Under the pieces are notes generated by a model, which was not told where the DNA came from, made no database searches, and was given only the letters and a program-made list of their open reading frames with translations. Below, piece by piece: positions 1 through 64,000 of a DNA stretch of 64,000 nucleotides (the stretch's first letter is position 1; each line of letters starts with the position of its first letter). Source of the DNA: Actinomycetota bacterium (GTDB lineage Bacteria; Actinomycetota; Geothermincolia; Geothermincolales; RBG-13-55-18); the NCBI GenBank assembly GCA_030019255.1, contig JASEFK010000004.1, positions 89,569 through 153,568 of the forward strand, read 5' to 3'. The translations under genes and the position numbers were made by a program.

Positions 1-195
1 CTCATCGCCGACGAGATAACCACCATGCTGGACGCCGTCACGCAGGCCCAGATATGGAAGGTCATACTGGGGAAGGTGAAGGAGAGCGGCCTCGGAGTGC
101 TGGCCATAAGCCACGATGCCTCCCTTCTCAGGGTGGTGGCCGATCGCGTGGTGGAAATGAGGGAACTTTCCCCTTCCGCGGGGAAGGCTTCGTGA
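1..195 (+). CDS. ABC transporter ATP-binding protein, C-terminal fragment (oligopeptide/nickel type)
   Basis: Only the last 64 codons lie in the window, read in frame from base 1 to a TGA at 193-195. The fragment begins inside the Walker B region (LIADEITTMLD), continues with AVTQAQIW, and has the H-loop as AISHD. The phrase TMLDAVTQAQ is typical of the second ATPase of Dpp/Opp/Nik importers, which powers uptake of peptides or nickel from the membrane's inner face. The rest of the transporter must lie upstream. The gene converges with the tetR gene that ends at 259. Substrate cannot be decided from this piece. Confidence 0.8.
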   Translation, partial: LIADEITTMLDAVTQAQIWKVILGKVKESGLGVLAISHDASLLRVVADRVVEMRELSPSAGKAS

Positions 196-258
196 AGCGG
201 GTCGAAGCGGGACGGGCATGTTCCTCCCTTGGTCGATTCACGCCTTGCGGGCGAGGTT

Positions 259-930
259 TCAATCCCTCGAAGACCTTATGCGCCGGGCCTTCCTGCCGTC
301 CCTCGCCTTCCCCGGCCCGCCCGCCATCCCTTCCATGGCCAGGCGGATGCATTGCCGTCCCGCTTCCCGCAGGGAGTAGGAGCCGTCCACCAGGCACCAG
401 GCGAAGAGGGTGCCCACCATGCCGCGGTAGAGAACGCGGGCCAGCTCCTCCGCGCCCAGGTCCGTCCTTATCTCTCCCGCCTCCTGGCCCTCGGCGATCA
501 TCCTTTCCAGTTCCTGGTGGGGCCGGAACATGTCCGCGGTGGCCAGGGAGTACTTGAAGCCGGGCTCGATCTGGGTGGCGAAGGCCGTCTTCAGCGCCTC
601 AGGGCCCGCCTCCTCGATGTACTTGAAAAAGAGGTCGGCGTAGCGGGACAGCCTTTCCAGGGCGCTGCGACCCTCCTCCCGGGCCCGGTGGTTGAGGGCC
701 TGGTAGAATGAGTCCACTTGCCTGGCGAAGGGGAGGTACCTCTCCAGGAGGATCTGGTCCTTGGACCGGAAATAGTGGTAGAAGGCGCCCACCGAAAAAC
801 CCGCCTCGCGGCAGATATCGGCGATGGTCACCTTGTCGTAACCCCGCTCGTCGAAGAGGCGGACGGCCGTCTCCAGGATCCTGCGACGCGATTCTTCCGC
901 CTGTTTCTTCCTCCGATTGGCTCTTTCCAC
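259..930 (-). CDS. TetR-family transcriptional repressor
   Basis: A 223-residue regulator with an N-terminal TetR helix-turn-helix (RRRILETAVRLFDERGYDKV, then GFSVGAFYHYFRSKDQIL) and a helical ligand-binding C-terminal part. I start it at the GTG at 930, which has AGGAGG about 8 bases upstream. An ATG in the same frame at 1017 is less likely because it would lie inside a near-perfect promoter for the opposite strand (992-1020) and would add a proline-, glycine- and arginine-rich tail outside the TetR fold. It is divergent from the glycyl radical enzyme gene, so it probably represses that gene and itself through the repeats at 1024-1047. The ligand is unknown. Confidence 0.88.
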   Translation of the reverse strand: MERANRRKKQAEESRRRILETAVRLFDERGYDKVTIADICREAGFSVGAFYHYFRSKDQILLERYLPFARQVDSFYQALNHRAREEGRSALERLSRYADLFFKYIEEAGPEALKTAFATQIEPGFKYSLATADMFRPHQELERMIAEGQEAGEIRTDLGAEELARVLYRGMVGTLFAWCLVDGSYSLREAGRQCIRLAMEGMAGGPGKARDGRKARRIRSSRD

Positions 931-991
931 GTCCCGGCCTCCTTCTCCACCCCCCGACCTTCGCGGCGTTATCTCCTCCGGGGGTGAATCA

Positions 992-1020
992 TTGACAACA
1001 CTGTCTGCCTTTATCATAAT
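992..1020 (+). promoter_or_regulatory. Sigma-70-type promoter for the glycyl radical enzyme gene
   Basis: TTGACA at 992-997, a 17-bp spacer and CATAAT at 1015-1020 make one of the best consensus promoters in the window. Transcription would start near 1027, inside the repeat at 1024-1047, and leave a leader of about 290 nt before the ATG at 1317. Confidence 0.8.
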
Positions 1021-1023
1021 GCA

Positions 1024-1047
1024 GAATGTATTCGGCGAATGTATTCG
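1024..1047. promoter_or_regulatory. Candidate TetR operator: two direct 11-bp boxes
   Basis: GAATGTATTCG occurs at 1024-1034 and again, identical, at 1037-1047 (13-bp period). Each box is nearly palindromic (GAATGTATTC against GAATACATTC). The pair lies just after the -10 element at 1015-1020 and between the divergent tetR and glycyl radical enzyme genes, where a repressor would block the start of transcription. Assignment to the neighbouring TetR is inference from position. Confidence 0.6.
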
Positions 1048-1316
1048 ATAAATGTTCCGCTGGGCGGTGGGTTAGATTTGACCGTTCCTGGGGCGGCGCA
1101 TCCTGGACGACCAGGGCGCGTAGACGCACCGTGGGTTCGGGCGGAAAAAAATGACCCGTGAACCCGGGCCCGAGGTCGAAAATCGTGTAATTAACGGGAA
1201 TCCCGGGAACGGCGCTCGTCGACCCAGGCGTATGCGGGCAAGTGAAGACATGCCGCCCACCGACGGTGAAGTCGGACCGGTAAGCCGGGCTCGAAGAAGG
1301 AAAGGGGGTTGCGTCC
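1048..1316 (+). other. Long, hairpin-rich leader of the glycyl radical enzyme gene
   Basis: No gene lies here. Several stems can be drawn: GCGC-AT-CCTGG/CCAGG-GCGC with an ACGA loop at 1096-1119; GGGTTC with GAACCC (1133-1138 with 1160-1165) around a run of seven A; CCGAC/GTCGG at 1260-1275; and CCGG-TAAG-CCGG just after it. The Shine-Dalgarno stretch (AAGGAAAGGGGG) follows at about 1298-1309. This could be a regulatory leader, but I do not recognise a known riboswitch class. Confidence 0.4.
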
Positions 1317-3983
1317 ATGGGTTCCCTGTGGTTGGAAAGCCACCCCGCTGTGCTTTCCGAGAGGATAAGGCGTCTCAAGGAGGAGGCGCTGGCCAGTCCT
1401 CTGCATATCGACCTGGCACGCATCCGTGCCTACACCAGGGTTTGGAAGGAAATGGGGGAGGAAGGGGAAAGGAATCCCTGCCTCCGCGCCGCCCTGGCCC
1501 TGCGCGAGACCCTGCGCACCGTTGACGTGACCATCGGGGAACACGACCTCCTGGTGGGCACCAAGGGCGCCAGCCTGATGACCGATATCATCCCCATCGA
1601 GAGGTACAACTTCGAGGGCGCAGCCAACGCCATATCCCTCCTACCACTGTACATCGCCATGAATCCCCCCACTCAGAGGGAGTTCATCCGCGCCCTGGAG
1701 GGATGCAGGGAGGAGCTGGACAGGGACATCCTACCCTTCTGGAGGAAGAGGACGGCCCAGGAGAGGAAGATGGAGGCCTGGAGGAACGAGGGTCTCTACC
1801 GTCCTCTGGCGCTGCCCCTGAAGAACCCCCTGGACATGCTTCGGGCTTACCGTGCCTTCGGGGGTTGGCAGAAACTTAAGGGCATCGCTTCCGTGGCCCG
1901 GGGAGACATGGAGGGAGGGGTGGGAACGCAAAGAGAGGAAGCACGCAGGTCCCGCCCGGCGTTCCGGGAGAGGGTGCGGCGCCTCAAAGCCGCCTGGGGG
2001 GAGGCGCGCACCGCCCTGGGGATGTCTACCTTCCGGGGGGCGGTGCGCTTGCCCGCGCGCATCCTGGCCTTCATGAACGAGTGGTTTCCCTATTTCCTGT
2101 GGTTCAGCGGCGCCATGCAGGGTCACCTGATTCCCGGCTTCCACCGCGTCCTGGAGCTTGGCTTCGAGGGCATCGCCAAGAGGGCCCGGGAAGGTCTCTC
2201 GCGCCTGGACGAGGCGGACCCGGATCACCATCGCCGGCGCGACTTCCTGGAGTCGGTGGTGGTGGCCGCGGAGGCCATGGGAGAGTTTGCCGGGCGCTAC
2301 GCTGACCTCGCCGAACGCCTGGCGGAGGGCGAGGAGGATGCTGCCAGGCGAGAGGATCTCCTGAAAATAGCGGAGAGATGCCACCGGGTTCCCATGAAAC
2401 CGCCGCGGGATTTCATGGAGGCCCTGCAAAGCCTGTACCTGACCCACGTGGCCCTAATCATCAGCTACGGTTTCGACAACGTTTTCTCCGCAGGAAGGGT
2501 GGACCAGTATCTCTACCCCTATTACCGCCGGGACCTGGAGACGGGGAGGATAACCAGGGAGCAGGCTCTGGAGGCCCTGGAGGAGTACCTTATAAAGATA
2601 TCGCGCAACAGGTTCTTTGGCCCCAACAACGTGACCATTGGTGGACTGGACAGGGAAGGCCGGGACGCCACCAATGAGCTTTCCTACCTGTTCCTGGAGG
2701 CCTTCGAGAACCTGGGAGGAGTGGGCAACGGCCTCTCGGTGAGGATATCCCGCCATACCCCCAGGGACTTCCTGGTGCGGGCCTGCGCCGTGAACCGTCG
2801 CACCGCCGGGATATCCCTCCTCAACGACGAGGTTATCATCCGGGACCTGGTGGCCGACGGCTACGCCCTGGAGGATGCCCGGAACTACAGCATCGTGGGA
2901 TGCGTGGAGCCTCACGGCACGGGGGACAGCTATTCCCCCACCGCCCTTAACGGGTTCTGGCTGGCCGGGGTAGTGGAGATGGCCCTGAACGGCGGGAGGA
3001 GGAAGGTGACCGGGTCACGCCGCATAGGCGTTCCGACGCCGGACCCGCGCAGCTTTCGGTCCTTCGAGGAGGTGAAGGAGGCCTTCGCGAGGCAGCTGTC
3101 CTTCGTGATGGAGAAGGCGGCACGCATGAAGGAGTCCTCCGACCGTGTGTTCGCTGACTCCTTCCCCAATCCCCTCCTCTCCTCAACCATCGAGGGATGC
3201 CTGGAGTCGGGGATGGACGCCACCTGCGGGGGAGCCCGTTACAACCACGGTTGCATAAACATCCAGGGACTGGGAACGGCGGCCGATTCCCTGGCCGCCG
3301 TCAAGTGGGCCGTTTTTGACGAGAAGATAGTAACCATGGACGAGCTGCTCCGGGCCCTGGACAATGACTTCCGGGGCCACGAGTCCCTGCGGCAGACCCT
3401 GTTGCGCAAGGCGCCCAAGTACGGGAACGATGACCCCCGGGCCGATGAGATAGCGGCATGGATATCCCGCGTATTCACCGAGGAGGCGAAGAAATACCGC
3501 AGTTTCCGCGGGGATCCCTACCGATGCAGCTGTGTCTCCTCCGCCACCCAGCTGGTGGAGGGTTATTTCTGCGTGGCCACCCCGGACGGGCGGCGGGCCC
3601 TGGAGCCGGTCTCCAACAGCATGTCCCCGACCAACGGGATGGAGAGGACCGGGCTCACGGCGGTCCTCAAGTCGGCGGCGGTGGCGGGAGACGCTAATTA
3701 CAGCGACGGCACGGCCCTCAACGTCCGGGTCAACCCCCTCGCCCTGAGGACCGGCGAGAACGTGGAGAAACTAGCTTCCCTGGTCGAAGCCTACTTCGCG
3801 ATGAAAGGCAGGCATGTGCAGCTGAACCCGGTGGACGCGGCCACCCTGCGGGACGCCCAGGTGCACCCCGAGAAATACCCGGACCTCACGGTCAAGGTTT
3901 CGGGGTACTCCGCCCGCTTCGTGGAGCTTCCCCGGGCGCTGCAGGACGACATCATAGCCCGCACGGAATTCGAAGGGCTTTAG
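1317..3983 (+). CDS. Glycyl radical enzyme (pyruvate formate-lyase / diol dehydratase family)
   Basis: An 888-residue, full-length cytoplasmic glycyl radical enzyme. The N-terminal two thirds is the PFL-like barrel. The catalytic cysteine is C529 in GCVEPHGTG, followed by E531. The Cys-x-Glu pattern is shared with the dehydratase and CutC-like branches, so an elimination or C-N/C-O lyase reaction is more likely than pyruvate cleavage. The radical glycine is G863 in VKVSGYSARF near the C-terminus. Such enzymes need a radical-SAM activase; none is encoded next to this gene or elsewhere in the window. The enzyme is oxygen sensitive, implying anaerobic life. ATG at 1317 has a good Shine-Dalgarno site. 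Control probably comes from the divergent TetR. The substrate is unknown. Confidence 0.92.
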   Translation: MGSLWLESHPAVLSERIRRLKEEALASPLHIDLARIRAYTRVWKEMGEEGERNPCLRAALALRETLRTVDVTIGEHDLLVGTKGASLMTDIIPIERYNFEGAANAISLLPLYIAMNPPTQREFIRALEGCREELDRDILPFWRKRTAQERKMEAWRNEGLYRPLALPLKNPLDMLRAYRAFGGWQKLKGIASVARGDMEGGVGTQREEARRSRPAFRERVRRLKAAWGEARTALGMSTFRGAVRLPARILAFMNEWFPYFLWFSGAMQGHLIPGFHRVLELGFEGIAKRAREGLSRLDEADPDHHRRRDFLESVVVAAEAMGEFAGRYADLAERLAEGEEDAARREDLLKIAERCHRVPMKPPRDFMEALQSLYLTHVALIISYGFDNVFSAGRVDQYLYPYYRRDLETGRITREQALEALEEYLIKISRNRFFGPNNVTIGGLDREGRDATNELSYLFLEAFENLGGVGNGLSVRISRHTPRDFLVRACAVNRRTAGISLLNDEVIIRDLVADGYALEDARNYSIVGCVEPHGTGDSYSPTALNGFWLAGVVEMALNGGRRKVTGSRRIGVPTPDPRSFRSFEEVKEAFARQLSFVMEKAARMKESSDRVFADSFPNPLLSSTIEGCLESGMDATCGGARYNHGCINIQGLGTAADSLAAVKWAVFDEKIVTMDELLRALDNDFRGHESLRQTLLRKAPKYGNDDPRADEIAAWISRVFTEEAKKYRSFRGDPYRCSCVSSATQLVEGYFCVATPDGRRALEPVSNSMSPTNGMERTGLTAVLKSAAVAGDANYSDGTALNVRVNPLALRTGENVEKLASLVEAYFAMKGRHVQLNPVDAATLRDAQVHPEKYPDLTVKVSGYSARFVELPRALQDDIIARTEFEGL

Positions 3984-4092
3984 GCCCCGGCTCGGGGTGG
4001 TGCCGCCCTGCGGGCGAGGATCGTGTGCCGCATGTGATTATAGGGGAATTCTGGCTTCAGGCATGGAAACGTCAGGCCTTGGGTTTACCATC

Positions 4093-4196
4093 ATGGCCAT
4101 CGTGAGCGGACGTCTACAGAGAAGCTCTTAGGTGCGGACACGCAAGTCGAGTACGCCGCGGTGGTAATGGCCGTCGCGAGGGGGCATCTACGGAAA
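4093..4196 (+). repeat. Imperfect direct repeat (two units of about 30 bp, 74 bp apart)
   Basis: Unit 4093-4123 begins ATGGCCATCGTGAGCGGACG and unit 4167-4196 begins ATGGCCGTCGCGAGGGGGCA; both continue with a TCTAC..GA..AA stretch. Each opens with an ATG and a short open frame (MAIVSGRLQRSS and MAVARGHLRKGGPHVRS). The second unit runs into the Shine-Dalgarno site of the gene at 4207. It may be a duplicated leader segment or a fragment of something older. Confidence 0.5.
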
Positions 4197-4206
4197 GGAG
4201 GTCCAC

Positions 4207-4866
4207 ATGTTCGTTCCTAATATAATCCCTTATACCCGGGAAGCCGAACAGGCCCTGGAGCAAGTGAGAAACATCTCCAATTTACAGTGGTCCATCCTGC
4301 CCCTGGTCGCCGTCCTGCTCTACGTTTATGCCCGGGAGATCCAGGAGAAGAATTACAACACCTTGTTCACCTGCCTCGCCTTCGCGGGATGCGGCCTGCT
4401 GCTGGAGATGCTCAACGCGCTCATCCTGCACTGGACGGGGAGGGCGGCGCTGTGGATGGCGGCGGGCGAATCCTCTTACCTGATCTTCGTGGGCATCAAC
4501 ATCGAGATAATCCTGTGCTTCTCCATTATCTGGGCGGCCGCCGCCAGGGTGTTGCCGGAAGATCGCGAATTGAAGATCTTGGGTATCCCCAACCGCCCCC
4601 TCTTCGCCGCGACCTTCGGTTTCCTGAGCATGTGTACCGAGGCGCTGCTCAACCGGGCGGGACTCCTAGTCTGGCAATGGTGGTGGTTCAAGTGGCCGTA
4701 TGCGCTGCCGCAGATATTGGTGTTCTACACCCTTGCCTGGTATGGACTCATCCGTTTCCAGGATTCCGGTATTTCCTTCAGGGACAGGTGCAAGGCGGTA
4801 GGTGTCATCTACGCCGTGCTGATACCGGCGTTTATCGTTTTCGCCGTGGTCCTGAAATGGGTGTGA
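4207..4866 (+). CDS. Multi-pass membrane protein of unknown function
   Basis: A 219-residue integral membrane protein, starting at an ATG with a strong AAAGGAGG site. About six hydrophobic helices can be seen, for example WSILPLVAVLLYVY near residue 30, TLFTCLAFAGCGLLL near 58, YLIFVGINIEIILCFSIIW near 95 and VGVIYAVLIPAFIVFAVVL at the C-terminus. An aromatic stretch (WQWWWFKWPYALP) precedes the fifth helix. It lacks a family signature I can name. It lies between the glycyl radical enzyme and two V4R proteins on the same strand, with gaps of about 220 bp on both sides, so co-transcription is possible but not certain. Confidence 0.75.
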   Translation: MFVPNIIPYTREAEQALEQVRNISNLQWSILPLVAVLLYVYAREIQEKNYNTLFTCLAFAGCGLLLEMLNALILHWTGRAALWMAAGESSYLIFVGINIEIILCFSIIWAAAARVLPEDRELKILGIPNRPLFAATFGFLSMCTEALLNRAGLLVWQWWWFKWPYALPQILVFYTLAWYGLIRFQDSGISFRDRCKAVGVIYAVLIPAFIVFAVVLKWV

Positions 4867-5085
4867 GAGGCTTCAAGGGAGGCGCGAACCCCTTTCACCC
4901 TTGCATACTCCTGTTTCCGGGCGAGCCCGAAGAAGGGGGTGACGGGATTCGCGGGAGGCCTGTCGCCGGGAAAAGATCGCCGAGGAGACGCGGTGGAGGA
5001 CGTTCCCGGCGGGACGGAGACGCGGTGAAGCGGGTGAATTACGAAAGGGATCGACGACCCGTACGGATGGAGGGAAGGAGAGGTC

Positions 5086-5826
5086 ATGATAGGCAAGCTT
5101 TCCCCGTACCAGGTAAAGATGGCTCTCAAGTTGACGGATTTCCTGGACCGGCATCCCCGCCTGGTGAGAAGCCTTCTTCGGCCCATCGCCAATGCGCCCT
5201 TGCTTCGGAGATACCTCTGGGTGGGAATAAGGGGATTCATGGGGGCCTCCGCCTTCGACTGCCACGTCATCGATGCCTCCAACGGGGTGGTCGATTTCGG
5301 AGGTGTCAAGGAGACCTTCTACCCGTCATGCATGACCACCATCATGCGGGAGACCCTGGTGCAGAAGGTCGGAGAGGAAAAGGCGGAGGAGGTCATCAGG
5401 AGAATCGCCCGGGAGTCGGTATACATGGAGGTGAAATTCGGCACGGAGGGCCGCTGGTTCCCGAGGCGGTTTCTCTCCTTCATGGGTGATTCCTCCGCCC
5501 TGGAGGCCATAAGGTCGGATCCCCACCTGCTCCGCCTGGTGACCAAGGGGTTGCACCTCACCAACCGCTTTATACATGACGAGGGCGGCTACGGCCGTAT
5601 CGAGGTGGATCTCGCGGCGGATCCCATCCGGATCACCATCACCAACTCCCTTTCTGCCAGGCTCGCGGGACGTTCCGACAGGCCGGTTTGCGCCGCGAGT
5701 TGCGGCATGATGGAGGGCGCCATTAGTTACATGCTTGGAAGGAACTTCCGTGCCAGGGAGGTTCAATGCGCCGCCATGGGAGCTCCGCGTTGCGTCTTCG
5801 AGCTGAGCGAGGAGAGCACGCCCTGA
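5086..5826 (+). CDS. V4R-domain protein (first of two)
   Basis: A 246-residue soluble protein. Its last 80 or so residues look like a V4R (4-vinyl reductase) domain: CAASCGMMEGAISYMLGRNF followed by VQCAAMGAPRCVFELSEE, where the paired cysteines in C-x6-C match the usual metal- or ligand-binding end of the fold. V4R domains sense small hydrophobic ligands or tetrapyrroles in BchJ and regulator proteins; which applies here is unknown. The N-terminal 160 residues are helical and not assigned. ATG at 5086 follows GGAAGGAGAGG. The gene at 5878 encodes a diverged copy of the same layout, 51 bp downstream. Confidence 0.75.
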   Translation: MIGKLSPYQVKMALKLTDFLDRHPRLVRSLLRPIANAPLLRRYLWVGIRGFMGASAFDCHVIDASNGVVDFGGVKETFYPSCMTTIMRETLVQKVGEEKAEEVIRRIARESVYMEVKFGTEGRWFPRRFLSFMGDSSALEAIRSDPHLLRLVTKGLHLTNRFIHDEGGYGRIEVDLAADPIRITITNSLSARLAGRSDRPVCAASCGMMEGAISYMLGRNFRAREVQCAAMGAPRCVFELSEESTP

Positions 5827-5877
5827 TGCAGATGTGGCTGCGGGCAAGCGGGATCGTAAGGTGCGAAGGAGGCGGAA

Positions 5878-6612
5878 ATGAAAGCGGGCATCTCACGTGA
5901 AAAAGCGCTTAAATACCTTGGTTTCATCGAGTTCGCGAGAAATCATCCCTTGTTGTGCCGCGCGGTGTTTAACCTGGCGTACGGAATCCCGGCGCTGAAG
6001 AGAGCCCTGCCCATTTCCACGAAAATCTTCATGGGCGGGAGAATACTGGAATCATCCCGGGTGGATACGGGTAGGGGAGAGATAGGCTTCGCCGGCGTCG
6101 ACAGGCAGATCGTGGGATCGGAGTTCCTGGAGGTGGTCTACCGGAACCTAAAGGAGCTGCTGGGGAAGGAAGAAGCGCAGAGGATTATGTACGACATGCA
6201 TTTCCGGGTCATGGAGGAGCAATTGAAGAACCTGGATCTCGATGAAATTTTCCCGGCTTTCTGTGCCCCCCTTTTTCGCGAGCCCGTTGATCCGGCGCTC
6301 CTGGAAAGCGATCCCTCCCTGGCGCGCCTGTACGGAGAGCTTGAATCCATGCTGCTCAGGTTGCTCTTCAGCGAATCGGGATGGGGAAGCCCTGAATTCG
6401 ATTCCACTCCCGTTCCGACCAGGGTGACGGTGCACGGATCTGTGGAGTCGGAATGGATACGGCCTTCCGCGGAGCCGGTTTGCTACGCCATGGCGGGGTC
6501 CCTGGCCGCCTTCGTGAGCTTTATCGCGGGGGAGAGATACGGAGCACGCGAAACGCGTTGCGCGGCCACCGGGGGGCCCGATTGTGTTTTCGTCGTGGAA
6601 AGGGAGGCATGA
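5878..6612 (+). CDS. V4R-domain protein (second of two)
   Basis: A 244-residue paralogue of the protein before it, with the same order: helical N-terminus (EKALKYLGFIEFARNHPLL), an IFMGGRILESSRVDTGRGEI segment matching GFMGASAFDCHVIDASNG in its neighbour, and a C-terminal V4R-like part with VCYAMAGSLAAFVSFIAGER and ETRCAATGGPDCVFVVE. The C-x6-C end is kept. ATG at 5878 is preceded by GAAGGAGGCG. The pair probably arose by tandem duplication and then diverged strongly. A shared ligand with the corrinoid protein downstream (for example a tetrapyrrole) is possible but only a guess. Confidence 0.72.
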   Translation: MKAGISREKALKYLGFIEFARNHPLLCRAVFNLAYGIPALKRALPISTKIFMGGRILESSRVDTGRGEIGFAGVDRQIVGSEFLEVVYRNLKELLGKEEAQRIMYDMHFRVMEEQLKNLDLDEIFPAFCAPLFREPVDPALLESDPSLARLYGELESMLLRLLFSESGWGSPEFDSTPVPTRVTVHGSVESEWIRPSAEPVCYAMAGSLAAFVSFIAGERYGARETRCAATGGPDCVFVVEREA

Positions 6613-6752
6613 GCGTCTTTTGGTCCAGTTTCGGGACGGGTGTAATAAAATGGTTGTACGTGGTGGGCGCCTGGCTTGGACCCGGGAGGCCGGAGGTAGC
6701 TTGGCGGGAGCCGGAATAACCCCGGAGAGGAAAACATCGGAAGGAGGCGCGC

Positions 6753-7388
6753 ATGGGAGAGCACCTGGAAGGAGTTTCCAGAGCCCTGGCAGAACTGGAC
6801 CCGGACGCGGATATCGCCGCCATGGTTGAGGAGGCGCTGCGAGCGGGCGAGAAGGCCGGGGATATCCTGAGGGCCATGAGCGAGGGCATGGTGGAGGTCG
6901 GGAGGCGCTTCGAGGCCGGCGAATACTACCTGGCCGACCTGGTCCTGGCCGGGGAGGAGATGAAGGAGGGCCTGAAGATGCTGGAGCCCCACCTGGAGGT
7001 GGGGGATACTGGAAAGAAGGGAACGGTGGTCCTGTGCACCGTGAAAGGTGACATCCACGACATCGGGAAGAACCTGGTAGGAACCATGCTCAAAAGCGCC
7101 GGTTTCCGGGTGGTCGACCTGGGCGTGGACGTCCCGGCGGAGAGGGTGGTGGAGGCGGCGAGGTCGGAGTCGGCCTTCGCCGTGGGCCTCTCCGTGCTGC
7201 TGACCACCATGACCGGCTCCATAGGCGAGGTGGTGGAGGCGCTGCGGCGTGCAGGCCTGCGGGACGGCGTGAAGGTGGCCATCGGAGGCGCCTGCACCAC
7301 CCCGGAGATGGTGGAGCGCTACGGGGTGGATGCCCTGGGACGCGACGCCGTGGAGGCGGTGCGCATCTTCTCCGAATGGGCGGCATGA
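6753..7388 (+). CDS. Corrinoid (B12-binding) methyl-carrier protein, MtaC/MtbC/MttC-like
   Basis: A 211-residue protein with the two-part layout of methyltransferase corrinoid proteins: a helical B12 cap (residues about 1-85, with MSEGMVEVGRRFEAGEYYLADL) and a Rossmann-type cobalamin domain (about 90-205). The cobalt ligand is H102 in the classic DxHxxG motif (GDIHDIGKNLVG). Such proteins accept a methyl group from methanol, methylamines or glycine betaine through a partner methyltransferase and pass it to tetrahydrofolate or coenzyme M. No partner is next to it here. Start ATG follows GGAAGGAGGCGCGC. The final codons are 40 bp from the next gene, suggesting a shared transcript. Confidence 0.9.
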   Translation: MGEHLEGVSRALAELDPDADIAAMVEEALRAGEKAGDILRAMSEGMVEVGRRFEAGEYYLADLVLAGEEMKEGLKMLEPHLEVGDTGKKGTVVLCTVKGDIHDIGKNLVGTMLKSAGFRVVDLGVDVPAERVVEAARSESAFAVGLSVLLTTMTGSIGEVVEALRRAGLRDGVKVAIGGACTTPEMVERYGVDALGRDAVEAVRIFSEWAA

Positions 7389-7428
7389 GGGGACGGCGCC
7401 GGTCCCTCGGATGGAAGGAGGTGGAAGG

Positions 7429-7755
7429 ATGGCTTTCGTGGCCGGATTCATCGCTCACGCTCCGGACGCGGATCCGGAGAAGCACCGCTGCGTGATAGAC
7501 ACCGGGAAGTACCGCCTGATCGTGGTAGTGGTGAGCAATCAGGAACAGGCCCTGGAGCAGAGCCGCAAGATGGTGGAGGAGGAGGGCATACACTCCATTC
7601 TCCTCTGCCCGGGGTTCACCCACGCCGACGTGGCGGCCATCGCTGAGGCGGTGGGGGGAAACGTGGGAGTCAACGTGGCCCGGGGGGACGGGCCAAGCAA
7701 CCGCATCGCCGTGCAGACCATCGCCCGGGAATGGGGTTCCTTCCCGCATGGCTGA
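7429..7755 (+). CDS. Small conserved protein, DUF6506-like
   Basis: A 108-residue soluble alpha/beta protein. The ATG at 7429 has GGAAGGAGGTGG just upstream and gives a start at MAFVAGFIAHAPDADPEKH; an upstream in-frame ATG at 7330 would overlap the corrinoid gene by 59 bp and is rejected. The pattern of a first strand (VAGFIAHAP), a GKYRLIVVVVSN strand and an ILLCPGFTHADVAAIAEAV helix resembles small proteins annotated as DUF6506, from memory. Function is unknown. Its place 40 bp after the corrinoid protein suggests a role in the same unit. Confidence 0.7.
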   Translation: MAFVAGFIAHAPDADPEKHRCVIDTGKYRLIVVVVSNQEQALEQSRKMVEEEGIHSILLCPGFTHADVAAIAEAVGGNVGVNVARGDGPSNRIAVQTIAREWGSFPHG

Positions 7756-8151
7756 GAGACCCCGCGCTTTCGTAGCATGACCTTGATCCACCGCTGGTGA
7801 GGCATGATGCTTGGGACGACCCGAACCCAATCCCGGAGGGGAATGGCGAACATGCCTCCACCGTGCGGCGGAAGCCCCCGGTTCGATTAAGCGGTTGCCC
7901 CTTCCCTAGGTGTGCAAGAAAAGAAGCCATGGTATCCGGCGAGTCATGTCGAGGGGTTGCGTTGTTGGTGGCCGGGTGGGGTTTCCCTCCGCCGTGAGGG
8001 TGGGGTAAAGTTCCCGGGTCGTGGGCGAGGGAAAGGATGCCAGTGGTTCCGTGCATGAGTTGATGCACCGGACAAGGATGCGGCGTCTCCCTCCGCCCCC
8101 CGGCCGCGCGTGGGGGCGGGGGCCTGGGGAAGGAAGTTTCCACCTTCCCTC
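7756..8151. other. Intergenic region between convergent genes, with one bulged hairpin
   Basis: Neither strand carries a convincing gene in these 396 bases. A hairpin at 8048-8072 (TCCGTGCAT, loop GAGTTG, ATGCACCGGA; nine pairs with one bulged C) lies between the convergent ends of the gene ending at 7755 and the methyltransferase ending at 8152. It lacks a T run, so it is at most a weak terminator for either side. Confidence 0.45.
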
Positions 8152-8988
8152 TCAAGCGGGTTTCTCGGCCTTGATGATGCCGTACCCGAAGAGACCGTCC
8201 CGGAAAAAGGAGTCCAGGATCTCGCACCCGGCGATGAAATCCTTCACCTTGTCCTCGGGGAACGCGCCCGGTTTCTCCTGCAGGGCGCGAAGGGCATTTT
8301 CCCTCCAGAGCCTGGGGGTAGGAAGTACCCGGTCCGTGATGTCCAGGATGGCCACTTCCCCGAAGCCCGCCTCCACCAGGCGGTCGGCGTAGGTGCCCAT
8401 GGTGGGGAGCTGAGCGGGACCCCAGGCCTTGAGTAGCTTGTAATATTTTCCCAGGTGGACCAGAAAGAAAAGCAGCCCCTTGTGCGGCGAGAGCAGCTTG
8501 CGTTGCATGATATCGCACATGATCAGCGTACCTCCCTCGCGGAGGACGCGATGGCACTCGGTGAAGAGCCTGCGCTTGTCAAACATGGTGTGGGCGGCCT
8601 CCATTATCCAGACCAGGTCGAATGATCGGTCGGGATATCCGTTGTCCATGCCGTTGGCCACCCGGAAACGCACCTTGTCGTATCCCCGCTCCCGGGCTCC
8701 CTCCAGGGCCAAGCGCACGCACCGTTCGCTGGTGCTGATGCCCTCCACGAAGCACCCGTACCTCTCGTGGAGGCGGAAGGCCGGCGTGCCTATACCGCAA
8801 CCCACGTCCAGCACCCGGGTGTCCGGGGTTATGTCGCACCACTCGGCCATCCTCTCGATCATGGCCTCGGCGGCCTCGGAGAGTTCCGTTTCCGGCCCGG
8901 CGAAGTAGCCGAAGTGAAAATTGTCCCCCATGAATTCCTTCCAGGCGTCGGTGATATTGTCGTAGTGGGTCGCAGAGTCCACCGGCAT
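8152..8988 (-). CDS. SAM-dependent methyltransferase (UbiE / sarcosine-dimethylglycine type)
   Basis: A 278-residue class I methyltransferase. Motif I is RVLDVGCGIG (about residues 58-67), followed by FDLVWIMEAAHTM as motif II and LREGGTLIMCDIM as motif III. The N-terminus (HYDNITDAWKEFMGDNFHFG) resembles glycine/sarcosine N-methyltransferases and tocopherol or sterol C-methyltransferases, which accept small or isoprenoid acceptors; substrate is undecided. I chose the ATG at 8988, preceded by AAGGGGGTG. The open frame continues upstream to 9225, but that extension (proline-, glycine- and arginine-rich) does not look like protein. The gene is divergent from a TetR regulator at 9512, which may control it. 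Confidence 0.85.
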   Translation of the reverse strand: MPVDSATHYDNITDAWKEFMGDNFHFGYFAGPETELSEAAEAMIERMAEWCDITPDTRVLDVGCGIGTPAFRLHERYGCFVEGISTSERCVRLALEGARERGYDKVRFRVANGMDNGYPDRSFDLVWIMEAAHTMFDKRRLFTECHRVLREGGTLIMCDIMQRKLLSPHKGLLFFLVHLGKYYKLLKAWGPAQLPTMGTYADRLVEAGFGEVAILDITDRVLPTPRLWRENALRALQEKPGAFPEDKVKDFIAGCEILDSFFRDGLFGYGIIKAEKPA

Positions 8989-9511
8989 CGAGAAACACCC
9001 CCTTTTCGCTTCCCATCCCGCCCCGGGATCGAAATTCTTCCAGGACCACCCGCCGCCGAGCAATTTCCACGGCCCCACATCAGGTGACTTATTAATTATC
9101 CCCGTTGGGTTCGGTGGGCGCAACGGCAGTCGGCGATAAGGGGCACGGCTTGCGGGCCCCGCCCCGGAATACCCTTTCGACCCACGACCTTCCGCCGGGT
9201 TCGATGAGGGGGGAACTTTCCGCATCCACCGCTTGAGCCTGCCGGCGTTCGTCTTTGCGGCGCTTTACCGTACCGGAGGCGTTCCACCACGGCGGGATCA
9301 TCGGGGCAGGAAACGTGGGCCTCCCGCCGCTCCGCGGGTCCTCCCGCTTGCTGTCGGGATCGGGGTTGCCTCCGTCACCTGAACGTGTCGTCCTTCGGGC
9401 GACCTCAAGGTTTGTCCCGGCCGGGGGCATGGTGTAACTTATTTGTCGTGTTCCCGTAGGATCCCGACGCTTCGGTTGCGATTGGAAAAAGTCGAGAAAA
9501 GAGAAGCACGT
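8989..9511. promoter_or_regulatory. Divergent intergenic region between methyltransferase and TetR genes
   Basis: No gene is seen in these 523 bases. An AT-rich patch at 9087-9100 (ACTTATTAATTATC) probably holds the methyltransferase promoter on the minus strand. A related ACTTATT occurs at 9437-9443 just before the TetR gene. The shared word could be part of a common operator, but eight or fewer matching bases is weak evidence. Confidence 0.35.
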
Positions 9512-10204
9512 ATGGCTGGAAAAGGCGCTGACCGACTCGGCCGTCCGCCCGGAAAAGCGGTGTCCGGGAAGGGGAGGATATACGGCGGGCTCACGCAGGA
9601 GAAGCGGAGGGAAGCCCGCAGGAACCGGCTGCTGGAGGCCGGACTGGAACTTTTCTCCAGCGAGGGCTATCACCGCACCCCCATAGAGCGGCTCTGCGAG
9701 GTATCCCACGTGACCACCCGCCACTTCTACGAGCTGTATCCGGGTAAGGAGGAGTTCTTCCGTGACCTGCTCGACACCCTCATCGAGGACTCCCGGCGTG
9801 CGGTGCTCGAGGCCCTGGGAAAGGAGTTCGCGGACCCCGTGGAGACGGCAAGGGCGGGGATATCCGCCTTCGTGCACTCTTACCTGGACGACCCGCGCCG
9901 GGTGCGCGTCATCCTGGTGGAGGCGGTGGGTATAAGCCCGGAGATGGAGCGGCACCGGCGGGGGCTCATCCACGACTTCGCCGGTATCATAGAGGCGAAG
10001 GCAAAGGAAATGGCACGCCGCGGCATGATTCCGGAAAGGGATTATTCCCTGGGGTCGCTGGCCCTGGCGGGGGCGGTGAACGAGCTCATGATCGACTGGG
10101 TGTATTCCGATTCACCGCCTCCCCAGGAAAGGGTCATCGAGGAGATCGTGGACCTTTTCCGCCTGGTGATCTTCGGGTTGAACGTTCTCAGGGGCAGGCT
10201 TTGA
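9512..10204 (+). CDS. TetR-family transcriptional regulator
   Basis: A 230-residue regulator. The TetR helix-turn-helix is at about residues 30-75 (RNRLLEAGLELFSSEGYHRT, IERLCEVSHVTTRHFYELYP, GKEEFF). The C-terminal domain (HSYLDDPRRVRVILVEAVG) is the type seen in TetR_C domains that bind hydrophobic ligands. ATG at 9512 is the most plausible start; an in-frame TTG at 9443 would add 23 residues but has no ribosome site. It diverges from the SAM methyltransferase at 8152-8988, which is its likely target. Confidence 0.85.
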   Translation: MAGKGADRLGRPPGKAVSGKGRIYGGLTQEKRREARRNRLLEAGLELFSSEGYHRTPIERLCEVSHVTTRHFYELYPGKEEFFRDLLDTLIEDSRRAVLEALGKEFADPVETARAGISAFVHSYLDDPRRVRVILVEAVGISPEMERHRRGLIHDFAGIIEAKAKEMARRGMIPERDYSLGSLALAGAVNELMIDWVYSDSPPPQERVIEEIVDLFRLVIFGLNVLRGRL

Positions 10205-10322
10205 GCCCCTTTTCGACGGCGCGGCTTTCTACTTCACGTACCACTTCGCCGGGTGGGAGTCCTTATCGGACCGTCTTCAGGAAGGGCGGAACGGGGGCGT
10301 TCCTACCCGTACGCGCATGGCT

Positions 10323-10328
10323 TATAAT
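10323..10328 (+). promoter_or_regulatory. -10 element for tRNA-Ser
   Basis: A perfect TATAAT 33 bases before the first tRNA nucleotide. The -35 position (TTCCTA at 10300-10305, 17-bp spacer) is poor, as is common for GC-rich stable RNA promoters. Confidence 0.6.
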
Positions 10329-10361
10329 GGACACAGGTGGGCGACTGCCGGGGCAACACGC

Positions 10362-10454
10362 GGAAGGGTGACCGAGCTGGCCTAAGGTGATCGCCTGCTA
10401 AGCGATTGTGCGGGTAAAACCGCACCGTGGGTTCGAATCCCACCCCTTCCGCCA
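10362..10454 (+). tRNA. tRNA-Ser (anticodon GCU)
   Basis: A 93-nt class II tRNA. The acceptor stem GGAAGGG pairs with CCCTTCC, followed by discriminator G and an encoded CCA (10452-10454). The anticodon arm ATCGC-CTGCTAA-GCGAT gives anticodon GCT, which reads AGC/AGU serine codons. A long variable arm (TGTGCGGGTAAAACCGCACC) and the T arm with GGTTCGAATCC follow. Variable arm, discriminator and anticodon all agree on serine. Confidence 0.97.
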
Positions 10455-10462
10455 GCAACCAG

Positions 10463-10497
10463 CCGGGAGAAGGACGCGGACTCTCCCGGTTTGCTTG
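10463..10497 (+). terminator. Rho-independent terminator after tRNA-Ser
   Basis: A perfect 8-bp stem CCGGGAGA (10463-10470) with TCTCCCGG (10482-10489), an 11-nt loop, and a moderately T-rich tail TTTGCTTGT. It begins 9 bases after the tRNA CCA end. Confidence 0.8.
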
Positions 10498-10645
10498 TCC
10501 TTGAATCCGCTTCGGGCTGGGGGAGTCGGCCCGCTGAAAGGCGGGACCGTGGCGGAATGGGTATTCGCCGACGGACCGCATGGGACGGGCAGAAGCTCCA
10601 CGGCCGCAGGGAAAGGATCCAAACCGGTCGGGAAAGGAGGAGGAA

Positions 10646-11251
10646 TTGACCAGGAGAAGGCTGCGCAAGATAGTCGCCCGGGAGATGGGGCGGAAGTCCG
10701 TCGGGCGGGAGAGGCACCGGGAGCGGAGGAGGGAGAGGAGGCGCCGCGGGAGCAAAGTGGCTTTCCTGCTGGGTGCGGGAGCGGGGGTCCTTGCCGCCCG
10801 CGCCTACTTGGAGAGGCCGATCCCGGGCGCGGGAAGGGTGACCCTGGCCGATGAACAGCCCGGGCCCCTGAGCACCATGATGGCCGAGCTCATGAAAGGG
10901 CTGCTCAAGGACCCCCAGAAGAAAGCCCTGGCTGACGGCCTGAACCTCTCCTTGGCCCTGCAGGACCTGAACAACCCCGACCTGGCCGCCACCATGCGTT
11001 TCGCGGGAAGCGACGTCACGGTGAGCAACGGCGTGGCGGAGGACACCGACGTGTACGTGGGGACCGAGCTGGGAGTGCTCCTGAGCCTGGCCAAGGCGGG
11101 CAAGGGCAGGCAGTTCATCGAGTGGCTGCGGTCCGAGGAGGGGAGGAAGGTCGTCGAGGCCGTGCGCGGGGGGCGTTTCAGGATAAGGGGCGTGGCGCGC
11201 AAGCCCCTGCAGATGCTCCGCTTCCAGAAGCTTCTGACCCCCTCCGGCTGA
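10646..11251 (+). CDS. Membrane-anchored protein with a possible SCP2-like domain
   Basis: A 201-residue protein starting at the TTG at 10646, which has an excellent AAAGGAGGAGG site 5-6 bases upstream; an ATG at 10580 lacks one. The N-terminus is very basic (GRERHRERRRERRRRGSK), then comes a single membrane helix (VAFLLGAGAGVLAARAYL, about residues 36-53). The remainder, with MAELMKGLLKDPQKK, ATMRFAGSDVTVSNG, DVYVGTELGVLLSL and VRGGRFRIRGVARKPLQML, resembles the SCP2 sterol-carrier fold that binds lipids. The family match is from pattern memory. The basic head followed by a helix predicts a cytoplasm-in orientation. Confidence 0.65.
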   Translation: MTRRRLRKIVAREMGRKSVGRERHRERRRERRRRGSKVAFLLGAGAGVLAARAYLERPIPGAGRVTLADEQPGPLSTMMAELMKGLLKDPQKKALADGLNLSLALQDLNNPDLAATMRFAGSDVTVSNGVAEDTDVYVGTELGVLLSLAKAGKGRQFIEWLRSEEGRKVVEAVRGGRFRIRGVARKPLQMLRFQKLLTPSG

Positions 11252-11274
11252 CATACGGCAGCGCGGGAGGTTTT

Positions 11275-11679
11275 TCACCGCCGGGAGGAGCCGTTGCAGC
11301 CCGGTTTACCTCCGGGAAAGATCAGCCTCTTGACCGTCTCGCGCAGCTCCTCGAGCTTGAAGGGCTTGGTTATGTAGGCCTCCGCGCCCATCTCCCGGCA
11401 TCTTGCCCGGTCCTCCATCCCGCTCTTGGCGGTGAGCATGATGATGGGGATGTCCCTGGTCTCGCCGGAGGCCTTGAGCTGCCGGAGGACCTCGTAGCCG
11501 TCCATGCCGGGCATCATGATGTCCAGCAGGATGATGTCCGGTTTTTCGGCGGCCGCCAGGCGCAGGGCCTCCCGGCCGCTGGGCGCCGTGTACACCTTGA
11601 TGCCTATCTTGGCCAGGTTGAGCTCCAGCAGTCGGAGGAACAATTGATCGTCGTCCACCACCAGGGCTCGAGCTTCCAT
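11275..11679 (-). CDS. Single-domain response regulator (CheY-like)
   Basis: A 134-residue stand-alone receiver domain. The acidic pocket is VVDDDQ, the phospho-acceptor is D53 in ILLDIMMPG, the conserved Thr is in IIMLTAKS and the conserved Lys is in ITKPF. No output domain follows, so it must act by binding a partner. ATG at 11679 is preceded by GGAGGGAAATA; the ATG at 11706 in the same frame has no ribosome site. It converges with the SCP2-like gene, 23 bp away. No histidine kinase lies beside it. Confidence 0.9.
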   Translation of the reverse strand: MEARALVVDDDQLFLRLLELNLAKIGIKVYTAPSGREALRLAAAEKPDIILLDIMMPGMDGYEVLRQLKASGETRDIPIIMLTAKSGMEDRARCREMGAEAYITKPFKLEELRETVKRLIFPGGKPGCNGSSRR

Positions 11680-11706
11680 TATTTCCCTCCGAAGCCCGGC
11701 CGACAC

Positions 11707-12322
11707 CCTACCCTATTAGTTTACCCCGCTCTACTTCCCGCAAAACCCGCTTTTCCGGGAAACGAAGTGCCCGGTACCGCTCCGGGTTTCCTTTCCCGCC
11801 CCGCTTCATGCGAAACCCGGTACCTCGCAGGTGGCAGGATCTCCCAAGCTACCATCCTTTTCCCATGATACATTTCCTCGGCAGCCATGTTTTCGGAAAA
11901 TGAACCCCCCTTCAGGTATCCCTTGAACGGGATCTCTGCCTGCCAAGTGGTGAATCTTGCATGCATCTGCTCCTTGGCGCTCCACGCGCCGGCAGTTGAG
12001 GGCTTCCATTGGGCACGGGGAGGAGACGGGAGAAGCAATCGGCGGCAAGGAGGGGATCCGGGCCGGTACGGCCTTTGGCAAGGTGACCGGAAAATGACGG
12101 AAAGACGCGGTTATCCCGCATGTTTGGCGGTATTGAATTGGATTGACACCGGCTTTCCTCTTGCAAGTTTTCGATTATCGATCTGCCGGATGATTCCGGG
12201 TGGTCCTCCAGGGACGAGGCGGACAACCCGTGGCAGGGGAAGCAAGCACCGGGATATCCCGTTTTTTGACCCTCGGTCCCGGAGCTCCGCTCGGACCTCA
12301 AGCCGCGATGTGTCGGGTCCCG
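11707..12322. other. Gene-free region with nested inverted repeats
   Basis: No convincing gene on either strand. Two strong inverted repeats stand out. At 11735-11761, TTCCCG-C-AAAA pairs with TTTT-C-CGGGAA around the loop CCCGC (ten pairs, one C.C mismatch). At 11782-11820, CCGGGTTTC pairs exactly with GAAACCCGG across 21 bases, and CCCGGTACC occurs both before and inside the second arm. They lie 55-140 bases upstream of the response regulator on the minus strand and may belong to its leader. The rest, to the promoter at 12323, shows nothing I recognise. Confidence 0.4.
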
Positions 12323-12351
12323 TTGACAGCCCGGGGAGCGGACCCTAATAT
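12323..12351 (+). promoter_or_regulatory. Strong promoter with overlapping inverted repeat, for the MerR-TetR gene
   Basis: TTGACA at 12323-12328, a 17-bp spacer and TAATAT at 12346-12351. Directly after it lies ACTGACTGTCCAGT (12354-12367), an ACTG-N6-CAGT inverted repeat at the expected start of transcription, typical of an autoregulatory operator. An in-frame ATG at 12352 would fall inside the -10 region, which shows that the true start codon is further downstream. Confidence 0.75.
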
Positions 12352-12411
12352 ATGACTGACTGTCCAGTTTTTTCCGATACTATGAAATGTATGCCGCAAA
12401 GGAGGAAGGCT

Positions 12412-13308
12412 TTGGCGCGAAAGAAAAACCAGGCGACGAAGAAGGAAGGCGCAAGGCGGTCCGCGCCGGGCTGGGAGGCGGAGGAGTTCCTGCGGGTCTT
12501 CCGGAGCCGGACGGGAAACGCCGTTACCCGCAACCGGCTGGAGCGCTACCTGCGGGAGGGGCTCGTGTTCCCGCCGGGGAAGGATGGCCGTTTCGACGAG
12601 ACCCACCTGGAGCGTCTGCAGATGCTTGAGCACCTGCGCTCCCGCTACGGGATGAGTATGCGGGACATGGCGGGGATATTCGGGGTGCTGGAGGGTAAGC
12701 GCGAGGAGCCCTCCCGGGAGGGGGCGGCCGAGAGGGGGGATGACCGGAGGAGGAAGATCATCGCCAACGCGGCGCGCCTCTTCGCCGGCAAGGGCTACCA
12801 CGGCACCACGGTGGACGAGATCGTGCAGGCCACGGGGATCGCCAAGGGGACCTTCTACCTCTATTTCGAAAGCAAGGAGGACCTGCTGGTCGAGGTGATC
12901 AAGAACCTCATCGACGAGACTCTGCAGAGGATAGACGAGAAACTGCGCGGGAAGGGGAGGAGCGATTTCATAACCCGCATCGAGGCCAAGGGGGAGGAGC
13001 TCCTCGGGCTTTACCTCGAGAACAGCGAGCTACTGTACATGCTGCTCGGGGAGACGGTGGGCAACCACCGCCTGCAGGAACAGCTCCACGAGGTCTACGA
13101 GCGGCTCGCGGAGCGGCTGGAGGAGGACCTGCAGTGGGGGGTGCAGGAGGGGGAGATATTTCCCTACCAGGACCTGCGGACGGTGGCCTACGCCCTGGTG
13201 GGCATGGGGCAGACGGTGGCCATCCTGGTCTCGGGGTCGGACCGGGAACAGCTGCCCAGGATACGGGCCACCGTGGACCAGCTCATCCGGCGCATTTTCT
13301 CGCGCTGA
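12412..13308 (+). CDS. MerR-TetR fusion transcriptional regulator
   Basis: A 298-residue protein with two different DNA-binding modules. Residues about 25-80 look like a MerR-type winged helix (RNRLERYLREGLVFPPGKDG, then FDETHLERLQMLEHLRSRYG, MSMRDMAGIF). Residues about 105-150 are a standard TetR helix-turn-helix (IIANAARLFAGKGYHGTTVD, GIAKGTFYLYFESKEDLL), followed by a helical ligand-binding domain. The TTG at 12412 has AAAGGAGG exactly 6 bases upstream; in-frame ATGs at 12352, 12382 and 12391 are too close to the promoter or lack a site. Likely autoregulated through ACTG-N6-CAGT at 12354. Targets are unknown; the AOR operon downstream is a candidate. Confidence 0.88.
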   Translation: MARKKNQATKKEGARRSAPGWEAEEFLRVFRSRTGNAVTRNRLERYLREGLVFPPGKDGRFDETHLERLQMLEHLRSRYGMSMRDMAGIFGVLEGKREEPSREGAAERGDDRRRKIIANAARLFAGKGYHGTTVDEIVQATGIAKGTFYLYFESKEDLLVEVIKNLIDETLQRIDEKLRGKGRSDFITRIEAKGEELLGLYLENSELLYMLLGETVGNHRLQEQLHEVYERLAERLEEDLQWGVQEGEIFPYQDLRTVAYALVGMGQTVAILVSGSDREQLPRIRATVDQLIRRIFSR

Positions 13309-13498
13309 GTCCAGCTCCCGCCCGTAGGCAGGGCCAGCCTTGCCTTCTGGTGGGTAAAGAAATTACGCCTCTCTCTTTCTTAAGCCTCCCCCTTTCCTTG
13401 TCGGGAGGGCGCTTTAGCGCGTCTTTGGAAGGGGCAGCTGCCGTCTCCCCCCGACGGGAAGTTTGATGGAAGAGGCTCCTGCCCGCGGTTCGGCCCAC
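13309..13498. other. Intergenic region downstream of the MerR-TetR gene
   Basis: Nothing coding is visible. The stretch is rich in C/T on the plus strand. It lies between the end of the MerR-TetR gene and the 3' end of the minus-strand RNA candidate; no clear terminator for the regulator gene was found. Confidence 0.4.
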
Positions 13499-13658
13499 AA
13501 AATAGAGGACCCCGGTTTCCGGCAAACCGGGGTCAGCAGGGAGGGAGGTGCTCCGGTAGGGGTACCAGAGCACGGATGAGGTCACATCCTTATCCACCGT
13601 CCTTCCCTGATCCCCCTCCGGGGGCGGGAAGGTGTTAATAAGTGATGCTACCTTCAGG
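13499..13658 (-). ncRNA. Candidate stand-alone structured small RNA, about 160 nt
   Basis: On the minus strand, a promoter TTGATT (13693-13688), 17-bp spacer and TATATA (13670-13665) predicts a start near 13658. The transcript then folds into GAAGGT/ACCTTC (13655-13650 with 13633-13628), CCCCC-GGA-GGGGG (13624-13612), and a three-way junction: TCAGGGAAGGA side 13609-13600 paired with 13546-13537, enclosing GGATG/CATCC (13589-13574) and GTGCTC-T-GGTA/TACC-G-GAGCAC (13573-13548). It ends with a perfect 11-bp stem (13534-13508, loop GCCGG) and CTCTATTTT, an intrinsic terminator. No protein-coding frame fits and no gene lies downstream on that strand. I do not recognise the RNA class. Confidence 0.6.
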
Positions 13659-13664
13659 TTTACA

Positions 13665-13693
13665 TATATACACCTTTTCGGATGAATAATCAA
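13665..13693 (-). promoter_or_regulatory. Promoter for the minus-strand small RNA
   Basis: Read on the minus strand: TTGATT, exactly 17 bases, then TATATA, in an AT-rich patch that stands out from its GC-rich surroundings. It points away from the AOR gene and towards the folded RNA at 13499-13658. Confidence 0.6.
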
Positions 13694-14136
13694 GACATTT
13701 GTTTTTTCGACTTTCCGGTTCCCTCCAATTGCCGCATAAGCGCCTTGATGCGCCGTGCACGGTGGTCCCGGCTATGTGGTAGAGCCCTCCGGGAACGGGC
13801 CGAGCGGTTGCCGCCGGAGCGACTACGGGCGCGGTCCGCGGGTACTGCCCCGCATCCCGTTCGGAGAGGCTTTTGTCGTAAGGGATAAAGCCGGGGCCCG
13901 GACTCGCGGATGCAGGGCTCGGAAAGTCGGACGGCCGCTTTCTCGCCCGGTCGTTCGCCTTCCTTCTGTTATAATGGCCTTAACCGTTTGGCGGGACAGG
14001 GTTTCTCGCAAGAGTCAGGGGCAAAACGACCGACGCTTTCGATTCCCGTCGCTCTTGAACAGGCCGGCTCTTCCGGCGGACGGGACGGCGGGTGCTCCCG
14101 AAGTCGGCGGAGGAGGAAAAAGGAGGGAAGTGTCTC
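13694..14136 (+). promoter_or_regulatory. AOR upstream region with a -10 element
   Basis: No gene is seen in these 443 bases. A TATAAT at 13970-13975 with no good -35 is the most likely AOR promoter and would leave a leader of about 155 nt. The leader contains GC-rich inverted segments but I could not fit it to the molybdenum/tungsten cofactor riboswitch. AAAAAGGAGGG at 14118-14128 is the ribosome site for the ATG at 14137. Confidence 0.4.
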
Positions 14137-16203
14137 ATGATGGGTGGTAACTGGGGCAAGGTCCTTAAGGTGGATCTCACGGAGCGGACCATCGAGGAGG
14201 AGGTCATTCCGGAGGAGCATTACCGGGATTTCCTGGGCGGAAGCGGGTTGGCCGCCAAGTGGTTCTTCGACCACCGGGGCTGGGAGGCGGAGCCGCTTTC
14301 CCCGGAGAACCCCCTGATGATCATGAACGGACCGCTCTCGGGCACCAACTATCCCGGGGTCTCCCGGCTGGAGATCTGCGCCCGCTCTCCCCTGACCGGG
14401 ATATGGGGAGAGGCCTCCATGGGGGGCCACTTCTCCCCCCAGCTCAAGCGCACGGGCTATGACGGCATCATCGTCCTGGGAGCCTCCGAGAAACCCGTTT
14501 ATCTCTACGTGACCGACGAGGGTGCCGAGATACGCGACGCCTCCCACCTGTGGGGCAAGGACACCTACGAGACGGAGGAGCTCCTCAAGCAAGAGGTGGG
14601 GGACAAGCGCGCCCAGGTGATATGCATCGGGCCGGCCGGCGAGAACCTGGTAAAATTCGCCAACGTGATGAACGACCGTGGCTCCACAGCGGGGCGCTGC
14701 GGCATGGGCGCGGTGATGGGATACAAGCGCCTCAAGGCGGTGGTGGCCCGCGGCAACAAGAAGTTCCCGGTGGCCGACGAGGCGGGATTCAAGGCGGCAC
14801 GGGAGAAGATGTCCGAGGCGCTCAAGTTCAGCATGGTGGCCGAGGGGCTGCATGCCTTCGGGTCCAATGTGCACATGGAATACGGCATGGCCATCGGCGA
14901 CGTGCCGACGAAGAACTGGCGGGAGGCCTACTGGGCGGAAGGACCGGAAAAGCTGGGCGGGACCACGGTGGCGGAGACCATCCTCACCCGCACCCATTCC
15001 TGCTTCGCCTGCCCCATCGCCTGCAAGCGCATCGTGGAGATAAAGGAAGGGCCTTATCGCATGGAGGAGGGGCCGGGCTCGGAGTACGAGGCGGCGGCCG
15101 CCCTGGGGACCCTCCAGAGGATGGACAGCATGGAGGCCAACCACAAGGCCAACGAGCTCTGCAACCGCTACGGGATGGACGTCATCTCCTGCGGGGGAGT
15201 CATCGCCTACGCCACGGAGGCCTTCGAGGCGGGCCTGATAAAAAAGTCCGATACCGGCGGTCTCAAGCTGGGTTGGAACCAGCCGGACACCCTGCTCGAG
15301 CTCATCCGGAGGATCGCCTTCCGCGAGGGCATCGGGGACGAGATGGCGGAGGGCGTGCGCTCCATGTCCCGCAAGTTCGGTGGGGAGGAGTTCGCCATCC
15401 ACGTCAAGGGGCTGGAGTGCCCCATGCACGACCCGAGGGCTCTCTGGGGCATGGCCCTCACTTACGCCACCTCCATCCGGGGCGCCTGCCACTGCGCGGA
15501 TTCCAACCTCTACGTGGACCTCGGTCTGCTCAACCATAACGAGCTGGGGGTGAAGAGGAGCTGGCCCTACCGGGCCAAGGGGAAGGCGGCCCAGACGGTG
15601 GCCTCCCAGAAGAAGGGAGTCATCGCCAACTCGGCGGTCATCTGCGAGTACGCCTGGAATGCAGCGGGAGGTTCGCTGGCGGAGATGGCGGAGGCGCTTC
15701 GCGCGCTCACCGGTTTCAATTATACGGTGGAAGAGCTGGCCAAAGTGGGGGACCGCATATGGTACATCAAGCGGGCCATCGGCAACCTCTGCGGGGCCAC
15801 GCGGGAGGACGACCGCCTGCCGCGGCGCATCCTCGAGCCCCATCCGGAGGGGATAACCTCCAACCTGCACCTGGCGGTCTTCCCCCAGTTCATGTCCATG
15901 GTGCCCATGGGGAAGCTCAGGATGGAACGGGTCAAGGAGACCACGGCCAGCCTGATGAAAAAGTACCTCTTCCCCAACATGGACAAGATCCTGACCTCCC
16001 TCAACAAGCTGCCCGTGTTCTCCACGCGGGGGAAGAAGCTGGAGAGGAAGGACCCGGAGGAGATAAGGCGGAGGACGGTGGCCTTCGACGAGATGCTGGA
16101 AGAGTACTACCGCCTCCGGGACATCGACGAAAAAGGGAGGCCCAGCCGGCGGCGGCTGGAGGAGCTGGGCCTCAATGACGTGGCCGACGTCCTCCATGGA
16201 TGA
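14137..16203 (+). CDS. aor: Aldehyde:ferredoxin oxidoreductase (tungstopterin enzyme)
   Basis: A 688-residue AOR-family enzyme, full length. These cytoplasmic enzymes interconvert aldehydes and carboxylic acids using ferredoxin, with a tungsten bis-pterin and a [4Fe-4S] cluster. The cluster ligands are C289, C292 and C296 (SCFACPIACKR) and C503 (AVICEYAW), very close to the positions in the Pyrococcus enzyme. The N-terminal domain shows the usual GGNWGKVLKVDLTERT opening and GGSGLAAKW. ATG at 14137 (or the adjacent one at 14140) has a good ribosome site. The MoaD-like gene follows immediately, a standard pairing. The exact aldehyde is not predictable from sequence alone. Confidence 0.93.
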   Translation: MMGGNWGKVLKVDLTERTIEEEVIPEEHYRDFLGGSGLAAKWFFDHRGWEAEPLSPENPLMIMNGPLSGTNYPGVSRLEICARSPLTGIWGEASMGGHFSPQLKRTGYDGIIVLGASEKPVYLYVTDEGAEIRDASHLWGKDTYETEELLKQEVGDKRAQVICIGPAGENLVKFANVMNDRGSTAGRCGMGAVMGYKRLKAVVARGNKKFPVADEAGFKAAREKMSEALKFSMVAEGLHAFGSNVHMEYGMAIGDVPTKNWREAYWAEGPEKLGGTTVAETILTRTHSCFACPIACKRIVEIKEGPYRMEEGPGSEYEAAAALGTLQRMDSMEANHKANELCNRYGMDVISCGGVIAYATEAFEAGLIKKSDTGGLKLGWNQPDTLLELIRRIAFREGIGDEMAEGVRSMSRKFGGEEFAIHVKGLECPMHDPRALWGMALTYATSIRGACHCADSNLYVDLGLLNHNELGVKRSWPYRAKGKAAQTVASQKKGVIANSAVICEYAWNAAGGSLAEMAEALRALTGFNYTVEELAKVGDRIWYIKRAIGNLCGATREDDRLPRRILEPHPEGITSNLHLAVFPQFMSMVPMGKLRMERVKETTASLMKKYLFPNMDKILTSLNKLPVFSTRGKKLERKDPEEIRRRTVAFDEMLEEYYRLRDIDEKGRPSRRRLEELGLNDVADVLHG

Positions 16204-16234
16204 GAGGAGGGCGCGTCAGGGCGGGGATGAGGAG

Positions 16235-16483
16235 ATGCCCCTGGTAAAACTCTACGCCACCCTGCGCAAGGCGGCGGGGGAGAAGGAGTACCCGAGCCAG
16301 GCTCGCACCGTGGGCCAGGTGCTCGAGGAGCTGCGGGAACGTTACGGCGACGGGGTGATCCGCTACCTGCGCGGGTGCATCGTGCTGGTCAACGGGCAGA
16401 ACATAGGGTACCTGAAGGGCAAAAGGACCAAGCTCAAAGCGGAGGACGAGGTCTCCATATTCCCACCTTTGGCGGGGGGTTAG
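16235..16483 (+). CDS. MoaD/ThiS-family sulfur carrier protein
   Basis: An 82-residue ubiquitin-fold protein (VKLYATLRKAAGEKEYPS, VGQVLEELRERYGDG, DEVSIFPPLAGG) ending in the diglycine tail that is adenylated and thiolated to deliver sulfur to molybdopterin or tungstopterin. It follows the AOR gene by 31 bp, so it probably serves that enzyme's cofactor. I start it at the ATG at 16235 (GAGGAG just upstream). An alternative ATG at 16196 overlaps the AOR stop and would add 13 residues not typical of the family. An E1-like partner is encoded at 22891-23721. Confidence 0.88.
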   Translation: MPLVKLYATLRKAAGEKEYPSQARTVGQVLEELRERYGDGVIRYLRGCIVLVNGQNIGYLKGKRTKLKAEDEVSIFPPLAGG

Positions 16484-16496
16484 GCCCGGGACCCGA

Positions 16497-16772
16497 TCAG
16501 AGGGGGGTGACGGTGAAGCCCCCGCCGCTGGGAGTCCCGCCCACCTGGAGGGCGGCCAGCTCCCTGACGCAGCCGGCGAGCATCTCCTGGGCGGCGCCCA
16601 CCTCCTGGAGGGCATCGGCTATTCGTTTGGAAACATCTACCAAAGAGGTGTTGGAGGCCAGCGCCGACCACTGGCGCAGGTGTTCGGCCTCCTGCCGCAG
16701 ACGCTCCGAGCTGTGCTTGAGGGCCACCTTCAGGGTGACCAGGTCGATGCCTTCGCGGCACATTGTGTTCAC
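16497..16772 (-). CDS. Small helical protein of unknown function
   Basis: A 91-residue protein, almost wholly helical, with a LKHSSERLRQEAEHLRQWSA segment and DVSKRIADALQEVGAAQEM, ending in a glycine/threonine-rich tail. The ATG at 16772 has GGGAGGTG 7 bases upstream. The helix-turn-helix pairing and a mid-protein Trp are reminiscent of small WXG-like or coiled-coil proteins, but there is no clear match. It lies 14 bp from the MoaD stop (convergent) and downstream of dapA on the same strand. Confidence 0.55.
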   Translation of the reverse strand: MNTMCREGIDLVTLKVALKHSSERLRQEAEHLRQWSALASNTSLVDVSKRIADALQEVGAAQEMLAGCVRELAALQVGGTPSGGGFTVTPL

Positions 16773-16830
16773 CTCCCGCCAAGCCAGCGACTTCTATCCC
16801 CTCCAGTGTATAACGCACCTTCGCCGCACG

Positions 16831-17745
16831 TCACACGCAGGCCTCGGGGGCCGCCTTGCCCAGTTCCACCATGGCCCGGCGCAGTATCTCCTTCCCCTTC
16901 TCCGTCATGCCGCTCAGGGGGAGCCTCACCCCTCCGACTTCCACGCCCATCCAGTTGAGGGCTTGCTTGATGGCCGTGGGGTTGGGCTCGCAGAAGAGGG
17001 CGCGCACCAGCGGGAGCACTCGGTAGTGTATCTCGCGGGCTTCCTCCCACTTCCCCTCCCACACCAGGCGGCACATGCGCCCGAATTCCTTCCCCAGGAC
17101 GTGGCCCACGGCGGCGATGCATCCCTGCCCGCCCAGGCAGAGGACCAGGAAGGTCACCGCATCTTCGCCGGAGTAGACGGAGAAATCCATGCCCGCCTTG
17201 CGGGTCTCCTCGATGATGGAGCTGACCTGCAGGATGTCGCCCGAGGCCTCCTTGATGCCCACGATGTTCTCCAGCTCCGCCAGGCGGAGTACGGTATCCA
17301 CCTCCACATTACGGCCGGTCCGGAAGGGGATGTTGTAGAGGATGAGGGGGAGGGAAGTGCTTTCAGCGATGGCCTTGAAATGGTGGTAGATGCCCTCCTG
17401 GCTGGGGCGGTTGTAATAGGGGCTGACCTGGAGGCTGCCGTCCACGCCGATCTTTTCCGCGGCCACGGTCATCTGGATAGCCTCCTCCGTGCTGTTGCTC
17501 CCGGTGCCGGCGATGACCGGTACTCGGCCCGCCGTTTCCTGGTACACGATCTCGATGACCCTCATGTGCTCCTGGTGGCTCAGGGTGGGCGATTCGCCGG
17601 TGGTTCCGCAGGGTATGAGGGCATCGGCTTCCTGTTCCTCGATGAGGTAGTTGACCAGCCTGCGCAGCGCCGGCTCGTCCACCCGGCCTCTCTCGTCGAA
17701 GGGGGTGACCAGGGGGATAAGACAGCCCTTCACCTTCCAGTCCAC
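16831..17745 (-). CDS. dapA: 4-hydroxy-tetrahydrodipicolinate synthase
   Basis: A 304-residue class I aldolase that condenses pyruvate with aspartate semialdehyde in the diaminopimelate/lysine pathway. The Schiff-base lysine is K165 (GIKEASGD), the proton-relay tyrosine is Y137 (LYNIPFRTG), and the GTTGES substrate loop is at residues 47-52. Start is a GTG at 17745 with GAGGAGG 9 bases upstream. It stands apart from lysA (49296), hom and thrC in this window. Related N-acetylneuraminate lyase-like enzymes share the fold, but GTTGES, Y137 and length favour DapA. Confidence 0.93.
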   Translation of the reverse strand: MDWKVKGCLIPLVTPFDERGRVDEPALRRLVNYLIEEQEADALIPCGTTGESPTLSHQEHMRVIEIVYQETAGRVPVIAGTGSNSTEEAIQMTVAAEKIGVDGSLQVSPYYNRPSQEGIYHHFKAIAESTSLPLILYNIPFRTGRNVEVDTVLRLAELENIVGIKEASGDILQVSSIIEETRKAGMDFSVYSGEDAVTFLVLCLGGQGCIAAVGHVLGKEFGRMCRLVWEGKWEEAREIHYRVLPLVRALFCEPNPTAIKQALNWMGVEVGGVRLPLSGMTEKGKEILRRAMVELGKAAPEACV

Positions 17746-18133
17746 CTTGCCGACCTCCTCTCTCGCTTCGCCGATCCTCGGATGGCGGGGGTCCCCGACC
17801 GGAAGGCCCTCGCGACATTCGCCGTCGTGAACCGGACACCGTTTCAGTGGGTGCCCTCCCGCCGTTCACCGCCGCGGGGCGGGCCCGGCGAGAAACCCTC
17901 CCACAAGCGCACCCGCGAGGGTTGACGGACGAGGAAGACCTCCGCCGGCTCGCCACGTGCCCGGTATGCGCCGGCACGGGGCGCGGTCGTCCCTTGCTCC
18001 TCCTGTCCCCGCCGCGGCGGTATAGGTGTAATGATAGCAGAATGGGACCGGCGTAAGATGTTACTGACAAAAAGTCGTATTTGCCATTATATGGAATCTC
18101 GCTCTCGGGGACCGGAAATTACCCCCCACCCTA
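17746..18133. other. Intergenic region between divergent dapA and the flavoprotein leader
   Basis: No gene is seen in these 388 bases. AT-rich words near 18020-18110, such as TATAGGTGTAATGATAGCAG, could hold the dapA promoter on the minus strand. The promoter for the flavoprotein follows at 18134. Confidence 0.35.
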
Positions 18134-18161
18134 TTGACAGCCGGAAAAGCGATGATAATAT
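18134..18161 (+). promoter_or_regulatory. Promoter of the structured leader / flavoprotein gene
   Basis: TTGACA at 18134-18139, a 16-bp spacer and TAATAT at 18156-18161. The predicted start of transcription (about 18167) coincides with the first base of the first long stem of the leader. Confidence 0.75.
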
Positions 18162-18165
18162 GAAA

Positions 18166-18344
18166 GCGTTCCGGCTGAGCTCGGGAAAAAACCGAATCCA
18201 AGCGCTTGTATTATTGCGCACCCGGAACGTAGGTAGGAACCCAGGATGCCGAGTAGAAAACGTCGCGGCTTCGCGCCCGACGGTCCCAAAGGTATCTTGG
18301 GTTTCTACTATTTTTAAAACCCTGCGCTTCCCGCGGAGCGCAGG
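18166..18344 (+). ncRNA. Candidate structured leader RNA (two tandem branched domains)
   Basis: Domain 1: CGTTCCGG (18167-18174) pairs exactly with CCGGAACG (18222-18229) and encloses TCGG/CCGA (18181-18195) and GCGC/GCGC (18202-18219). Domain 2: AGTAGAAA (18252-18259) pairs exactly with TTTCTACT (18302-18309) and encloses CGTCG/CGACG (about 18261-18282) and CCCAA/TTGGG (18285-18301); ATTTTT follows, so domain 2 could act as a terminator. A third hairpin, CCTGCGCT/AGCGCAGG at 18321-18344, stands just before the ribosome site. This layout fits a riboswitch or attenuator for the gene at 18368. I could not match a known class. Confidence 0.55.
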
Positions 18345-18367
18345 CGGATGGAAACGGGAGGTGCTTC

Positions 18368-19771
18368 ATGTCCGACGGGTTGGCGGGCAAGAAGGTGGTG
18401 GTCATCGGGACAGGCATAGGCGGCTCGGGGGTTTCCGCCCTGCTGGCCAGGGAGGGGGCCCAGGTGCTGGTCCTGGAGAGGAACTCCTTTCCGGGAGGAA
18501 AAGCGGCCAGCTTTGAGCGCGAGGGGTTCACTTACGACACTGGAGTTCATTGGCTCTCGCGGGGCGACAAGGGCCCTCTGGGGGAGATAGCCGACCTGGT
18601 GGGGGCGGAGGTAAGCTACCGGTCACTAGAGCCGGCCATGCAGTTCACCGCGGGGGGGCGGACGGCCACCCTTTACCAGGACATGGACGACCAGGAGGTA
18701 CTGGAGCGACTCTTCGAGGAGATCGGAGTGCTCTCCGAGAACCGACCCGGAGCCCGGGCGCTCTTCGAGGACCTGGCGAGGGAACGCTCCCCGCGTGAGC
18801 TCGAGGAACTGGACGAGGTTTCCTTCTCCGATTACTGCGCGCGGTTCGTGGACGACGAGCAGTTGAACCGCTTGCTGGACGGCTTCACCGGCATGTACAT
18901 GTGCATCTCCCGGAGGGCCGCCTCGGCGGCGGAGTTCATACTGTGCTTTTCCAGCCAGGTGAAGGAGAAGAACCTATGTTATCCCGTGGGAGGGATGCGC
19001 GCCGTTCCCGTGGCCTACCTGAAGGCCCTGGAGTCCATGGGCGGGGAGGTGCGATACTCCACCCCCGTGGAACGCATCGTGGTGGAGTCGGGTAAGGTGC
19101 GGGGCGTGGAGGCTGGAGGGTTCATACCCGCCGACCTGGTTATCAGCAACACCGGAATAAAGGAGACGGTGGCCCTGGCCGGGAGGCACAACTTTCCCGA
19201 CGACTACCTGGCCCGGGTGGACTCCCTGCGCCTTTCTTTCGGGGCGGTGAGCGTGAAGTATGCCCTTGATGCCCCGGTGGTGAAGCCCCACCTGTTCTGC
19301 TATTTCCCCGACTTCCGGGATCCCGGGCTTGCGGAGAGGCAGGCGGCGGTGTTCGTCCCCGTGCCCTCCGCCGCCGACCCCTCCCTGGCGCCTCCCGGCT
19401 GCCAGCTGGTCCTGGCCGGGTCCCTGGCCCCTCCCGGCCTGGAGGACAGGAAGCGGGCGGCGGAGATATGCGAGGAGATCCTGGACCGCATCGAGAACAC
19501 CATGCGGGACCTCTTCCCGGGCATCGAGGACCATATCGTCTGGAAGATAAGGACGGACACCCGCTACATCGCGGAGATATCCGGGAGATGGACGGGAGAG
19601 GTCATCGGGCTGGCCCAGAACCGGCACCAGGTGGGGAAGAACCGTCCCTCCCAGATAACGCCGGTGGAAGGGCTCTACCTGGTGGGGGCGGACGCCGGGG
19701 GCCGCGGGGTGGGCACGGAGATGGCCGCGGACAGCGCCCTAAACCTGTGGAGGTTGCTGCTCCATTCCTGA
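18368..19771 (+). CDS. FAD-dependent phytoene desaturase-like oxidoreductase
   Basis: A 467-residue flavoprotein of the CrtI/phytoene dehydrogenase superfamily. The FAD-binding dinucleotide fold is at the N-terminus (VVVIGTGIGGSGVSALLARE, then VLERNSFPGGKAASFEREGF). A C-terminal FAD contact is LYLVGADAGGRGVGTEMAAD. The family includes carotenoid desaturases, retinol saturases and many uncharacterised members, and no carotenoid synthase (crtB) lies nearby, so the substrate is open. ATG at 18368 follows GGGAGG. The gene stands alone on its strand and sits behind an unusually structured 200-nt leader, implying regulation by a ligand or by translation. Confidence 0.85.
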   Translation: MSDGLAGKKVVVIGTGIGGSGVSALLAREGAQVLVLERNSFPGGKAASFEREGFTYDTGVHWLSRGDKGPLGEIADLVGAEVSYRSLEPAMQFTAGGRTATLYQDMDDQEVLERLFEEIGVLSENRPGARALFEDLARERSPRELEELDEVSFSDYCARFVDDEQLNRLLDGFTGMYMCISRRAASAAEFILCFSSQVKEKNLCYPVGGMRAVPVAYLKALESMGGEVRYSTPVERIVVESGKVRGVEAGGFIPADLVISNTGIKETVALAGRHNFPDDYLARVDSLRLSFGAVSVKYALDAPVVKPHLFCYFPDFRDPGLAERQAAVFVPVPSAADPSLAPPGCQLVLAGSLAPPGLEDRKRAAEICEEILDRIENTMRDLFPGIEDHIVWKIRTDTRYIAEISGRWTGEVIGLAQNRHQVGKNRPSQITPVEGLYLVGADAGGRGVGTEMAADSALNLWRLLLHS

Positions 19772-19808
19772 AGACTGCCCCCGTAAGCGGCGGCATGGCG
19801 GAAGGGGG

Positions 19809-19958
19809 TCAGCCGGCCTTGGCCAGGGTGCAGGACCACTCGCCCTCCATCACCCCGTATTCCGACCACAGGAAGAGGATCTCCCGCAGGAAGGACTCCG
19901 CGTCCGGAGCTCTCCGGTAGGCCTCCTCGAGGCGTTCGCGGATCAGTTCGTAATCCAT
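19809..19958 (-). CDS. Very small acidic protein of unknown function
   Basis: A 49-residue protein beginning MDYELIRERLEEAYRRAP and ending EWSCTLAKAG. GGAGGTGAAGGAG directly precedes the ATG at 19958, which favours it over an ATG at 19979. The open frame extends to 20111, but the extra residues (PLPLASVFLPSSPLKLQ) look like non-coding translation. It converges with the flavoprotein gene, 37 bp away. Confidence 0.55.
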   Translation of the reverse strand: MDYELIRERLEEAYRRAPDAESFLREILFLWSEYGVMEGEWSCTLAKAG

Positions 19959-20183
19959 CTCCTTCACCTCCAGGGGCATGATAGCTGGGAGGGGTGACAA
20001 AGCGCGAAGAGGCCGCCGGGAAGATGTCCGGCTCAGGGAGAAAGGCTGAAGCTTCAAAGGGGAGGATGGTAGGAACACGGAGGCAAGCGGCAGCGGGGTG
20101 GTGCATTTCATAGCCGGACAATATGCGCCAGGCGGAGGAGTTAGAACGAACGTGGAGGCAAGCGCCGGCGAGGTTGTGCGTCC

Positions 20184-21653
20184 TCATTCCCGGTAGCGCA
20201 CCAGGTTGCGACCGGATTCCTTGGCCTCGTAGAGGGCGGCGTCGGCCTTGGCGACGATGTCCGAGCGGTCCTGCACGTCCGGGGAGGGGAAAGAGGTCAC
20301 GCCCTGACTTACGGTGACCCGCACCGGCTTTCCTCCGGGGGCCGTGAACTCGTGGTTTTCCACCGCCATGCGAATGCGTTCCGCGGTTTGCACCGCGCTA
20401 TCCAGGTCCGTCTCCGGGAGGAGAATGGCGAACTCCTCGCCGCCGTAGCGGGCCAGGATGTCCATGCTTCGCAGGCACCCCTTGATCAAGGAAGCGGTTT
20501 CCTTGAGGATCTCGTCGCCGAAGAGGTGGCCGTAGGTGTCGTTTATCTTCTTGAAAAAATCGATGTCCAGCATGATGAGGGAGAAGACGGTGTTGTAGCG
20601 CAGGGACCTCTTGTACTCCTTCTCGAAGAGCTCCTGGAAAAAGCGGTGATTGTAGATACGGGTCAGGCCGTCGGTGATGGCCATGCGCTTGGCCCCCTCG
20701 TAGAGGCGGGAGTTGTCCACGATCATCACCAGCTGGTTGCTCACCAGGTTGAGGATGCTGGGGGCGTCGCGCCGGAAGGCGGGCGTGGGGGGGCCGGCAA
20801 GCAGCAGCAGGCCGATGGGCACCTGGTGGGCGACGAGGGGGATGTGGATGTAGGACAATTCCGCGGGTTTTTCCGGGGGCAAGGTGACCAGGTTGTCCTC
20901 GAGGAGGACCGTCCGCCCCACCGACTGCTCGTCCCCGGGCCGCCAGGCGTACCCGGTGGCGGTCTCCAATGCCTGGGAGACCACGTTCTCCAGGATGTCC
21001 GGGGTAACGGGGCGGTTGAGGTAGAGGTAGAGCTCCCTTTCCTCGAAGAGCAGCAGGGCCCCCGCGTGGTAGTTGAAAAGCTTATCCAGTATCTGGAAAA
21101 TAGAACATACCGTTTCCGTGAAGTCCTGCATGGATTCGGCGAGGGAGGCGATGTCGTTCAGGATGGTGGTCTCGAAGAGCTTGCGGTCCAGGAGATCAGT
21201 TATCTTGTTGATAACGTAATCCTCGCTGACCTCCTTGCGCCGGCGGCGGGCGAGGTCCCGGGCTTCCCGGTTCTTTTCCGAGGACGACAGCAGCGCCTCC
21301 ACCTCGCGGAGGAGATGTTCGGGCTTGAATCCCTTGGTGATGTAGGCGTCGGCGCCGGTCTTCAATCCCCAGAACATGTCGGTCTGGTGTTCCCTGCCGG
21401 TGAGCATGATGATGGGCATCCAGGAGGTCATGGGATCCTCCTTCAGGAGACGGCAGACCTGGTAGCCCTTGATCTTGGGCATCTCGATGTCCAGGATCAT
21501 GAGGTCGGGGAGAAGGGAGAAGGCCTTCATGGCCGCCTCGATTCCGTCCCAGGCCACGTCCACCCGGTAACCGGCCTTCTCCAGTATGGACCCGGTGACC
21601 TTGACCACCAGCTTGTTGTCGTCCGCCAGGAGCAGGTGTTTCCCGTCTTCCAT
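20184..21653 (-). CDS. Response regulator with GAF and GGDEF domains (diguanylate cyclase)
   Basis: A 489-residue cytoplasmic signalling protein. Residues 1-125 are a receiver domain with phospho-acceptor D55 (LMILDIEMPK); 165-325 resemble a GAF domain; 330-489 are a GGDEF domain that should make cyclic di-GMP from GTP. The active-site motif GGEEF is at 404-408, and RSMD exactly five residues before it matches the inhibitory I-site, so product feedback is likely. ATG at 21653 has AGGTGAGGGGG upstream. No cognate kinase is adjacent. Other receivers and a histidine kinase in the window are at 11275 and 30107-32330. Confidence 0.93.
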   Translation of the reverse strand: MEDGKHLLLADDNKLVVKVTGSILEKAGYRVDVAWDGIEAAMKAFSLLPDLMILDIEMPKIKGYQVCRLLKEDPMTSWMPIIMLTGREHQTDMFWGLKTGADAYITKGFKPEHLLREVEALLSSSEKNREARDLARRRRKEVSEDYVINKITDLLDRKLFETTILNDIASLAESMQDFTETVCSIFQILDKLFNYHAGALLLFEERELYLYLNRPVTPDILENVVSQALETATGYAWRPGDEQSVGRTVLLEDNLVTLPPEKPAELSYIHIPLVAHQVPIGLLLLAGPPTPAFRRDAPSILNLVSNQLVMIVDNSRLYEGAKRMAITDGLTRIYNHRFFQELFEKEYKRSLRYNTVFSLIMLDIDFFKKINDTYGHLFGDEILKETASLIKGCLRSMDILARYGGEEFAILLPETDLDSAVQTAERIRMAVENHEFTAPGGKPVRVTVSQGVTSFPSPDVQDRSDIVAKADAALYEAKESGRNLVRYRE

Positions 21654-22010
21654 AAGGCCCCCTCACCTTTCCGCCCTTGATTTATCGGCGGGCGGAGCGA
21701 GGAAATTAAATCGCTCATCAAGGTCACGGCGCTTTGCCCGGCGCCTTGCGCTTTTTCCCGCCCTTCCGGAAATTCGCTGAACGCTCAAAAATGGGGTCGG
21801 CGTGGATGCCGGCCTCAACCCCTCGATCCTCCGGGAGGAAAGGTCTTCCCGGTCCTCCGCCCCTCCGCAAGGGTGGAGGTGGTGGAGCTTTATGCCGGGG
21901 AGAGACAGAAAGCGATAGTAAACGTGGACGTTAGCCTTGCCTACCGTTATTAAACGGGAAACACCTGGTCTCATCCGGCAAGATATCGTTTTTCCACCAG
22001 CCTTCGAAAT
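21654..22010. other. Intergenic region between two minus-strand genes
   Basis: No convincing gene in 357 bases. The right half is less GC-rich and would hold the promoter of the GGDEF gene; ATTAAATCGCTCATCAAGG near 21705-21723 is the most AT-rich part. No clear hairpin terminator for the SAF gene's own end was found. Confidence 0.35.
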
Positions 22011-22676
22011 TCAATCTTCTCGGGAGCGCAGGAGAACCTCCACCCGCCCTTCCTTCAGGGCGGTGGCCAACAGGCAGGCCTCCTCGGGGGTGACCTCGAG
22101 GAGAAGGCAGCCGGAGGGCAGAGGGGTTGAGCCGGATGAGGATTCCCAGGAGGAGGCGGAGTTTTCCGTAGCGGTCATCCCCAGCACCTTCACGTTCTCC
22201 AGGCCCAGGCGGGCGGAATCCCCCTCCACGAAGACGATGTCCACCCGTCCCTCCGGGGGAAGGGAGGAAAGGGGGAAGTTCGTCGCTTCCTGGGGGAGGG
22301 GAAAGGCGCGGAAGCCGGGTGTGATAGACTCGCATGCCTCCTCGCCTTCGCTGGAGAGGAGGGCACTTTCGAGGATCGGCTCTCCCTGCCGCACCGGGCG
22401 AGCCAGGCGCCTTCCGGATACCCGGGAGAGCTCGGTGTAGGTCCCCGGCAGGAGGTAACGGTCGGGGAAGGGCACCAGCTGGAGGGAGGAGGAGTCGAGG
22501 ACCTCCCCGCCCCGCAGGTTCCTGGCCGCCACCACCAGTTCCACCAGCCGGCCGGCCTGGGCTACGCGAGCGGTCACCCCGCGCAGGTAGGCGAAGACAA
22601 TGAGGGCGGATAAGGCGGCGGCTATGGCGGCCGCGACGAGGTAATAGCGCGAGCTCCGCAGCTGAAGCAGTTCCAA
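22011..22676 (-). CDS. CpaB/RcpC-like SAF-domain membrane protein
   Basis: A 221-residue protein with one N-terminal membrane helix (YYLVAAAIAAALSALIVFAY) and an SAF domain (VVAARNLRGGEVLDSSSLQL, followed by GRRLARPVRQGEPILESAL). This is the layout of CpaB/RcpC, which serves Flp/Tad pilus assembly, but no other tad genes are in the window. I place the start at the TTG at 22676, which has AAAGGAGG exactly 6 bases upstream. The longer GTG start at 22739 has no ribosome site and would put 21 charged residues before the helix. The SAF assignment is fairly sure; the Flp link is inference. Confidence 0.78.
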   Translation of the reverse strand: MELLQLRSSRYYLVAAAIAAALSALIVFAYLRGVTARVAQAGRLVELVVAARNLRGGEVLDSSSLQLVPFPDRYLLPGTYTELSRVSGRRLARPVRQGEPILESALLSSEGEEACESITPGFRAFPLPQEATNFPLSSLPPEGRVDIVFVEGDSARLGLENVKVLGMTATENSASSWESSSGSTPLPSGCLLLEVTPEEACLLATALKEGRVEVLLRSRED

Positions 22677-22890
22677 CTCTCGCCTCCTTTCTTCTCGGTA
22701 ATTCGAGATCCTCGGTCGGCCGCGGGCCGGGGGAGACACGGGCCGAGTGGACTTCGGGTCGGCCCGCCGTACTACTCCCGCGGGAAACCCTAAACCGTAG
22801 ACGGCATCGGGCTCCCGGTTCGGCTGCCGTTAAAATGCGGATTCCATCACGGTGTTAAGGTGTCCGGCACCGTCACCGGTGAGGTCCCGT

Positions 22891-23721
22891 TTACTTCAGG
22901 GGGATGAACTGGAATAGATTGGTGGAGGTATCCAGGAACAGGAAGCCGTGCCGGATGGTCTCTCCACCGCAGATGACCTTGACCACCTCCTGGGCCTGCA
23001 GGGTGGCCACCAGGGCGGGGGTGGTAGGAGGGTTCCCCTCCACCACCTCCACACCCCGCTCGCCGGCGTCGCCGTAGAGTACCCTCAGGCCGGGGTCCCC
23101 AGGGTAGACGGTCATCACCTGCCCGGCGTGGCCGGCGATGGCGCCGTGCACCATTGGCACGCCCAGGCGGGCGCAGCCCTCCTCGAGGGCCAGGCGGGAG
23201 GGGACGTTGTCCAGGGCGTCAACCACCACCTCGGCTCCCGAGAAGACCTCGGTCACGTTTTCCGTGGTTACCAGGAGCTGAAGGGCGATGACCTGGAGGG
23301 AGGAATTGACCTCCCGCACGCGCTCGCCGGCCCTCTCCGCCTTGGGTCGGCCGAGGTCCGACTCCCGGCACAGGAGCTGCCGGTTGAGGTTGTTCTCCTC
23401 GAAGGCGTCCCCATCGACCAGGATGAGGCGGCCCACCCCGTAGCGGGCCAGGAGCTCGGCCACGTATCCCCCCAGCCCCCCGAGTCCGCAAACCCCCACG
23501 CAGGAACGCAGGAGGCGGAGCTGCCCCTGCATGCCCAGAGTCCCCATGTTCCGCTGGTAGCGCGCGGGAACCAACCCGGCCTCCAGGCACGCCATCTCCG
23601 CCTCGATGGGCGCGAGTCCCGCCCGACGCGCCGCTTCTCGAATGGCCCCGTGAGGCACCACCCGGAAGCCTCCCTCCTCCCGGGAGGCTCCTTTCAGGTA
23701 CTCGACCAACCCGACGTCCAT
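22891..23721 (-). CDS. ThiF/MoeB-family E1-like adenylyltransferase
   Basis: A 276-residue E1-like enzyme. The nucleotide-binding motif is GVCGLGGLGGYVAELLARYG, followed by LILVDGDAFEENNLNRQLL with the expected arginine finger; GRPKAERAGERVREVNSSL is also conserved. These enzymes adenylate the diglycine tail of MoaD or ThiS. It lacks the two CxxC zinc sites of many MoeB proteins. An N-terminal part (about 65 residues) precedes the fold. It is the only E1-type enzyme here, so it may serve the MoaD at 16235. ATG 23721 has no Shine-Dalgarno site but sits at the expected start of transcription of the promoter at 23728-23756. Confidence 0.85.
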   Translation of the reverse strand: MDVGLVEYLKGASREEGGFRVVPHGAIREAARRAGLAPIEAEMACLEAGLVPARYQRNMGTLGMQGQLRLLRSCVGVCGLGGLGGYVAELLARYGVGRLILVDGDAFEENNLNRQLLCRESDLGRPKAERAGERVREVNSSLQVIALQLLVTTENVTEVFSGAEVVVDALDNVPSRLALEEGCARLGVPMVHGAIAGHAGQVMTVYPGDPGLRVLYGDAGERGVEVVEGNPPTTPALVATLQAQEVVKVICGGETIRHGFLFLDTSTNLFQFIPLK

Positions 23722-23727
23722 GGTGGA

Positions 23728-23756
23728 ATTATATAACATGTATAACTTATGCACAA
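23728..23756 (-). promoter_or_regulatory. Promoter giving a leaderless mRNA for the E1-like gene
   Basis: On the minus strand: TTGTGC (23756-23751), 17-bp spacer, TATAAT (23733-23728), then TCCACC and the ATG at 23721. The ATG's A is 7 bases after the -10 element, the usual distance for transcription start, and no ribosome site is present. This predicts a leaderless transcript. Confidence 0.65.
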
Positions 23757-23887
23757 GACCCGGGCGTAACCTCCGCTCCCGGGAATATCGGGCGAGCAGG
23801 AAGGACGGTGAGCAAGACTCGGGGCACGATCTCCCCTTCCCAGGGAATACGAAAACCCGGGAGGGCGTTACCACCGGCCGTCCGGGC

Positions 23888-24934
23888 TCAGCCGATCTTG
23901 GTGCCCAGCTGGCGGATGATCTCCTCCGCCTCGCTCACCGTGCGCTCTATGACTTCCTTGACCGTGGGGATGTCGTGGAGAAGGCCGGTCACCTGCCCCA
24001 CGGGGAGCACGCCGTTGACCGTGTCCCCGTCCTCAGTGGCGATGCGGATGAGCTTGAAGGCGTTGGCCATGTAGGCCAGCTGCTTGGCGTTTTGCCATCC
24101 CGAGGCCAGGACCCCGATGAAGAGCTTCCAGTAGGGGAGCTTGAGCATCTGGGCGATGGCCCGGGAGTTGGGGATGGCCTTGAGCATCTGGATGGGGTTG
24201 AGGCCCCGCTTGATGGCCTTGCGCGCCCCTTCGGTGTCCAGTACCCGGCACCACAGCCCGTCGAAGCGCTTGGAATAGAGGGTGTCATAGACGTCCTTCT
24301 CCAGGGAGAGACGCTTGTAGTTCTCGTGCAGGGGGCTCTCCACGGTGGTCATGAAGCGGGTTCCCATGGCCACCCCTTCTGCCCCAAGCGCCAGCGCGGC
24401 GGCCAGACCCCGCCCGTCGCCCACTCCACCGGCGGCGATGACTGGTATGTCCAGGTTGGAGGCCAGGCTGGGCACCAAGCAGAAGGTGGTCACCTGTTCC
24501 CCGTGGGCGGCCGCCTCGTTCCCGGTGGCGATGATCGCGTCGCAGCCGTATTCCTGGGCCCGGCGGGCATGGCGGAGGTTGGTCACCGTGGCCAGCACCT
24601 TCCCCCCGTACTCGTGGGCGGCCTGCACTATCCAGTCTCCCTTGCCCAGGGAAAAGTTGATGACCGGCACCTTCTCCTCCAGGAGCACCTGGGCGTTCTG
24701 GGCCGCGCCGGGGAAGAGCAGGGACACGTTGGCGCCGAAGGGCTTGTCCGTGAGTTCACGGATTTCCCTCACCGCCTTCCTGGTCTCCTCCGTGTCCAGC
24801 ACCCCGGTGGCCAGAAGGCCCAGGCCTCCGGCGTTGGAGACCGCCGCTACCATGCTGGGCACGCTTATCCAGCTCATGCCGGAAAGAAGTATGGGATGCT
24901 CGATGCCCAAAAGCTCGGTGATGCGCGTTTTCAT
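23888..24934 (-). CDS. Nitronate monooxygenase / FabK-like flavoprotein
   Basis: A 348-residue TIM-barrel flavoprotein of the NPD/FabK family. The FMN-binding features are GIEHPILLSGMSWISVPSM at the N-terminus, SNAGGLGLLATG, GCDAIIATGNEAAAHG and PVIAAGGVGDGRGLAAALAL followed by GAEGVAMGTRFM. Family members oxidise nitronates or reduce enoyl-ACP. The motif EAAAHGE (instead of EAGGH.G) and the 100-residue C-terminal extension make a precise call unsafe. ATG at 24934 follows GGAAGGAGC. It is followed on the same strand, 166 bp away, by the E1-like gene, which has its own promoter. Confidence 0.85.
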   Translation of the reverse strand: MKTRITELLGIEHPILLSGMSWISVPSMVAAVSNAGGLGLLATGVLDTEETRKAVREIRELTDKPFGANVSLLFPGAAQNAQVLLEEKVPVINFSLGKGDWIVQAAHEYGGKVLATVTNLRHARRAQEYGCDAIIATGNEAAAHGEQVTTFCLVPSLASNLDIPVIAAGGVGDGRGLAAALALGAEGVAMGTRFMTTVESPLHENYKRLSLEKDVYDTLYSKRFDGLWCRVLDTEGARKAIKRGLNPIQMLKAIPNSRAIAQMLKLPYWKLFIGVLASGWQNAKQLAYMANAFKLIRIATEDGDTVNGVLPVGQVTGLLHDIPTVKEVIERTVSEAEEIIRQLGTKIG

Positions 24935-25055
24935 GGGCTGCTCCTTCCTCTACTCCGTAAAGCCTTTCACCCTTCCCTCCCCGCCGCTCCCCTCCCCGTC
25001 GGTGACCCGTGCCGGGATGTGGAGCGTACGCGCGGTCTTAAGTGTAATTATTATA

Positions 25056-26180
25056 TTATCCCCCCACCAGGCGGCGCACGTCCGAGCGGATGACGACGCC
25101 CTTGAGGCGGCCCTCCTCCACGACCCACAGAAACTCCCTGCCGCTTTTTTCCAGGAGGGCGAGGGCTTCCAGCAAGGGGAGGTCGGGCGTACAGACCTCT
25201 CCTGCCCGCACCGGGGCGGCCACCGAGCTCACCGGCGTCTCTCCCCACAGGTCGCGGCGCACCTTCTTGAGGTGGGTCAACCTGACCTCGCCCACCAGCT
25301 TCCCCTGTCCCAGTACGGGGACGGTGGTCCCGGGAGCCCTTTCCAGGTATACCCTGTAAACTTCTTCCAGGGTGGCGGAGAGGTCCGCGGCCGGGGTTCC
25401 GGGGCGCAGGATTTCTTCCACCCGGCGTCCCTGGAGGGCGGAATGCAGGCGGGTCTGCCGGTAGCTGCCGGCGGCCGCCTGGATAAGGAAGGTCCCGATG
25501 AGGATGAACCAGGTTCCGGAGAAGAGGAGGTCATATCCGCCGTGGACCATGTCCAAGAGGAGCATTCCCGCGCCCCCCAGGACCAGGAGGGCGCCCACTC
25601 CCTGCCCCAGGCGGCTTGCCGCCCGGGTGCTTCTTTCCAGGTCTCCCCAGTGGTGCCAGAGGAGGGAACGGAGTATCCTGCCCCCGTCCAGGGGGAATCC
25701 GGGAACCAAGTTGAAGGTCCCCAGCCCGAAGTTGACCGCCGCCAGGAGGGTGAAGCCAAAGGACATGCTCTCCAGTCCCAGGGCGAAGGCCGCGTAGGCC
25801 AGGGCTCCGAAGAGCAGGCACAGGGCGTAGGAGCAGAGCGGCCCGGCCACGGCCATCTTGAACTCCACTCCCGGAGAAGTTACCTCCCTGCCCATCTGGG
25901 CCACCCCACCGAAGACGAAGAGGGTGATGCGGTTGATGGGAACTCCGTTGCGGTTGGCCACCAGCGAGTGGGCCAGCTCGTGGAGCAGCACGGAAAGGAA
26001 GAAGAAAAAGGTGGTCACCAGAGCCGCCGGAAGGTAGGAGGCGGTGCCGGAAGTCAGGTTGTCGTGAAAGAACTGCATCACCACCCAGAAGAGGAGGAAA
26101 AAGACCACGAACCAGCTCCAGTGGAGGAAGATGTCGATGCCGCGGAAGGTGGCGATGCGCAGTCCTCTTCTGGGGATCAC
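25056..26180 (-). CDS. Site-2 protease family zinc metalloprotease with CBS domains
   Basis: A 374-residue polytopic membrane protease. Zinc ligands are H67 and H71 of HELAH and D165 in NLVPGFPLDGGRILR, both inside membrane helices, so it should cleave substrates within the membrane. Helices are seen at about 17-35, 50-75, 108-135, 145-165 and 195-235. The C-terminal 130 residues hold a CBS pair (VEEILRPG through LKGVVIRSDVRRLVGG), which often binds adenosyl ligands. It is the last gene of an operon with fmdB and mtnP, 15 bp after mtnP, an interesting link because MtnP uses methylthioadenosine. The cleavage target is unknown. Confidence 0.92.
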   Translation of the reverse strand: MIPRRGLRIATFRGIDIFLHWSWFVVFFLLFWVVMQFFHDNLTSGTASYLPAALVTTFFFFLSVLLHELAHSLVANRNGVPINRITLFVFGGVAQMGREVTSPGVEFKMAVAGPLCSYALCLLFGALAYAAFALGLESMSFGFTLLAAVNFGLGTFNLVPGFPLDGGRILRSLLWHHWGDLERSTRAASRLGQGVGALLVLGGAGMLLLDMVHGGYDLLFSGTWFILIGTFLIQAAAGSYRQTRLHSALQGRRVEEILRPGTPAADLSATLEEVYRVYLERAPGTTVPVLGQGKLVGEVRLTHLKKVRRDLWGETPVSSVAAPVRAGEVCTPDLPLLEALALLEKSGREFLWVVEEGRLKGVVIRSDVRRLVGG

Positions 26181-26195
26181 CTTATCCTTCTTCTC

Positions 26196-27026
26196 TCAGG
26201 GAGATTCCTCCAGCTCGAGGGGGCTGATGGTGGCCTCGTCCAGCACGGAGGCACAGTCGCAGGTGCGTTCCGCGGCTAGGGCGGGAACCAGCTTCTCCAG
26301 GAGAAGGAGCAGCTTTTCGTTGTTCTCGCGGAACACGCGCCCCACCTCCTCCGCGGTCACCGTCTTGACACCCTCCTCGTCGGCCACCCACACGTCCCAG
26401 TCGGTGACCAGGGAGATGTTGAGATAGCACATGCCCAGCTCCCGTACCAGGACCACCTCGGGATACTGGGTCATGTTGATGACGTCCCATCCCTGGGCGT
26501 GGTACCAGCGGCTCTCCGCCCGGGTGCTGAAGCGCGGCCCGTTGATGATCACCGCCGTCCCCCCGTTCCGGCAGGGGATTCCCAGCTCCCCGGCCAGGCG
26601 GGCGCAGACCTCGCGCATCTCCGGGCAGTAGGGCTCGGCGCAGCTTATATGCACCGCGGCCGGACCATCGTAGAAGGTGCACTCCTGGCGCCCGGTCCGG
26701 TCGACGAACTGGTCGCAGAGGACGAAGGTCCCCGGAGGGATCTCACGCTGCAGGGACCCGCAGGCCCCGGGGGAGATGATGCGTTCCACGCCGAACTCCC
26801 GCATCCCGTAGACGTTGGCCCGGTAGTTGATGCGGTGGGGAGGGAACTGGTGATACCTGCCGTGCCGGGGCAAAAAGACCACCGGTATCCCGGCCAGCTC
26901 CCCGTGGGTGAAGCGGTCGCTGGGTGGTCCGAAGGGGGTGTGCACGGCGTAGCTCTTCCCTCCCTTGATGAAGGAGTAGAAGCCTGATCCTCCAAATATC
27001 CCTATCCTGGCCTCGGGCAGTCCCAT
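26196..27026 (-). CDS. mtnP: S-methyl-5'-thioadenosine phosphorylase / purine nucleoside phosphorylase
   Basis: A 276-residue phosphorylase that splits methylthioadenosine to adenine and methylthioribose-1-phosphate in methionine salvage. Seen motifs are GGSGFYSF, the phosphate loop FLPRHGRYH, PPHRINYRANVYGMR, ISPGACGSLQREIPPG, and the base-binding INMTQYPEVVLVRELGMCY. Length and motif order fit the MTAP branch of the PNP_UDP_1 family. ATG at 27026 follows GGGGGAA. The gene lies between fmdB (33 bp) and the site-2 protease (15 bp) on the minus strand. Inosine or guanosine could also be substrates. Confidence 0.92.
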   Translation of the reverse strand: MGLPEARIGIFGGSGFYSFIKGGKSYAVHTPFGPPSDRFTHGELAGIPVVFLPRHGRYHQFPPHRINYRANVYGMREFGVERIISPGACGSLQREIPPGTFVLCDQFVDRTGRQECTFYDGPAAVHISCAEPYCPEMREVCARLAGELGIPCRNGGTAVIINGPRFSTRAESRWYHAQGWDVINMTQYPEVVLVRELGMCYLNISLVTDWDVWVADEEGVKTVTAEEVGRVFRENNEKLLLLLEKLVPALAAERTCDCASVLDEATISPLELEESP

Positions 27027-27059
27027 GATTCCCCCTTCACGCCTTCCCTCGCTTCCTCC

Positions 27060-27338
27060 TCAGGTGCCGGGGCTTTCCTCCCCTCCCACGGAGGCCTTTT
27101 CCTCCACCTTTTCCGCCTCACCGGCCGCCTTTTCCGCTCCCGCTTTCCCCTTCCCGTTGTCCGAGGCGCGGGAGTCGGTCTTGTAGAAGCCGGAGCCCTT
27201 GAAGATTATCCCCACGGGGTGAAAGAGGCGGCGCACCTTCCCGCCGCAGCGGGGACAGTTATCCACGCTCTCGTTCATCCCGTGCACGGTCTCGAACACG
27301 TCGCTGCAGTCGAGGCACTTGTACTCGTAGGTCGGCAT
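27060..27338 (-). CDS. FmdB-family zinc ribbon protein
   Basis: A 92-residue protein. Residues 1-42 form the FmdB zinc ribbon (MPTYEYKCLDCSDVFE, then DNCPRCGGKVRRLF) with two CxxC pairs, followed by FKGSGFYKTDS, the usual end of the domain. The remaining 35 residues are a low-complexity Lys/Glu/Ala tail. FmdB proteins are thought to be small regulators; the name comes from an amide/urea porin system. First gene of the fmdB-mtnP-protease operon. ATG 27338 follows an AGGTGATC site. Confidence 0.9.
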   Translation of the reverse strand: MPTYEYKCLDCSDVFETVHGMNESVDNCPRCGGKVRRLFHPVGIIFKGSGFYKTDSRASDNGKGKAGAEKAAGEAEKVEEKASVGGEESPGT

Positions 27339-27557
27339 GTTCGATCACCTCGCTTCCGTTTTTGCAGTTGAAAATATACCGTTTACCCGCCTTCAATTCA
27401 ACTTTAACCCGGCGCGGAGGACGGTGGATTGAGCTCCCTCATCCCGGAAGCGTGGATCCGGAAATGGAGAATAGAGGGGAAAGGGGTGGAATTTCGCGGT
27501 CCTGCAGCCCGCGCCGGGGTCCCCGGTGAACTAAAGGGGAGGAAACGGGGGAAACTG

Positions 27558-27590
27558 GGTTCATATCCTCCGGAGGCGGATTCCGGAAGC
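27558..27590 (+). repeat. 33-bp direct repeat, copy 1
   Basis: Identical to copy 2 exactly 120 bp downstream. It contains two perfect palindromes, CCTCCGGAGG and TTCCGGAA, in a row. Confidence 0.9.
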
Positions 27591-27677
27591 GGAGGAAAAA
27601 CAGGCGCGGTGGCACAAGTCCCCGGGTTTGCGGTCGGAAGTCCACGGGGATTTCGTGGGCAGGGAGCGAAGGGTACA

Positions 27678-27710
27678 GGTTCATATCCTCCGGAGGCGGA
27701 TTCCGGAAGC
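27678..27710 (+). repeat. 33-bp direct repeat, copy 2
   Basis: Identical to copy 1 over all 33 bases (begins GGTTCATATCCTCC, ends TTCCGGAAGC), while flanks on both sides differ completely. This points to an interspersed, REP-like or binding-site repeat rather than a simple tandem duplication. Confidence 0.9.
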
Positions 27711-27875
27711 AGGGAGGTTTCCGGGCGTATCCTGCCCGGGGCAAGAGCCGGGACGGGCAGCGAGGATGCGGCGACGGGCGCGTGGTAAGCTAAGGACGGG
27801 TATAAGGGGACGGGCGCGGGGCGCGGCGAGGGAAAACCCGTCCCGGGGAAAAACGGAAAGGAAACGGAGGTAGGG

Positions 27876-28775
27876 ATGAGCATACTGGTGGTGGGCTCCG
27901 TGGCCCTGGACTCGGTGCGTACCCCCTTCGGGGAGGTCGAGGAGGTGCTGGGAGGTTCGGCGACCTTCTTCAGCGTGGCGGCCTCCTTCTTCAACCGTGT
28001 GAGAATGGTGGCCGTGGTGGGGGAGGACTTCCCCGACGAGCACCTGGAATTTCTTCGTTCCCGGGGAGTGGACCTGCGCGGGCTCCAGGTGGTGCCCGGT
28101 AAAACCTTCCGCTGGCGCGGCTACTACGAGTACGACCTGAACGACGCCCACACCCTGGAAACCCAGCTCAACGTCTTCGAGAACTTCCGGCCCGAGATAC
28201 CAGAGGAATACCGGGACTCGGAGTTCGTTTTCCTGGCCAACATCGATCCAGCGCTCCAGTCCATGGTGCTGGACCAGGTGCACTCTCCCCGGCTGGTTCT
28301 CTGCGACACCATGAACTACTGGATAGAGAACAAGCGCGACGAGCTGTTGCGGACCATCGCCCGGGTGGATTACCTCCTGCTCAACGATGCCGAGGCCCGC
28401 CAGCTGGCCGGCGAACCCAACCTCATCGCCGCGGGAAGGAAACTTCTGGAAATGGGTCCCAGCCGGGTGATCATCAAGAAGGGAGAGCACGGGGTGATCA
28501 TGCTCGGGGAGGGGACCTTCTTCTCCCTCCCGGCCTATCCCCTCGAATCGGTCTTCGATCCCACCGGGGCCGGGGATTCCTTCGGGGGCGGTTTCCTGGG
28601 TTCCCTTTCCAGGGCGCCGGAGATAAGCGAGGAAGCCATCCGCCACGCCGTGGTGTACGGGAGCGTCACCGCCTCCTTCGCCGTGGAGGACTTCTCCTGC
28701 CGGCGCCTGAGTGCGCTGAGCAGGGAGGACATCGAGGCCCGCTACCGTGAGTTTATGGAGATAACCTGCTTTTGA
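27876..28775 (+). CDS. PfkB-family sugar/nucleoside kinase
   Basis: A 299-residue ribokinase-fold enzyme that phosphorylates a sugar or nucleoside with ATP. The N-terminal GSVALDSV and GGSATFFSVAASFF are the substrate-side glycines; the C-terminal signature DPTGAGDSFGGGFLG holds the catalytic base D234. An internal NDAEARQLAG segment also fits the family. Substrate cannot be assigned. ATG at 27876 has GGAGG 5 bases upstream. It stands alone on its strand after the repeat-bearing region. Confidence 0.9.
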   Translation: MSILVVGSVALDSVRTPFGEVEEVLGGSATFFSVAASFFNRVRMVAVVGEDFPDEHLEFLRSRGVDLRGLQVVPGKTFRWRGYYEYDLNDAHTLETQLNVFENFRPEIPEEYRDSEFVFLANIDPALQSMVLDQVHSPRLVLCDTMNYWIENKRDELLRTIARVDYLLLNDAEARQLAGEPNLIAAGRKLLEMGPSRVIIKKGEHGVIMLGEGTFFSLPAYPLESVFDPTGAGDSFGGGFLGSLSRAPEISEEAIRHAVVYGSVTASFAVEDFSCRRLSALSREDIEARYREFMEITCF

Positions 28776-28869
28776 AGGAAATGCGCCCCGACTCCGATCG
28801 AAAGCGCGGACGAAACTTCCCCGCATCCTTCTCCGGCGCGGGGAAGGTTTCTGCCTCGGATCCCGGGTT

Positions 28870-29025
28870 TCAGGCCTCCAGCTTCCTGCTCAGCTTGTCC
28901 GCCTTTTTCTGCAGCTTGGCCTCTTCCTTCTCCAGCTTGGCCAGCTTCTTTTGCAACTTCCCCTTCAGCTTCTCCAGCTTGGAGAGCCTTTTTTCCGCCT
29001 TGGACAGCTTACGAGCCTTCCCCAT
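28870..29025 (-). CDS. Tiny lysine-rich coiled-coil protein
   Basis: A 51-residue protein, too short for many gene finders. It has AAAGGAGG exactly 8 bases before the ATG at 29025. The sequence is nearly all Lys, Leu, Glu, Ala and Gln in a heptad-like pattern (LSKLEKLKGKLQKKLAKLEK), predicting a single long, strongly basic alpha-helix or coiled coil. About 18 of 51 residues are lysine. It could bind nucleic acid or a membrane, or be a small assembly factor. No family is recognised. The gene converges with the PfkB gene, and a possible promoter, TTGGTA-18-TATACT on the minus strand, lies upstream. Confidence 0.75.
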   Translation of the reverse strand: MGKARKLSKAEKRLSKLEKLKGKLQKKLAKLEKEEAKLQKKADKLSRKLEA

Positions 29026-29273
29026 GGCCGGATCCTCCTTTCGACATGCCGGAATGTCTTACCATGTACATCCTCAAAGTATAACATCAGGCTCCTTGAG
29101 CTACCAAACCGGGCCCGCCGGTCGCCCAGGTGCCGTTCCGGATGAACCCCGTCATCTCAGCGGCCGCATGGACGGGTGACCCCCCGCGATAGGGCAGGGC
29201 CTGCGGTGCGCCTCAGGCGGGGAAGCACCCGGGAATCATGCGCTCAAGTCCGCCTTCTGGTATCCTCGGGGGC

Positions 29274-30083
29274 ATGGAGACGAAGGGACTGGTGGACTAC
29301 CATCTGCACACCCCGCGCTGCGGCCACGCCGTTGGGGACCTGGAGGAATACGTGGCCAGGGCCATGCGCCTGGGCCTCTCCGAGGTGGGCTTCTCCGACC
29401 ACTTCCCACTCCTCCACCTGCAGGACCCCACCTTGAGCATGGGCCTGGAAGAATTGCCGGAATACGTGAGGGAGGTGAGCCGTCTCGCGGAGAGCGTCTC
29501 CGGGATCCGCGTCCGCCTGGGGATCGAGGTGGACTACCTGCCGGGCTACGAGGAAAGGACGGCGGAGATCCTCTCCGCGCATGCCTTCGATTACGTCATG
29601 GGCTCGGTGCATTTCCTGGACGGATGGGGTTTCGACGACCCGCGGTACGTGGAAGGATACCGCGGCCGGGACCTCCACGCGCTCTGGGCCAGGTATTTCC
29701 AGGTCCTGGGAGACGCCGCCGAGTGCGGGCTCTTCGATGTCCTGGCCCACCCGGACCTCATAAAGAAGTTCGGCTTCCGGCCCCGCGGGGACGTGGGGCC
29801 GCTCTACGAGTCCTGCCTGGACCGAGTGGCCGCGGCGGGGCTGGCGGTAGAGGTGAGCACGGCGGGGTTGAGCAAGCCGGTGGGCGAGATGTATCCCGGT
29901 GAGGATTTCCTGCGCCTGTGCCGGGAAAGGGGCATACCGGTGACCCTCGGTTCCGACGCCCATTCACCCGAGGAGGTGGGAAGAGATTACGGGGCGGCGG
30001 TGGAGTTGCTGAGCCGGGTGGGGTATCGGGAGATAGCCCTTTTCGAGCGGCGCAGAAGGACGCTCGTGCCCCTCCCTGACTGA
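29274..30083 (+). CDS. PHP-domain histidinol-phosphatase (HisJ-like)
   Basis: A 269-residue phosphatase of the PHP family, expected to remove phosphate from histidinol phosphate. Metal-binding motifs are DYHLHTPRCGHA near the N-terminus, SDHFPLLH, the central EVDYLPGYE, GSVHFLDGWGF, VLAHPDLIKKFG and the terminal GSDAHSPEEVG. All three metals' ligands appear present. I start at the ATG at 29274, giving a family-typical N-terminus; an in-frame ATG at 29238 would add 12 residues. The ribosome site is weak for both. No other his genes are nearby, so a related PHP phosphoesterase role remains possible. Confidence 0.85.
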   Translation: METKGLVDYHLHTPRCGHAVGDLEEYVARAMRLGLSEVGFSDHFPLLHLQDPTLSMGLEELPEYVREVSRLAESVSGIRVRLGIEVDYLPGYEERTAEILSAHAFDYVMGSVHFLDGWGFDDPRYVEGYRGRDLHALWARYFQVLGDAAECGLFDVLAHPDLIKKFGFRPRGDVGPLYESCLDRVAAAGLAVEVSTAGLSKPVGEMYPGEDFLRLCRERGIPVTLGSDAHSPEEVGRDYGAAVELLSRVGYREIALFERRRRTLVPLPD

Positions 30084-30106
30084 GCCCGACGTTCGCCCGG
30101 AGACCC

Positions 30107-30481
30107 TTACCTGGAAATGATATCCAGGGCCATCTTCTCCACCTGGTCCTTGGTGAAGGGCTTCTCCAGGTAGTCGTCCACCCCCTCCCTCTTCGCCTGG
30201 GCAATGGTCTGAGGCGAGGAGTAGGCAGTCATGAGGATGATCTTGACGTGTGGGAATTCCCCTTTCACGATGCGGGCCAGCTCGATCCCGTCTATCTTGG
30301 GCATGCGGATGTCTGCCAGGATGACATCGGGCGGTTCCTTCCTCACCATCTCCACCGCTTCCGCACCGTCGCTGGCCTCCTCCACGTGGAAGCCTGCCCG
30401 TTCCAGCCAGCGGGATACGAGGTGGCGGACGCCTTCGTTGTCGTCCACGATAAGCAGCTTGGTCTCAGGCCTGGTGTCCAT
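30107..30481 (-). CDS. Single-domain response regulator, partner of the adjacent kinase
   Basis: A 124-residue receiver domain with LLIVDDNE, phospho-acceptor D57 in VILADIRMPK, the switch Thr in LMTAYS and Lys in LEKPFTKDQ. There is no output domain. The ATG at 30481 lies inside the 3' end of the histidine kinase gene (17-bp overlap), so the two are translated together and probably form a pair. GAGGGG precedes the ATG. The output must be by protein-protein contact or by phosphotransfer. Confidence 0.93.
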   Translation of the reverse strand: MDTRPETKLLIVDDNEGVRHLVSRWLERAGFHVEEASDGAEAVEMVRKEPPDVILADIRMPKIDGIELARIVKGEFPHVKIILMTAYSSPQTIAQAKREGVDDYLEKPFTKDQVEKMALDIISR

Positions 30482-32330
30482 TGCCGACCCCTCGAGTCGG
30501 GAGCTTGAGGGTGAAGACCGTTCCCCCGTCCTCTCGTGAGCGTACATCTATGCCTCCTCCGCAGTCCAGAAGGATCTTCTGCACGATTGACAGTCCCAGC
30601 CCGGTGCCCCCTTCCTTGGTGGTGAAGAAGGGGTCGAATATGGATGGGAGGACGTCCGCGGGGATGCCGCAGCCGGTGTCCTCCACGGTCATCTCCACGA
30701 AGCCGTTTCCGGTGTCCCTGGCCCGCACCGTGACCATGCCCCCGCCGGGCATGGCATGGAAGGCGTTCTCTAGGAGGTTGAAGAGCACGTGGCGCAGGTT
30801 GTCCCTGGTGAACATGACCGGGGGCAGGCCGTCGGGAAGCTCCGGCACCACCTCCACGCCCTCCCTCCCGTTGGCGCGCAGGAAATCGGCGATCAGGGAG
30901 GGCACCTCCTCGCTCAGCAGGAGGGTGGCTTTCTCGGCGGCCGGGAAGGAGGATCGGCTGAAGGCGAGCATCCCGGAGATCCACTGGTTGCTGAGGGTCG
31001 CTTCCCGGCGGATCATCTCCAGCAGCCGCTTCTTGCCCGGGTCCTGCTCCTCCTCCTCCAGCTCGTCGGCCAGGCCGATGATGGCGAAGAGCGGGTTCTT
31101 GACCTCGTGGGCGATCTTGGCCGCCATCTGTCCCAGGATGGACAGGTGGTCCTGCTGGCGCAGCCTCCGTTCCATCTCCTTGACCCCGGTGACGTCCATG
31201 AAGACCACCGCCGCACCCATCATCTCTCCCTTGGCCCGGTGCAGGGGGAAGGCGTTGAAGTTCAGGATCATGCGCCGCCCTTCCGGGCCTTCGATGACCA
31301 GTTCGTGGTGGCGGAAGGTGCGGCCCTCCTCCATGCACAGGCGCAGGATGGGCTGGAGATAGGAGAGGGAACGGAACTTCTCCCTCTCCCTTACCATGTC
31401 CCGGTAGTTTATCCCCAGCACCTCCTTGGCCTGCAGGCCCAGCATCTCCGAGGCCTCGCGGTTGAAGTAGATGACGTCTCCTTCCGCGTTGATGACCAGC
31501 ACCCCGGCTAGCATCTCCTGGATGAAGTGTTCCGTGTATTCCTGCGTATCTGCTAGCCATTCCAGGGTCCTCTGGCTCTTCTTGTACAGTTCCACGTTGA
31601 TCATGGCCACCGCCAGCTCGTGTCCCAGGCTGGTGAGAAGGTTGATCTCCTCCGGCTTGTACTCGTGTTCTTCGCAGGTGGCGGTGACCGCCAGCCCCAC
31701 CACCTGGCCCTTGGCCTTGAGGGGCATGATCACCTGGGAACGCGGGCTCTTGCCGCCGGTATAGGTCTCCGCGGCCCGGGGATCCCGGGGCAGGTTGTCG
31801 CGGATGGTCATCCTGCCGGTGAGGAAGGCCTTGCCCACCGCTCCCTTGCCCACGGGTATCTTGAGACCCCGCACCGCCTCCTCGCGGAATCCGCGGTGGG
31901 AGAGCACCTGGAGGTGTTTCCCCTCCTCGTCGGGGACCAGCACCACCCCGATACTCGAGTTGGTGAGGGCAAGCATGACCCCCAGGATGTTCTCCACCAG
32001 CTCCTTGAGGTCCAGGGTGGAGCTCACCGCGCTCACCGCGTCGGCCAGGATGCCGAAGCGCAGGTTGAGGTCGGTTATCTCCTCTATGTATTGCTTGTTC
32101 TGTTCGCGGTAGCGCCACCAGTCCCAGGCCAGGAAGACGCCGAGTCCCACCACGCATGCCCCCAGCGCCCCGCCGACGAGGTACCGGTAGGGCGGGCCCA
32201 TAAACGTGGTGACCGCCATTATCCCGGCGGTGAGCACGGCGACGACCGCCGCCATGAGGACCGGCAGGTACCTCTCCGGCCGGCGGCTTTCCCGGCCGCC
32301 GTCCGGAAGTCTCGGCCTCTCCTTTTCCAT
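30465..32330 (-). CDS. Membrane sensor histidine kinase with GAF and PAS domains
   Basis: A 621-residue kinase. Two close membrane helices (about 22-43 and 49-70) leave almost no external loop, so sensing is probably inside the cell or within the membrane. A GAF domain (about 105-255) and a PAS domain (about 270-390) follow. The phospho-acceptor is H408 in KIAHEVKNPL. The ATPase domain shows the N box NLLENAFHAMP, DTGCGIP and GGTGLGLSIVQKI. It is translated with the receiver protein that overlaps its 3' end. ATG at 32330 is preceded by GGGGGTAGGAA. The signal is unknown. Confidence 0.93.
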   Translation of the reverse strand: MEKERPRLPDGGRESRRPERYLPVLMAAVVAVLTAGIMAVTTFMGPPYRYLVGGALGACVVGLGVFLAWDWWRYREQNKQYIEEITDLNLRFGILADAVSAVSSTLDLKELVENILGVMLALTNSSIGVVLVPDEEGKHLQVLSHRGFREEAVRGLKIPVGKGAVGKAFLTGRMTIRDNLPRDPRAAETYTGGKSPRSQVIMPLKAKGQVVGLAVTATCEEHEYKPEEINLLTSLGHELAVAMINVELYKKSQRTLEWLADTQEYTEHFIQEMLAGVLVINAEGDVIYFNREASEMLGLQAKEVLGINYRDMVREREKFRSLSYLQPILRLCMEEGRTFRHHELVIEGPEGRRMILNFNAFPLHRAKGEMMGAAVVFMDVTGVKEMERRLRQQDHLSILGQMAAKIAHEVKNPLFAIIGLADELEEEEQDPGKKRLLEMIRREATLSNQWISGMLAFSRSSFPAAEKATLLLSEEVPSLIADFLRANGREGVEVVPELPDGLPPVMFTRDNLRHVLFNLLENAFHAMPGGGMVTVRARDTGNGFVEMTVEDTGCGIPADVLPSIFDPFFTTKEGGTGLGLSIVQKILLDCGGGIDVRSREDGGTVFTLKLPTRGVGNGHQA

Positions 32331-32716
32331 TTCCTACCCCCGGATGTCCAAGTCTCATTATCGGCAGATAGGGCTTCATCCTTTGAGGGTCGGGATTATG
32401 CATGGTAATGGCGCCTCCGTGGGAATGTCTTCTTCATCATTCTCGAGGAATCGGGCCCTTATCTACGTGCGACGGGAAAAGGAATGCTGATGCCGCTTCC
32501 GCCCATCCCGCAAACCGATGTCGAGCGGGCCCGTCGCGCCAGGTGGAATGACGGATATTCCGCCGGAACGGACGCTCCATCCCTGAGGGTTCGGGAATGA
32601 CTTCCCTACAGGCGTCTTCCTCCTTTCCACGAACGTTCCATCCCCAGGTGGTTCGGGGCTTTTATCCGGATAACGCCGGGAGAAGCCCTTTACGGTCGCG
32701 AACGCGCGCGGCGGGC
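32331..32716. other. Intergenic region between chelatase and histidine kinase genes
   Basis: No gene is supported in these 386 bases. The left part (32340-32420) is AT-richer; on the minus strand it contains GATAATGAG, a likely -10 for the kinase. Both neighbours are on the minus strand, so the right part is the 3' side of the chelatase gene; I saw no strong terminator. Confidence 0.35.
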
Positions 32717-34714
32717 TCAGAGGTGATTGCCCAATTTTTCCAGCATCTCCTCGGGCTGCAGGGTGGAGAGGTGGTAGTAAGCGGCCCCCATGGCCTCGGC
32801 GATGCGCCGAGCCTGGGTGGCGGCGGCTCTTCCCAGGCGGAAGTTAGGGTTGGAGGTGTCCAGGACCACGCCCTGCAGGCCCTCGGAGCGGATCTTCTCC
32901 GCGATGGCCAGGCTTTCCCTCCAGGGGTCCTCGGAGGCCAGGCTCACGTTGCCGTGGCCGTCGGTTATAAGCACCAGGAGAGGGACCAAGTCGGGATCGC
33001 GGCGCAGCTCCCGCCTGGCCACCATGAGGCCCATGGCCAGGCCGTGGTTCAGGGGAGTGGCCCCTCCGGTGGCCAGGTCGCGGATGCGCAGGTTGGCCAG
33101 GTGTACGCTGGAGGTGGGGCTAAGCACCAGCTGGGCCTTGCGGTCCCGGAAGGTTATCAGGCCCACCCGGTCCCTTTTCTGGTAGGCGTCCACGAGAAGG
33201 CGCTGCACCACCTTCTTGGTGGACTCGATGCGCTCCCGGCAGCCCATGGAGGCGCTGGCGTCAAGGATGAAGAGGATAAGGTTGCCCACCTTGCGCTTGC
33301 GGATGGAGGCCCGCAGGTCCTCGCCGCGGATGGTGAAGGGTTCGCCGCTTCCCGCCGTCCTTCCCGCCGCGGCGCGCAAGGTGGCCTCCACGGCCAGGCT
33401 GCCGGATCCCAGGTTCTCGTCCGGGCGGGGAAGGCGGTGCCCCACCTTCCTGCCGTTTCCCGCTTCCGTGACCGCCGTGCTCCTCTTCCCGTTTCCCGTC
33501 CTCACCGCGCCCGTGACCAGGGCCTGGAGAGGGGGGACCTCCAGGTCCGGGGATACGGGCGGGGAGGGCTTTTCAGCCGCCTGCTCCCGGGCTCCCGCAT
33601 GGGGACCGTCGCCCGGCCCGGGCACCGGGGAGCTATCCTCCTCGGGGAGGGGGACGTCCTGCAGGGGGAGCTCCAGGGATTTTCCGCCCCTCCGGATGAG
33701 GCGATCCAAGCGTTCCAGCTCCTTGAGCTGATCGTCGAAGGGAGTGCGGCGTAGGCGGTGGAGGAGGGCCATCTCCGCCGCCTCCCGGACGTGGCCCTCC
33801 TCCACCCTCCCCTTGCCCTCCAGGGCGGCCATGGCCCGCGCCGCCTGAAAGGTAGCGATGTCCGCCCGGTGGCCGCAGACCCCCAGCTCCACGCAGATGC
33901 GGGCGATGAGCTCCATGAGCTCATCCGGGACCTCCACCGAGGAGAGTTTGTTCCGCGCCTCCATTACCCTCCGGCGCAGCTCCTCCTGCTGAGGCTGGAA
34001 GCGGGCGCGCAGGAGGTGAGGGTCCTCCAGGAAGAGGCGGCGCCTGCGCATTATCTCCATGCGCCGGGCCACGTCCTTTTCCCCGTTCACCTCCACGCAG
34101 AGGCCGAAGCGGTCCTCGAGCTGGGGACGCAGCTCGCCCTCCTCGGGGTTCATGGTGCCCACCATGATGAACCTGGAGGGGTGGGAGAAGGAGACCCCCT
34201 CCCGTTCCACCACGTTGACTCCCATGGCGGCGGCGTCCAAGAGCAGGTCCACCAGGTGGTCCTCGAGCAGGTTGACCTCGTCCACGTAGAGTATGGCGCG
34301 GTTGGCGGCGGCCAGGATTCCGGGCTCGAAGTCCTTCACCCCCTCCCGCATGGCCTTCTCCAGGTCCAGGGTGCCCACCAGGCGGTCCTCGCTGGCGTTG
34401 AGGGGCAGGGTCACGAAGCGCATGGGCCGGCTGGCCACCGGAAGTGGCTCGCCCCTTTGCCAGCGGGAGAGGCAGGAGGAACACATCTCCTCCTCGTCGT
34501 GGGGATTGCAGGAGAAGGGACAGTCGGCCACCACTTCCATCTCCGGCAGGAGCTCGGCCAAGGCCCGGGCGGCGGTGGATTTGCCAGTGCCGCGCTCTCC
34601 CCTGACGAGCAGCCCCCCGATGCTGGGGTCCACGGCGATGACCAGCAGGGCGAGCTTCAGCTTCTCCTGCCCCACGATGGCCGTGAAGGGAAAGAGGGCG
34701 CGATCTTCCTTCAT
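32717..34714 (-). CDS. Magnesium-chelatase-like fusion of ATPase (BchI) and VWA (BchD) domains
   Basis: A 665-residue protein. Residues 1-330 are an AAA+ ATPase with Walker A GERGTGKST (39-47), Walker B AILYVDEVNLLEDHLVDLLL, and a cysteine cluster CPFSC...CSSC near residues 64-80 that is usual in this subfamily. A Pro-rich linker (about 350-460) leads to a VWA domain whose metal site DASAS is at 485-489, followed by LNHGLAMG and LITDGHGN. Such proteins drive metal insertion into tetrapyrroles (Mg or Co) with a large BchH/CobN-like subunit, which is not in the window. A role as a generic MoxR-like metal chaperone is also possible. ATG follows GGAAAGGAAG. Confidence 0.9.
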   Translation of the reverse strand: MKEDRALFPFTAIVGQEKLKLALLVIAVDPSIGGLLVRGERGTGKSTAARALAELLPEMEVVADCPFSCNPHDEEEMCSSCLSRWQRGEPLPVASRPMRFVTLPLNASEDRLVGTLDLEKAMREGVKDFEPGILAAANRAILYVDEVNLLEDHLVDLLLDAAAMGVNVVEREGVSFSHPSRFIMVGTMNPEEGELRPQLEDRFGLCVEVNGEKDVARRMEIMRRRRLFLEDPHLLRARFQPQQEELRRRVMEARNKLSSVEVPDELMELIARICVELGVCGHRADIATFQAARAMAALEGKGRVEEGHVREAAEMALLHRLRRTPFDDQLKELERLDRLIRRGGKSLELPLQDVPLPEEDSSPVPGPGDGPHAGAREQAAEKPSPPVSPDLEVPPLQALVTGAVRTGNGKRSTAVTEAGNGRKVGHRLPRPDENLGSGSLAVEATLRAAAGRTAGSGEPFTIRGEDLRASIRKRKVGNLILFILDASASMGCRERIESTKKVVQRLLVDAYQKRDRVGLITFRDRKAQLVLSPTSSVHLANLRIRDLATGGATPLNHGLAMGLMVARRELRRDPDLVPLLVLITDGHGNVSLASEDPWRESLAIAEKIRSEGLQGVVLDTSNPNFRLGRAAATQARRIAEAMGAAYYHLSTLQPEEMLEKLGNHL

Positions 34715-34737
34715 GCCGACTTCCTTTCCTTGACTAC

Positions 34738-34785
34738 AATATATAGGAAAAAATTTTGCAATTCAATACTACATGTTGTATTATA
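34738..34785 (-). promoter_or_regulatory. Chelatase promoter overlapped by an 18-bp palindrome
   Basis: On the minus strand: TTGAAT (34766-34761), 17-bp spacer, TATATT (34743-34738), about 24 bases before the start codon at 34714. The palindrome AATACTACATGTTGTATT (34765-34782, 16 of 18 symmetrical) covers the -35 end, and a second -10-like TATAAT lies at 34785-34780. This is a convincing operator-promoter arrangement; the regulator is not known. Confidence 0.6.
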
Positions 34786-35089
34786 CCCGTTTTCGTGGCC
34801 CGCGGTGGGCGGGGCCTGCCTCTCATCCCGGCGCAACGGCACCAACGGGGATAACGCTTCATTCCCTCGTTCCCCGCGGGCCGTCAAGGGGGCGCTCCAT
34901 CGGCGCGGTCCTTGGCGACATATTTTCGCGGGCTTTTGGGGCCGGGGAGGCAAAGGCAGGCAGGGGGATACGTTTTACCCCCTCCCGAGACGCACGAGCG
35001 GGTTAAACAGCCCCCGGCGGATGCCGATAACTTCACTGTCGGACGAGTCGGTCGAGGTAAGGAACGGGTCCCGGAGAGGAGGTCGGTCG
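34786..35089. other. Intergenic region between chelatase and STAS genes
   Basis: No gene. These 304 bases separate divergent transcription units. The plus-strand promoter for the STAS/phosphatase pair should be here, but no strong -35/-10 pair was found. GGAGAGGAGG at 35073-35082 is the STAS ribosome site. Confidence 0.35.
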
Positions 35090-35434
35090 ATGGAGATAGC
35101 GGTGTCCCGGCATGGCGACGGGGGCGAGATTGCCGTGGTCAGGGTCTCCGGGGTGGTGGACTCCGAGACCGTGGAGGGTTTCGGCGAGGCGCTGCAAAAG
35201 GTCATGAATGAGGGTTGTTACAACCTTGTCCTGGATATCGAGGGTCTTACTTACATTAACACGGCGGGCCTGAGCATCATCGCCGACGTCTTCAAGAAAT
35301 GCTCGCAGAACCGCGGCAGCCTCAAGATCCTCCGGGCGACGGAGACCATCCGGGAGCTCCTGGACGTGGTGCGCTTCACCAAGATCATCGACATCTTCGA
35401 GGACGAAGGGGAGGCACTGGCGAGTTTCAAGTGA
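35090..35434 (+). CDS. STAS-domain anti-sigma factor antagonist (RsbV/SpoIIAA-like)
   Basis: A 114-residue STAS protein (VVRVSGVVDSETVEGFGEAL, LVLDIEGLTYINTAGLSIIA). Such proteins bind an anti-sigma kinase when unphosphorylated. The phospho-site loop reads YINTAGL, so the usual serine is T58 here. ATG at 35090 has GAGAGGAGG upstream. Its TGA overlaps the next gene's GTG start (GTGA), so the two are translated together: the next protein carries both the phosphatase that would reactivate STAS and a kinase-like ATPase domain that would inactivate it. The sigma factor target is elsewhere. Confidence 0.93.
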   Translation: MEIAVSRHGDGGEIAVVRVSGVVDSETVEGFGEALQKVMNEGCYNLVLDIEGLTYINTAGLSIIADVFKKCSQNRGSLKILRATETIRELLDVVRFTKIIDIFEDEGEALASFK

Positions 35435-37200
35435 GCGCTCGAATGCCCGAGGAGGAAGCCGGAAAGGTCCCCGGGGGGCGGGAGTCCCGTGAGGATGAAG
35501 GGGAGCTTCTCCGCCTGGGGAGGTTTCTGGCCTCCACCCTCAGCCTGGAGAACCGGCTGGACCGCGTGCTGGACCAGGCCATGGAGCTCCTGGAGGCGGA
35601 GAGGGGAAGCATCATGCTCCTCGAGGAGGATACCGGGGAGCTGGTGGTGAAGGCGGCCCGGGGCCTGGACGGGGAGCGTGACTTCCGCGTCCCCGTGGGG
35701 CAGGGCATCTCCGGGTGGGTGGCCAGGACCGGCGAACCCCTCATCCTGCAGGACGCGGTGGCCGACCGGCGCTTCCGGGGCACCGACCCATCGGTGAAGA
35801 GCGCCCTGGCCGTTCCTTTGCGGGCCGGGGAGAGGATCATCGGGGTCCTCAACGTATCCAATTGCACTAGGACCCACCGCTTCGACCACCGCGACCTCGA
35901 GCACCTGCTCTCCTTCGCGGACATGGCCGCGGTGGCCATCGAGAACGCTCGCCTCTACCGGGAACTGAAGCGGGAACAGGAGCAGCTGGGGAAGGAGCTG
36001 CGCCTGGCCAGCCGCATCCAGCGGTCCATCGTCTCCACCCACGTGCCCTGCGCCTCGGTGCGCCTGGTCTCCCGGCTGATGCCCGCCTCGGCGGTGGGCG
36101 GCGATTTCTTCAGCGTGATACCCCTGGCGCGGGATTCGCGCTTCTGCTTCTACTGTTCCACGGACACGCAGGACAGGTGCCAGAAGCTGCGCACCGAGTT
36201 CTGCCCCCAGAAGTTCGGGCTGATGATCGGGGACGTGGCCAACAAAGGCCTTCCCGCCGCCCTGATCATGTCGGTGCTCACCGCCGTGCTCTACGAGCTG
36301 GGGCGCCACCATATCTCGCCGCGCACCATTCTGGACGAGGCCAACACCGCCTTCCGCCGCTTCTTCTCCGAGTCGCAGTACGGGTTCGCCACCCTCTTCT
36401 ACGCCTTCTACGACAACAACGAAAACACGCTGACCTACGCCAGGGCCGGCCACGAGCCCCCCCTTCTGTGGAGGAAGGAGGACGGGATTGTAGAGGTGCT
36501 GGAGGGGGAGGGCTTCCCGGTGGGCCTCATGGACGACGGTGGATACCAGGAGCGGACGGTCAAGCTGAACAGGGGCGACCGCGTGCTCCTCTACACCGAC
36601 GGCCTGACCGGGGCGCTCAACGCGCGGGGGGAGGTGCTGGGAAGGAAAAAACTGGTAGAACTGATGAAGGCGCGTGGCGGGGAGGACATCGAGGGCTTCC
36701 TGGACGTCCTGGTGGACGAAATCATGCTCTTCGCGGGAGATGCCCCCCAGCCCGACGATATCGCCGTCATGGTGCTCGAGTTGGAGGAGCTCTACGACCT
36801 CACCATGACCGTGGGAACCGACGTCCGCCAGATAAGGTACGTCATCGACAGCGTCCTCGAGACCCTGCGCGGCTTCGAGGGACTCAGCGACCCCCTCATC
36901 CTCCGCCTGTGCCTGGAGGAGCTTCTGCACAACGCCATGGAGCACGGCAACCGCTGCGACCGGACCAAGAAGGTCTACATAACCGTCAAGGCGGAGCCCA
37001 GGCGGGCGGTCATCAGGGTGAGGGACGAGGGGGAGGGCTTCGACCACCGCCTGCTGACCTCGGGGGAGGGAGCTCCGGCCGATGCGCTCTCCGAGAGGGG
37101 AAGGGGCCTGGTGATCGTAAGGCATTACGCCGACGAGCTGAGGTTCAACCGGGAGGGAAACGAGGTCACCCTGATATTCACCGCACGCCAGAAGGGATAG
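35431..37200 (+). CDS. Fused GAF - SpoIIE phosphatase - anti-sigma kinase protein
   Basis: A 589-residue partner-switching regulator. Residues about 30-180 are a GAF sensor (ERGSIMLLEEDTGELVVKAA, GQGISGWVARTG), then a helical linker, a PP2C/SpoIIE phosphatase (about 210-455: GGDFFSVIPL, GDVANKGLPAALIMS, YTDGLTGALN, DDIAVMVLELE), and a C-terminal HATPase domain (about 460-589: EELLHNAMEHGN, VRDEGEGFDHRLL) like RsbW. An extra loop inside the phosphatase holds C239, C242, C250 and C258 and may bind metal. The start is the GTG at 35431 overlapping the STAS stop, or the ATG at 35443. One protein thus carries both opposing enzymes. Confidence 0.92.
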   Translation: MSARMPEEEAGKVPGGRESREDEGELLRLGRFLASTLSLENRLDRVLDQAMELLEAERGSIMLLEEDTGELVVKAARGLDGERDFRVPVGQGISGWVARTGEPLILQDAVADRRFRGTDPSVKSALAVPLRAGERIIGVLNVSNCTRTHRFDHRDLEHLLSFADMAAVAIENARLYRELKREQEQLGKELRLASRIQRSIVSTHVPCASVRLVSRLMPASAVGGDFFSVIPLARDSRFCFYCSTDTQDRCQKLRTEFCPQKFGLMIGDVANKGLPAALIMSVLTAVLYELGRHHISPRTILDEANTAFRRFFSESQYGFATLFYAFYDNNENTLTYARAGHEPPLLWRKEDGIVEVLEGEGFPVGLMDDGGYQERTVKLNRGDRVLLYTDGLTGALNARGEVLGRKKLVELMKARGGEDIEGFLDVLVDEIMLFAGDAPQPDDIAVMVLELEELYDLTMTVGTDVRQIRYVIDSVLETLRGFEGLSDPLILRLCLEELLHNAMEHGNRCDRTKKVYITVKAEPRRAVIRVRDEGEGFDHRLLTSGEGAPADALSERGRGLVIVRHYADELRFNREGNEVTLIFTARQKG

Positions 37201-37592
37201 CGGGGGTAAGCCCCGGACCGTGAACGGCCGGGAAACCTGCCGTTTCCACGGATATTTTCGATGTGGGAAAGTCAATGAACAACCTCGTTATCCAGGCGAA
37301 ACGGACAGGTTGAACAGGAGGAAGTGGGCGATCTCCCGTGCCGTAAACCTCGACCCCGCGTTTGATGCGGTATCGCCTCAATAGGCGCTGATGCCGTATC
37401 GTTTCAGTGGCCGCTTCTTAGGGTTGAAAAAGATTGAGAGACCACCCTATCATCACGACTGAACAGAGGAAAATTTCAGGAAAAGGGGTGATCTCTCTTG
37501 CTGCAATCCATAGTACTGTGTTGGCCTTCATTTCCGGTCCGGGGGAAGGTTATGTTATCATTCTCCATGAATTGTTTTATGGAGGGTGGAAT
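37201..37592 (+). promoter_or_regulatory. NlpC/P60 gene leader: promoter, hairpins and a masked ribosome site
   Basis: After the phosphatase stop, GGAAAC/GTTTCC (37231-37247) is a weak terminator-like hairpin. CGCCT-CAAT-AGGCG (37374-37387) is flanked by GATGCGGTATCG and GATGCCGTATCG. A promoter TTGAAA (37424-37429), 18 bp, TATCAT (37448-37453) follows. In the leader, CCTTC/GAAGG (37525-37549) forms one hairpin, and CTCCAT (37563-37568) pairs with ATGGAG (37579-37584), which covers most of the GGAGG ribosome site before the TTG start. No gene is present. Confidence 0.5.
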
Positions 37593-38675
37593 TTGAGGAA
37601 GAGCGTGGAGATGGAAAATACAGGGATTGGAAGGAACGGAAGGTTGAGAGGAGCGGTTCGCGCCCTGGCTCTCCTTATAACCTTCGTGCTGGTTCTCCTC
37701 ACTGTGGCCGTATCGCCTGCGGATCCGGTGCAGGACAAGAAGCGGGAACTGGAGCGGATAAAGGACGAGGTCCAGAGGATAGACGCCAGGTTGGAGACGA
37801 TAGTCGAGCAGTATAACCTCACCAATTACCGTGTGCAGCAGACCAGGGCGGCCATAGCGGAGAAGGAGAGGCGCCTGGCGGCCCTGACCGCTGAGATGGA
37901 GAGGCGGAAGGACATATTGGGCCAGCGGGTGAGGGAGCTCTACAAGTCGGGGAACGCGGACATCCTGGAGGTCCTCACTGAGTGCCGGACCGTGGACGAC
38001 CTCTACACCAACCTTGACCGGGCCCGGCGCATCAGCGGTAACGACGTGGAGATCATCGTTTCCTTGATAACCTCGCGGCAGGAGGTGGAAGCCGTCCGGA
38101 CGGAGCTGGAGGCGCAGCGCGCGGCCCTGGATGCCGAGATGGCCCGCCTGGCTACCCAGAAGAGCCAGATCGAGGCCGACCTGCAGAGGAGGAAGGAGCT
38201 CCTGGCCGGAGTGGAGGCGGAGGTCAACCGCCTCATCGCCGAGGAGGAGGCCCGAAGGGCAACGGTAACCGTTTCCCGCCCCGCGGTCACCAGCCGTCCC
38301 CGCACTCCCCCACCGCCCGCCCCGCCCTACGCTCCGGACGTGGTAAAAATAGCGTATGCTCAACTCGGAAAACCCTATCGGTACGCGGCGGCCGGCCCGG
38401 ACGCCTTCGACTGCTCGGGCCTGGTGATGTACTGTTACGCCCAGGTGGGCATCAGGCTCCCGCACAGCTCCTACATGCAGGCCCGCTGCGGGGTGCCCGT
38501 GTCCTATTCCGAGCTGCAGCCCGGGGACCTAGTCTTCTTCCACGGGTACGGGCACGTGGGTCTTTACATCGGAAACGGGCAGTACATCCATGCGCCCCGC
38601 ACCGGGGACGTGGTGCGCATCGCCGACCTGGGGAGGAGAAGGGACTTCTGCGGGGCAGTACGCATAACCAGATGA
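37593..38675 (+). CDS. Secreted NlpC/P60 peptidoglycan hydrolase with coiled-coil domain
   Basis: A 360-residue cell-wall endopeptidase. The N-terminus has a basic start and a signal helix (ALALLITFVLVLLTVAVSPA). Residues about 40-230 are a long coiled coil (KKRELERIKDEVQRIDARLE and on), as in RipA/CwlO-type enzymes whose activity is controlled by that segment; a Pro/Arg linker follows. The catalytic triad is C274 (DAFDCSGL), H321 (GHVGLYIG) and H333 (YIHAP). The TTG at 37593 has GGAGG 7 bases upstream and keeps the signal peptide intact. Likely substrate is the peptide stem of peptidoglycan. Confidence 0.9.
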   Translation: MRKSVEMENTGIGRNGRLRGAVRALALLITFVLVLLTVAVSPADPVQDKKRELERIKDEVQRIDARLETIVEQYNLTNYRVQQTRAAIAEKERRLAALTAEMERRKDILGQRVRELYKSGNADILEVLTECRTVDDLYTNLDRARRISGNDVEIIVSLITSRQEVEAVRTELEAQRAALDAEMARLATQKSQIEADLQRRKELLAGVEAEVNRLIAEEEARRATVTVSRPAVTSRPRTPPPPAPPYAPDVVKIAYAQLGKPYRYAAAGPDAFDCSGLVMYCYAQVGIRLPHSSYMQARCGVPVSYSELQPGDLVFFHGYGHVGLYIGNGQYIHAPRTGDVVRIADLGRRRDFCGAVRITR

Positions 38676-38895
38676 TGCGGAGGAGCCGCACCCGGCTTCT
38701 CCGGTGCCGGGAAGGAATTTAAGGTTATCTCACCCGCTCACGGTTGATTCATCGTTCCTCCTCGCACTTTAGGGTGGGGAGAGGCGCAAGGCGCGGCTGA
38801 GTTTCCGAGCCTCGCCGTATGCAACGGGCGTGGAGTTGCGGTCCGCTCCCCCGCTCCGGGGCGGGGGAGCACGAACGGTTCACGGGGGTAGGGAG

Positions 38896-39948
38896 ATGAG
38901 TCGCACGGCGGTATTTTACGATCCCCTTTTCCTGGAGCATGACACCGGTCTCGGGCACCCGGAAAGGGCGGAGCGGCTGGAAAAGGCCATGGAGATGCTG
39001 GAGAGCACCGGCCTCGCGGAGAAGGTGCGCGTCCTCTCGCCGCGGGACGCCGCCGTGGAGGAGGTCGAGCTGGTCCACCCGAGAGCTTACATCGAGAGCG
39101 TGAAGAGGGTGGCCGATTCCGGGGGCGGGTGGCTGGACCCGGATACTCACGTGGGCACGCGTTCCTACGAGGCGGCCCTGCGCTCGGCGGGCGCGGCCCT
39201 GGAGGGCCTGGAACGCATCTTCTCCGGGGAGATCGACAACGCCTTCTGCCTGGCTCGCCCGCCGGGACATCACGCCACCGCCACCCGGGGTATGGGGTTC
39301 TGCCTGTTCAACAACAACGCGGTGGCGGCAAGATTCGCCATGGAAAGATTTGGGATTTCCAGGGTTTTCATCGTGGACTGGGATGCCCATCACGGCAACG
39401 GCATCCAGGACATCTTCTACCGGGACGACCGGGTGCTATATGTCTCCCTTCACCAGTACCCCCACTATCCGGGTTCCGGGAGTTACCGCGAGCTGGGCGA
39501 GGGCAAGGGGGAGGGCTACACGGTGAACTTCCCCCTGCCGGCGCGTACCGGGGAGGAGGTCTACCTGGCTGCCTTCGACCGGGTGATCATCCCCCTGGCC
39601 CTTCGCTACCAGCCTGAGCTGGTGCTGGTTTCTGCCGGTTACGACGGCCACTTCAGCGACCCCCTGTGCTCCATGCTCCTCAAGTCCACCTCCTATGCGG
39701 AGATGGCTGCGCGTCTCAAGAAACTGGCCGAAGAGGTGTGCGGCGGAAGGATGCTTGTCTGCCTGGAGGGCGGGTACAACCTCACCGCGGTGGCCAGGTC
39801 CATCGCCAATACGGTGGCCGTGCTGGCCGGGGAGGAGCTGAGGGTGGAGGACGAGGAGGTGCACGGGAAGGGGCTTCCCGCCTCCGACCGAGGCATAGAA
39901 GTGGTGGAGCTCGTCCAGGGGACCCTCCGACCTTATTGGAAGATATAA
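38896..39948 (+). CDS. Histone deacetylase-family zinc deacetylase
   Basis: A 350-residue enzyme of the arginase/deacetylase superfamily. Zinc and catalytic motifs are RPPGHHA (H125, H126), VDWDAHHGNG (D163, H165) and SAGYDGHFSDP, plus the C-terminal LEGGYNL. Bacterial members deacetylate acetylpolyamines, acetoin-related compounds or proteins such as acetyl-CoA synthetase. The DGHFSDPL phrase is typical of class II-like enzymes in bacteria. ATG at 38896 has GGGGTAGGGAG directly upstream; an ATG at 38830 is rejected. It stands alone between the hydrolase and pilT genes. Confidence 0.9.
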   Translation: MSRTAVFYDPLFLEHDTGLGHPERAERLEKAMEMLESTGLAEKVRVLSPRDAAVEEVELVHPRAYIESVKRVADSGGGWLDPDTHVGTRSYEAALRSAGAALEGLERIFSGEIDNAFCLARPPGHHATATRGMGFCLFNNNAVAARFAMERFGISRVFIVDWDAHHGNGIQDIFYRDDRVLYVSLHQYPHYPGSGSYRELGEGKGEGYTVNFPLPARTGEEVYLAAFDRVIIPLALRYQPELVLVSAGYDGHFSDPLCSMLLKSTSYAEMAARLKKLAEEVCGGRMLVCLEGGYNLTAVARSIANTVAVLAGEELRVEDEEVHGKGLPASDRGIEVVELVQGTLRPYWKI

Positions 39949-40081
39949 CCATACGTCATTCCCCGGAAAGGGCGAGTCGCAGGCGTTCCATGCATGCCGT
40001 TTCGGGCGCGGTCTGTGCTATCATGAATTCGTCGAAGGGCGGTCAAAGGCTTGGAAGGGTGAAAACCGGCGAGGGATGGAG

Positions 40082-41179
40082 ATGGATATCCAGGCGTTGC
40101 TGCAGTACATGGTGGAGAAGCAGGCTTCCGACCTGCACATAAAGGCGGGAAGCCCGCCCTATTTCCGCATCGACGGGCAGCTGGTGAAATCGGACTTTCC
40201 GCGCCTCTCGCCCACGGACACCGTGGAGGCCGCCTACGCCCTGATGAACGAGAAGCAGGCCAAGAAGTTCGCCGAGCGCAGCGAGGTGGACTTCGCCTAC
40301 AGCGTCGCCGGCCTGGGGAGGTTCCGGGCCAACATCTTCAAGCAGAGGGGGACGGTGGGCATCGCCATCCGCCGCGTGCTCACCACCTCGGTGCCCTCCT
40401 TCGAGGAACTGGGGCTGCCGCCCGTTCTCCGGCGCCTGGCCATGGAGAGGAGGGGGATGATACTGGTCACCGGTCCCGCGGGGGCCGGCAAGACCACCAC
40501 CCTGGCGGCCATCATCGACTATATAAACAGCAACGAGCAGCTGAACATCATCACCATCGAGGACCCCATCGAGGTCCTGCACGTGGACAAGAAGAGCATC
40601 ATCCACCAGAGGGAGATCGGGACGGACACCGAGAGCTACGCCGACGCCCTCAAGTACATAACCCGCCAGGATCCCGACGTCATCCTCATAGGGGAGATGC
40701 GCGACCCGGAGACGGTGACCGCGGCCATGAACGTGGCCATGACCGGGCATCTGGTGCTCTCCACCTTCCATACCATAGACACCACGGAGACCGTGAACCG
40801 GATAATCGACTTCTTCCCGCCCCAGCAGCAGAAGCAGATTCGCCTCACCCTGGCCAGCGTGCTCAAGGGAGTCATCTCCCAGCGCCTCCTTCCCCTCAAG
40901 GACCACAGCGGCAGGGTGCCCGCAGTGGAGGTGCTGGTGATGACCGGACGCATGGCGGAGGCCCTAATAAACGAGGAGCCCACCACCGTGCTGCGGGAGA
41001 TCATCGCCGAGGGCGAGTTCTACGGAATGCAGACCTTCGACCAGTCCCTGGTGGACCTCTACCGTTACGGCCTGGTGGACTTCAAGACCGCCCTCTCGGC
41101 GGCCACTAACCCCCATGACTTCACCCTGGCCGTGAAGCAGCTGGGCCTGGAGGTGGAGGAGGACCTCCTGAGCAAGTGA
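40082..41179 (+). CDS. pilT: PilT-like twitching/retraction ATPase
   Basis: A 365-residue hexameric ATPase that pulls back type IV pili. The N-terminal PAS-like domain carries MDIQALLQYMVEKQASDLH, Walker A is GPAGAGKTTT (131-140), the Asp box is ITIEDPIEVLH, Walker B is VILIGEMRDPETV and the His box is MTGHLVLSTFHT. Start at the ATG at 40082 gives GAGGG at the right distance; an ATG two codons upstream is possible. No other pilus genes are here. The stop overlaps the start of a tiny membrane protein gene (TGATG), so the two are translated together. Confidence 0.93.
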   Translation: MDIQALLQYMVEKQASDLHIKAGSPPYFRIDGQLVKSDFPRLSPTDTVEAAYALMNEKQAKKFAERSEVDFAYSVAGLGRFRANIFKQRGTVGIAIRRVLTTSVPSFEELGLPPVLRRLAMERRGMILVTGPAGAGKTTTLAAIIDYINSNEQLNIITIEDPIEVLHVDKKSIIHQREIGTDTESYADALKYITRQDPDVILIGEMRDPETVTAAMNVAMTGHLVLSTFHTIDTTETVNRIIDFFPPQQQKQIRLTLASVLKGVISQRLLPLKDHSGRVPAVEVLVMTGRMAEALINEEPTTVLREIIAEGEFYGMQTFDQSLVDLYRYGLVDFKTALSAATNPHDFTLAVKQLGLEVEEDLLSK

Positions 41180-41382
41180 TGGCCTCCAGGCTCCGCAACC
41201 CCTCCATTCCCCGGCCGCGGGTCCGGTGCGGGAAAGCGCTCTTCATGGCGGCGGCCTTCGTCGCCTTGGCTCTGTTTTTCGCCGCGGTGATCAAAAGAAG
41301 TCTTCGTGCGGGGCCCGCCGGTGCACCATCCCTTCCCTGGAAGGAGGCGAGACCGGCGGAGATCTTCGGGGCGGGGCCATGA
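41179..41382 (+). CDS. Tiny single-pass membrane protein between pilT and a dehydrogenase-like gene
   Basis: A 67-residue protein with a basic head (ASRLRNPSIPRPRVRCGK) and one membrane helix (ALFMAAAFVALALFFAAVI), then a short Pro-rich tail. Its ATG overlaps the pilT TGA (GTGATGG), and its TGA overlaps the ATG of the next gene (ATGA). Both overlaps argue that it is a real, coupled gene in a three-gene unit. No family is recognised. It could anchor a partner to the membrane; this is a guess. Confidence 0.7.
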   Translation: MASRLRNPSIPRPRVRCGKALFMAAAFVALALFFAAVIKRSLRAGPAGAPSLPWKEARPAEIFGAGP

Positions 41383-42479
41383 AGGTTCTTATCCTGGGCG
41401 CCGCGGGCCGGGCGGGAAGGGCGGTGCTCGGCGCCCTCCGCTTCCTGCCCGGGGTGGAAGCCGTGTTCCTAGCCGACAATGACGCCGAGGGCCTCACCAG
41501 GATGGCCTCCCAGCCCGCTCCCTTTCCGCTGCACCTACGCTACCTGGAGGCCGCGGATCCCCGGAGCCTGCGCGAACGACTCTCCGAGGCCGACCTGGCG
41601 CTGGGCTGCCTGGGGCCCTTCCACCTCCACGAGGTGGAGGTCTTCCGGGCGGTTCTGGAAACGGGGCGCGACTACCTCACCCTGTGCGACGACGCTCGCA
41701 TCACCGCGGTGCTCCTTTCCCGCCGGGAGGAAGCCGCGGCATGCGGCTCCCGGGTGCTTCTTGGCTGCGGGATGGCCCCCGGGCTATCCAACCTCCTGGC
41801 CCTCCGGGCCGCTTCCCTCCTGGACCGGGTGGACCGCCTGGGCTTCTTCTGGCGCCTGGAGGGGTTGTCTTCCCTGGGATGGGCAACCCTCCGCCACTTT
41901 GCGCATTCCCTCTCCGGAAGGGCGGTGATAGTCCGGGGGGGCCGGGAGGAACGGGTGCGGGCAGGGGGTTGGCCGGAGGCGGTGGACTTTCCCCCGCCCG
42001 CCGGTCCCGCCGTCCTCGCCTACCTGCACCGGCCGGAGCCGCTCACCCTCCCCCGCGTCGTAAAAGGGGTGAGAGAAGCCTTCTTCAAGGCCGGGATGGG
42101 CGCAAGGGGAGAGGATTTCCTCCTCCAGGTCCTCTCCCGGCTGGGGGAGGAAGGGTACGCGGAGATTCTCTTGAACCTCCTGAGATTGGCCGGGGGAAGA
42201 GCCCTGGCGGCGAAAAGGGAAGGGCCCTGCCCCTCCTCCCTCCGGGTGACGGCGGAGGGCGTCCGCGGGGGAAAGCCCCGGCGCGTGCACCTGGCCGCCA
42301 GCGGGGATTATTACCGGGTCACGGGGGTGATGACCGCCGCGGCCGCGGCGTGGCTGCGGGCCGCCGACCCCCCTCCGGGGATCTACGCACCGGAGGAGGC
42401 GATGGACGCCGGGCACGCCCTCCCCTTCCTCGAGGCCTCCGGGACTCGTTTCTTCCTGGCCGAGGAGGCTTCCTTTTGA
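41379..42479 (+). CDS. Saccharopine dehydrogenase-like NAD(P)-binding protein
   Basis: A 366-residue protein with an N-terminal Rossmann fold (KVLILGAAGRAGRAVLGAL), the ADNDAEGL adenine-binding loop and ALGCLGPFHLHEVEVFRAVL as in saccharopine dehydrogenases. A C-terminal substrate domain follows (GCGMAPGLSNLLA, near residue 130). True lysine-pathway saccharopine dehydrogenases, carboxynorspermidine dehydrogenases and trans-acting enoyl reductases share this fold; the substrate is undecided. Its ATG overlaps the stop of the tiny membrane protein (ATGA), so it is co-translated with pilT's unit. Confidence 0.82.
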   Translation: MKVLILGAAGRAGRAVLGALRFLPGVEAVFLADNDAEGLTRMASQPAPFPLHLRYLEAADPRSLRERLSEADLALGCLGPFHLHEVEVFRAVLETGRDYLTLCDDARITAVLLSRREEAAACGSRVLLGCGMAPGLSNLLALRAASLLDRVDRLGFFWRLEGLSSLGWATLRHFAHSLSGRAVIVRGGREERVRAGGWPEAVDFPPPAGPAVLAYLHRPEPLTLPRVVKGVREAFFKAGMGARGEDFLLQVLSRLGEEGYAEILLNLLRLAGGRALAAKREGPCPSSLRVTAEGVRGGKPRRVHLAASGDYYRVTGVMTAAAAAWLRAADPPPGIYAPEEAMDAGHALPFLEASGTRFFLAEEASF

Positions 42480-42541
42480 AGGACGCGGAACCCGCGACCC
42501 GGGCTCCTCCGTCCGGTCAGGCGGGGCCACCGGAAACGTCG

Positions 42542-42570
42542 TTACCGGATCGGGCGCAGGCTGCTATAAT
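42542..42570 (+). promoter_or_regulatory. Promoter for the UDP-xylose synthase-like gene
   Basis: TTACCG (42542-42547), 17-bp spacer, TATAAT (42565-42570). It lies 52 bp before the TTG start at 42622. Confidence 0.6.
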
Positions 42571-42621
42571 TTCTTAATTGAACGCCGGGAGGACGACCCG
42601 AGCGACGCAAGGAGCTTTACC

Positions 42622-43545
<924 letters not shown>

Positions 43546-43562
43546 CGTGCGGGGAGGAAGCC

Positions 43563-43988
43563 TTGGAGGACAGGGAATCGCGGTACGAGAGGATAATACG
43601 TTTGCGCTCCGACCCCTCCACCTTCTACGCCCTCCTGGGCATGAGGGTGGAGGAACTGGAAGAGGGGAGGTCCCGCCTGACCCTGCCGGTGGAGAAGAAG
43701 CACCTGAACGCCGGCGGGGTGGTGCACGGCGGGGCCCTGGCCTCCCTGGCCGACGCCTCCATCGCCGCCGCCTTGGCCACCCTCATGGACCTGGAGCGGG
43801 AGGGCATGATCACCGTGGAGATGAAGATAAACTACCTGGCACCGGTGCGCGACGGGCAGGTGAGCGCGGAGGGCAAGGTCATCCAGAAGGGGAAATCCAT
43901 TGCCGTGGGCGAGGCCTGCCTTTACGGTTCCGGCGGAAGGATGGTAGCCAAGGCCACGGCTACCTTCATGATCCGGCAGCGGAATTGA
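43563..43988 (+). CDS. PaaI-family hotdog thioesterase
   Basis: A 141-residue acyl-CoA thioesterase with the hotdog-fold signature NAGGVVHGGALASLADASIA, where the Asp and the HGG stretch belong to the active site, and a later VEMKINYLAPVRDGQVSAEG strand. It should hydrolyse aromatic or fatty acyl-CoA esters. I start at the TTG at 43563, which has GGGGAGG 5 bases upstream; a GTG at 43542 overlapping the upstream stop has no site. The substrate is unknown. Confidence 0.88.
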   Translation: MEDRESRYERIIRLRSDPSTFYALLGMRVEELEEGRSRLTLPVEKKHLNAGGVVHGGALASLADASIAAALATLMDLEREGMITVEMKINYLAPVRDGQVSAEGKVIQKGKSIAVGEACLYGSGGRMVAKATATFMIRQRN

Positions 43989-43998
43989 GCTTTCTGGC

Positions 43999-44298
43999 TC
44001 AGGAAAGACCGCCCAGCCTGATGACCCGGCGCAGTATCCAGGAGCCCTCCTCGGGGTGGTGGCTGAGCAGGTAGAGGTCTCCGTCGTCGGCTCTCACCCG
44101 GAAGCAGACCCTCCGCTCCCGGCCGGTCTCGTCCTCCTCGAACCAGCTTCCCTCGATGTCCATGACCGAGAACTCGCGCCCACTGAGGATGAAGCTCAAG
44201 GGCCTCTCGTCGGCCTTGAACCCGGAATAACACCTGACCTGAACGGGGAAGTTGGCCTCCTCGGTCACGGGGTTCCACGTCTCGATGGTCTCGCTCAA
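43999..44298 (-). CDS. Small beta-rich protein, DUF6504-like
   Basis: A 99-residue cytoplasmic protein (ANFPVQVRCYSGFKADERPL, SVMDIEGSWFEEDETGRERR, YLLSHHPEEGSWILRRVIRL). The pattern of strands with GREF.V.DIEGSWFE and a terminal WILRRV resembles small proteins annotated DUF6504, from memory; I cannot confirm it. The gene converges with the thioesterase, 10 bp away. Function is unknown. ATG at 44298 has a modest GGAGGA site. Confidence 0.55.
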   Translation of the reverse strand: MSETIETWNPVTEEANFPVQVRCYSGFKADERPLSFILSGREFSVMDIEGSWFEEDETGRERRVCFRVRADDGDLYLLSHHPEEGSWILRRVIRLGGLS

Positions 44299-44479
44299 AA
44301 CCGCATCCTCCCGAATACGATTCCCGTGTCCCGTTTACATGCGTAACTGCCTAATACAACACATGGCCCGTGGGCGTCAACCCCCGGTGAAGACTCGCTC
44401 CGCCGGTTCGAGAGAACGGCCGCGGAGGAAAGGCCGGTGTTGACCGGGAAGCACGGGGTACCCGGTCCCGGCACGGGGC

Positions 44480-45646
44480 TCAATCCTCGCCGGGATTGGT
44501 GCGGCCGGAGAGAAGGCCCTGCGCGCTCTCCAGGTCCTTCCCGTTGCCGAAGTCGGCGGTGGTGAGCATCCCCTCCGGCTTACCGGCGATGAAGTCCTCC
44601 ACCATCTGGCGGGCGACATCGTCGGAGTATTGCACTGGAGGGGATTTCATGAAATAGGCGGAGGGCCCGATGAGAGCTCCAGAGAGCCCACGGTCCATGG
44701 CCAGCTTGCAGCAACGCACGGCGTCGATGACGATGCCCGCGGAGTTGGGGGAGTCCCACACCTCCAGCTTGAACTCCAGCGAGACGGGGACGTCTCCGAA
44801 CTCCCGTCCCTCCAGGCGGATGTAGGCCCACTTGCGGTCGTTGAGCCAGGCCACGTAGTCGCTGGGCCCGATGTGCACGTCGTCCTTGTCGATGCTGTGG
44901 TTGAGCTGGGAGACCACGGCGTCGGTCTTGGATATCTTCTTGGACTCCAGCCTCTCGCGCTCCAGCATGTTCATGAAGTCCATGTTCCCGCCGATGTTCA
45001 GCTGGGCGGTGCGGTCCAGGACCACCCCGCGGTCGTTGAAGAGCTTGGCCAGGACGCGGTGCACGATGGTCGCCCCCACCTGGGACTTGATGTCGTCGCC
45101 CACGATGGGGAGCCCGTAGCGGCGGAACAGCCCCTGCCAGATCTCCTCCCTGGCCACGAAGACGGGTATGCAGTTCACCACCCCGCACCCCGCCTTGATG
45201 GCCTCCTCCACGTAGAAGCGGGTGGCCTTCTCGCTCCCGACCGGCAGGTAGTTCACCACCACGTCCACCTCATGGCGGGCCAGGGTCTCGGCCACGTCCA
45301 CCGGCTCCGAGGGGTCTTCCTCGGCCACCTGGCGGTAATATTTCCCGAACCCGTCCAGGGTGGGGCCGCGGTAGACCGGGGCCCCCAGGTGCGGGACGTC
45401 GCTGATCTTGATGGTGTTGTTCCTGCCCCGGAAGATAGCCTCGGAGACGTCCCTGCCCACCTTGTCCGCGTCCACGTCGAAGGCGCACACGATCTCGATA
45501 TCCCGGATGTGGTAGGGCCCGATGCGCACGTGCATGAGTCCCGGGACCAGGTCGCCTTCCTCGGCGTCGCGGTAGTACTGGATGCCCTGCACCAGGGAAG
45601 AGGCGCAGTTCCCCACCCCTATGATGGCTGTCCTCACCTTTCCCAT
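44480..45646 (-). CDS. ino1: Inositol-3-phosphate synthase
   Basis: A 388-residue enzyme that converts glucose-6-phosphate to myo-inositol-3-phosphate with NAD, the first step to phosphatidylinositol and mycothiol-type compounds in Actinobacteria. Motifs include [59 protein letters not shown] and [17 protein letters not shown]. Its size fits the short bacterial/archaeal form. ATG at 45646 follows GGGAGG. It sits 78 bp after a padR gene on the same strand, an arrangement seen in Mycobacterium and relatives. A perfect ATATGCATAT palindrome lies in the gap at 45672-45681. Confidence 0.95.
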
Positions 45647-45671
45647 ATGTTCAACCTCCCTTTAACCCGTT

Positions 45672-45681
45672 ATATGCATAT
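45672..45681 (-). promoter_or_regulatory. Palindrome upstream of ino1
   Basis: ATATGCATAT is a perfect 10-bp palindrome, 25 bp upstream of the ino1 ATG in the padR-ino1 gap. A secondary PadR site is possible. Confidence 0.4.
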
Positions 45682-45724
45682 CCCGTCGGGGATAGACTTT
45701 CCTCCTCGTTCACGCCTCCGGCCC

Positions 45725-46354
45725 TCACGCCTGTATGGGCGTGGCCTTCTTCAGTGATTCTCCCTCCAGGAGCAACTTCTCACCCCCCTTCTCCCCCTTC
45801 CTCGAGGTGCCCCTTTCCCGTTCCTTCTCCAGGAGATGCTTCCTCTCCTGCTCTATAAGCTCGTCCAGCCACCGGATGTCGCTGCGGAGCAATTCCTGGC
45901 GGTGCCGGAAGAGCCCCAGGCGGTAGCTGTCGGATTCCTTGTAACGCGACTTGCCGGTGCCGCTTATCTCCTCGAGCCTCTCGGCGAGGTAGTTGCGGCG
46001 CTTCTCGAGCAGCCAGAGCCTTAACTCGGGTTCCAGGTACTGGAAAAAGGCCAGCCGGAGGCTGAACTTGTCGGAATCGGTTATCTCCGACGACTTTCCG
46101 GTGTCCTCCAGCAGCTTGCGGAATATCTCCTCCCCCTTGGGGGTGATGCGGTAGACATAGCGGTTGCGGGTCTTTTCCTTTACCGTGTAGGCCCTCTCCA
46201 CGGCATCCTTGGCCTCCAGCCGCTTCAGGGCCGGGTAGAGAGATCCAAAGCTTATCTTCCACAGGTGCCCCAGGAGGAAGGAAAGTCGCTTCTTGAGTTC
46301 GTAGCCGTGCATGGGCTTTTCCTTGAGGGCGCCCAGTATGGCCAGTTCGAGCAC
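45725..46354 (-). CDS. PadR-family transcriptional regulator
   Basis: A 209-residue regulator. The N-terminal winged helix is the standard PadR form (MLELAILGALKEKPMHGYEL, FGSLYPALKRLEAKDAVERA), followed by the dimerising C-terminal coiled coil (LRLWLLEKRRNYLAERLEEI) and a Lys/Glu tail. Start is a GTG at 46354 with GAAGGAGAGG upstream. Co-directional with ino1, which it probably controls together with itself: three GATATATC-like boxes lie in its promoter region. Confidence 0.92.
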   Translation of the reverse strand: MLELAILGALKEKPMHGYELKKRLSFLLGHLWKISFGSLYPALKRLEAKDAVERAYTVKEKTRNRYVYRITPKGEEIFRKLLEDTGKSSEITDSDKFSLRLAFFQYLEPELRLWLLEKRRNYLAERLEEISGTGKSRYKESDSYRLGLFRHRQELLRSDIRWLDELIEQERKHLLEKERERGTSRKGEKGGEKLLLEGESLKKATPIQA

Positions 46355-46400
46355 CTTTACATCCTCTCCTTCCGGCGTTATTATCTACACCGGCATCCGG

Positions 46401-46452
46401 TTTATAGCCTATCGAATCGATATATCAAATCGATATATCTTGGCGATATATT
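46401..46452 (-). promoter_or_regulatory. padR promoter with three tandem operator boxes
   Basis: Promoter on the minus strand: TTTGAT (46429-46424), 17 bp, TATAAA (46406-46401). Over and above it lie three boxes with an exact 13-bp period: AATCGATATATC at 46415-46426, AATCGATATATC at 46428-46439, and CGATATATT at 46444-46452. The core GATATATC is a perfect palindrome. Autoregulation by PadR is the natural reading. Confidence 0.65.
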
Positions 46453-46576
46453 ACAGCATTTCCCGCAGCGCATGCAACTCCTGCCTGTTTAGCCGGGACG
46501 ATAGGATGGCGTCTCTGTTCTTTCAACCCTGAAAGTGCCTACTGAAACGGTAGAGCATCCTCCTCGCTTCCGGGCA

Positions 46577-47260
46577 TCACAGGCGCCCGTAATTGCGCAG
46601 GTAGTCCTCAATGTACCTGCGCACCTCGGAGGCGGGGCGGATGACCCCGAAGTGTCCCTCGCAGAGGATATCCGCCTTCAGTTCCAGGAGGCGCCGCATG
46701 GAGGTCGCCCAGGCGTCGAGGTCGGAACCGAAGGAGGCGTAGAAGGGGCCGTGGATGTCCTGCCCGAAGAGCACGGTGTACAGGCCGTTGTTCAGGTGCA
46801 GGGATATGGAACCCGGGGTATGGCCGGGGGTATGGAGCCAGCGGAGGGGAACAACTCCCCCGGGGAACTCGCCTTCCTCCCCTCGCAGGACGTTCCTGAT
46901 CTCCAGCGGCTTGAGATCCACGCCGTACCACTGGGCGGCGGTGCGCCTCAGGTCCCCCTCCTGGAGGGGTTGGGCGTCCAGTTCATGGACCGCCGGCTTT
47001 ATTCCATATCTTTCCAGGAAATAGGCGGCTCCTCCCACGTGGTCGATATGACAGTGGGTGAGGACCACCAGGCTCAGGTCCTTGGGGGAGTAGCCGAGCT
47101 CCTCCAGGTTGCGGACCAGGAGGGGCGTGGAACGGCCCGCTCCGGCGTCCACCAGGATGGGACGACCCAGGTCCACCAGGTACACGCAGCAATCGTCCGG
47201 AGAGGTCAGTTCCGGCCCCCCGACCATGTACACGCCCTCGGTTATCCTGTAGGGTTTCAT
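46577..47260 (-). CDS. Metallo-beta-lactamase-fold hydrolase
   Basis: A 227-residue enzyme with the metal-binding motif THCHIDHVGG (H69, H71, D73, H74), the second histidine in LHTPGHTPGSISLHL, the bridging Asp in LFGQDIHG and the last His in CEGHFGVI. This is the glyoxalase-II/RNase-Z-like layout; thioester, phosphodiester or lactone substrates are all possible. It is encoded upstream of padR on the same strand but 220 bp away. ATG at 47260 has no strong ribosome site (GGGGAACGAGGCGC). Confidence 0.88.
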   Translation of the reverse strand: MKPYRITEGVYMVGGPELTSPDDCCVYLVDLGRPILVDAGAGRSTPLLVRNLEELGYSPKDLSLVVLTHCHIDHVGGAAYFLERYGIKPAVHELDAQPLQEGDLRRTAAQWYGVDLKPLEIRNVLRGEEGEFPGGVVPLRWLHTPGHTPGSISLHLNNGLYTVLFGQDIHGPFYASFGSDLDAWATSMRRLLELKADILCEGHFGVIRPASEVRRYIEDYLRNYGRL

Positions 47261-47661
47261 GCGCCTCGTTCCCCTTCACGTCGCGACCTCGGCGGGACGC
47301 GGGACCGCTATCCCCGACCATCCCCCTCGCAGGCCCTCATCTTCCTCCGCTCCCGGCGGAGAGCAGCCGATAAATCCTTTTTACCACGTCGGGAGCGGCG
47401 GGGCTAACCTCCGCGGGAGAGGGCGCGAGCCTGCCAGGCGGGAAAGGGGACCCTTCAGGGTGGGGAAGGGTTGGAGCCTGTGGTTCTCCACGGGCCGCGC
47501 CGGATGGGATACCTGTCCGGGCGGGAACGGGAGTAATAAAATGGATCCGGGACCGGCCGGCGGGAATGATGGCGCCCGCGGAGGTGTTGCCGGCAGGGCA
47601 TGCGGCCTGGACATCCGGCCTTTTCCCGCGGGCGGCAGGGACGTCAAGGGGGGGTCAGCGG
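47261..47661. other. Divergent intergenic region, hydrolase and endonuclease IV genes
   Basis: Roughly 400 bases without a supported gene. GGGAGTAATAAAATGG around 47529-47544 may hold a -10 for endonuclease IV. A short upstream ATG at 47566 in frame with it has no ribosome site. Nothing else stands out. Confidence 0.35.
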
Positions 47662-48513
47662 ATGCGCCTGGGATGCCACGTGCAGATAAGCGGGGGCCTG
47701 GGCAAGGCGGTGGACCGCGCCGTGGAAAGGGGCTGCGAGACCATCCAGGTCTTCGTCTCCAACCCCCGGGGGTGGAAGCAGTCCGACATCCTCCCCGGGG
47801 ATATCGACGCCTTCCGGGAAGGTTGCCGGAGGGCGGGCATCGAACCGGTCTTCGTGCACACCATCTACCTCATCAACCTGGCCGCCCCCGAGGGGGAGGT
47901 GAGGGAGAAGTCCATAGCCGCCCTGATCATGAACATGGAGGCCGCGGCGAGGCTCGGTTCCTCAGCCGTGGTGACCCACCTGGGCAGTCACGGGGGGGAA
48001 GGGGAAGAAGCGGGCATTCAGAGGGTGGTGCAGGCGGTCGGGGAGGCCTTGCGACGGGGGCCCGAAGGCGTGCCCCTTCTGCTGGAGACCACGGCCGGGT
48101 CGGGGAACAGCGTGGGGCATCGTTTCGAGCAGCTGGGCGAGATCGTCAGGGCTTTCCCCGGCGAGGAGAGGCTGGGGGTCTGCCTGGACACCTGCCACGT
48201 CTTCGCCGCCGGTTACGAGATACGTACCCGCGAGGGCCTGGAGGCCGCCCTGCGGGAGCTTGACGAGGAGGTGGGCCTGGACCGCCTGAAGCTGGTGCAC
48301 GCCAACGACAGCCGGGGCGACCTGGGTTCCCGGGTGGACAGGCACGAGCACATCGGCGAGGGGAAGATAGGCATGGAAGCATTTTCCATGCTGGCGCGGC
48401 ATCCCGTGTTGCGGAAGCTGCCCTGGATACTGGAGACGCCGGAGATGACCGTGGAAAGGGACCGGGAGAACCTGGGGCGGCTGCGACGGGCGGCGGGAAA
48501 GAGAGCCCGTTGA
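47662..48513 (+). CDS. nfo: Endonuclease IV (AP endonuclease)
   Basis: A 283-residue three-zinc TIM-barrel nuclease that cuts DNA next to abasic sites in base excision repair. Seen motifs: GCHVQISGGLGKAVDRA, the DNA-contact QVFVSNPRGW, VHTIYLINLAAPE (usual VHAPYLINLA), VTHLGSHGG, LLLETTAGSG, GVCLDTCHVFAAGYEI, HANDSRGDLGSRVDRHEHIG. All zinc ligand positions appear present. ATG at 47662 follows AAGGGGGGG. The gene stands alone. Confidence 0.95.
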   Translation: MRLGCHVQISGGLGKAVDRAVERGCETIQVFVSNPRGWKQSDILPGDIDAFREGCRRAGIEPVFVHTIYLINLAAPEGEVREKSIAALIMNMEAAARLGSSAVVTHLGSHGGEGEEAGIQRVVQAVGEALRRGPEGVPLLLETTAGSGNSVGHRFEQLGEIVRAFPGEERLGVCLDTCHVFAAGYEIRTREGLEAALRELDEEVGLDRLKLVHANDSRGDLGSRVDRHEHIGEGKIGMEAFSMLARHPVLRKLPWILETPEMTVERDRENLGRLRRAAGKRAR

Positions 48514-48797
48514 GCCCGCGCCCCGCGGGCCGGCCCTTCTCCGGCGCCCGGGTAGGATTCGTGCGGCGGAAGACCGGCACGCTCGTAACGCATCCTTCTC
48601 CTTTAGCGGGAAGGTTTCGGCATGCCGGCCCCAGGCCGCTCGGGACCGCGCCCGACCCGCTCACTCTGGCGCGGCCGGGGCGTGGGAGGCTTCCGACCGT
48701 CCCTCCTCGCGACATGCGCCTACACCGGGAAGCGGAGGTGTTAATATGGTCGGGAGAGGCCAGGGCCTCGGCCATAAACGGCGTATCTCTAAAGCGG
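48514..48797. other. Intergenic region upstream of yjbQ
   Basis: Nothing coding is supported here. The right end turns AT-rich and leads into the duplicated promoter element at 48798. An earlier TTAATATGG near 48741-48749 may be an extra -10. Confidence 0.3.
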
Positions 48798-48829
48798 CGA
48801 ATATAATCTTAATAAGCGACGAATATAAT
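48798..48829 (+). promoter_or_regulatory. Duplicated -10 region for yjbQ
   Basis: CGAATATAAT occurs at 48798-48807 and at 48820-48829 (22-bp period), each containing TATAAT. The duplicated unit seems to be about 22 bp. The second copy is 22 bp from the ATG at 48852 and would put transcription start close to the ribosome site GAGGAGAAAGG. Confidence 0.6.
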
Positions 48830-48851
48830 AGAGGAGAAAGGACAGGAAAGC

Positions 48852-49271
48852 ATGGCCGTGGTTCACAAGCGCCTGGAGTTCGAGACCGAGGGCAACGCGC
48901 AAATCGTGGAGATAACCGAGGAAGTCTCCGCCCTGCTCCGGGAAACGGGCCTGCGCAGCGGCATCCTGAACGTATTCGTACCCGGGGCCACGGGTGCGGT
49001 GACCACCCTGGAGCACGAACCGGGTGTCTGCAGGGACTTCCAGGAACTCTTCGATTTCCTGGCCCCCGTAGACCGCGATTACCACCATAACCGCAGGGGG
49101 GTGGACGCCAACGGGCACTCCCACGTCCGGGCGGGGCTCCTGGGCCCCTCGGTGACCGTACCCTTCGAGGAAGGCAGGCCCCTCCTGGGTAGGTGGCAAC
49201 AACTGGTATTCGTGGACTTCGACGAGGTCCCCAGGTCGCGTACCCTGGTGGTAACCTTCGTCGGGGAATGA
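48852..49271 (+). CDS. YjbQ-family (UPF0047) protein
   Basis: A 139-residue protein of the YjbQ family. Characteristic pieces are GILNVFVPGATGAVTTLEHE, DYHHNRRGVDANGHSHVRAG, LLGPSVTVPFEEGRPLLGRW and QQLVFVDFDEVPRSRTLVV. E. coli YjbQ has weak thiamine-phosphate synthase activity; the true role of the family is unclear. The gene begins a plus-strand run with lysA, 24 bp downstream. GAGGAGAAAGGACAGGAAAGC precedes the ATG. Confidence 0.9.
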   Translation: MAVVHKRLEFETEGNAQIVEITEEVSALLRETGLRSGILNVFVPGATGAVTTLEHEPGVCRDFQELFDFLAPVDRDYHHNRRGVDANGHSHVRAGLLGPSVTVPFEEGRPLLGRWQQLVFVDFDEVPRSRTLVVTFVGE

Positions 49272-49295
49272 TGTTCGAAGGCAGGTGTTTTCCGG

Positions 49296-50543
49296 ATGCA
49301 CGCCTTTCAGTACCTGGACGGCATCCTGCACGGTGAGGAGGTTCCCCTGGACCGCATCGCCGAGAAGGTGGGAACCCCCGTCTACGTGTACAGCAGGCGT
49401 ACGCTGTGCGACCATTACCGGCGCCTGGACCAGGCCTTCGCCGAGGTTCCCCACCTGATCTGTTACTCGGTGAAGGCCAACTCCAACCTGGGGGTGCTCT
49501 CCGTCCTGGCCCGCGAGGGAGCGGGTGCGGACATCGTCTCCGGAGGGGAGCTCTACCGGGCTCTCAAGGCGGGCATCCCGCCGGAGAAGATAGTTTTCGC
49601 CGGGATAGGGAAGACGGTCGAGGAGATGGCCTACGCGCTGCGTTCCGGAATACTCATGTTCAACGTGGAGTCGGAGGACGAACTGCTCCTCCTGGACCGG
49701 GTGGCGGCGGAGACGGGGAGGAGGGCGGACATCGCCCTGCGGGTCAACCCCGACGTTGACCCCGGCACCCATCCCTACATTGCCACCGGGATGAAGGAGG
49801 CCAAGTTCGGCATCGACATGGAGGAGGCCCCGGCGGTCTACGAGCGCGCGGCCTCGCTGAAAAACGTGCGCGTGGTGGGGATCCACCAGCACATCGGCTC
49901 CCAGATAACGGAGGTGGAACCCTTCCGAGACAGCCTGGAGAGGACCGGAGAGCTGGTGCGCTCCCTTCGGGAGCGGGGCTTGGACATAAGGTATATAAAC
50001 ATCGGAGGGGGCTTCGGCATCCCCTACGACGAGGAGGAGGTCCCCTATCCCATGGATTATGCCCGGGCCCTGGCACCGGTGCTCAAGGAGCACGGCTGCA
50101 CGGTAATCCTGGAGACGGGACGCATGATCGTGGGCAATGCAGGCGTGCTGGTCACTAGGGTCCTTTACCGCAAAAGAAGCGGGAATAAGAGGTTCCTGGT
50201 GGTGGACGCGGCCATGAACGACCTCATCCGCCCCAGCCTCTACGGGTCCTTCCACCGCATACTTCCCGTAGTGGACAGCGGAAGGGAGGAGGAGACGGTG
50301 GACGTGGTGGGACCGGTCTGCGAGTCGGGGGATTTCCTGGCCCGGGACCGTTCCCTGCCCAGGGCGGAGCCGGGGGAGCTCCTGGCGGTGATGAGCGCCG
50401 GAGCCTACGGTTTCGTCATGTCCTCCAACTACAACTCGCGCCGCCGGGCTGCAGAAGTGATGGTGGATGGAAGGGATTTCCTGGTGGTCCGGGAGAGGGA
50501 ATCCCTGGACGACCTGGTGCGAGGCGAGAGGGTGGTGTCCTGA
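49296..50543 (+). CDS. lysA: Diaminopimelate decarboxylase
   Basis: A 415-residue fold-III PLP enzyme that makes lysine from meso-diaminopimelate. The PLP lysine is K60 (LICYSVKANSN). Other conserved parts are GADIVSGGELYRALKAG, VGIHQHIGSQI, INIGGGFGIPY, the phosphate-binding LETGRMIVGNAG, DAAMNDLIRPSLYG and the dimer-contributed Cys in VGPVCESGDF. ATG at 49296 is 24 bp after yjbQ. The following gene starts 37 bp downstream. dapA, the pathway's first dedicated enzyme, is at 16831. Confidence 0.96.
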   Translation: MHAFQYLDGILHGEEVPLDRIAEKVGTPVYVYSRRTLCDHYRRLDQAFAEVPHLICYSVKANSNLGVLSVLAREGAGADIVSGGELYRALKAGIPPEKIVFAGIGKTVEEMAYALRSGILMFNVESEDELLLLDRVAAETGRRADIALRVNPDVDPGTHPYIATGMKEAKFGIDMEEAPAVYERAASLKNVRVVGIHQHIGSQITEVEPFRDSLERTGELVRSLRERGLDIRYINIGGGFGIPYDEEEVPYPMDYARALAPVLKEHGCTVILETGRMIVGNAGVLVTRVLYRKRSGNKRFLVVDAAMNDLIRPSLYGSFHRILPVVDSGREEETVDVVGPVCESGDFLARDRSLPRAEPGELLAVMSAGAYGFVMSSNYNSRRRAAEVMVDGRDFLVVRERESLDDLVRGERVVS

Positions 50544-50580
50544 GGGGTTCCCCGGCAGCCAGCAGCGCTGGCGTAAGGGG

Positions 50581-51444
50581 GTGAAGCTCATCGCGGCCAA
50601 AGAAGCTGACGTCGGCGTGGTGAACAGCGGAAGGCGCGGGAATCCGCCGGACGCTCCCTATTTTGCCCTGGAGATGGAGCCCGGGGATTCGGGCGGTCCG
50701 GTGTTCGCGGCCGCGGTGTGCTCAGAGGGGGAGACCCCCGAGGAGCTGGAGGTCCGGCGGTATGCCATGGGCCTCCTGCACGAGTTCTTCCGCCGGCGGG
50801 AGGAGGTGGTCAGGTCCACGGACTGCCGGGTGGTGCTGCGCAACTCCCTCCGCCATATCCACCGCCACATCCTCGACCGCTACGGCGACGGTGGGCCCCG
50901 GCTGGACCTCCTGCTGGTCCTCGCCGACCCCCAGCGGCTTTACGCCGCCCGCTGCGGCGAGAATGCTCTTTTCGTCCACAGCGGGGAGGAGACCGGTGCC
51001 CTTTTCGGCGGCTGGGAGGGGGAGGGAGGACTCCTGGGCGACGCGGCGGGGGAGAGGATAGAGATACGGGAAGCGCCGGTGCATCCGGGGGATATGGTGG
51101 TGCTCTGCAACCCGTCGGTGGCCCGGGTGATGGGGGCGTGGGACGTGGGCGTCATACTCAGGAGGGCGCGGGAAGCGCGCAAGGCGGCCCTGTTCCTCTC
51201 CGCCATCGCTGAGAGGAAGGGGGCCCAGGGGGTGCTGGTGGCCCTGCTCTGGGAGGTCCCCAATTACTGCGGCGCAGCCATGCTCGCCGAGGAGCCGGCG
51301 CAAGAGGGGGAAGGCGGGCCTCCCGGGATCCCCTCGGAAGAGGGGGAAGAGGGAGCGGTGGAGGAGGTTTCAGGGGAGGAGGAACATGCCGAGAAGGCCA
51401 AGAGGCAGTGGCTGAGCAAGTGGCGCCGCCGAAAGGAGGAATGA
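50581..51444 (+). CDS. Degenerate PP2C-like protein of unknown function
   Basis: A 287-residue soluble protein. GDSGGPVFAAAV near the N-terminus and HPGDMVVLCNPSVARVMG, then KAALFLSAIAERKGAQGVLV, follow the strand and helix order of PP2C phosphatases (compare GD.VLLCSDGL), but the aspartates that bind metal are not visible. The C-terminus is Glu-rich and ends in a basic SKWRRRKEE. The GTG at 50581 is the first usable start after lysA; its ribosome site (AAGGGG directly adjacent) is poor, so the start is uncertain. It lies between lysA and the convergent HPS-RraA gene, 16 bp apart. Confidence 0.6.
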   Translation: MKLIAAKEADVGVVNSGRRGNPPDAPYFALEMEPGDSGGPVFAAAVCSEGETPEELEVRRYAMGLLHEFFRRREEVVRSTDCRVVLRNSLRHIHRHILDRYGDGGPRLDLLLVLADPQRLYAARCGENALFVHSGEETGALFGGWEGEGGLLGDAAGERIEIREAPVHPGDMVVLCNPSVARVMGAWDVGVILRRAREARKAALFLSAIAERKGAQGVLVALLWEVPNYCGAAMLAEEPAQEGEGGPPGIPSEEGEEGAVEEVSGEEEHAEKAKRQWLSKWRRRKEE

Positions 51445-51460
51445 ATGGACTAGCTGGTAA

Positions 51461-52759
51461 TTACTTCCTCTTCTCCCACTTCTCCAGGTAGGCCACCTGG
51501 GAAAGGGTGGAACCGGCTTCGATCTCCCCGCGCAGGCGGTTTTCCTTCTCCAGGACGTCCATGGCCCGGTTGGCCATCTCCACCACCTTGTCCCGGGGGA
51601 TGACCACCACGCCGTCGTCGTCGCCCACCAGCCAGTCCCCGGGGAAGATCCTCCTTCCGCCCACGGTCACCGGCACGTTTATCTCCCCGAAGCCCTTGGG
51701 CTCCCCCGCCGTGGGGGTGATGAGGCGGGCGAAGGAGGGAAAGTTGAGCCGCCGTATCTCCACCGTGTCCCTAATGGCCCCGTCGATGACCACTCCGGCC
51801 AGCTTCCTCTGGATGGCGCTGTGGGTGGCCAGCTCCCCCCACAAGGCCGGCCCCACTCCGCCGGCGTCGATGACGATGACGTCCCCCTCCTCGGCCACGT
51901 CGATAGCCTCCACGGGCTTGGCCCAGTCGCCGGGGTAGGCCCTCACCGTAACCGCCGGTCCGGCCATCTTCATCCCCGGGCTGATGGGCAGGATGCCCTC
52001 CAGCTCGCCGGAACGGTGCATGGCGTCGGATATGTTGGGCGTGGACACCTTGAGGAGGACCTCCCGCACGTTCTCCAGGTTTACGCGCTTGTAGAGGTCG
52101 GTCTTCACCGCCTGCCCGGTGAGCATGGCCCGTTTTATCTCCTCCGCGGCGCGGCGGGCGTCCTTGCTCTTGATGATGGCCCCGCCCACGATGACGATGT
52201 CCGCGCCGCTCTCCACCGCCCGCGCCGCCGTCTCCGAGTTGATTCCCCCTGCCACGGCCACGGGGATACTCACCGAGTTGGCCACCAGCCGCAGCCGCTC
52301 GAAGGGGTCCACGCCCCGCATCTGCATGTCGATGGCCGTGTGCACGGCGATGTAATGGGCGCCCGCCGCCTCCGCGGCCCGTGCCCGGTCCACGGGATCC
52401 CCCACCTCGATGAGGTCCACCACGATCTCCGCCCCGTAGTTGTTGGCCGCCTCCACGCATTCCCTGACCGTGGCATCGGAGGCGGCGCCCAGGACGTCGA
52501 TGATGTTGGCTCCGGCCTTGGCCGCGGCCTCCACCTCCGCCCGGCCGGCGTCCATGGTCTTCATGTCGGCCACGATGACGTGGTGGGGAAAACGCTCCCG
52601 CAGGGCGCGCACGGCGTTGAGGCCCTCGCTCTTGATAAGAGGGGTGCCGGCTTCGATCCAGTCGGCGCCTCCCGCGACGGCCTCCTCCGCGACTTTGATG
52701 GCCCTCTCCAGGTCCACGAAGTCCAAGGCCACCTGCAGCACGGGTTCTTTTATCCTCAT
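51461..52759 (-). CDS. Hexulose-6-phosphate synthase / RraA-like fusion
   Basis: A 432-residue two-domain protein. Residues 1-210 are a hexulose-6-phosphate synthase (LQVALDFVDLERAIKVAEEA, GADWIEAGTPLIKSEGLNAV, VADMKTMDAG, then VAVAGGINSETAARAVESGA), which couples formaldehyde with ribulose-5-phosphate or works in reverse to supply pentose phosphate. Residues about 235-432 are an RraA/aldolase-like domain (STPNISDAMHR, GDVIVIDAGG, VVIDGAIRDTVEIRRLNFPS, GDDDGVVVIP). The same fusion occurs in methanogens. The gene sits on the minus strand inside the lysA-hom region. No isomerase (HxlB) is next to it. ATG at 52759, weak ribosome site. Confidence 0.9.
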   Translation of the reverse strand: MRIKEPVLQVALDFVDLERAIKVAEEAVAGGADWIEAGTPLIKSEGLNAVRALRERFPHHVIVADMKTMDAGRAEVEAAAKAGANIIDVLGAASDATVRECVEAANNYGAEIVVDLIEVGDPVDRARAAEAAGAHYIAVHTAIDMQMRGVDPFERLRLVANSVSIPVAVAGGINSETAARAVESGADIVIVGGAIIKSKDARRAAEEIKRAMLTGQAVKTDLYKRVNLENVREVLLKVSTPNISDAMHRSGELEGILPISPGMKMAGPAVTVRAYPGDWAKPVEAIDVAEEGDVIVIDAGGVGPALWGELATHSAIQRKLAGVVIDGAIRDTVEIRRLNFPSFARLITPTAGEPKGFGEINVPVTVGGRRIFPGDWLVGDDDGVVVIPRDKVVEMANRAMDVLEKENRLRGEIEAGSTLSQVAYLEKWEKRK

Positions 52760-52953
52760 GGCAGGATTGATTATAGTACGGGCCCTATCTCCCCGCCACC
52801 TCGCTCACCTCGGAAAAGCGGGAGGTCCAGCGGGAATGCCAGGCCGGAAAGAGAGGAAACCCCTCCCGCGCGGTATGCGCCGCGTGTTTCCGGCTGCTAA
52901 AATACCTTTATTCCGGGTCTTACCATATCGTGGACGGAGATATCGGAGGGGAA

Positions 52954-54255
52954 ATGTCGGAAGAAAGAAAGGCCGTAGTAGTGGGGCAGATCGGCTGCGG
53001 CACGGTGGGCTCCGGGGTGGTGCGCATCCTCCGGGACAACGCTTCCATAATCTCCCGGAGGGTGGGGATGGAGATAACCGTGAAGCGCATTGCGGTGAGG
53101 GACCTGGCCGACCCCCGCTACGTGGAGGTCCCCGAGGAGATGCTCACCACCGAGGCCATGGAGGTGATCGGTGACCCGGAGGTGGACATCGTGGTGGAGG
53201 TGATGGGAGGCATCGAGCCGGCCCGCACCTTCATCCTGGAGGCCATATCCCGGGGCAAACACGTGGTGTGCGCCAACAAGGAGCTCATGAGCACCCACGG
53301 GGAGGAGATCCTACGTGCCGCCGAGGAGAGGGGTGTGGATCTGGCCTACGAGGCGGCGGTGGGGGGCGGCATCCCCATCCTCATGCCCCTCAAGGAATCC
53401 CTGGCGGGCAACGTCATAGATCAAATCCTGGGGATCGTGAACGGGACCACCAATTACATCCTCACCCGCATGAGCGAGGAGGGCCTGGACTTCGCCGAGG
53501 CCCTGGCCAGGGCCCAGGAGCTGGGCTATGCCGAGGCCGACCCCACCTACGACGTGGAAGGAAAGGACGCCGCGGCCAAGCTGGCCATACTGGCCTCCAT
53601 GGCCTTCAACTCGCGGGTGACCCTCTCCGACGTCTATGCCGAGGGCATCACCTCCATCACCCCGGACGACATCTCCTTCGCCCGCGAGCTGGGTTACGTC
53701 ATCAAGCTGCTGGCCATCGCCAAGGACGAGCCGGACGGGATAAGCGTGCGCGTTCACCCCACCATGATACCCGCCCGCCACCCCCTGGCCTCGGTGCGGG
53801 ACGAGAACAACGCCATCTTCGTGTCCGGGGACGCGGTGGGGGAGCTCATGTTCTACGGCAAGGGGGCGGGGTCCCTCCCTGCAGCCAGCGCCGTGGTGGG
53901 CGACGTTATCTCCATCGCCCGCAACATCCTGACCGGCGGACGCCTGGTGGGCTGTACCTGTTTCTTCCGTAAGCCCCTGAAGGACATGAAGGACGTGCGC
54001 TGCCGATATTTCATGATCTTCGACGTACCCGACCGGCCCGGGGTACTGGCCAAGATCGCCGGCGTCTTCGGCGAGAACCAGGTGAGCATCAAGTCCGTCA
54101 TCCAGCACGGGACGGGAAAGGAGGCGCGTATCGTCCTGGTCACCCACGAGGTGAAAGAGGAGAACATCCGGGCCACGGTGCGGGGCCTGGAGGGCCTGGA
54201 GGAGGTAAACCGTGTAGCCAGCCTCATACGCGTGGAGGACCCCGGGGAGGACTGA
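52954..54255 (+). CDS. hom: Homoserine dehydrogenase
   Basis: A 433-residue NAD(P)-dependent enzyme that reduces aspartate semialdehyde to homoserine. The Rossmann motif is VGQIGCGTVGSGVVRIL; AISRGKHVVCANKELMSTHG, AAVGGGIPILMPLKESLAGN, GIVNGTTNYILTRM and GYAEADPTYDVEGKDAAAKL are family hallmarks. A C-terminal ACT domain (FDVPDRPGVLAKIAGVFGEN) suggests threonine feedback. I start at the ATG at 52954, with GGAGGGG upstream. thrC follows after about 350 bp and then an apgM-type gene; no thrB is present. Confidence 0.96.
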   Translation: MSEERKAVVVGQIGCGTVGSGVVRILRDNASIISRRVGMEITVKRIAVRDLADPRYVEVPEEMLTTEAMEVIGDPEVDIVVEVMGGIEPARTFILEAISRGKHVVCANKELMSTHGEEILRAAEERGVDLAYEAAVGGGIPILMPLKESLAGNVIDQILGIVNGTTNYILTRMSEEGLDFAEALARAQELGYAEADPTYDVEGKDAAAKLAILASMAFNSRVTLSDVYAEGITSITPDDISFARELGYVIKLLAIAKDEPDGISVRVHPTMIPARHPLASVRDENNAIFVSGDAVGELMFYGKGAGSLPAASAVVGDVISIARNILTGGRLVGCTCFFRKPLKDMKDVRCRYFMIFDVPDRPGVLAKIAGVFGENQVSIKSVIQHGTGKEARIVLVTHEVKEENIRATVRGLEGLEEVNRVASLIRVEDPGED

Positions 54256-54603
54256 GGCTCCCTTTCCGGGTGGAAAGGAAAGGTTGAGTCGGCGAGGGGA
54301 TGAGGAGGCCGAGGGGACCTTGTCGAGCCCTGGTTTGCTGAGGAGGGAGGTTGGGGAGTCGTATCGCAGGCGGGGGGGCGAAGACGAACGGCGCTTCCAG
54401 CGCCACCTTGCGTGCGAGCGGTGCCGCAAGGGCGATTCGGCGGACGGGAGGGCAGGATTGAGGAATGAGACGCCGGCAGGTTGGTTCGGCCGCGCGTGAA
54501 GCCACCCCCAGGGTGGAGCGGCTTGCCTCTCCCAGTGACCGTACCGGCGGGATGAGGCCCGGGAAGCGGAGATGAAGGAGCGGAGACCAGGAGGTCATCG
54601 GTC
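54256..54603 (+). other. hom-thrC intergenic region
   Basis: Nothing coding is supported. A short open frame (54284-54499, 71 codons) lacks a ribosome site and family features. A hairpin CCACCC-CCA-GGGTGG sits at 54502-54516. CCAGGAGGTC at 54586-54595 is the ribosome site for thrC. The long gap between two pathway genes is unusual for this compact region and may hold a thrC-specific control element. Confidence 0.4.
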
Positions 54604-55659
54604 TTGCGCGGTGAATGGCATGGTATCATAGAAGCCTACAGGGAATTTCTGCCGGTTACGGATAAGACCCCCGTGGTGACCCTGCTGGAGGGCAACACCC
54701 CCCTGGTGGAGGCGAAGTACATCAGCCGGCAGCTGGGATTGGATGTTTTCTTGAAGTACGAGGGCTTGAACCCCACCGGTTCCTTCAAGGACCGGGGGAT
54801 GACGGTGGCCGTTTCCAAGGCCCTGGAGGAGGGGGCCCGCACGGTCATCTGCGCCTCCACCGGGAACACCAGCGCCTCGGCGGCGGCCTACGCGGCGCGG
54901 GCGGGCATCACCTGCGCGGTGATCATACCCAGGCAGGCCATAGCCCTGGGCAAACTGGCCCAGGCCCTCATCCACGGGGCACGGGTCATCGCCCTGGAGG
55001 GCAACTTCGACCAGGCCCTGAACATGGTGCGCCGCATCGCCGAGGATTACCCGGTGGTCCTGGTGAACTCCATCAATCCCTACCGCATCGAGGGCCAGAA
55101 GACGGGGGCCTTCGAGATATGCGACACCCTGGGCCGGGCGCCCGATTACCATTTCATACCAGTAGGGAACGCGGGCAACATCACCGCCTACTGGAAGGGT
55201 TACCGGGAGTACCGGGAGGCGGGAAGGGTGGACGCCCTGCCGCGCATGATGGGCTGGCAGGCGGAGGGAGCGGCGCCCATCGTGCGCGGCCACGTGGTGG
55301 AGAAACCGGAGACCATAGCCACCGCCATCCGCATCGGCAACCCGGCCAGCTGGAAACAGGCGGTGGCCGCGGCCGAGGAATCCGGGGGCCGCATCGACAT
55401 GGTCTCCGACGCGGAGATACTGGAGGCCTACCGCTTGCTGGCTGAGCAAGAAGGCGTCTTCGTGGAGCCGGCATCGGCCGCCTCGGTGGCCGGCCTGTAC
55501 AAGGCCTTCCGGCGCGGGGACCTGGAGCCCGGTTCCCTGGTGGTCTGTATCCTGACCGGGCACGGCCTCAAGGACCCCGAGCTGGCCATAGGGACGGTGG
55601 AAGAGCCGGAGCCGGTCCCCGCGGACCTGGACGCCGTTCTGGAAAGGCTGGGGCTTTGA
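54604..55659 (+). CDS. thrC: Threonine synthase
   Basis: A 351-residue PLP enzyme that turns O-phosphohomoserine into threonine. The PLP lysine is K62 (GSFKDRG), the phosphate-binding loop is [18 protein letters not shown], and [18 protein letters not shown] and [12 protein letters not shown] are typical. The start is a TTG at 54604 with AGGAGG 10 bases upstream. It follows hom and precedes the apgM-type gene by about 100 bp. Its substrate requires a homoserine kinase, for which no classical gene is seen. Confidence 0.96.
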
Positions 55660-55761
55660 GGTCCCGGGAAGGGGAAGCCGAGCCGCGGCGAGCCTGAAGG
55701 CCCGGGGTGGCGAGGCGGGGATCACCTACGCCTCACAGGTCTTGATGTCGGGGAGGTGGAG

Positions 55762-56955
55762 ATGAAGTACGTCGTCCTGGTGCCGGACGGCGCCGCCGAC
55801 CACCCGGTTACCACCCGAGGAGGGGCCACGCCCCTGGAGGCGGCTAGCCTACCGAACATGGATTTCCTGGCCGAGAACGGGATCTGCGGCACGGCGGTCA
55901 CCGTTCCGGAGGGCATGCCGGCGGGGAGCGACGTGGCCAATTTTTCCCTCCTCGGCTATGACCCGCGTCAGCACTACTGCGGTCGGGGGCCGCTGGAGGC
56001 GGCCAGCATGGGAGTGAAGCTGGCCGAGGACCAGGTGGCCTTCCGCTGCAACCTGGTGACCGAGGAGGAAGGTCGGCTGGCGGACTACAGCGCCGGGCAC
56101 ATTCCCACCGAGGAAGCACGCCAGATCGTTCGCTTCCTGGAAGAAAAGCTGGGGGATCCCTACACCGCGTTCCACCCCGGGGTGGGCTACCGGCACCTCC
56201 TGGTCCTGCGGGGCCTGAAGCATCTGGACGACCTCTGCGTTCCCCCGCATGACGCCGTGGGCCGGAACATCGAGGAAATCCTCCCCCGGGGGCCGGGGTC
56301 GGAGCGGCTGCGGTCGCTGATAAGGCTTTCCCGGCGCTTCCTCGAGGACCACCCCGTGAACTGGTGGCGGAAGGAGCGCGGGCTGCGGCCGGCGAACATG
56401 ATCTGGCCCTGGGGGCAGGGACGCTCGCCGGACCTCCCCACCCTCGGGGAGAGGTACGGCCTTTCCGGCGCGGTGATCACCGCCGTGGACCTCATCAAGG
56501 GCCTGGGTCTCCATGCCGGGATGGAGGTGGTGAACGTCCCCGGGGCCACGGGTTATTACGATACCGATTACGAGGCCAAGGCCCGCTACGCCTTGCATGC
56601 CCTGCGGAGGGTGGACCTGGTCTACGTCCACGTGGAAGCCCCCGACGAGGCGGGCCACGAGGGGAACTGGGAGGCCAAGGTGGAGGCCCTCGAGAACTTC
56701 GACCGTCATATCGTGGGGGCCGTGCTCGACGAATCGGTCCGCCGGCACGAGGAATTCCACGTCCTGCTCGCGCCCGACCATCCCACCCCCCTCGAGGTGG
56801 GCACTCACGTCCCGGAGCCGGTGCCCTTTGCCCTTTACCTGGGAGGCAGGGAACCCGACGCCGTGCGCGCCTTCAACGAGCGCGAGGCGGGAAGGGGCAC
56901 CTACCGGGATATCCCGGGATGGAAACTCATGGATATGCTGGTAAAGGGACTATAA
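55762..56955 (+). CDS. apgM-type phosphoglycerate mutase homologue (possible functional homoserine kinase)
   Basis: A 397-residue alkaline-phosphatase-superfamily protein of the archaeal 2,3-bisphosphoglycerate-independent mutase type (COG3635). Motifs: VLVPDGAADHP, GTAVTVPEGMPAGSDVANFS, GRGPLEAASMG, APDEAGHEGNWEAK and LLAPDHPTPLEVGTHVPEP, with the metal-binding His and Asp residues kept. It is directly after thrC, where many bacteria have thrB; this family has been proposed as a stand-in homoserine kinase on the basis of such clusters. It could equally convert 3-phosphoglycerate to 2-phosphoglycerate for the 2-phosphoglycerate kinase downstream. GGGAGG precedes the ATG at 55762. Confidence 0.88.
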   Translation: MKYVVLVPDGAADHPVTTRGGATPLEAASLPNMDFLAENGICGTAVTVPEGMPAGSDVANFSLLGYDPRQHYCGRGPLEAASMGVKLAEDQVAFRCNLVTEEEGRLADYSAGHIPTEEARQIVRFLEEKLGDPYTAFHPGVGYRHLLVLRGLKHLDDLCVPPHDAVGRNIEEILPRGPGSERLRSLIRLSRRFLEDHPVNWWRKERGLRPANMIWPWGQGRSPDLPTLGERYGLSGAVITAVDLIKGLGLHAGMEVVNVPGATGYYDTDYEAKARYALHALRRVDLVYVHVEAPDEAGHEGNWEAKVEALENFDRHIVGAVLDESVRRHEEFHVLLAPDHPTPLEVGTHVPEPVPFALYLGGREPDAVRAFNEREAGRGTYRDIPGWKLMDMLVKGL

Positions 56956-57032
56956 TGGAAGTGAGGTGACGGAGAGGGCGCCCGGCGGCGGTGGAGCCGG
57001 AACCGGGCGGCCGGGAACGCGAACGGGAAGTG

Positions 57033-57860
57033 TCGAGTTTGTCGTCCAAGACCTATCCGGTCAGAAAATCGCCGGTGGTGGTTGCCCACATCTCCGATTT
57101 CCACATCGGGTCCTACCACTTCGTGGCCAACCTCATGAACCGCACCATCCACGAGCTCAACGAACTGCATCCGGATATCGTGGTGGTGACCGGGGATCTG
57201 ACCAACGAGGGCTTCAGGCAGGAATACCTGACCGCCAAGTCCTACCTGGACAACCTGGAGTGCGAGAACATCGTCATCGTCCCCGGGAACCACGATTCCC
57301 GCAACGTGGGGTACCTCCATTTCCAGGAGCTCTTCGGTCCTCTCTTCCGCTGCCTGGAGTACGAGGGGGTCTTCATCATGGGCGTGGACTCCAGCGAGCC
57401 CGACCTGGACGACGGGAAAATAGGGCGCGAGAAGTACGGGTGGATTGTAAATAACTTCCAGTCCACGGAGGCCTTCAAGATCTTCGCCCTTCACCACCAC
57501 CTCCTGCCCGTACCGGGAACCGGCAGGGAGCGCAACATCGTCTACGATGCCGGGGACATCCTCGAGCTACTCATCTACGCCGGGGTGGACCTGGTGCTCA
57601 CCGGCCACAAGCATGTCCCTTACGTGTGGAAGCTGGAGGACATGTACCTGGTGAACGCGGGGACCATCTCCTCGCTGCGCTTGCGGGGTCATACCAAGCC
57701 CTGCTATAACCTTATCGAAATCCGCGAGGACAACGTGCGGGTGCTGCGCAAGTACCCCTTCGGGGGCAGCGACGTCATAGCCAGGTTCGGGGCCGGGGTG
57801 GGAGAAACCCAGCGGGAACTGTCCGGAGTGGTGCGGGAGATAATCGGAACGGACATCTGA
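57033..57860 (+). CDS. Calcineurin-like metallophosphoesterase
   Basis: A 275-residue two-metal phosphoesterase. The five motifs are VVAHISDFHIGS, VVTGDLTNEG, IVPGNHDSRN, IFALHHHLLPVPG and LTGHKHVPY, in the right order and complete. The C-terminal part (SGVVREIIGTDI) is short. This branch includes cyclic-nucleotide phosphodiesterase-like proteins and cleaves 3'-5' phosphodiesters in some cases; the substrate is not predictable. The GTG at 57033 or a GTG at 56991 may be the start; neither has a good ribosome site. Confidence 0.85.
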   Translation, partial: SSLSSKTYPVRKSPVVVAHISDFHIGSYHFVANLMNRTIHELNELHPDIVVVTGDLTNEGFRQEYLTAKSYLDNLECENIVIVPGNHDSRNVGYLHFQELFGPLFRCLEYEGVFIMGVDSSEPDLDDGKIGREKYGWIVNNFQSTEAFKIFALHHHLLPVPGTGRERNIVYDAGDILELLIYAGVDLVLTGHKHVPYVWKLEDMYLVNAGTISSLRLRGHTKPCYNLIEIREDNVRVLRKYPFGGSDVIARFGAGVGETQRELSGVVREIIGTDI

Positions 57861-57909
57861 GGCCCCGGGGCTCCGGCGCGCGGCAGGAGAAGTCGGATGG
57901 GCTATCCCC

Positions 57910-57937
57910 TTGAGAACGGACGTCCGGCGGATATAAT
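57910..57937 (+). promoter_or_regulatory. Promoter for the cyclic-2,3-diphosphoglycerate genes
   Basis: TTGAGA (57910-57915), 16-bp spacer containing the palindrome CGGACGTCCG, TATAAT (57932-57937). It would start a leader of about 305 nt before the GTG at 58249. Confidence 0.65.
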
Positions 57938-58248
57938 TCGTGAGGCGGGAGGTATCCGACAGCTCTCCGATTCGCGTGCTGGGTGTGGCCGGCGAAAGGT
58001 CCCCGCGGACCGCTCCGACCTGGTCGAGGCGTGATGCGGCGCAGGGTACCGGGTGGGGAAAAACCAACCGTAGCCGGTTTATCCGCACGGACCGTGCTTT
58101 CCTCACCGCCTCCGGGACGTGGCGCAAGAGGGGTCACGGTTCCTGGGCGGCGGGTCCCTTTTGCCGGACCTACGTGAACGGCGCGTCCTTTCCGCGGCCC
58201 GGCCGGGAAAGCGGTGGGCCACCCGGGGTTGATGGCGGGGTATGAGCA
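57938..58248 (+). other. Long leader before the cyclic-2,3-diphosphoglycerate synthetase gene
   Basis: No gene is seen. The only clear stems are short: GGTCC/GGACC at 58153-58170 and GC-rich CCGGCCGG near 58198-58206. A low-information open frame does not look coding. The ribosome site before the GTG is weak (GGCGGGG). Confidence 0.35.
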
Positions 58249-59586
58249 GTGAAAGGTAAGAGCAGGACCCTTTTCCTGGTGGATGGGGAACACCATCCCT
58301 CCGCGATCCTGGATGCCGTGCGGGAGCTGGAGGAGGGGGAAGGCCTGGTCCCGGTGGGCCTCTTTTTCCTGGGAGGGACGGAGAAGGTGACCGACCTCAC
58401 CGCCCTGTCCTCGCCGCGGTGGGAACTGGTGGTCGCCGGCGACCTCCTCGGGGAACTGGCCACGAGCATCGACAGGCTGCGCCCGGAGTTGGTGGTGGAC
58501 CTCAGCGACCTTCCGGTGCTGGATTCGGAGACCAGGTTGGCCCTGGCCTCCGTGGCCCTGGCCCACGGGACGACGTACCGCGGGGCGGATTTCGAGTTCC
58601 GCCCTCCCCGCCGGGAGAAGATACTCACCGGACCTTCCTGCGCCGTCATCGGCACCGGCAAGCGTTGCGGCAAGACGGCGGTATCCGCGGAGCTGGCCCG
58701 CTACCTGAGCGGATGGGGTTACCGACCGGTGGTGGTGGCCATGGGTCGAGGGGGGCCACCGGAACCCTACCTGGTGGAGGGGAAGGAGGTCGACGGGGCC
58801 TATCTGCTGGGGGAACTTTCCAGGGGCCTCCACGCCGCCTCGGACCATTACGAGGATGCCCTGGTTACCGGGGTGACCACCGTGGGCTCGCGCCGCTGCG
58901 GGGGCGGGATGGCCGGGCAGCCCTACGTCACCAACTGCGCGGAGGCGGCCCGGCTGGCGGAGGGCCTGGGGATGGATGCAGTGATCATGGAGGGCAGCGG
59001 CTCGAGCATCCCTCCCGTGGAGACGCGGGGCGCCATCTGCGTGATCAGCGCCGCCCAGGACCCGAGGGATTCCCTGGAGTACCTCGGCCCGTACCGCATC
59101 TTGATTTCGGACGGGGTTGTAATTACAATGGCGGAAGAGCCTTTCGCCGATTCCCACCGCGTGTCATCGCTGCGCGAAAGGATAAAGCGTATAAAGGACG
59201 ATATATTTATCATAGAGACGGTTTTCAGGCCTCATCCCTTGAAACCCATTGTTGGAAGAAAGGTGTTCCTTGCCGCGACCGCTCCTCCCGAGGCCGGGAC
59301 GGTGCTGCGGAATTACCTGGAGAAGGAGACGGGTTGCAAGGTGAGGGGGATGAGCTTCAGCCTGGCCGACCGGCGGACGCTGAGGCGGGAGCTGGAAGAG
59401 GCGGGGGAAGCCGAACTCTTCCTGACCGAGCTTAAGGCCGCAGCCGTGGACACGGTGGCAACATACGCCGTGGAAACGGGGAGGGAAGTGGTCTACTTCC
59501 ACAATCGCCCGGTCCCGGTGAACCCCGGGGAGAGCCTGGAGGGTTTCTTCCGCGCCGTGTGGGAAAGGGTGTTGGAGAGGACATGA
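58249..59586 (+). CDS. Cyclic 2,3-diphosphoglycerate synthetase
   Basis: A 445-residue ATP-dependent enzyme expected to close 2,3-diphosphoglycerate into its cyclic form. Layout: an N-terminal domain (LFLVDGEHHPSAILDAVREL) and a P-loop domain with GTGKRCGKTAVSAELARYL (135 onward), VVAMGRGGPPEPYL, VTGVTTVGSRRCGGGMAGQP and GMDAVIMEGSGSSIPPV. These phrases match the Methanothermus fervidus type enzyme as I remember it; the product is a thermo- and osmoprotectant. Start is the GTG at 58249. Its stop overlaps the start of the 2-phosphoglycerate kinase gene (ATGA), coupling the two pathway enzymes. Confidence 0.85.
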   Translation: MKGKSRTLFLVDGEHHPSAILDAVRELEEGEGLVPVGLFFLGGTEKVTDLTALSSPRWELVVAGDLLGELATSIDRLRPELVVDLSDLPVLDSETRLALASVALAHGTTYRGADFEFRPPRREKILTGPSCAVIGTGKRCGKTAVSAELARYLSGWGYRPVVVAMGRGGPPEPYLVEGKEVDGAYLLGELSRGLHAASDHYEDALVTGVTTVGSRRCGGGMAGQPYVTNCAEAARLAEGLGMDAVIMEGSGSSIPPVETRGAICVISAAQDPRDSLEYLGPYRILISDGVVITMAEEPFADSHRVSSLRERIKRIKDDIFIIETVFRPHPLKPIVGRKVFLAATAPPEAGTVLRNYLEKETGCKVRGMSFSLADRRTLRRELEEAGEAELFLTELKAAAVDTVATYAVETGREVVYFHNRPVPVNPGESLEGFFRAVWERVLERT

Positions 59587-60542
59587 GGGAAAAAGAGGAA
59601 AGGAACGCCAAGAGGATAACCATCCTCGACGAGGAATACCACCGGGTGCCCTTTTCCAAGGGGCTGACCGCCAACGCCATCATGGCCTCCGGCCTGGCCC
59701 CCGGCGCGGCTTACTTGGTGGCCGCGGAGATCGAGGAGCTCCTCATCCGGGAGGGAAGGCTGGAGGTCAAGACCCGGGAACTGCGCAGCCTCATCTACGA
59801 GACCCTCCTCCGGAAAGCGGGAAAGAAGTACGCGGAGAACTATTTGCGGTATATCAGCTTCAGCAGCTTGAACAAGCCCCTGGTGGTGCTCATAGGCGGT
59901 TCCACGGGGGTGGGAAAATCCACCATCGCCACCATGATCGCCAACCGCCTGAGCATCGTGCGCATCGTGTCCACGGACGCCATCCGGGAAGTGATGCGAG
60001 CCTTCTTCTCGCGTGAGCTCATGCCCACCATCCACACTTCCTCCTTCGACGCGGACACCGCCCTCATCCATCCCCTGCCGCCGCACGTGGACCCGGTGGT
60101 GGCCGGTTTCCGGGAGCAGAGCCTCTCCGTGCTTGTAGGGGTGAGGGCCATTATAAAGCGGGCCCTGAACGAGGGGACGCATATCATAATCGAGGGAGCG
60201 CACATCGTCCCCGGGTTCATTGCGCCGGAGCAGTTCCCCGAGGCCTTCATCGTGCCCCTGGTGATCAAGGTGTCCGACGAGAAAATGCACCGGGGCCACC
60301 TGTACGTCAGGGGGGTGGAAACCCAGGGTACCCGCCCGTTCATGCGCTACATCAAGCATTTCGACAACATCAGGAAAATCCAGGATTACATACTTTACAT
60401 GTCCGAGGTCACCGGGGTGAAGGCGGTGGAATGCGTGGACCTCGATACCACCGTCTCCGAGGTGGTGGACTACATTATCAACTCTGCCTACGAGATGGCC
60501 CGCAGGGAGAAGCTGCTGGTGGAGGCGGGGAACTTGCCCTGA
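59583..60542 (+). CDS. 2-phosphoglycerate kinase
   Basis: A 319-residue kinase that should make 2,3-diphosphoglycerate from 2-phosphoglycerate and ATP. Residues about 8-90 form an ATP-cone-like domain (FSKGLTANAIMASGLAPGAA, VKTRELRSLIYETLLRKAG), followed by a P-loop kinase: Walker A GGSTGVGKST (105-114), STDAIREVMRAF, GTHIIIEGAHIVPGF and RGHLYVRG. The domain order matches the archaeal enzyme. The ATG overlaps the previous stop. The ATP-cone suggests allosteric control by ATP. Confidence 0.88.
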   Translation: MREKEERNAKRITILDEEYHRVPFSKGLTANAIMASGLAPGAAYLVAAEIEELLIREGRLEVKTRELRSLIYETLLRKAGKKYAENYLRYISFSSLNKPLVVLIGGSTGVGKSTIATMIANRLSIVRIVSTDAIREVMRAFFSRELMPTIHTSSFDADTALIHPLPPHVDPVVAGFREQSLSVLVGVRAIIKRALNEGTHIIIEGAHIVPGFIAPEQFPEAFIVPLVIKVSDEKMHRGHLYVRGVETQGTRPFMRYIKHFDNIRKIQDYILYMSEVTGVKAVECVDLDTTVSEVVDYIINSAYEMARREKLLVEAGNLP

Positions 60543-60688
60543 GCCCACCCGGCTCCGTCGGCACCCGCCCACGTGAACGGTGCGGCCGCGGAGGGCGGGA
60601 ATACCGGAAGCAGGGCGGGAGGTCGCGGGAAGATCCGAGGACGGAAAGGGAGGTACGAGCGTGTGTCGCGGGTAAGCGGAGGTAGGAG

Positions 60689-61336
60689 ATGAAGCTGTTC
60701 CTGGACACGGCCAACGTGGAGCATATCCGGGAGATAAACGAGTGGGGGGTGCTCTCCGGGGTGACCACGAATCCCTCCCTGGTCTCCAGGGAGGGGCGCG
60801 GTATGCGCGAATGCCTGGAAGAGATTACCAAGATAGTCTCCGGGCCGGTCAGCGCGGAAGCCGTCAGCCTGGACACGGAGGGCATGATCCGGGAGGCCCG
60901 CGAGCTGGCCTCCATCGCCGAGAACATCAACGTCAAGATACCCATGACCCCTCAAGGGCTGGCGGCGGTCAGTCGATTATCCAGGGAGGGAATCAAGACC
61001 AACGTGACCCTGGTCTTTTCCGCCAACCAGGCCCTCCTGGCCGCCGCCGCGGGCGCCACTTTCGTGAGCCCCTTCGTGGGGCGCCTGGACGACGTAGGCA
61101 ACAACGGCATGGCCGTAGTGGAGGAGATAGTGGACATCTTCGACACCTACTCCATCCCCACGCAGGTCATCGCGGCCAGCCTGCGGCATCCCATGCACGT
61201 GGTCCAGGCGGCGCGGGCCGGGGCGCACATAGCTACCATCCCCTACGAGGTGATGGTCAAGATGGTGCAGCACCCGCTCACGGACATCGGCATCAAGAAA
61301 TTTCTGGAGGATTATGAAAAGATCAGGAACCTTTGA
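60689..61336 (+). CDS. tal: Transaldolase, small MipB/TalC type
   Basis: A 215-residue class I aldolase of the short transaldolase/fructose-6-phosphate aldolase group. K83 ([10 protein letters not shown]) is the Schiff-base lysine; [43 protein letters not shown] and [20 protein letters not shown] are family hallmarks. It moves three-carbon units between sugar phosphates and would let the cell build pentose and hexose pools with the hexulose-phosphate synthase at 51461. ATG 60689 follows GGAGGTAGGAG. The rho gene follows after 49 bp. Confidence 0.93.
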
Positions 61337-61385
61337 GAGCCGGCGCCTCCGGGCGCCGCAATCCCAGTGAAAAGGAGGTGAGAAA

Positions 61386-62651
61386 GTGGAACAGACTCTG
61401 GACAGGGCCAAGCTGGAGTCCATGCTCCTGGTGGACCTGCAGAGCATGGCCCGGGAGATGGGCATGACCGGCATCACCGGCATGCGCAAGCAGGAGCTCA
61501 TCGAGAGCATCCTGAGCCGCCGGGTGGAGGAGGAAGGCCTTTTCATCCGCACCGGGATCCTGGATATCCTTCCCGAGGGATACGGGTTCCTGCGCACCAG
61601 GGGCTACCTGCCCAGCGAGGATGACATTTACGTGTCCCTCTCACAGATCAGGCGCTTCCATCTCAAGAGGGGCGACGAGATCCAGGGGCAGGTGAGACCG
61701 CCCAAGGACAGCGAGAAATACAATGCCCTCCTGCGCATTGAGAAGGTCAACGGGGACAACCCGGAGGTCTGCCGGGAGCGCAAGCAATTCGAGCAATTGA
61801 CGCCGCTCTTCCCCCTGGAGAGGCTCCGCCTGGAGACCCCCAACGGGGAGGTGGCGCCGCGCATCATCGACCTCATCGCGCCCATCGGCAAGGGCCAGAG
61901 AGGGCTCATCGTGTCACCTCCCAAGGCGGGCAAGACCACCATACTCAAGCAGATCGCCAACAGCATCACCCACAACAATCCCGAGGTGAAGCTGATCGTG
62001 CTCCTGGTGGACGAGCGCCCCGAGGAGGTCACGGACATGGAGCGCTCGGTGAAGGGGGAGGTCATAAGCTCCACCTTCGACCAGCCCTCCGACAACCATA
62101 TCCAGGTGGCGGAGCTGGTGCTGGAGAGGGCCAAGCGCCTGGTGGAACACAACCACGACGTGGTCATCCTCCTGGACAGCATCACCCGCCTGGCCAGGGC
62201 TTACAACCTGGCCACGCCCACCAGCGGAAGAATACTCTCCGGAGGCGTGGACTCCACGGCCCTCTACCCGCCCAAGCGGTTCTTTGGGGCGGCGCGCAAC
62301 ATCGAGGACGGAGGCAGCCTGACCATCATCGCCACCGCCCTGGTGGAGACCGGTTCCCGCATGGACGAGGTCATCTTCGAGGAATTCAAGGGCACCGGCA
62401 ACATGGAGCTGCACCTGGACCGCAAGCTGGCCGACAAGCGCATCTTCCCGGCCATCGAGATCGACAAATCAGGGACCCGCAAGGAAGAGCTGATCATGGA
62501 GCCGGAAGAAGCCCAGGTGGTCTGGAAACTCCGCCGCGTCCTGCATGCCCTGGACCCCAGCGCGGCCATAGAGCTGCTCATCGACAAGATACGCAGCACC
62601 AGGAACAACCAGGAGTTCCTGAACGAGATAGCCAGGTCGCCCATCTCCTGA
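61386..62651 (+). CDS. rho: Transcription termination factor Rho
   Basis: A 421-residue RNA helicase/translocase. The N-terminal helical domain ([31 protein letters not shown]) is followed by the RNA-binding cold-shock fold ([24 protein letters not shown]), the P loop SPPKAGKTT (K183), Walker [17 protein letters not shown] and the Q/R loop region [20 protein letters not shown]. It lacks the long insert found in Rho of many high-GC Actinobacteria. GAAAAGGAGG precedes the ATG. The order rho-rpmE-DUF1385 is typical of Actinobacteria. Confidence 0.97.
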
Positions 62652-62712
62652 GGCCCGGAAGAAGAGGAGGCAGGGTCCCCTCCGGCCCTTCCCCGTCCGG
62701 GCCGACCCCGGA

Positions 62713-62730
62713 TCTTCCCCGAGGGGAAGA
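62713..62730 (+). terminator. Hairpin after rho
   Basis: TCTTCCC (62713-62719) pairs with GGGAAGA (62724-62730) around CGAG, a compact 7-bp stem 62 bp after the rho stop. No T run follows, so it is a weak terminator or an mRNA-stabilising hairpin. Confidence 0.45.
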
Positions 62731-62878
62731 CAGGCGCAGACCGCGAAGAGATGGTGAAGGGGCGTTTTTACGTCCCTTTCCGGGGAGGGAGGGGCGGCGC
62801 AATCCCGCACGGCGGAACCGGCCGCCGGGGCGAACTTGGGCGGACCCGCCCCCGCTGTTCAAGGACGGCGGGCGTTGC

Positions 62879-62884
62879 TATACT
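62879..62884 (+). promoter_or_regulatory. -10 element for rpmE
   Basis: TATACT, followed by a TTATGG, 38 bases before the rpmE ATG. The -35 (TGTTCA at 62856, 17-bp spacer) is weak. Confidence 0.5.
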
Positions 62885-62921
62885 TTATGGGTCGTGGAAT
62901 AAAAGAGGGAGGACGCGTAGG

Positions 62922-63164
62922 ATGAAGAAGGGAATACATCCCGATTACGTGGAGGCCACGGTCACCTGTTCCTGCGGGAACACTTTCAAGACCCGCTCCA
63001 CCAAGCCCGTTCTGCGGGTGGAGATATGTTCCCAGTGCCATCCCTTCTATTCCGGCAGGCAGAAGCTGGTAGACACCGGGGGGCGCGTGGAACGCTTCGA
63101 GCGGCGCTACGGGAAGGCGAGGCCGCAGCGGAAGAAGAAGGGAGCGGATAAGGCGGAGGGATGA
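62922..63164 (+). CDS. rpmE: Ribosomal protein L31 (zinc-binding type)
   Basis: An 80-residue large-subunit protein beginning [18 protein letters not shown]. The four zinc cysteines are present (C16 and C18 in TCSCGN, C37 and C40 in [11 protein letters not shown]), so this is the C+ form that is replaced under zinc shortage in many bacteria. A basic, Lys-rich tail follows. AGAGGGAGG lies upstream of the ATG at 62922. It stands between rho and a DUF1385 gene. Confidence 0.97.
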
Positions 63165-63197
63165 CCCTTTCCCCCTCCGCCTCCCTACCCCGTTGAG

Positions 63198-64000
63198 ATG
63201 AAGGAAAACCCCGCCGTACCTCCCCGTGCCGCGCGGCGGTCCAGGGAGGTCGAGACCGCACGCATCGGGGGCCAGGCCCTTATCGAGGGCGTGATGTTCC
63301 GGGGAAGCCGCCATTGGTCGCTCGCCGTGCGCCGGCCGGACGGGTCCATCCATTCCCAGGTGGAACCGCTGCGTTCCTTTCTGGTGCGCCACCCCTCCTG
63401 GGACCGGCCCTTCCTGAGGGGTTTCTTCATCCTCGGCGAGAGCCTGGTCCTGGGGTGGAAAGCCCTCTCCCTCTCCGCGGAGCTGGCCCTGGAGGGAGAC
63501 GGGGAGGGCGACGGGGGCCTGGGCGCGCTGCAGAAGGCGGCCTCCTTCCTCCTGGCCCTGGCCCTGGCGGTGGGGATATTCATCGCCCTTCCCACCTGGC
63601 TGGCGCCCCGCATCCTGGGCCCGGGCACCCCGGTTTGGGCCTGGAACCTCCTGGAAGGCGGGATGCGCGTGGCCTTCTTCGTGCTCTACCTCCTCCTGGT
63701 ATCTCTTTCCAGGGACATGCGCCGCGTCTTCCAGTACCACGGCGCCGAGCACCAGTCCATCCACCTCCTGGAGCACGGTTATCCCCTGAAACCAGAGTTC
63801 GCCCTCCACGAGGGCACCGACCACCTGCGCTGCGGGACCTCCTTTGTGTTGCTGGTGCTGGTGCTCACCGTGGTGGTCTATTCCCTCCTGGGCCGGCCCG
63901 CCCTGTGGATACGCGTGCTGGAGAGGGTGGCGGTCATCCCGCTGGTGGCCGGGATCTCCTATGAGATAATGAGATATGCGGGGGAAAACCGCTCGCCGTG
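63198..64000 (+). CDS. DUF1385 membrane protein (YqhQ-like), 3' end outside window
   Basis: The reading frame runs open from the ATG at 63198 to the window end (267 codons, no stop). The family signature IGGQALIEGVMFRGSRH is at residues 23-39. Several membrane segments are seen (KAASFLLALALAVGIFIALP, VAFFVLYLLLVSLS, FVLLVLVLTVVVYSLLG), and QYHGAEHQSIHLLEHG between them is the second conserved motif, with His/Glu residues that may bind metal. In Actinobacteria this gene is often between rpmE and prfA. Its function is unknown. The start codon has only a weak ribosome site. Confidence 0.9.
   Translation, partial: MKENPAVPPRAARRSREVETARIGGQALIEGVMFRGSRHWSLAVRRPDGSIHSQVEPLRSFLVRHPSWDRPFLRGFFILGESLVLGWKALSLSAELALEGDGEGDGGLGALQKAASFLLALALAVGIFIALPTWLAPRILGPGTPVWAWNLLEGGMRVAFFVLYLLLVSLSRDMRRVFQYHGAEHQSIHLLEHGYPLKPEFALHEGTDHLRCGTSFVLLVLVLTVVVYSLLGRPALWIRVLERVAVIPLVAGISYEIMRYAGENRSP

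Follow-up and report, generated by a model that had tools for sequence, protein, structure and literature searches.

The DNA in front of a CrtI-like flavoprotein gene of an actinobacterium was found to carry a structured RNA that almost certainly belongs to a real conserved family. Judged by sequence comparison, its core is a previously uncatalogued RNA family with predicted members in many Actinomycetota lineages. The overall explanation that we favoured, at somewhat better than even chances, was a stand-alone, terminated small RNA gene whose internal loop binds a protein. The RNA was located in a window of 64,000 nucleotides (the whole stretch of DNA that was analysed) on contig C4 of the genome G000, the nearest named relatives of which were the Candidatus Solincola and Geothermincola genomes. 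In the proposed model, a sigma-A-type promoter (18134-18161) would drive an RNA gene of about 150 nt that comprises a family-specific 5' domain, the core at 18234-18307 and a U-rich end (Table 1).

Table 1. Features of the RNA gene and its neighbour (positions in the window)
Feature	Positions	Strand	Remarks
Promoter	18113..18161	+	Block AAATTACCCCCCACCCTA, TTGACA -35 at 18134-18139, 16-bp spacer, extended -10 TGATAATAT at 18153-18161
5' domain	18166..18230	+	Stem GCGUUCCGG/CCGGAACGU enclosing two small hairpins; family-specific
Core hairpin (P1, internal loop, P2)	18234..18307	+	Comparative fold, strong covariation
P1, 5' strand	18234..18250	+	Partner 18291-18307
Internal loop, 5' side	18251..18260	+	GAGUAGAAAA, near-constant
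P2 with variable loop	18261..18282	+	CGUCG/CGACG; 97.6% paired, compensatory changes; length and loop vary
Internal loop, 3' side	18283..18290	+	GUCCCAAA, near-constant
P1, 3' strand	18291..18307	+	GGUAUCUUGGGUUUCUA, partner 18234-18250
U-rich tail after P1	18308..18316	+	Probable intrinsic terminator (function predicted)
CrtI-like FAD oxidoreductase gene	18368..19771	+	Pfam/NCBIfam; neighbour, outside the RNA

The sequence-only reading of the window had proposed a promoter of the form TTGACA-16-TAATAT, with transcription starting from the first stem of a leader. This promoter was borne out: its -10 hexamer was read in the window at 18156-18161 together with an extended TG, and the same promoter was kept in relatives, with identical spacing in those that had the flavoprotein gene and those that did not. 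Among the genomes without a flavoprotein orthologue, both the -35 and the -10 elements were read in G004, G005, G007 and G011, and the -10 side only in G015. The position of the promoter predicted a start at about 18167-18169, which agreed with the earlier proposal; both this start and the end of the transcript are positions that we infer. The AUUUUU run noted earlier after the 3' strand of a second domain (18302-18309) was also confirmed, and a T-rich tail was usual in the order and in low-GC relatives, while the tail was varied or weak in some members and in high-GC relatives. The block directly 5' of the -35 element (18113-18133) was kept in most relatives whether or not the flavoprotein gene was present, and it is a possible activator or UP-type site.

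The 155-nt transcript (18162-18316) folded at -70.5 kcal/mol versus -45.8 +/- 4.0 for shuffled sequences (z = -6.1, with none of 200 shuffles as good), and the whole interval of the earlier reading (18134-18344) folded at z = -6.6. The minimum-energy fold consisted of the 5' domain and a single long hairpin, in which P1 formed a stem of 17-19 bp with the internal loop and the terminal hairpin above it. The leader had previously been drawn as two tandem closed domains with 8-bp outer stems. The first of these stems was present (CGUUCCGG/CCGGAACG, 18167-18174 with 18222-18229). The second (AGUAGAAA/UUUCUACU, 18252-18259 with 18302-18309) retained its pairing potential, but the preferred and conserved fold of this region was the 18234-18307 hairpin, and the second closed domain did not stand. 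Covariation in the two outer stems had been named as a sign that would support this drawing. Covariation was found in the leader as such; however, it lay in the long stem and the terminal stem of the hairpin, and within the order neither outer stem had any compensatory change. The 5'-domain stem was near-invariant across 13 members of one family, with zero compensatory change, and conservation of the domain did not extend to G005 or families f2-f3. The alternative outer stem was rejected, having no compensatory change in the order and forming 3.6 of its 8 pairs outside it, while the long stem was 94% paired there. Accordingly, two mutually exclusive conserved folds, as a riboswitch with an expression platform would have, were not found, because the alternative stem was not conserved. 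A third hairpin by the ribosome site of the flavoprotein gene did exist as a perfect hairpin at 18322-18344, but it was lost beyond the closest relatives, and similar pairing occurred in only some members of the genus. A small reading frame through the core (18247-18318, MPSRKRRGFAPDGPKGILGFYYF, ATG at 18247, 23 codons) was also rejected as its frame was not kept in relatives. The core was taken to be non-coding because the length of the hairpin differed by single bases between close relatives, which broke the only frame through the hairpin.

Within the order, an alignment made by MAFFT and not fitted to any structure was 98.1% paired and contained 9 compensatory pairs versus 2.0 +/- 1.2 expected; seven of them were in P1, where 98.3% of cells were paired, and two in the terminal stem P2. 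Over the phylum, compensatory change was seen in 15 of the 17 pairs of P1. In 67 homologues from outside the order, aligned by fitting to the structure of the model, 94% of the cells of both stems were paired, with 316 double-change cells versus 83 +/- 10 (0 of 500 shuffles reached this), and pairing dropped to 30-50% when the partners were slid. Since the phylum alignment was fitted to the model, the unfitted alignment within the order matters as well. The internal loop was almost constant: its 5' side read GAGUAGANAA in 47 and its 3' side GCNCCAAA in 46 of the 67 outside homologues, and within the order a single letter of the 5' side differed in one of 17 genomes. A constant loop between freely changing stems is the expected signature of a specific binding site.

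Of 18 genomes of the order searched with blastn, 17 had the RNA at the dapA locus, and the exception was only 62% complete. With a covariance model built on the core (R1), the RNA was recovered in all 17, and a single weak match first appeared in f4, a sister family; blastn then showed this match to be conserved in every one of the nine f4 genomes as well as in family f7. Run on 57.9 kb, R1 matched all ten f4/f7 RNAs and nothing else. Moreover, a reciprocal model built from these ten RNAs alone, with none from the order (R3), recovered every one of the order's 17 RNAs with 29-55 bits, and its next match had 12 bits. The RNA was also found in the class of the order. In a sample of 396 Actinomycetota genomes, R3 matched 37 and R1 matched 67. 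These belonged to 15 families or more, and some carried two or three copies. R1 matches of the lowest scores (26-30 bits), most of them from family f11, were mutually consistent and individually less secure, and matches of R1 on the antisense strand were mirror images of the palindromic stem.

The sequence-only reading had interpreted the RNA as a ligand-sensing riboswitch leader controlling the CrtI-like FAD oxidoreductase. It is true that promoter, leader and gene are collinear and that where a genome of the order carried the flavoprotein orthologue, the RNA mostly lay directly upstream of it. However, the RNA and its promoter remained in place in five genomes without the orthologue (G004, G005, G007, G011 and G015), of which G004, G007 and G011 were 92-99% and G015 was 91% complete. 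In all five the RNA adjoined a dapA-like gene, and the next gene in G004, G007 and G011 was a convergent response-regulator/GGDEF gene ending 60, 115 and 33 nt away, respectively (Pfam). In G017 the orthologue was on another contig, and the RNA faced a convergent BacA gene. Furthermore, the spacer between the RNA and the flavoprotein gene had no conserved sequence and ranged in length from 59 to about 150 nt, and homologues in other lineages preceded other genes. Thus, INDEPENDENCE of the RNA from the flavoprotein gene was shown. Flavoprotein control was not why the RNA was kept, because a leader cannot serve an absent gene. We consider it very probable that the RNA does not serve as a dedicated leader of the flavoprotein gene, which is probably a mere neighbour, and we regard the riboswitch for this gene as a very improbable explanation. 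Two further observations concerned the surroundings of the gene. In G012 (L043:1342-1369, L076) the 3' half of the hairpin was partly duplicated between the RNA and the flavoprotein gene, and downstream of that gene in the window (20080-20165) GGAGGCAAGCG occurred as two near-copies about 70 bases apart.

A broader alternative was that the family is a cis-regulatory element, a riboswitch or attenuator of its downstream genes generally, whose loop binds a ligand and whose P1 and U-run terminate transcription, with orphaned copies left after gene loss or rearrangement. Aptamers too show a fixed internal loop between covarying stems, a U-run or pyrimidine tail follows P1, and the next gene was often co-directional and close. 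In nearly all f4 members, only a few bases separated the end of the U-rich tail from the ribosome site of the NuoH-like gene that followed (about 10-20 nt away). Family f7 shared the upstream genes of f4 and had an adenine-deaminase-like gene next (named from its sequence, with no profile). A DUF4193 gene, often followed by Lnt, came next in f14, f49, f8, f51 and f61, and elsewhere the next gene encoded Bpa (at 23-57 nt), a thioesterase, ProC or Lnt. The gene calls in unannotated contigs were our own, with Pfam support for the tested examples only. The NuoH-like placement in f4, together with those before Bpa, DUF4193, thioesterase and ProC genes, looks like that of a leader. Against this alternative, the downstream genes, which also included LigD-like and CrtI-like ones, shared no common pathway; at least nine loci had convergent neighbours, conserved and 29-66 nt away in L225, L228, L233, L234, L235 and L243; and the switch-type alternative fold of the window was not conserved outside the order. 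The family resembled terminator riboswitch leaders in its covarying stems round a fixed internal loop, its U-rich tail and the f4 copy at the ribosome site of a gene, and it differed from them in its lack of a common downstream pathway, its convergent neighbours and its survival after loss of the flavoprotein gene. Because no pathway unites the downstream genes, a stand-alone RNA was favoured and a general cis-element appeared rather unlikely. The leader-like positions may reflect read-through neighbours, or a cis role in some lineages.

The RNA had its own promoter and was conserved without a fixed downstream gene, as is typical of a stand-alone small RNA, and we consider it fairly likely that it is stand-alone and acts in trans. 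In the favoured explanation, P1 and P2 would vary while paired, holding the 10/8-nt loop in exact form, and this loop would most likely be the docking site of a conserved protein. If the loop is such a docking site, the RNA would act in trans within a small ribonucleoprotein. That a protein is the partner of the internal loop seemed to us an even chance, and a small ligand could explain the fixed loop equally well. Stand-alone, promoter-driven, terminated RNAs of about this size frequently act by base-pairing regulation, so that the RNA might also silence or activate mRNAs through its unpaired bases. However, the fixed bases occupied both strands of an internal loop within a rigid rod simultaneously, and the terminal loop, which is the usual position of a seed, was variable; this mode of action was therefore judged improbable. 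It is rare for an RNA with a fixed internal loop to occur in many lineages of one phylum, and such RNAs are usually part of basic machinery.

Comparison with known RNAs gave no identity. In Rfam 15 there was no match at the gathering cut-offs, so that a tRNA-like or other Rfam family was rejected, and at the most permissive settings nothing appeared with E <= 0.1-0.5, the single chance match having E = 7.5. A search of open-licence literature for the family or the letters of its loop found no bacterial RNA paper. The RNA resembled 6S RNA (RF00013) in outline, both being promoter-driven, lineage-wide RNAs that stand alone and form a rod whose two stems flank an internal loop. However, 6S RNA has a large bubble like an open promoter, whereas the core here was 85 nt with a sequence-fixed 10/8 loop, and the genome had its own canonical 6S RNA elsewhere (G000:C1:155950-156128). 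The bacterial small SRP RNA (RF00169) is likewise a short hairpin (about 100 nt) in which internal loops are conserved, but its conserved GGAA tetraloop was missing from the core, and the SRP match of the genome also lay elsewhere (G000:C4:52642-52741). Ms1, another actinobacterial stand-alone structured small RNA, was discovered through conserved gene order and is flanked by a HAD hydrolase gene, lying in intergenic regions of more than 300 nt (PMC9130861). In contrast, the RNA described here had no HAD hydrolase neighbour, the neighbours in the order being dapA and a GGDEF or CrtI-like gene. For this genome the separate matches refuted a diverged 6S or SRP RNA, and a diverged form of any such known RNA (6S, Ms1, 6C or SRP) was judged extremely improbable.

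Every one of the 17 genomes of the order with the first RNA also had a second RNA, of about 130 nt (in G000 at C2:250516-250644, L133:1498-1626). It was a rod of short helices with repeated internal loops of the GGAA/GGAA type and covaried separately, with 40 double-change cells versus 10 +/- 2.4. The ends of this rod had CCAAAGGUUACUUGGG in common with a single member of the first family, L053, and the model of each RNA gave weak matches to the other RNA; by these likenesses the longer RNA appears to be a related paralogue of the first. A match of model R2 in G024 (L154, E = 2e-4, the E-values of the models being rough) aligned poorly and was taken as chance. The longer RNA lay between a UppS-like gene and an apparent MgtE-like gene. 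About 45-10 bases before it in L133, a palindrome of the AATACC...GGTATT kind between the -35 and -10 elements of the longer RNA's promoter was kept in relatives and is a possible repressor site. A CsrA-titrating reading, prompted by a CAGGAUG motif in P1 and GGA repeats in the longer paralogue, was noted but not adopted, the GGA being within stems. Second copies of the first RNA in f14 and f49 (for example L220, L221, L223 and L225) had in common a long terminal hairpin carrying GUAUGGGGAAGG and, upstream, a block similar to GUCGCUUGGGGCCACC, and some of them were 23-57 nt before the gene for Bpa, a proteasome activator. A viral contig from IMG/VR held another copy (L265:9208-9298, 47.5 bits), close to a reading frame for a DnaB-like helicase; there was no match in the named phage collection.

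These results corrected the annotation of the locus: the flavoprotein gene is probably not controlled by a riboswitch, and it would be misguided to screen isoprenoids or FAD as its ligands. They also provided a family new to Rfam, with a covariance model, 94 placed homologues and an 85-nt core, which makes its partner directly testable. More tentatively, at less than even chances, we suggest that this is an ancient, phylum-wide and overlooked RNA, which would serve, by way of one fixed loop, as the RNA component of a conserved ribonucleoprotein; it would have a lengthened GGAA/GGAA paralogue, and at least one viral contig carries a copy.
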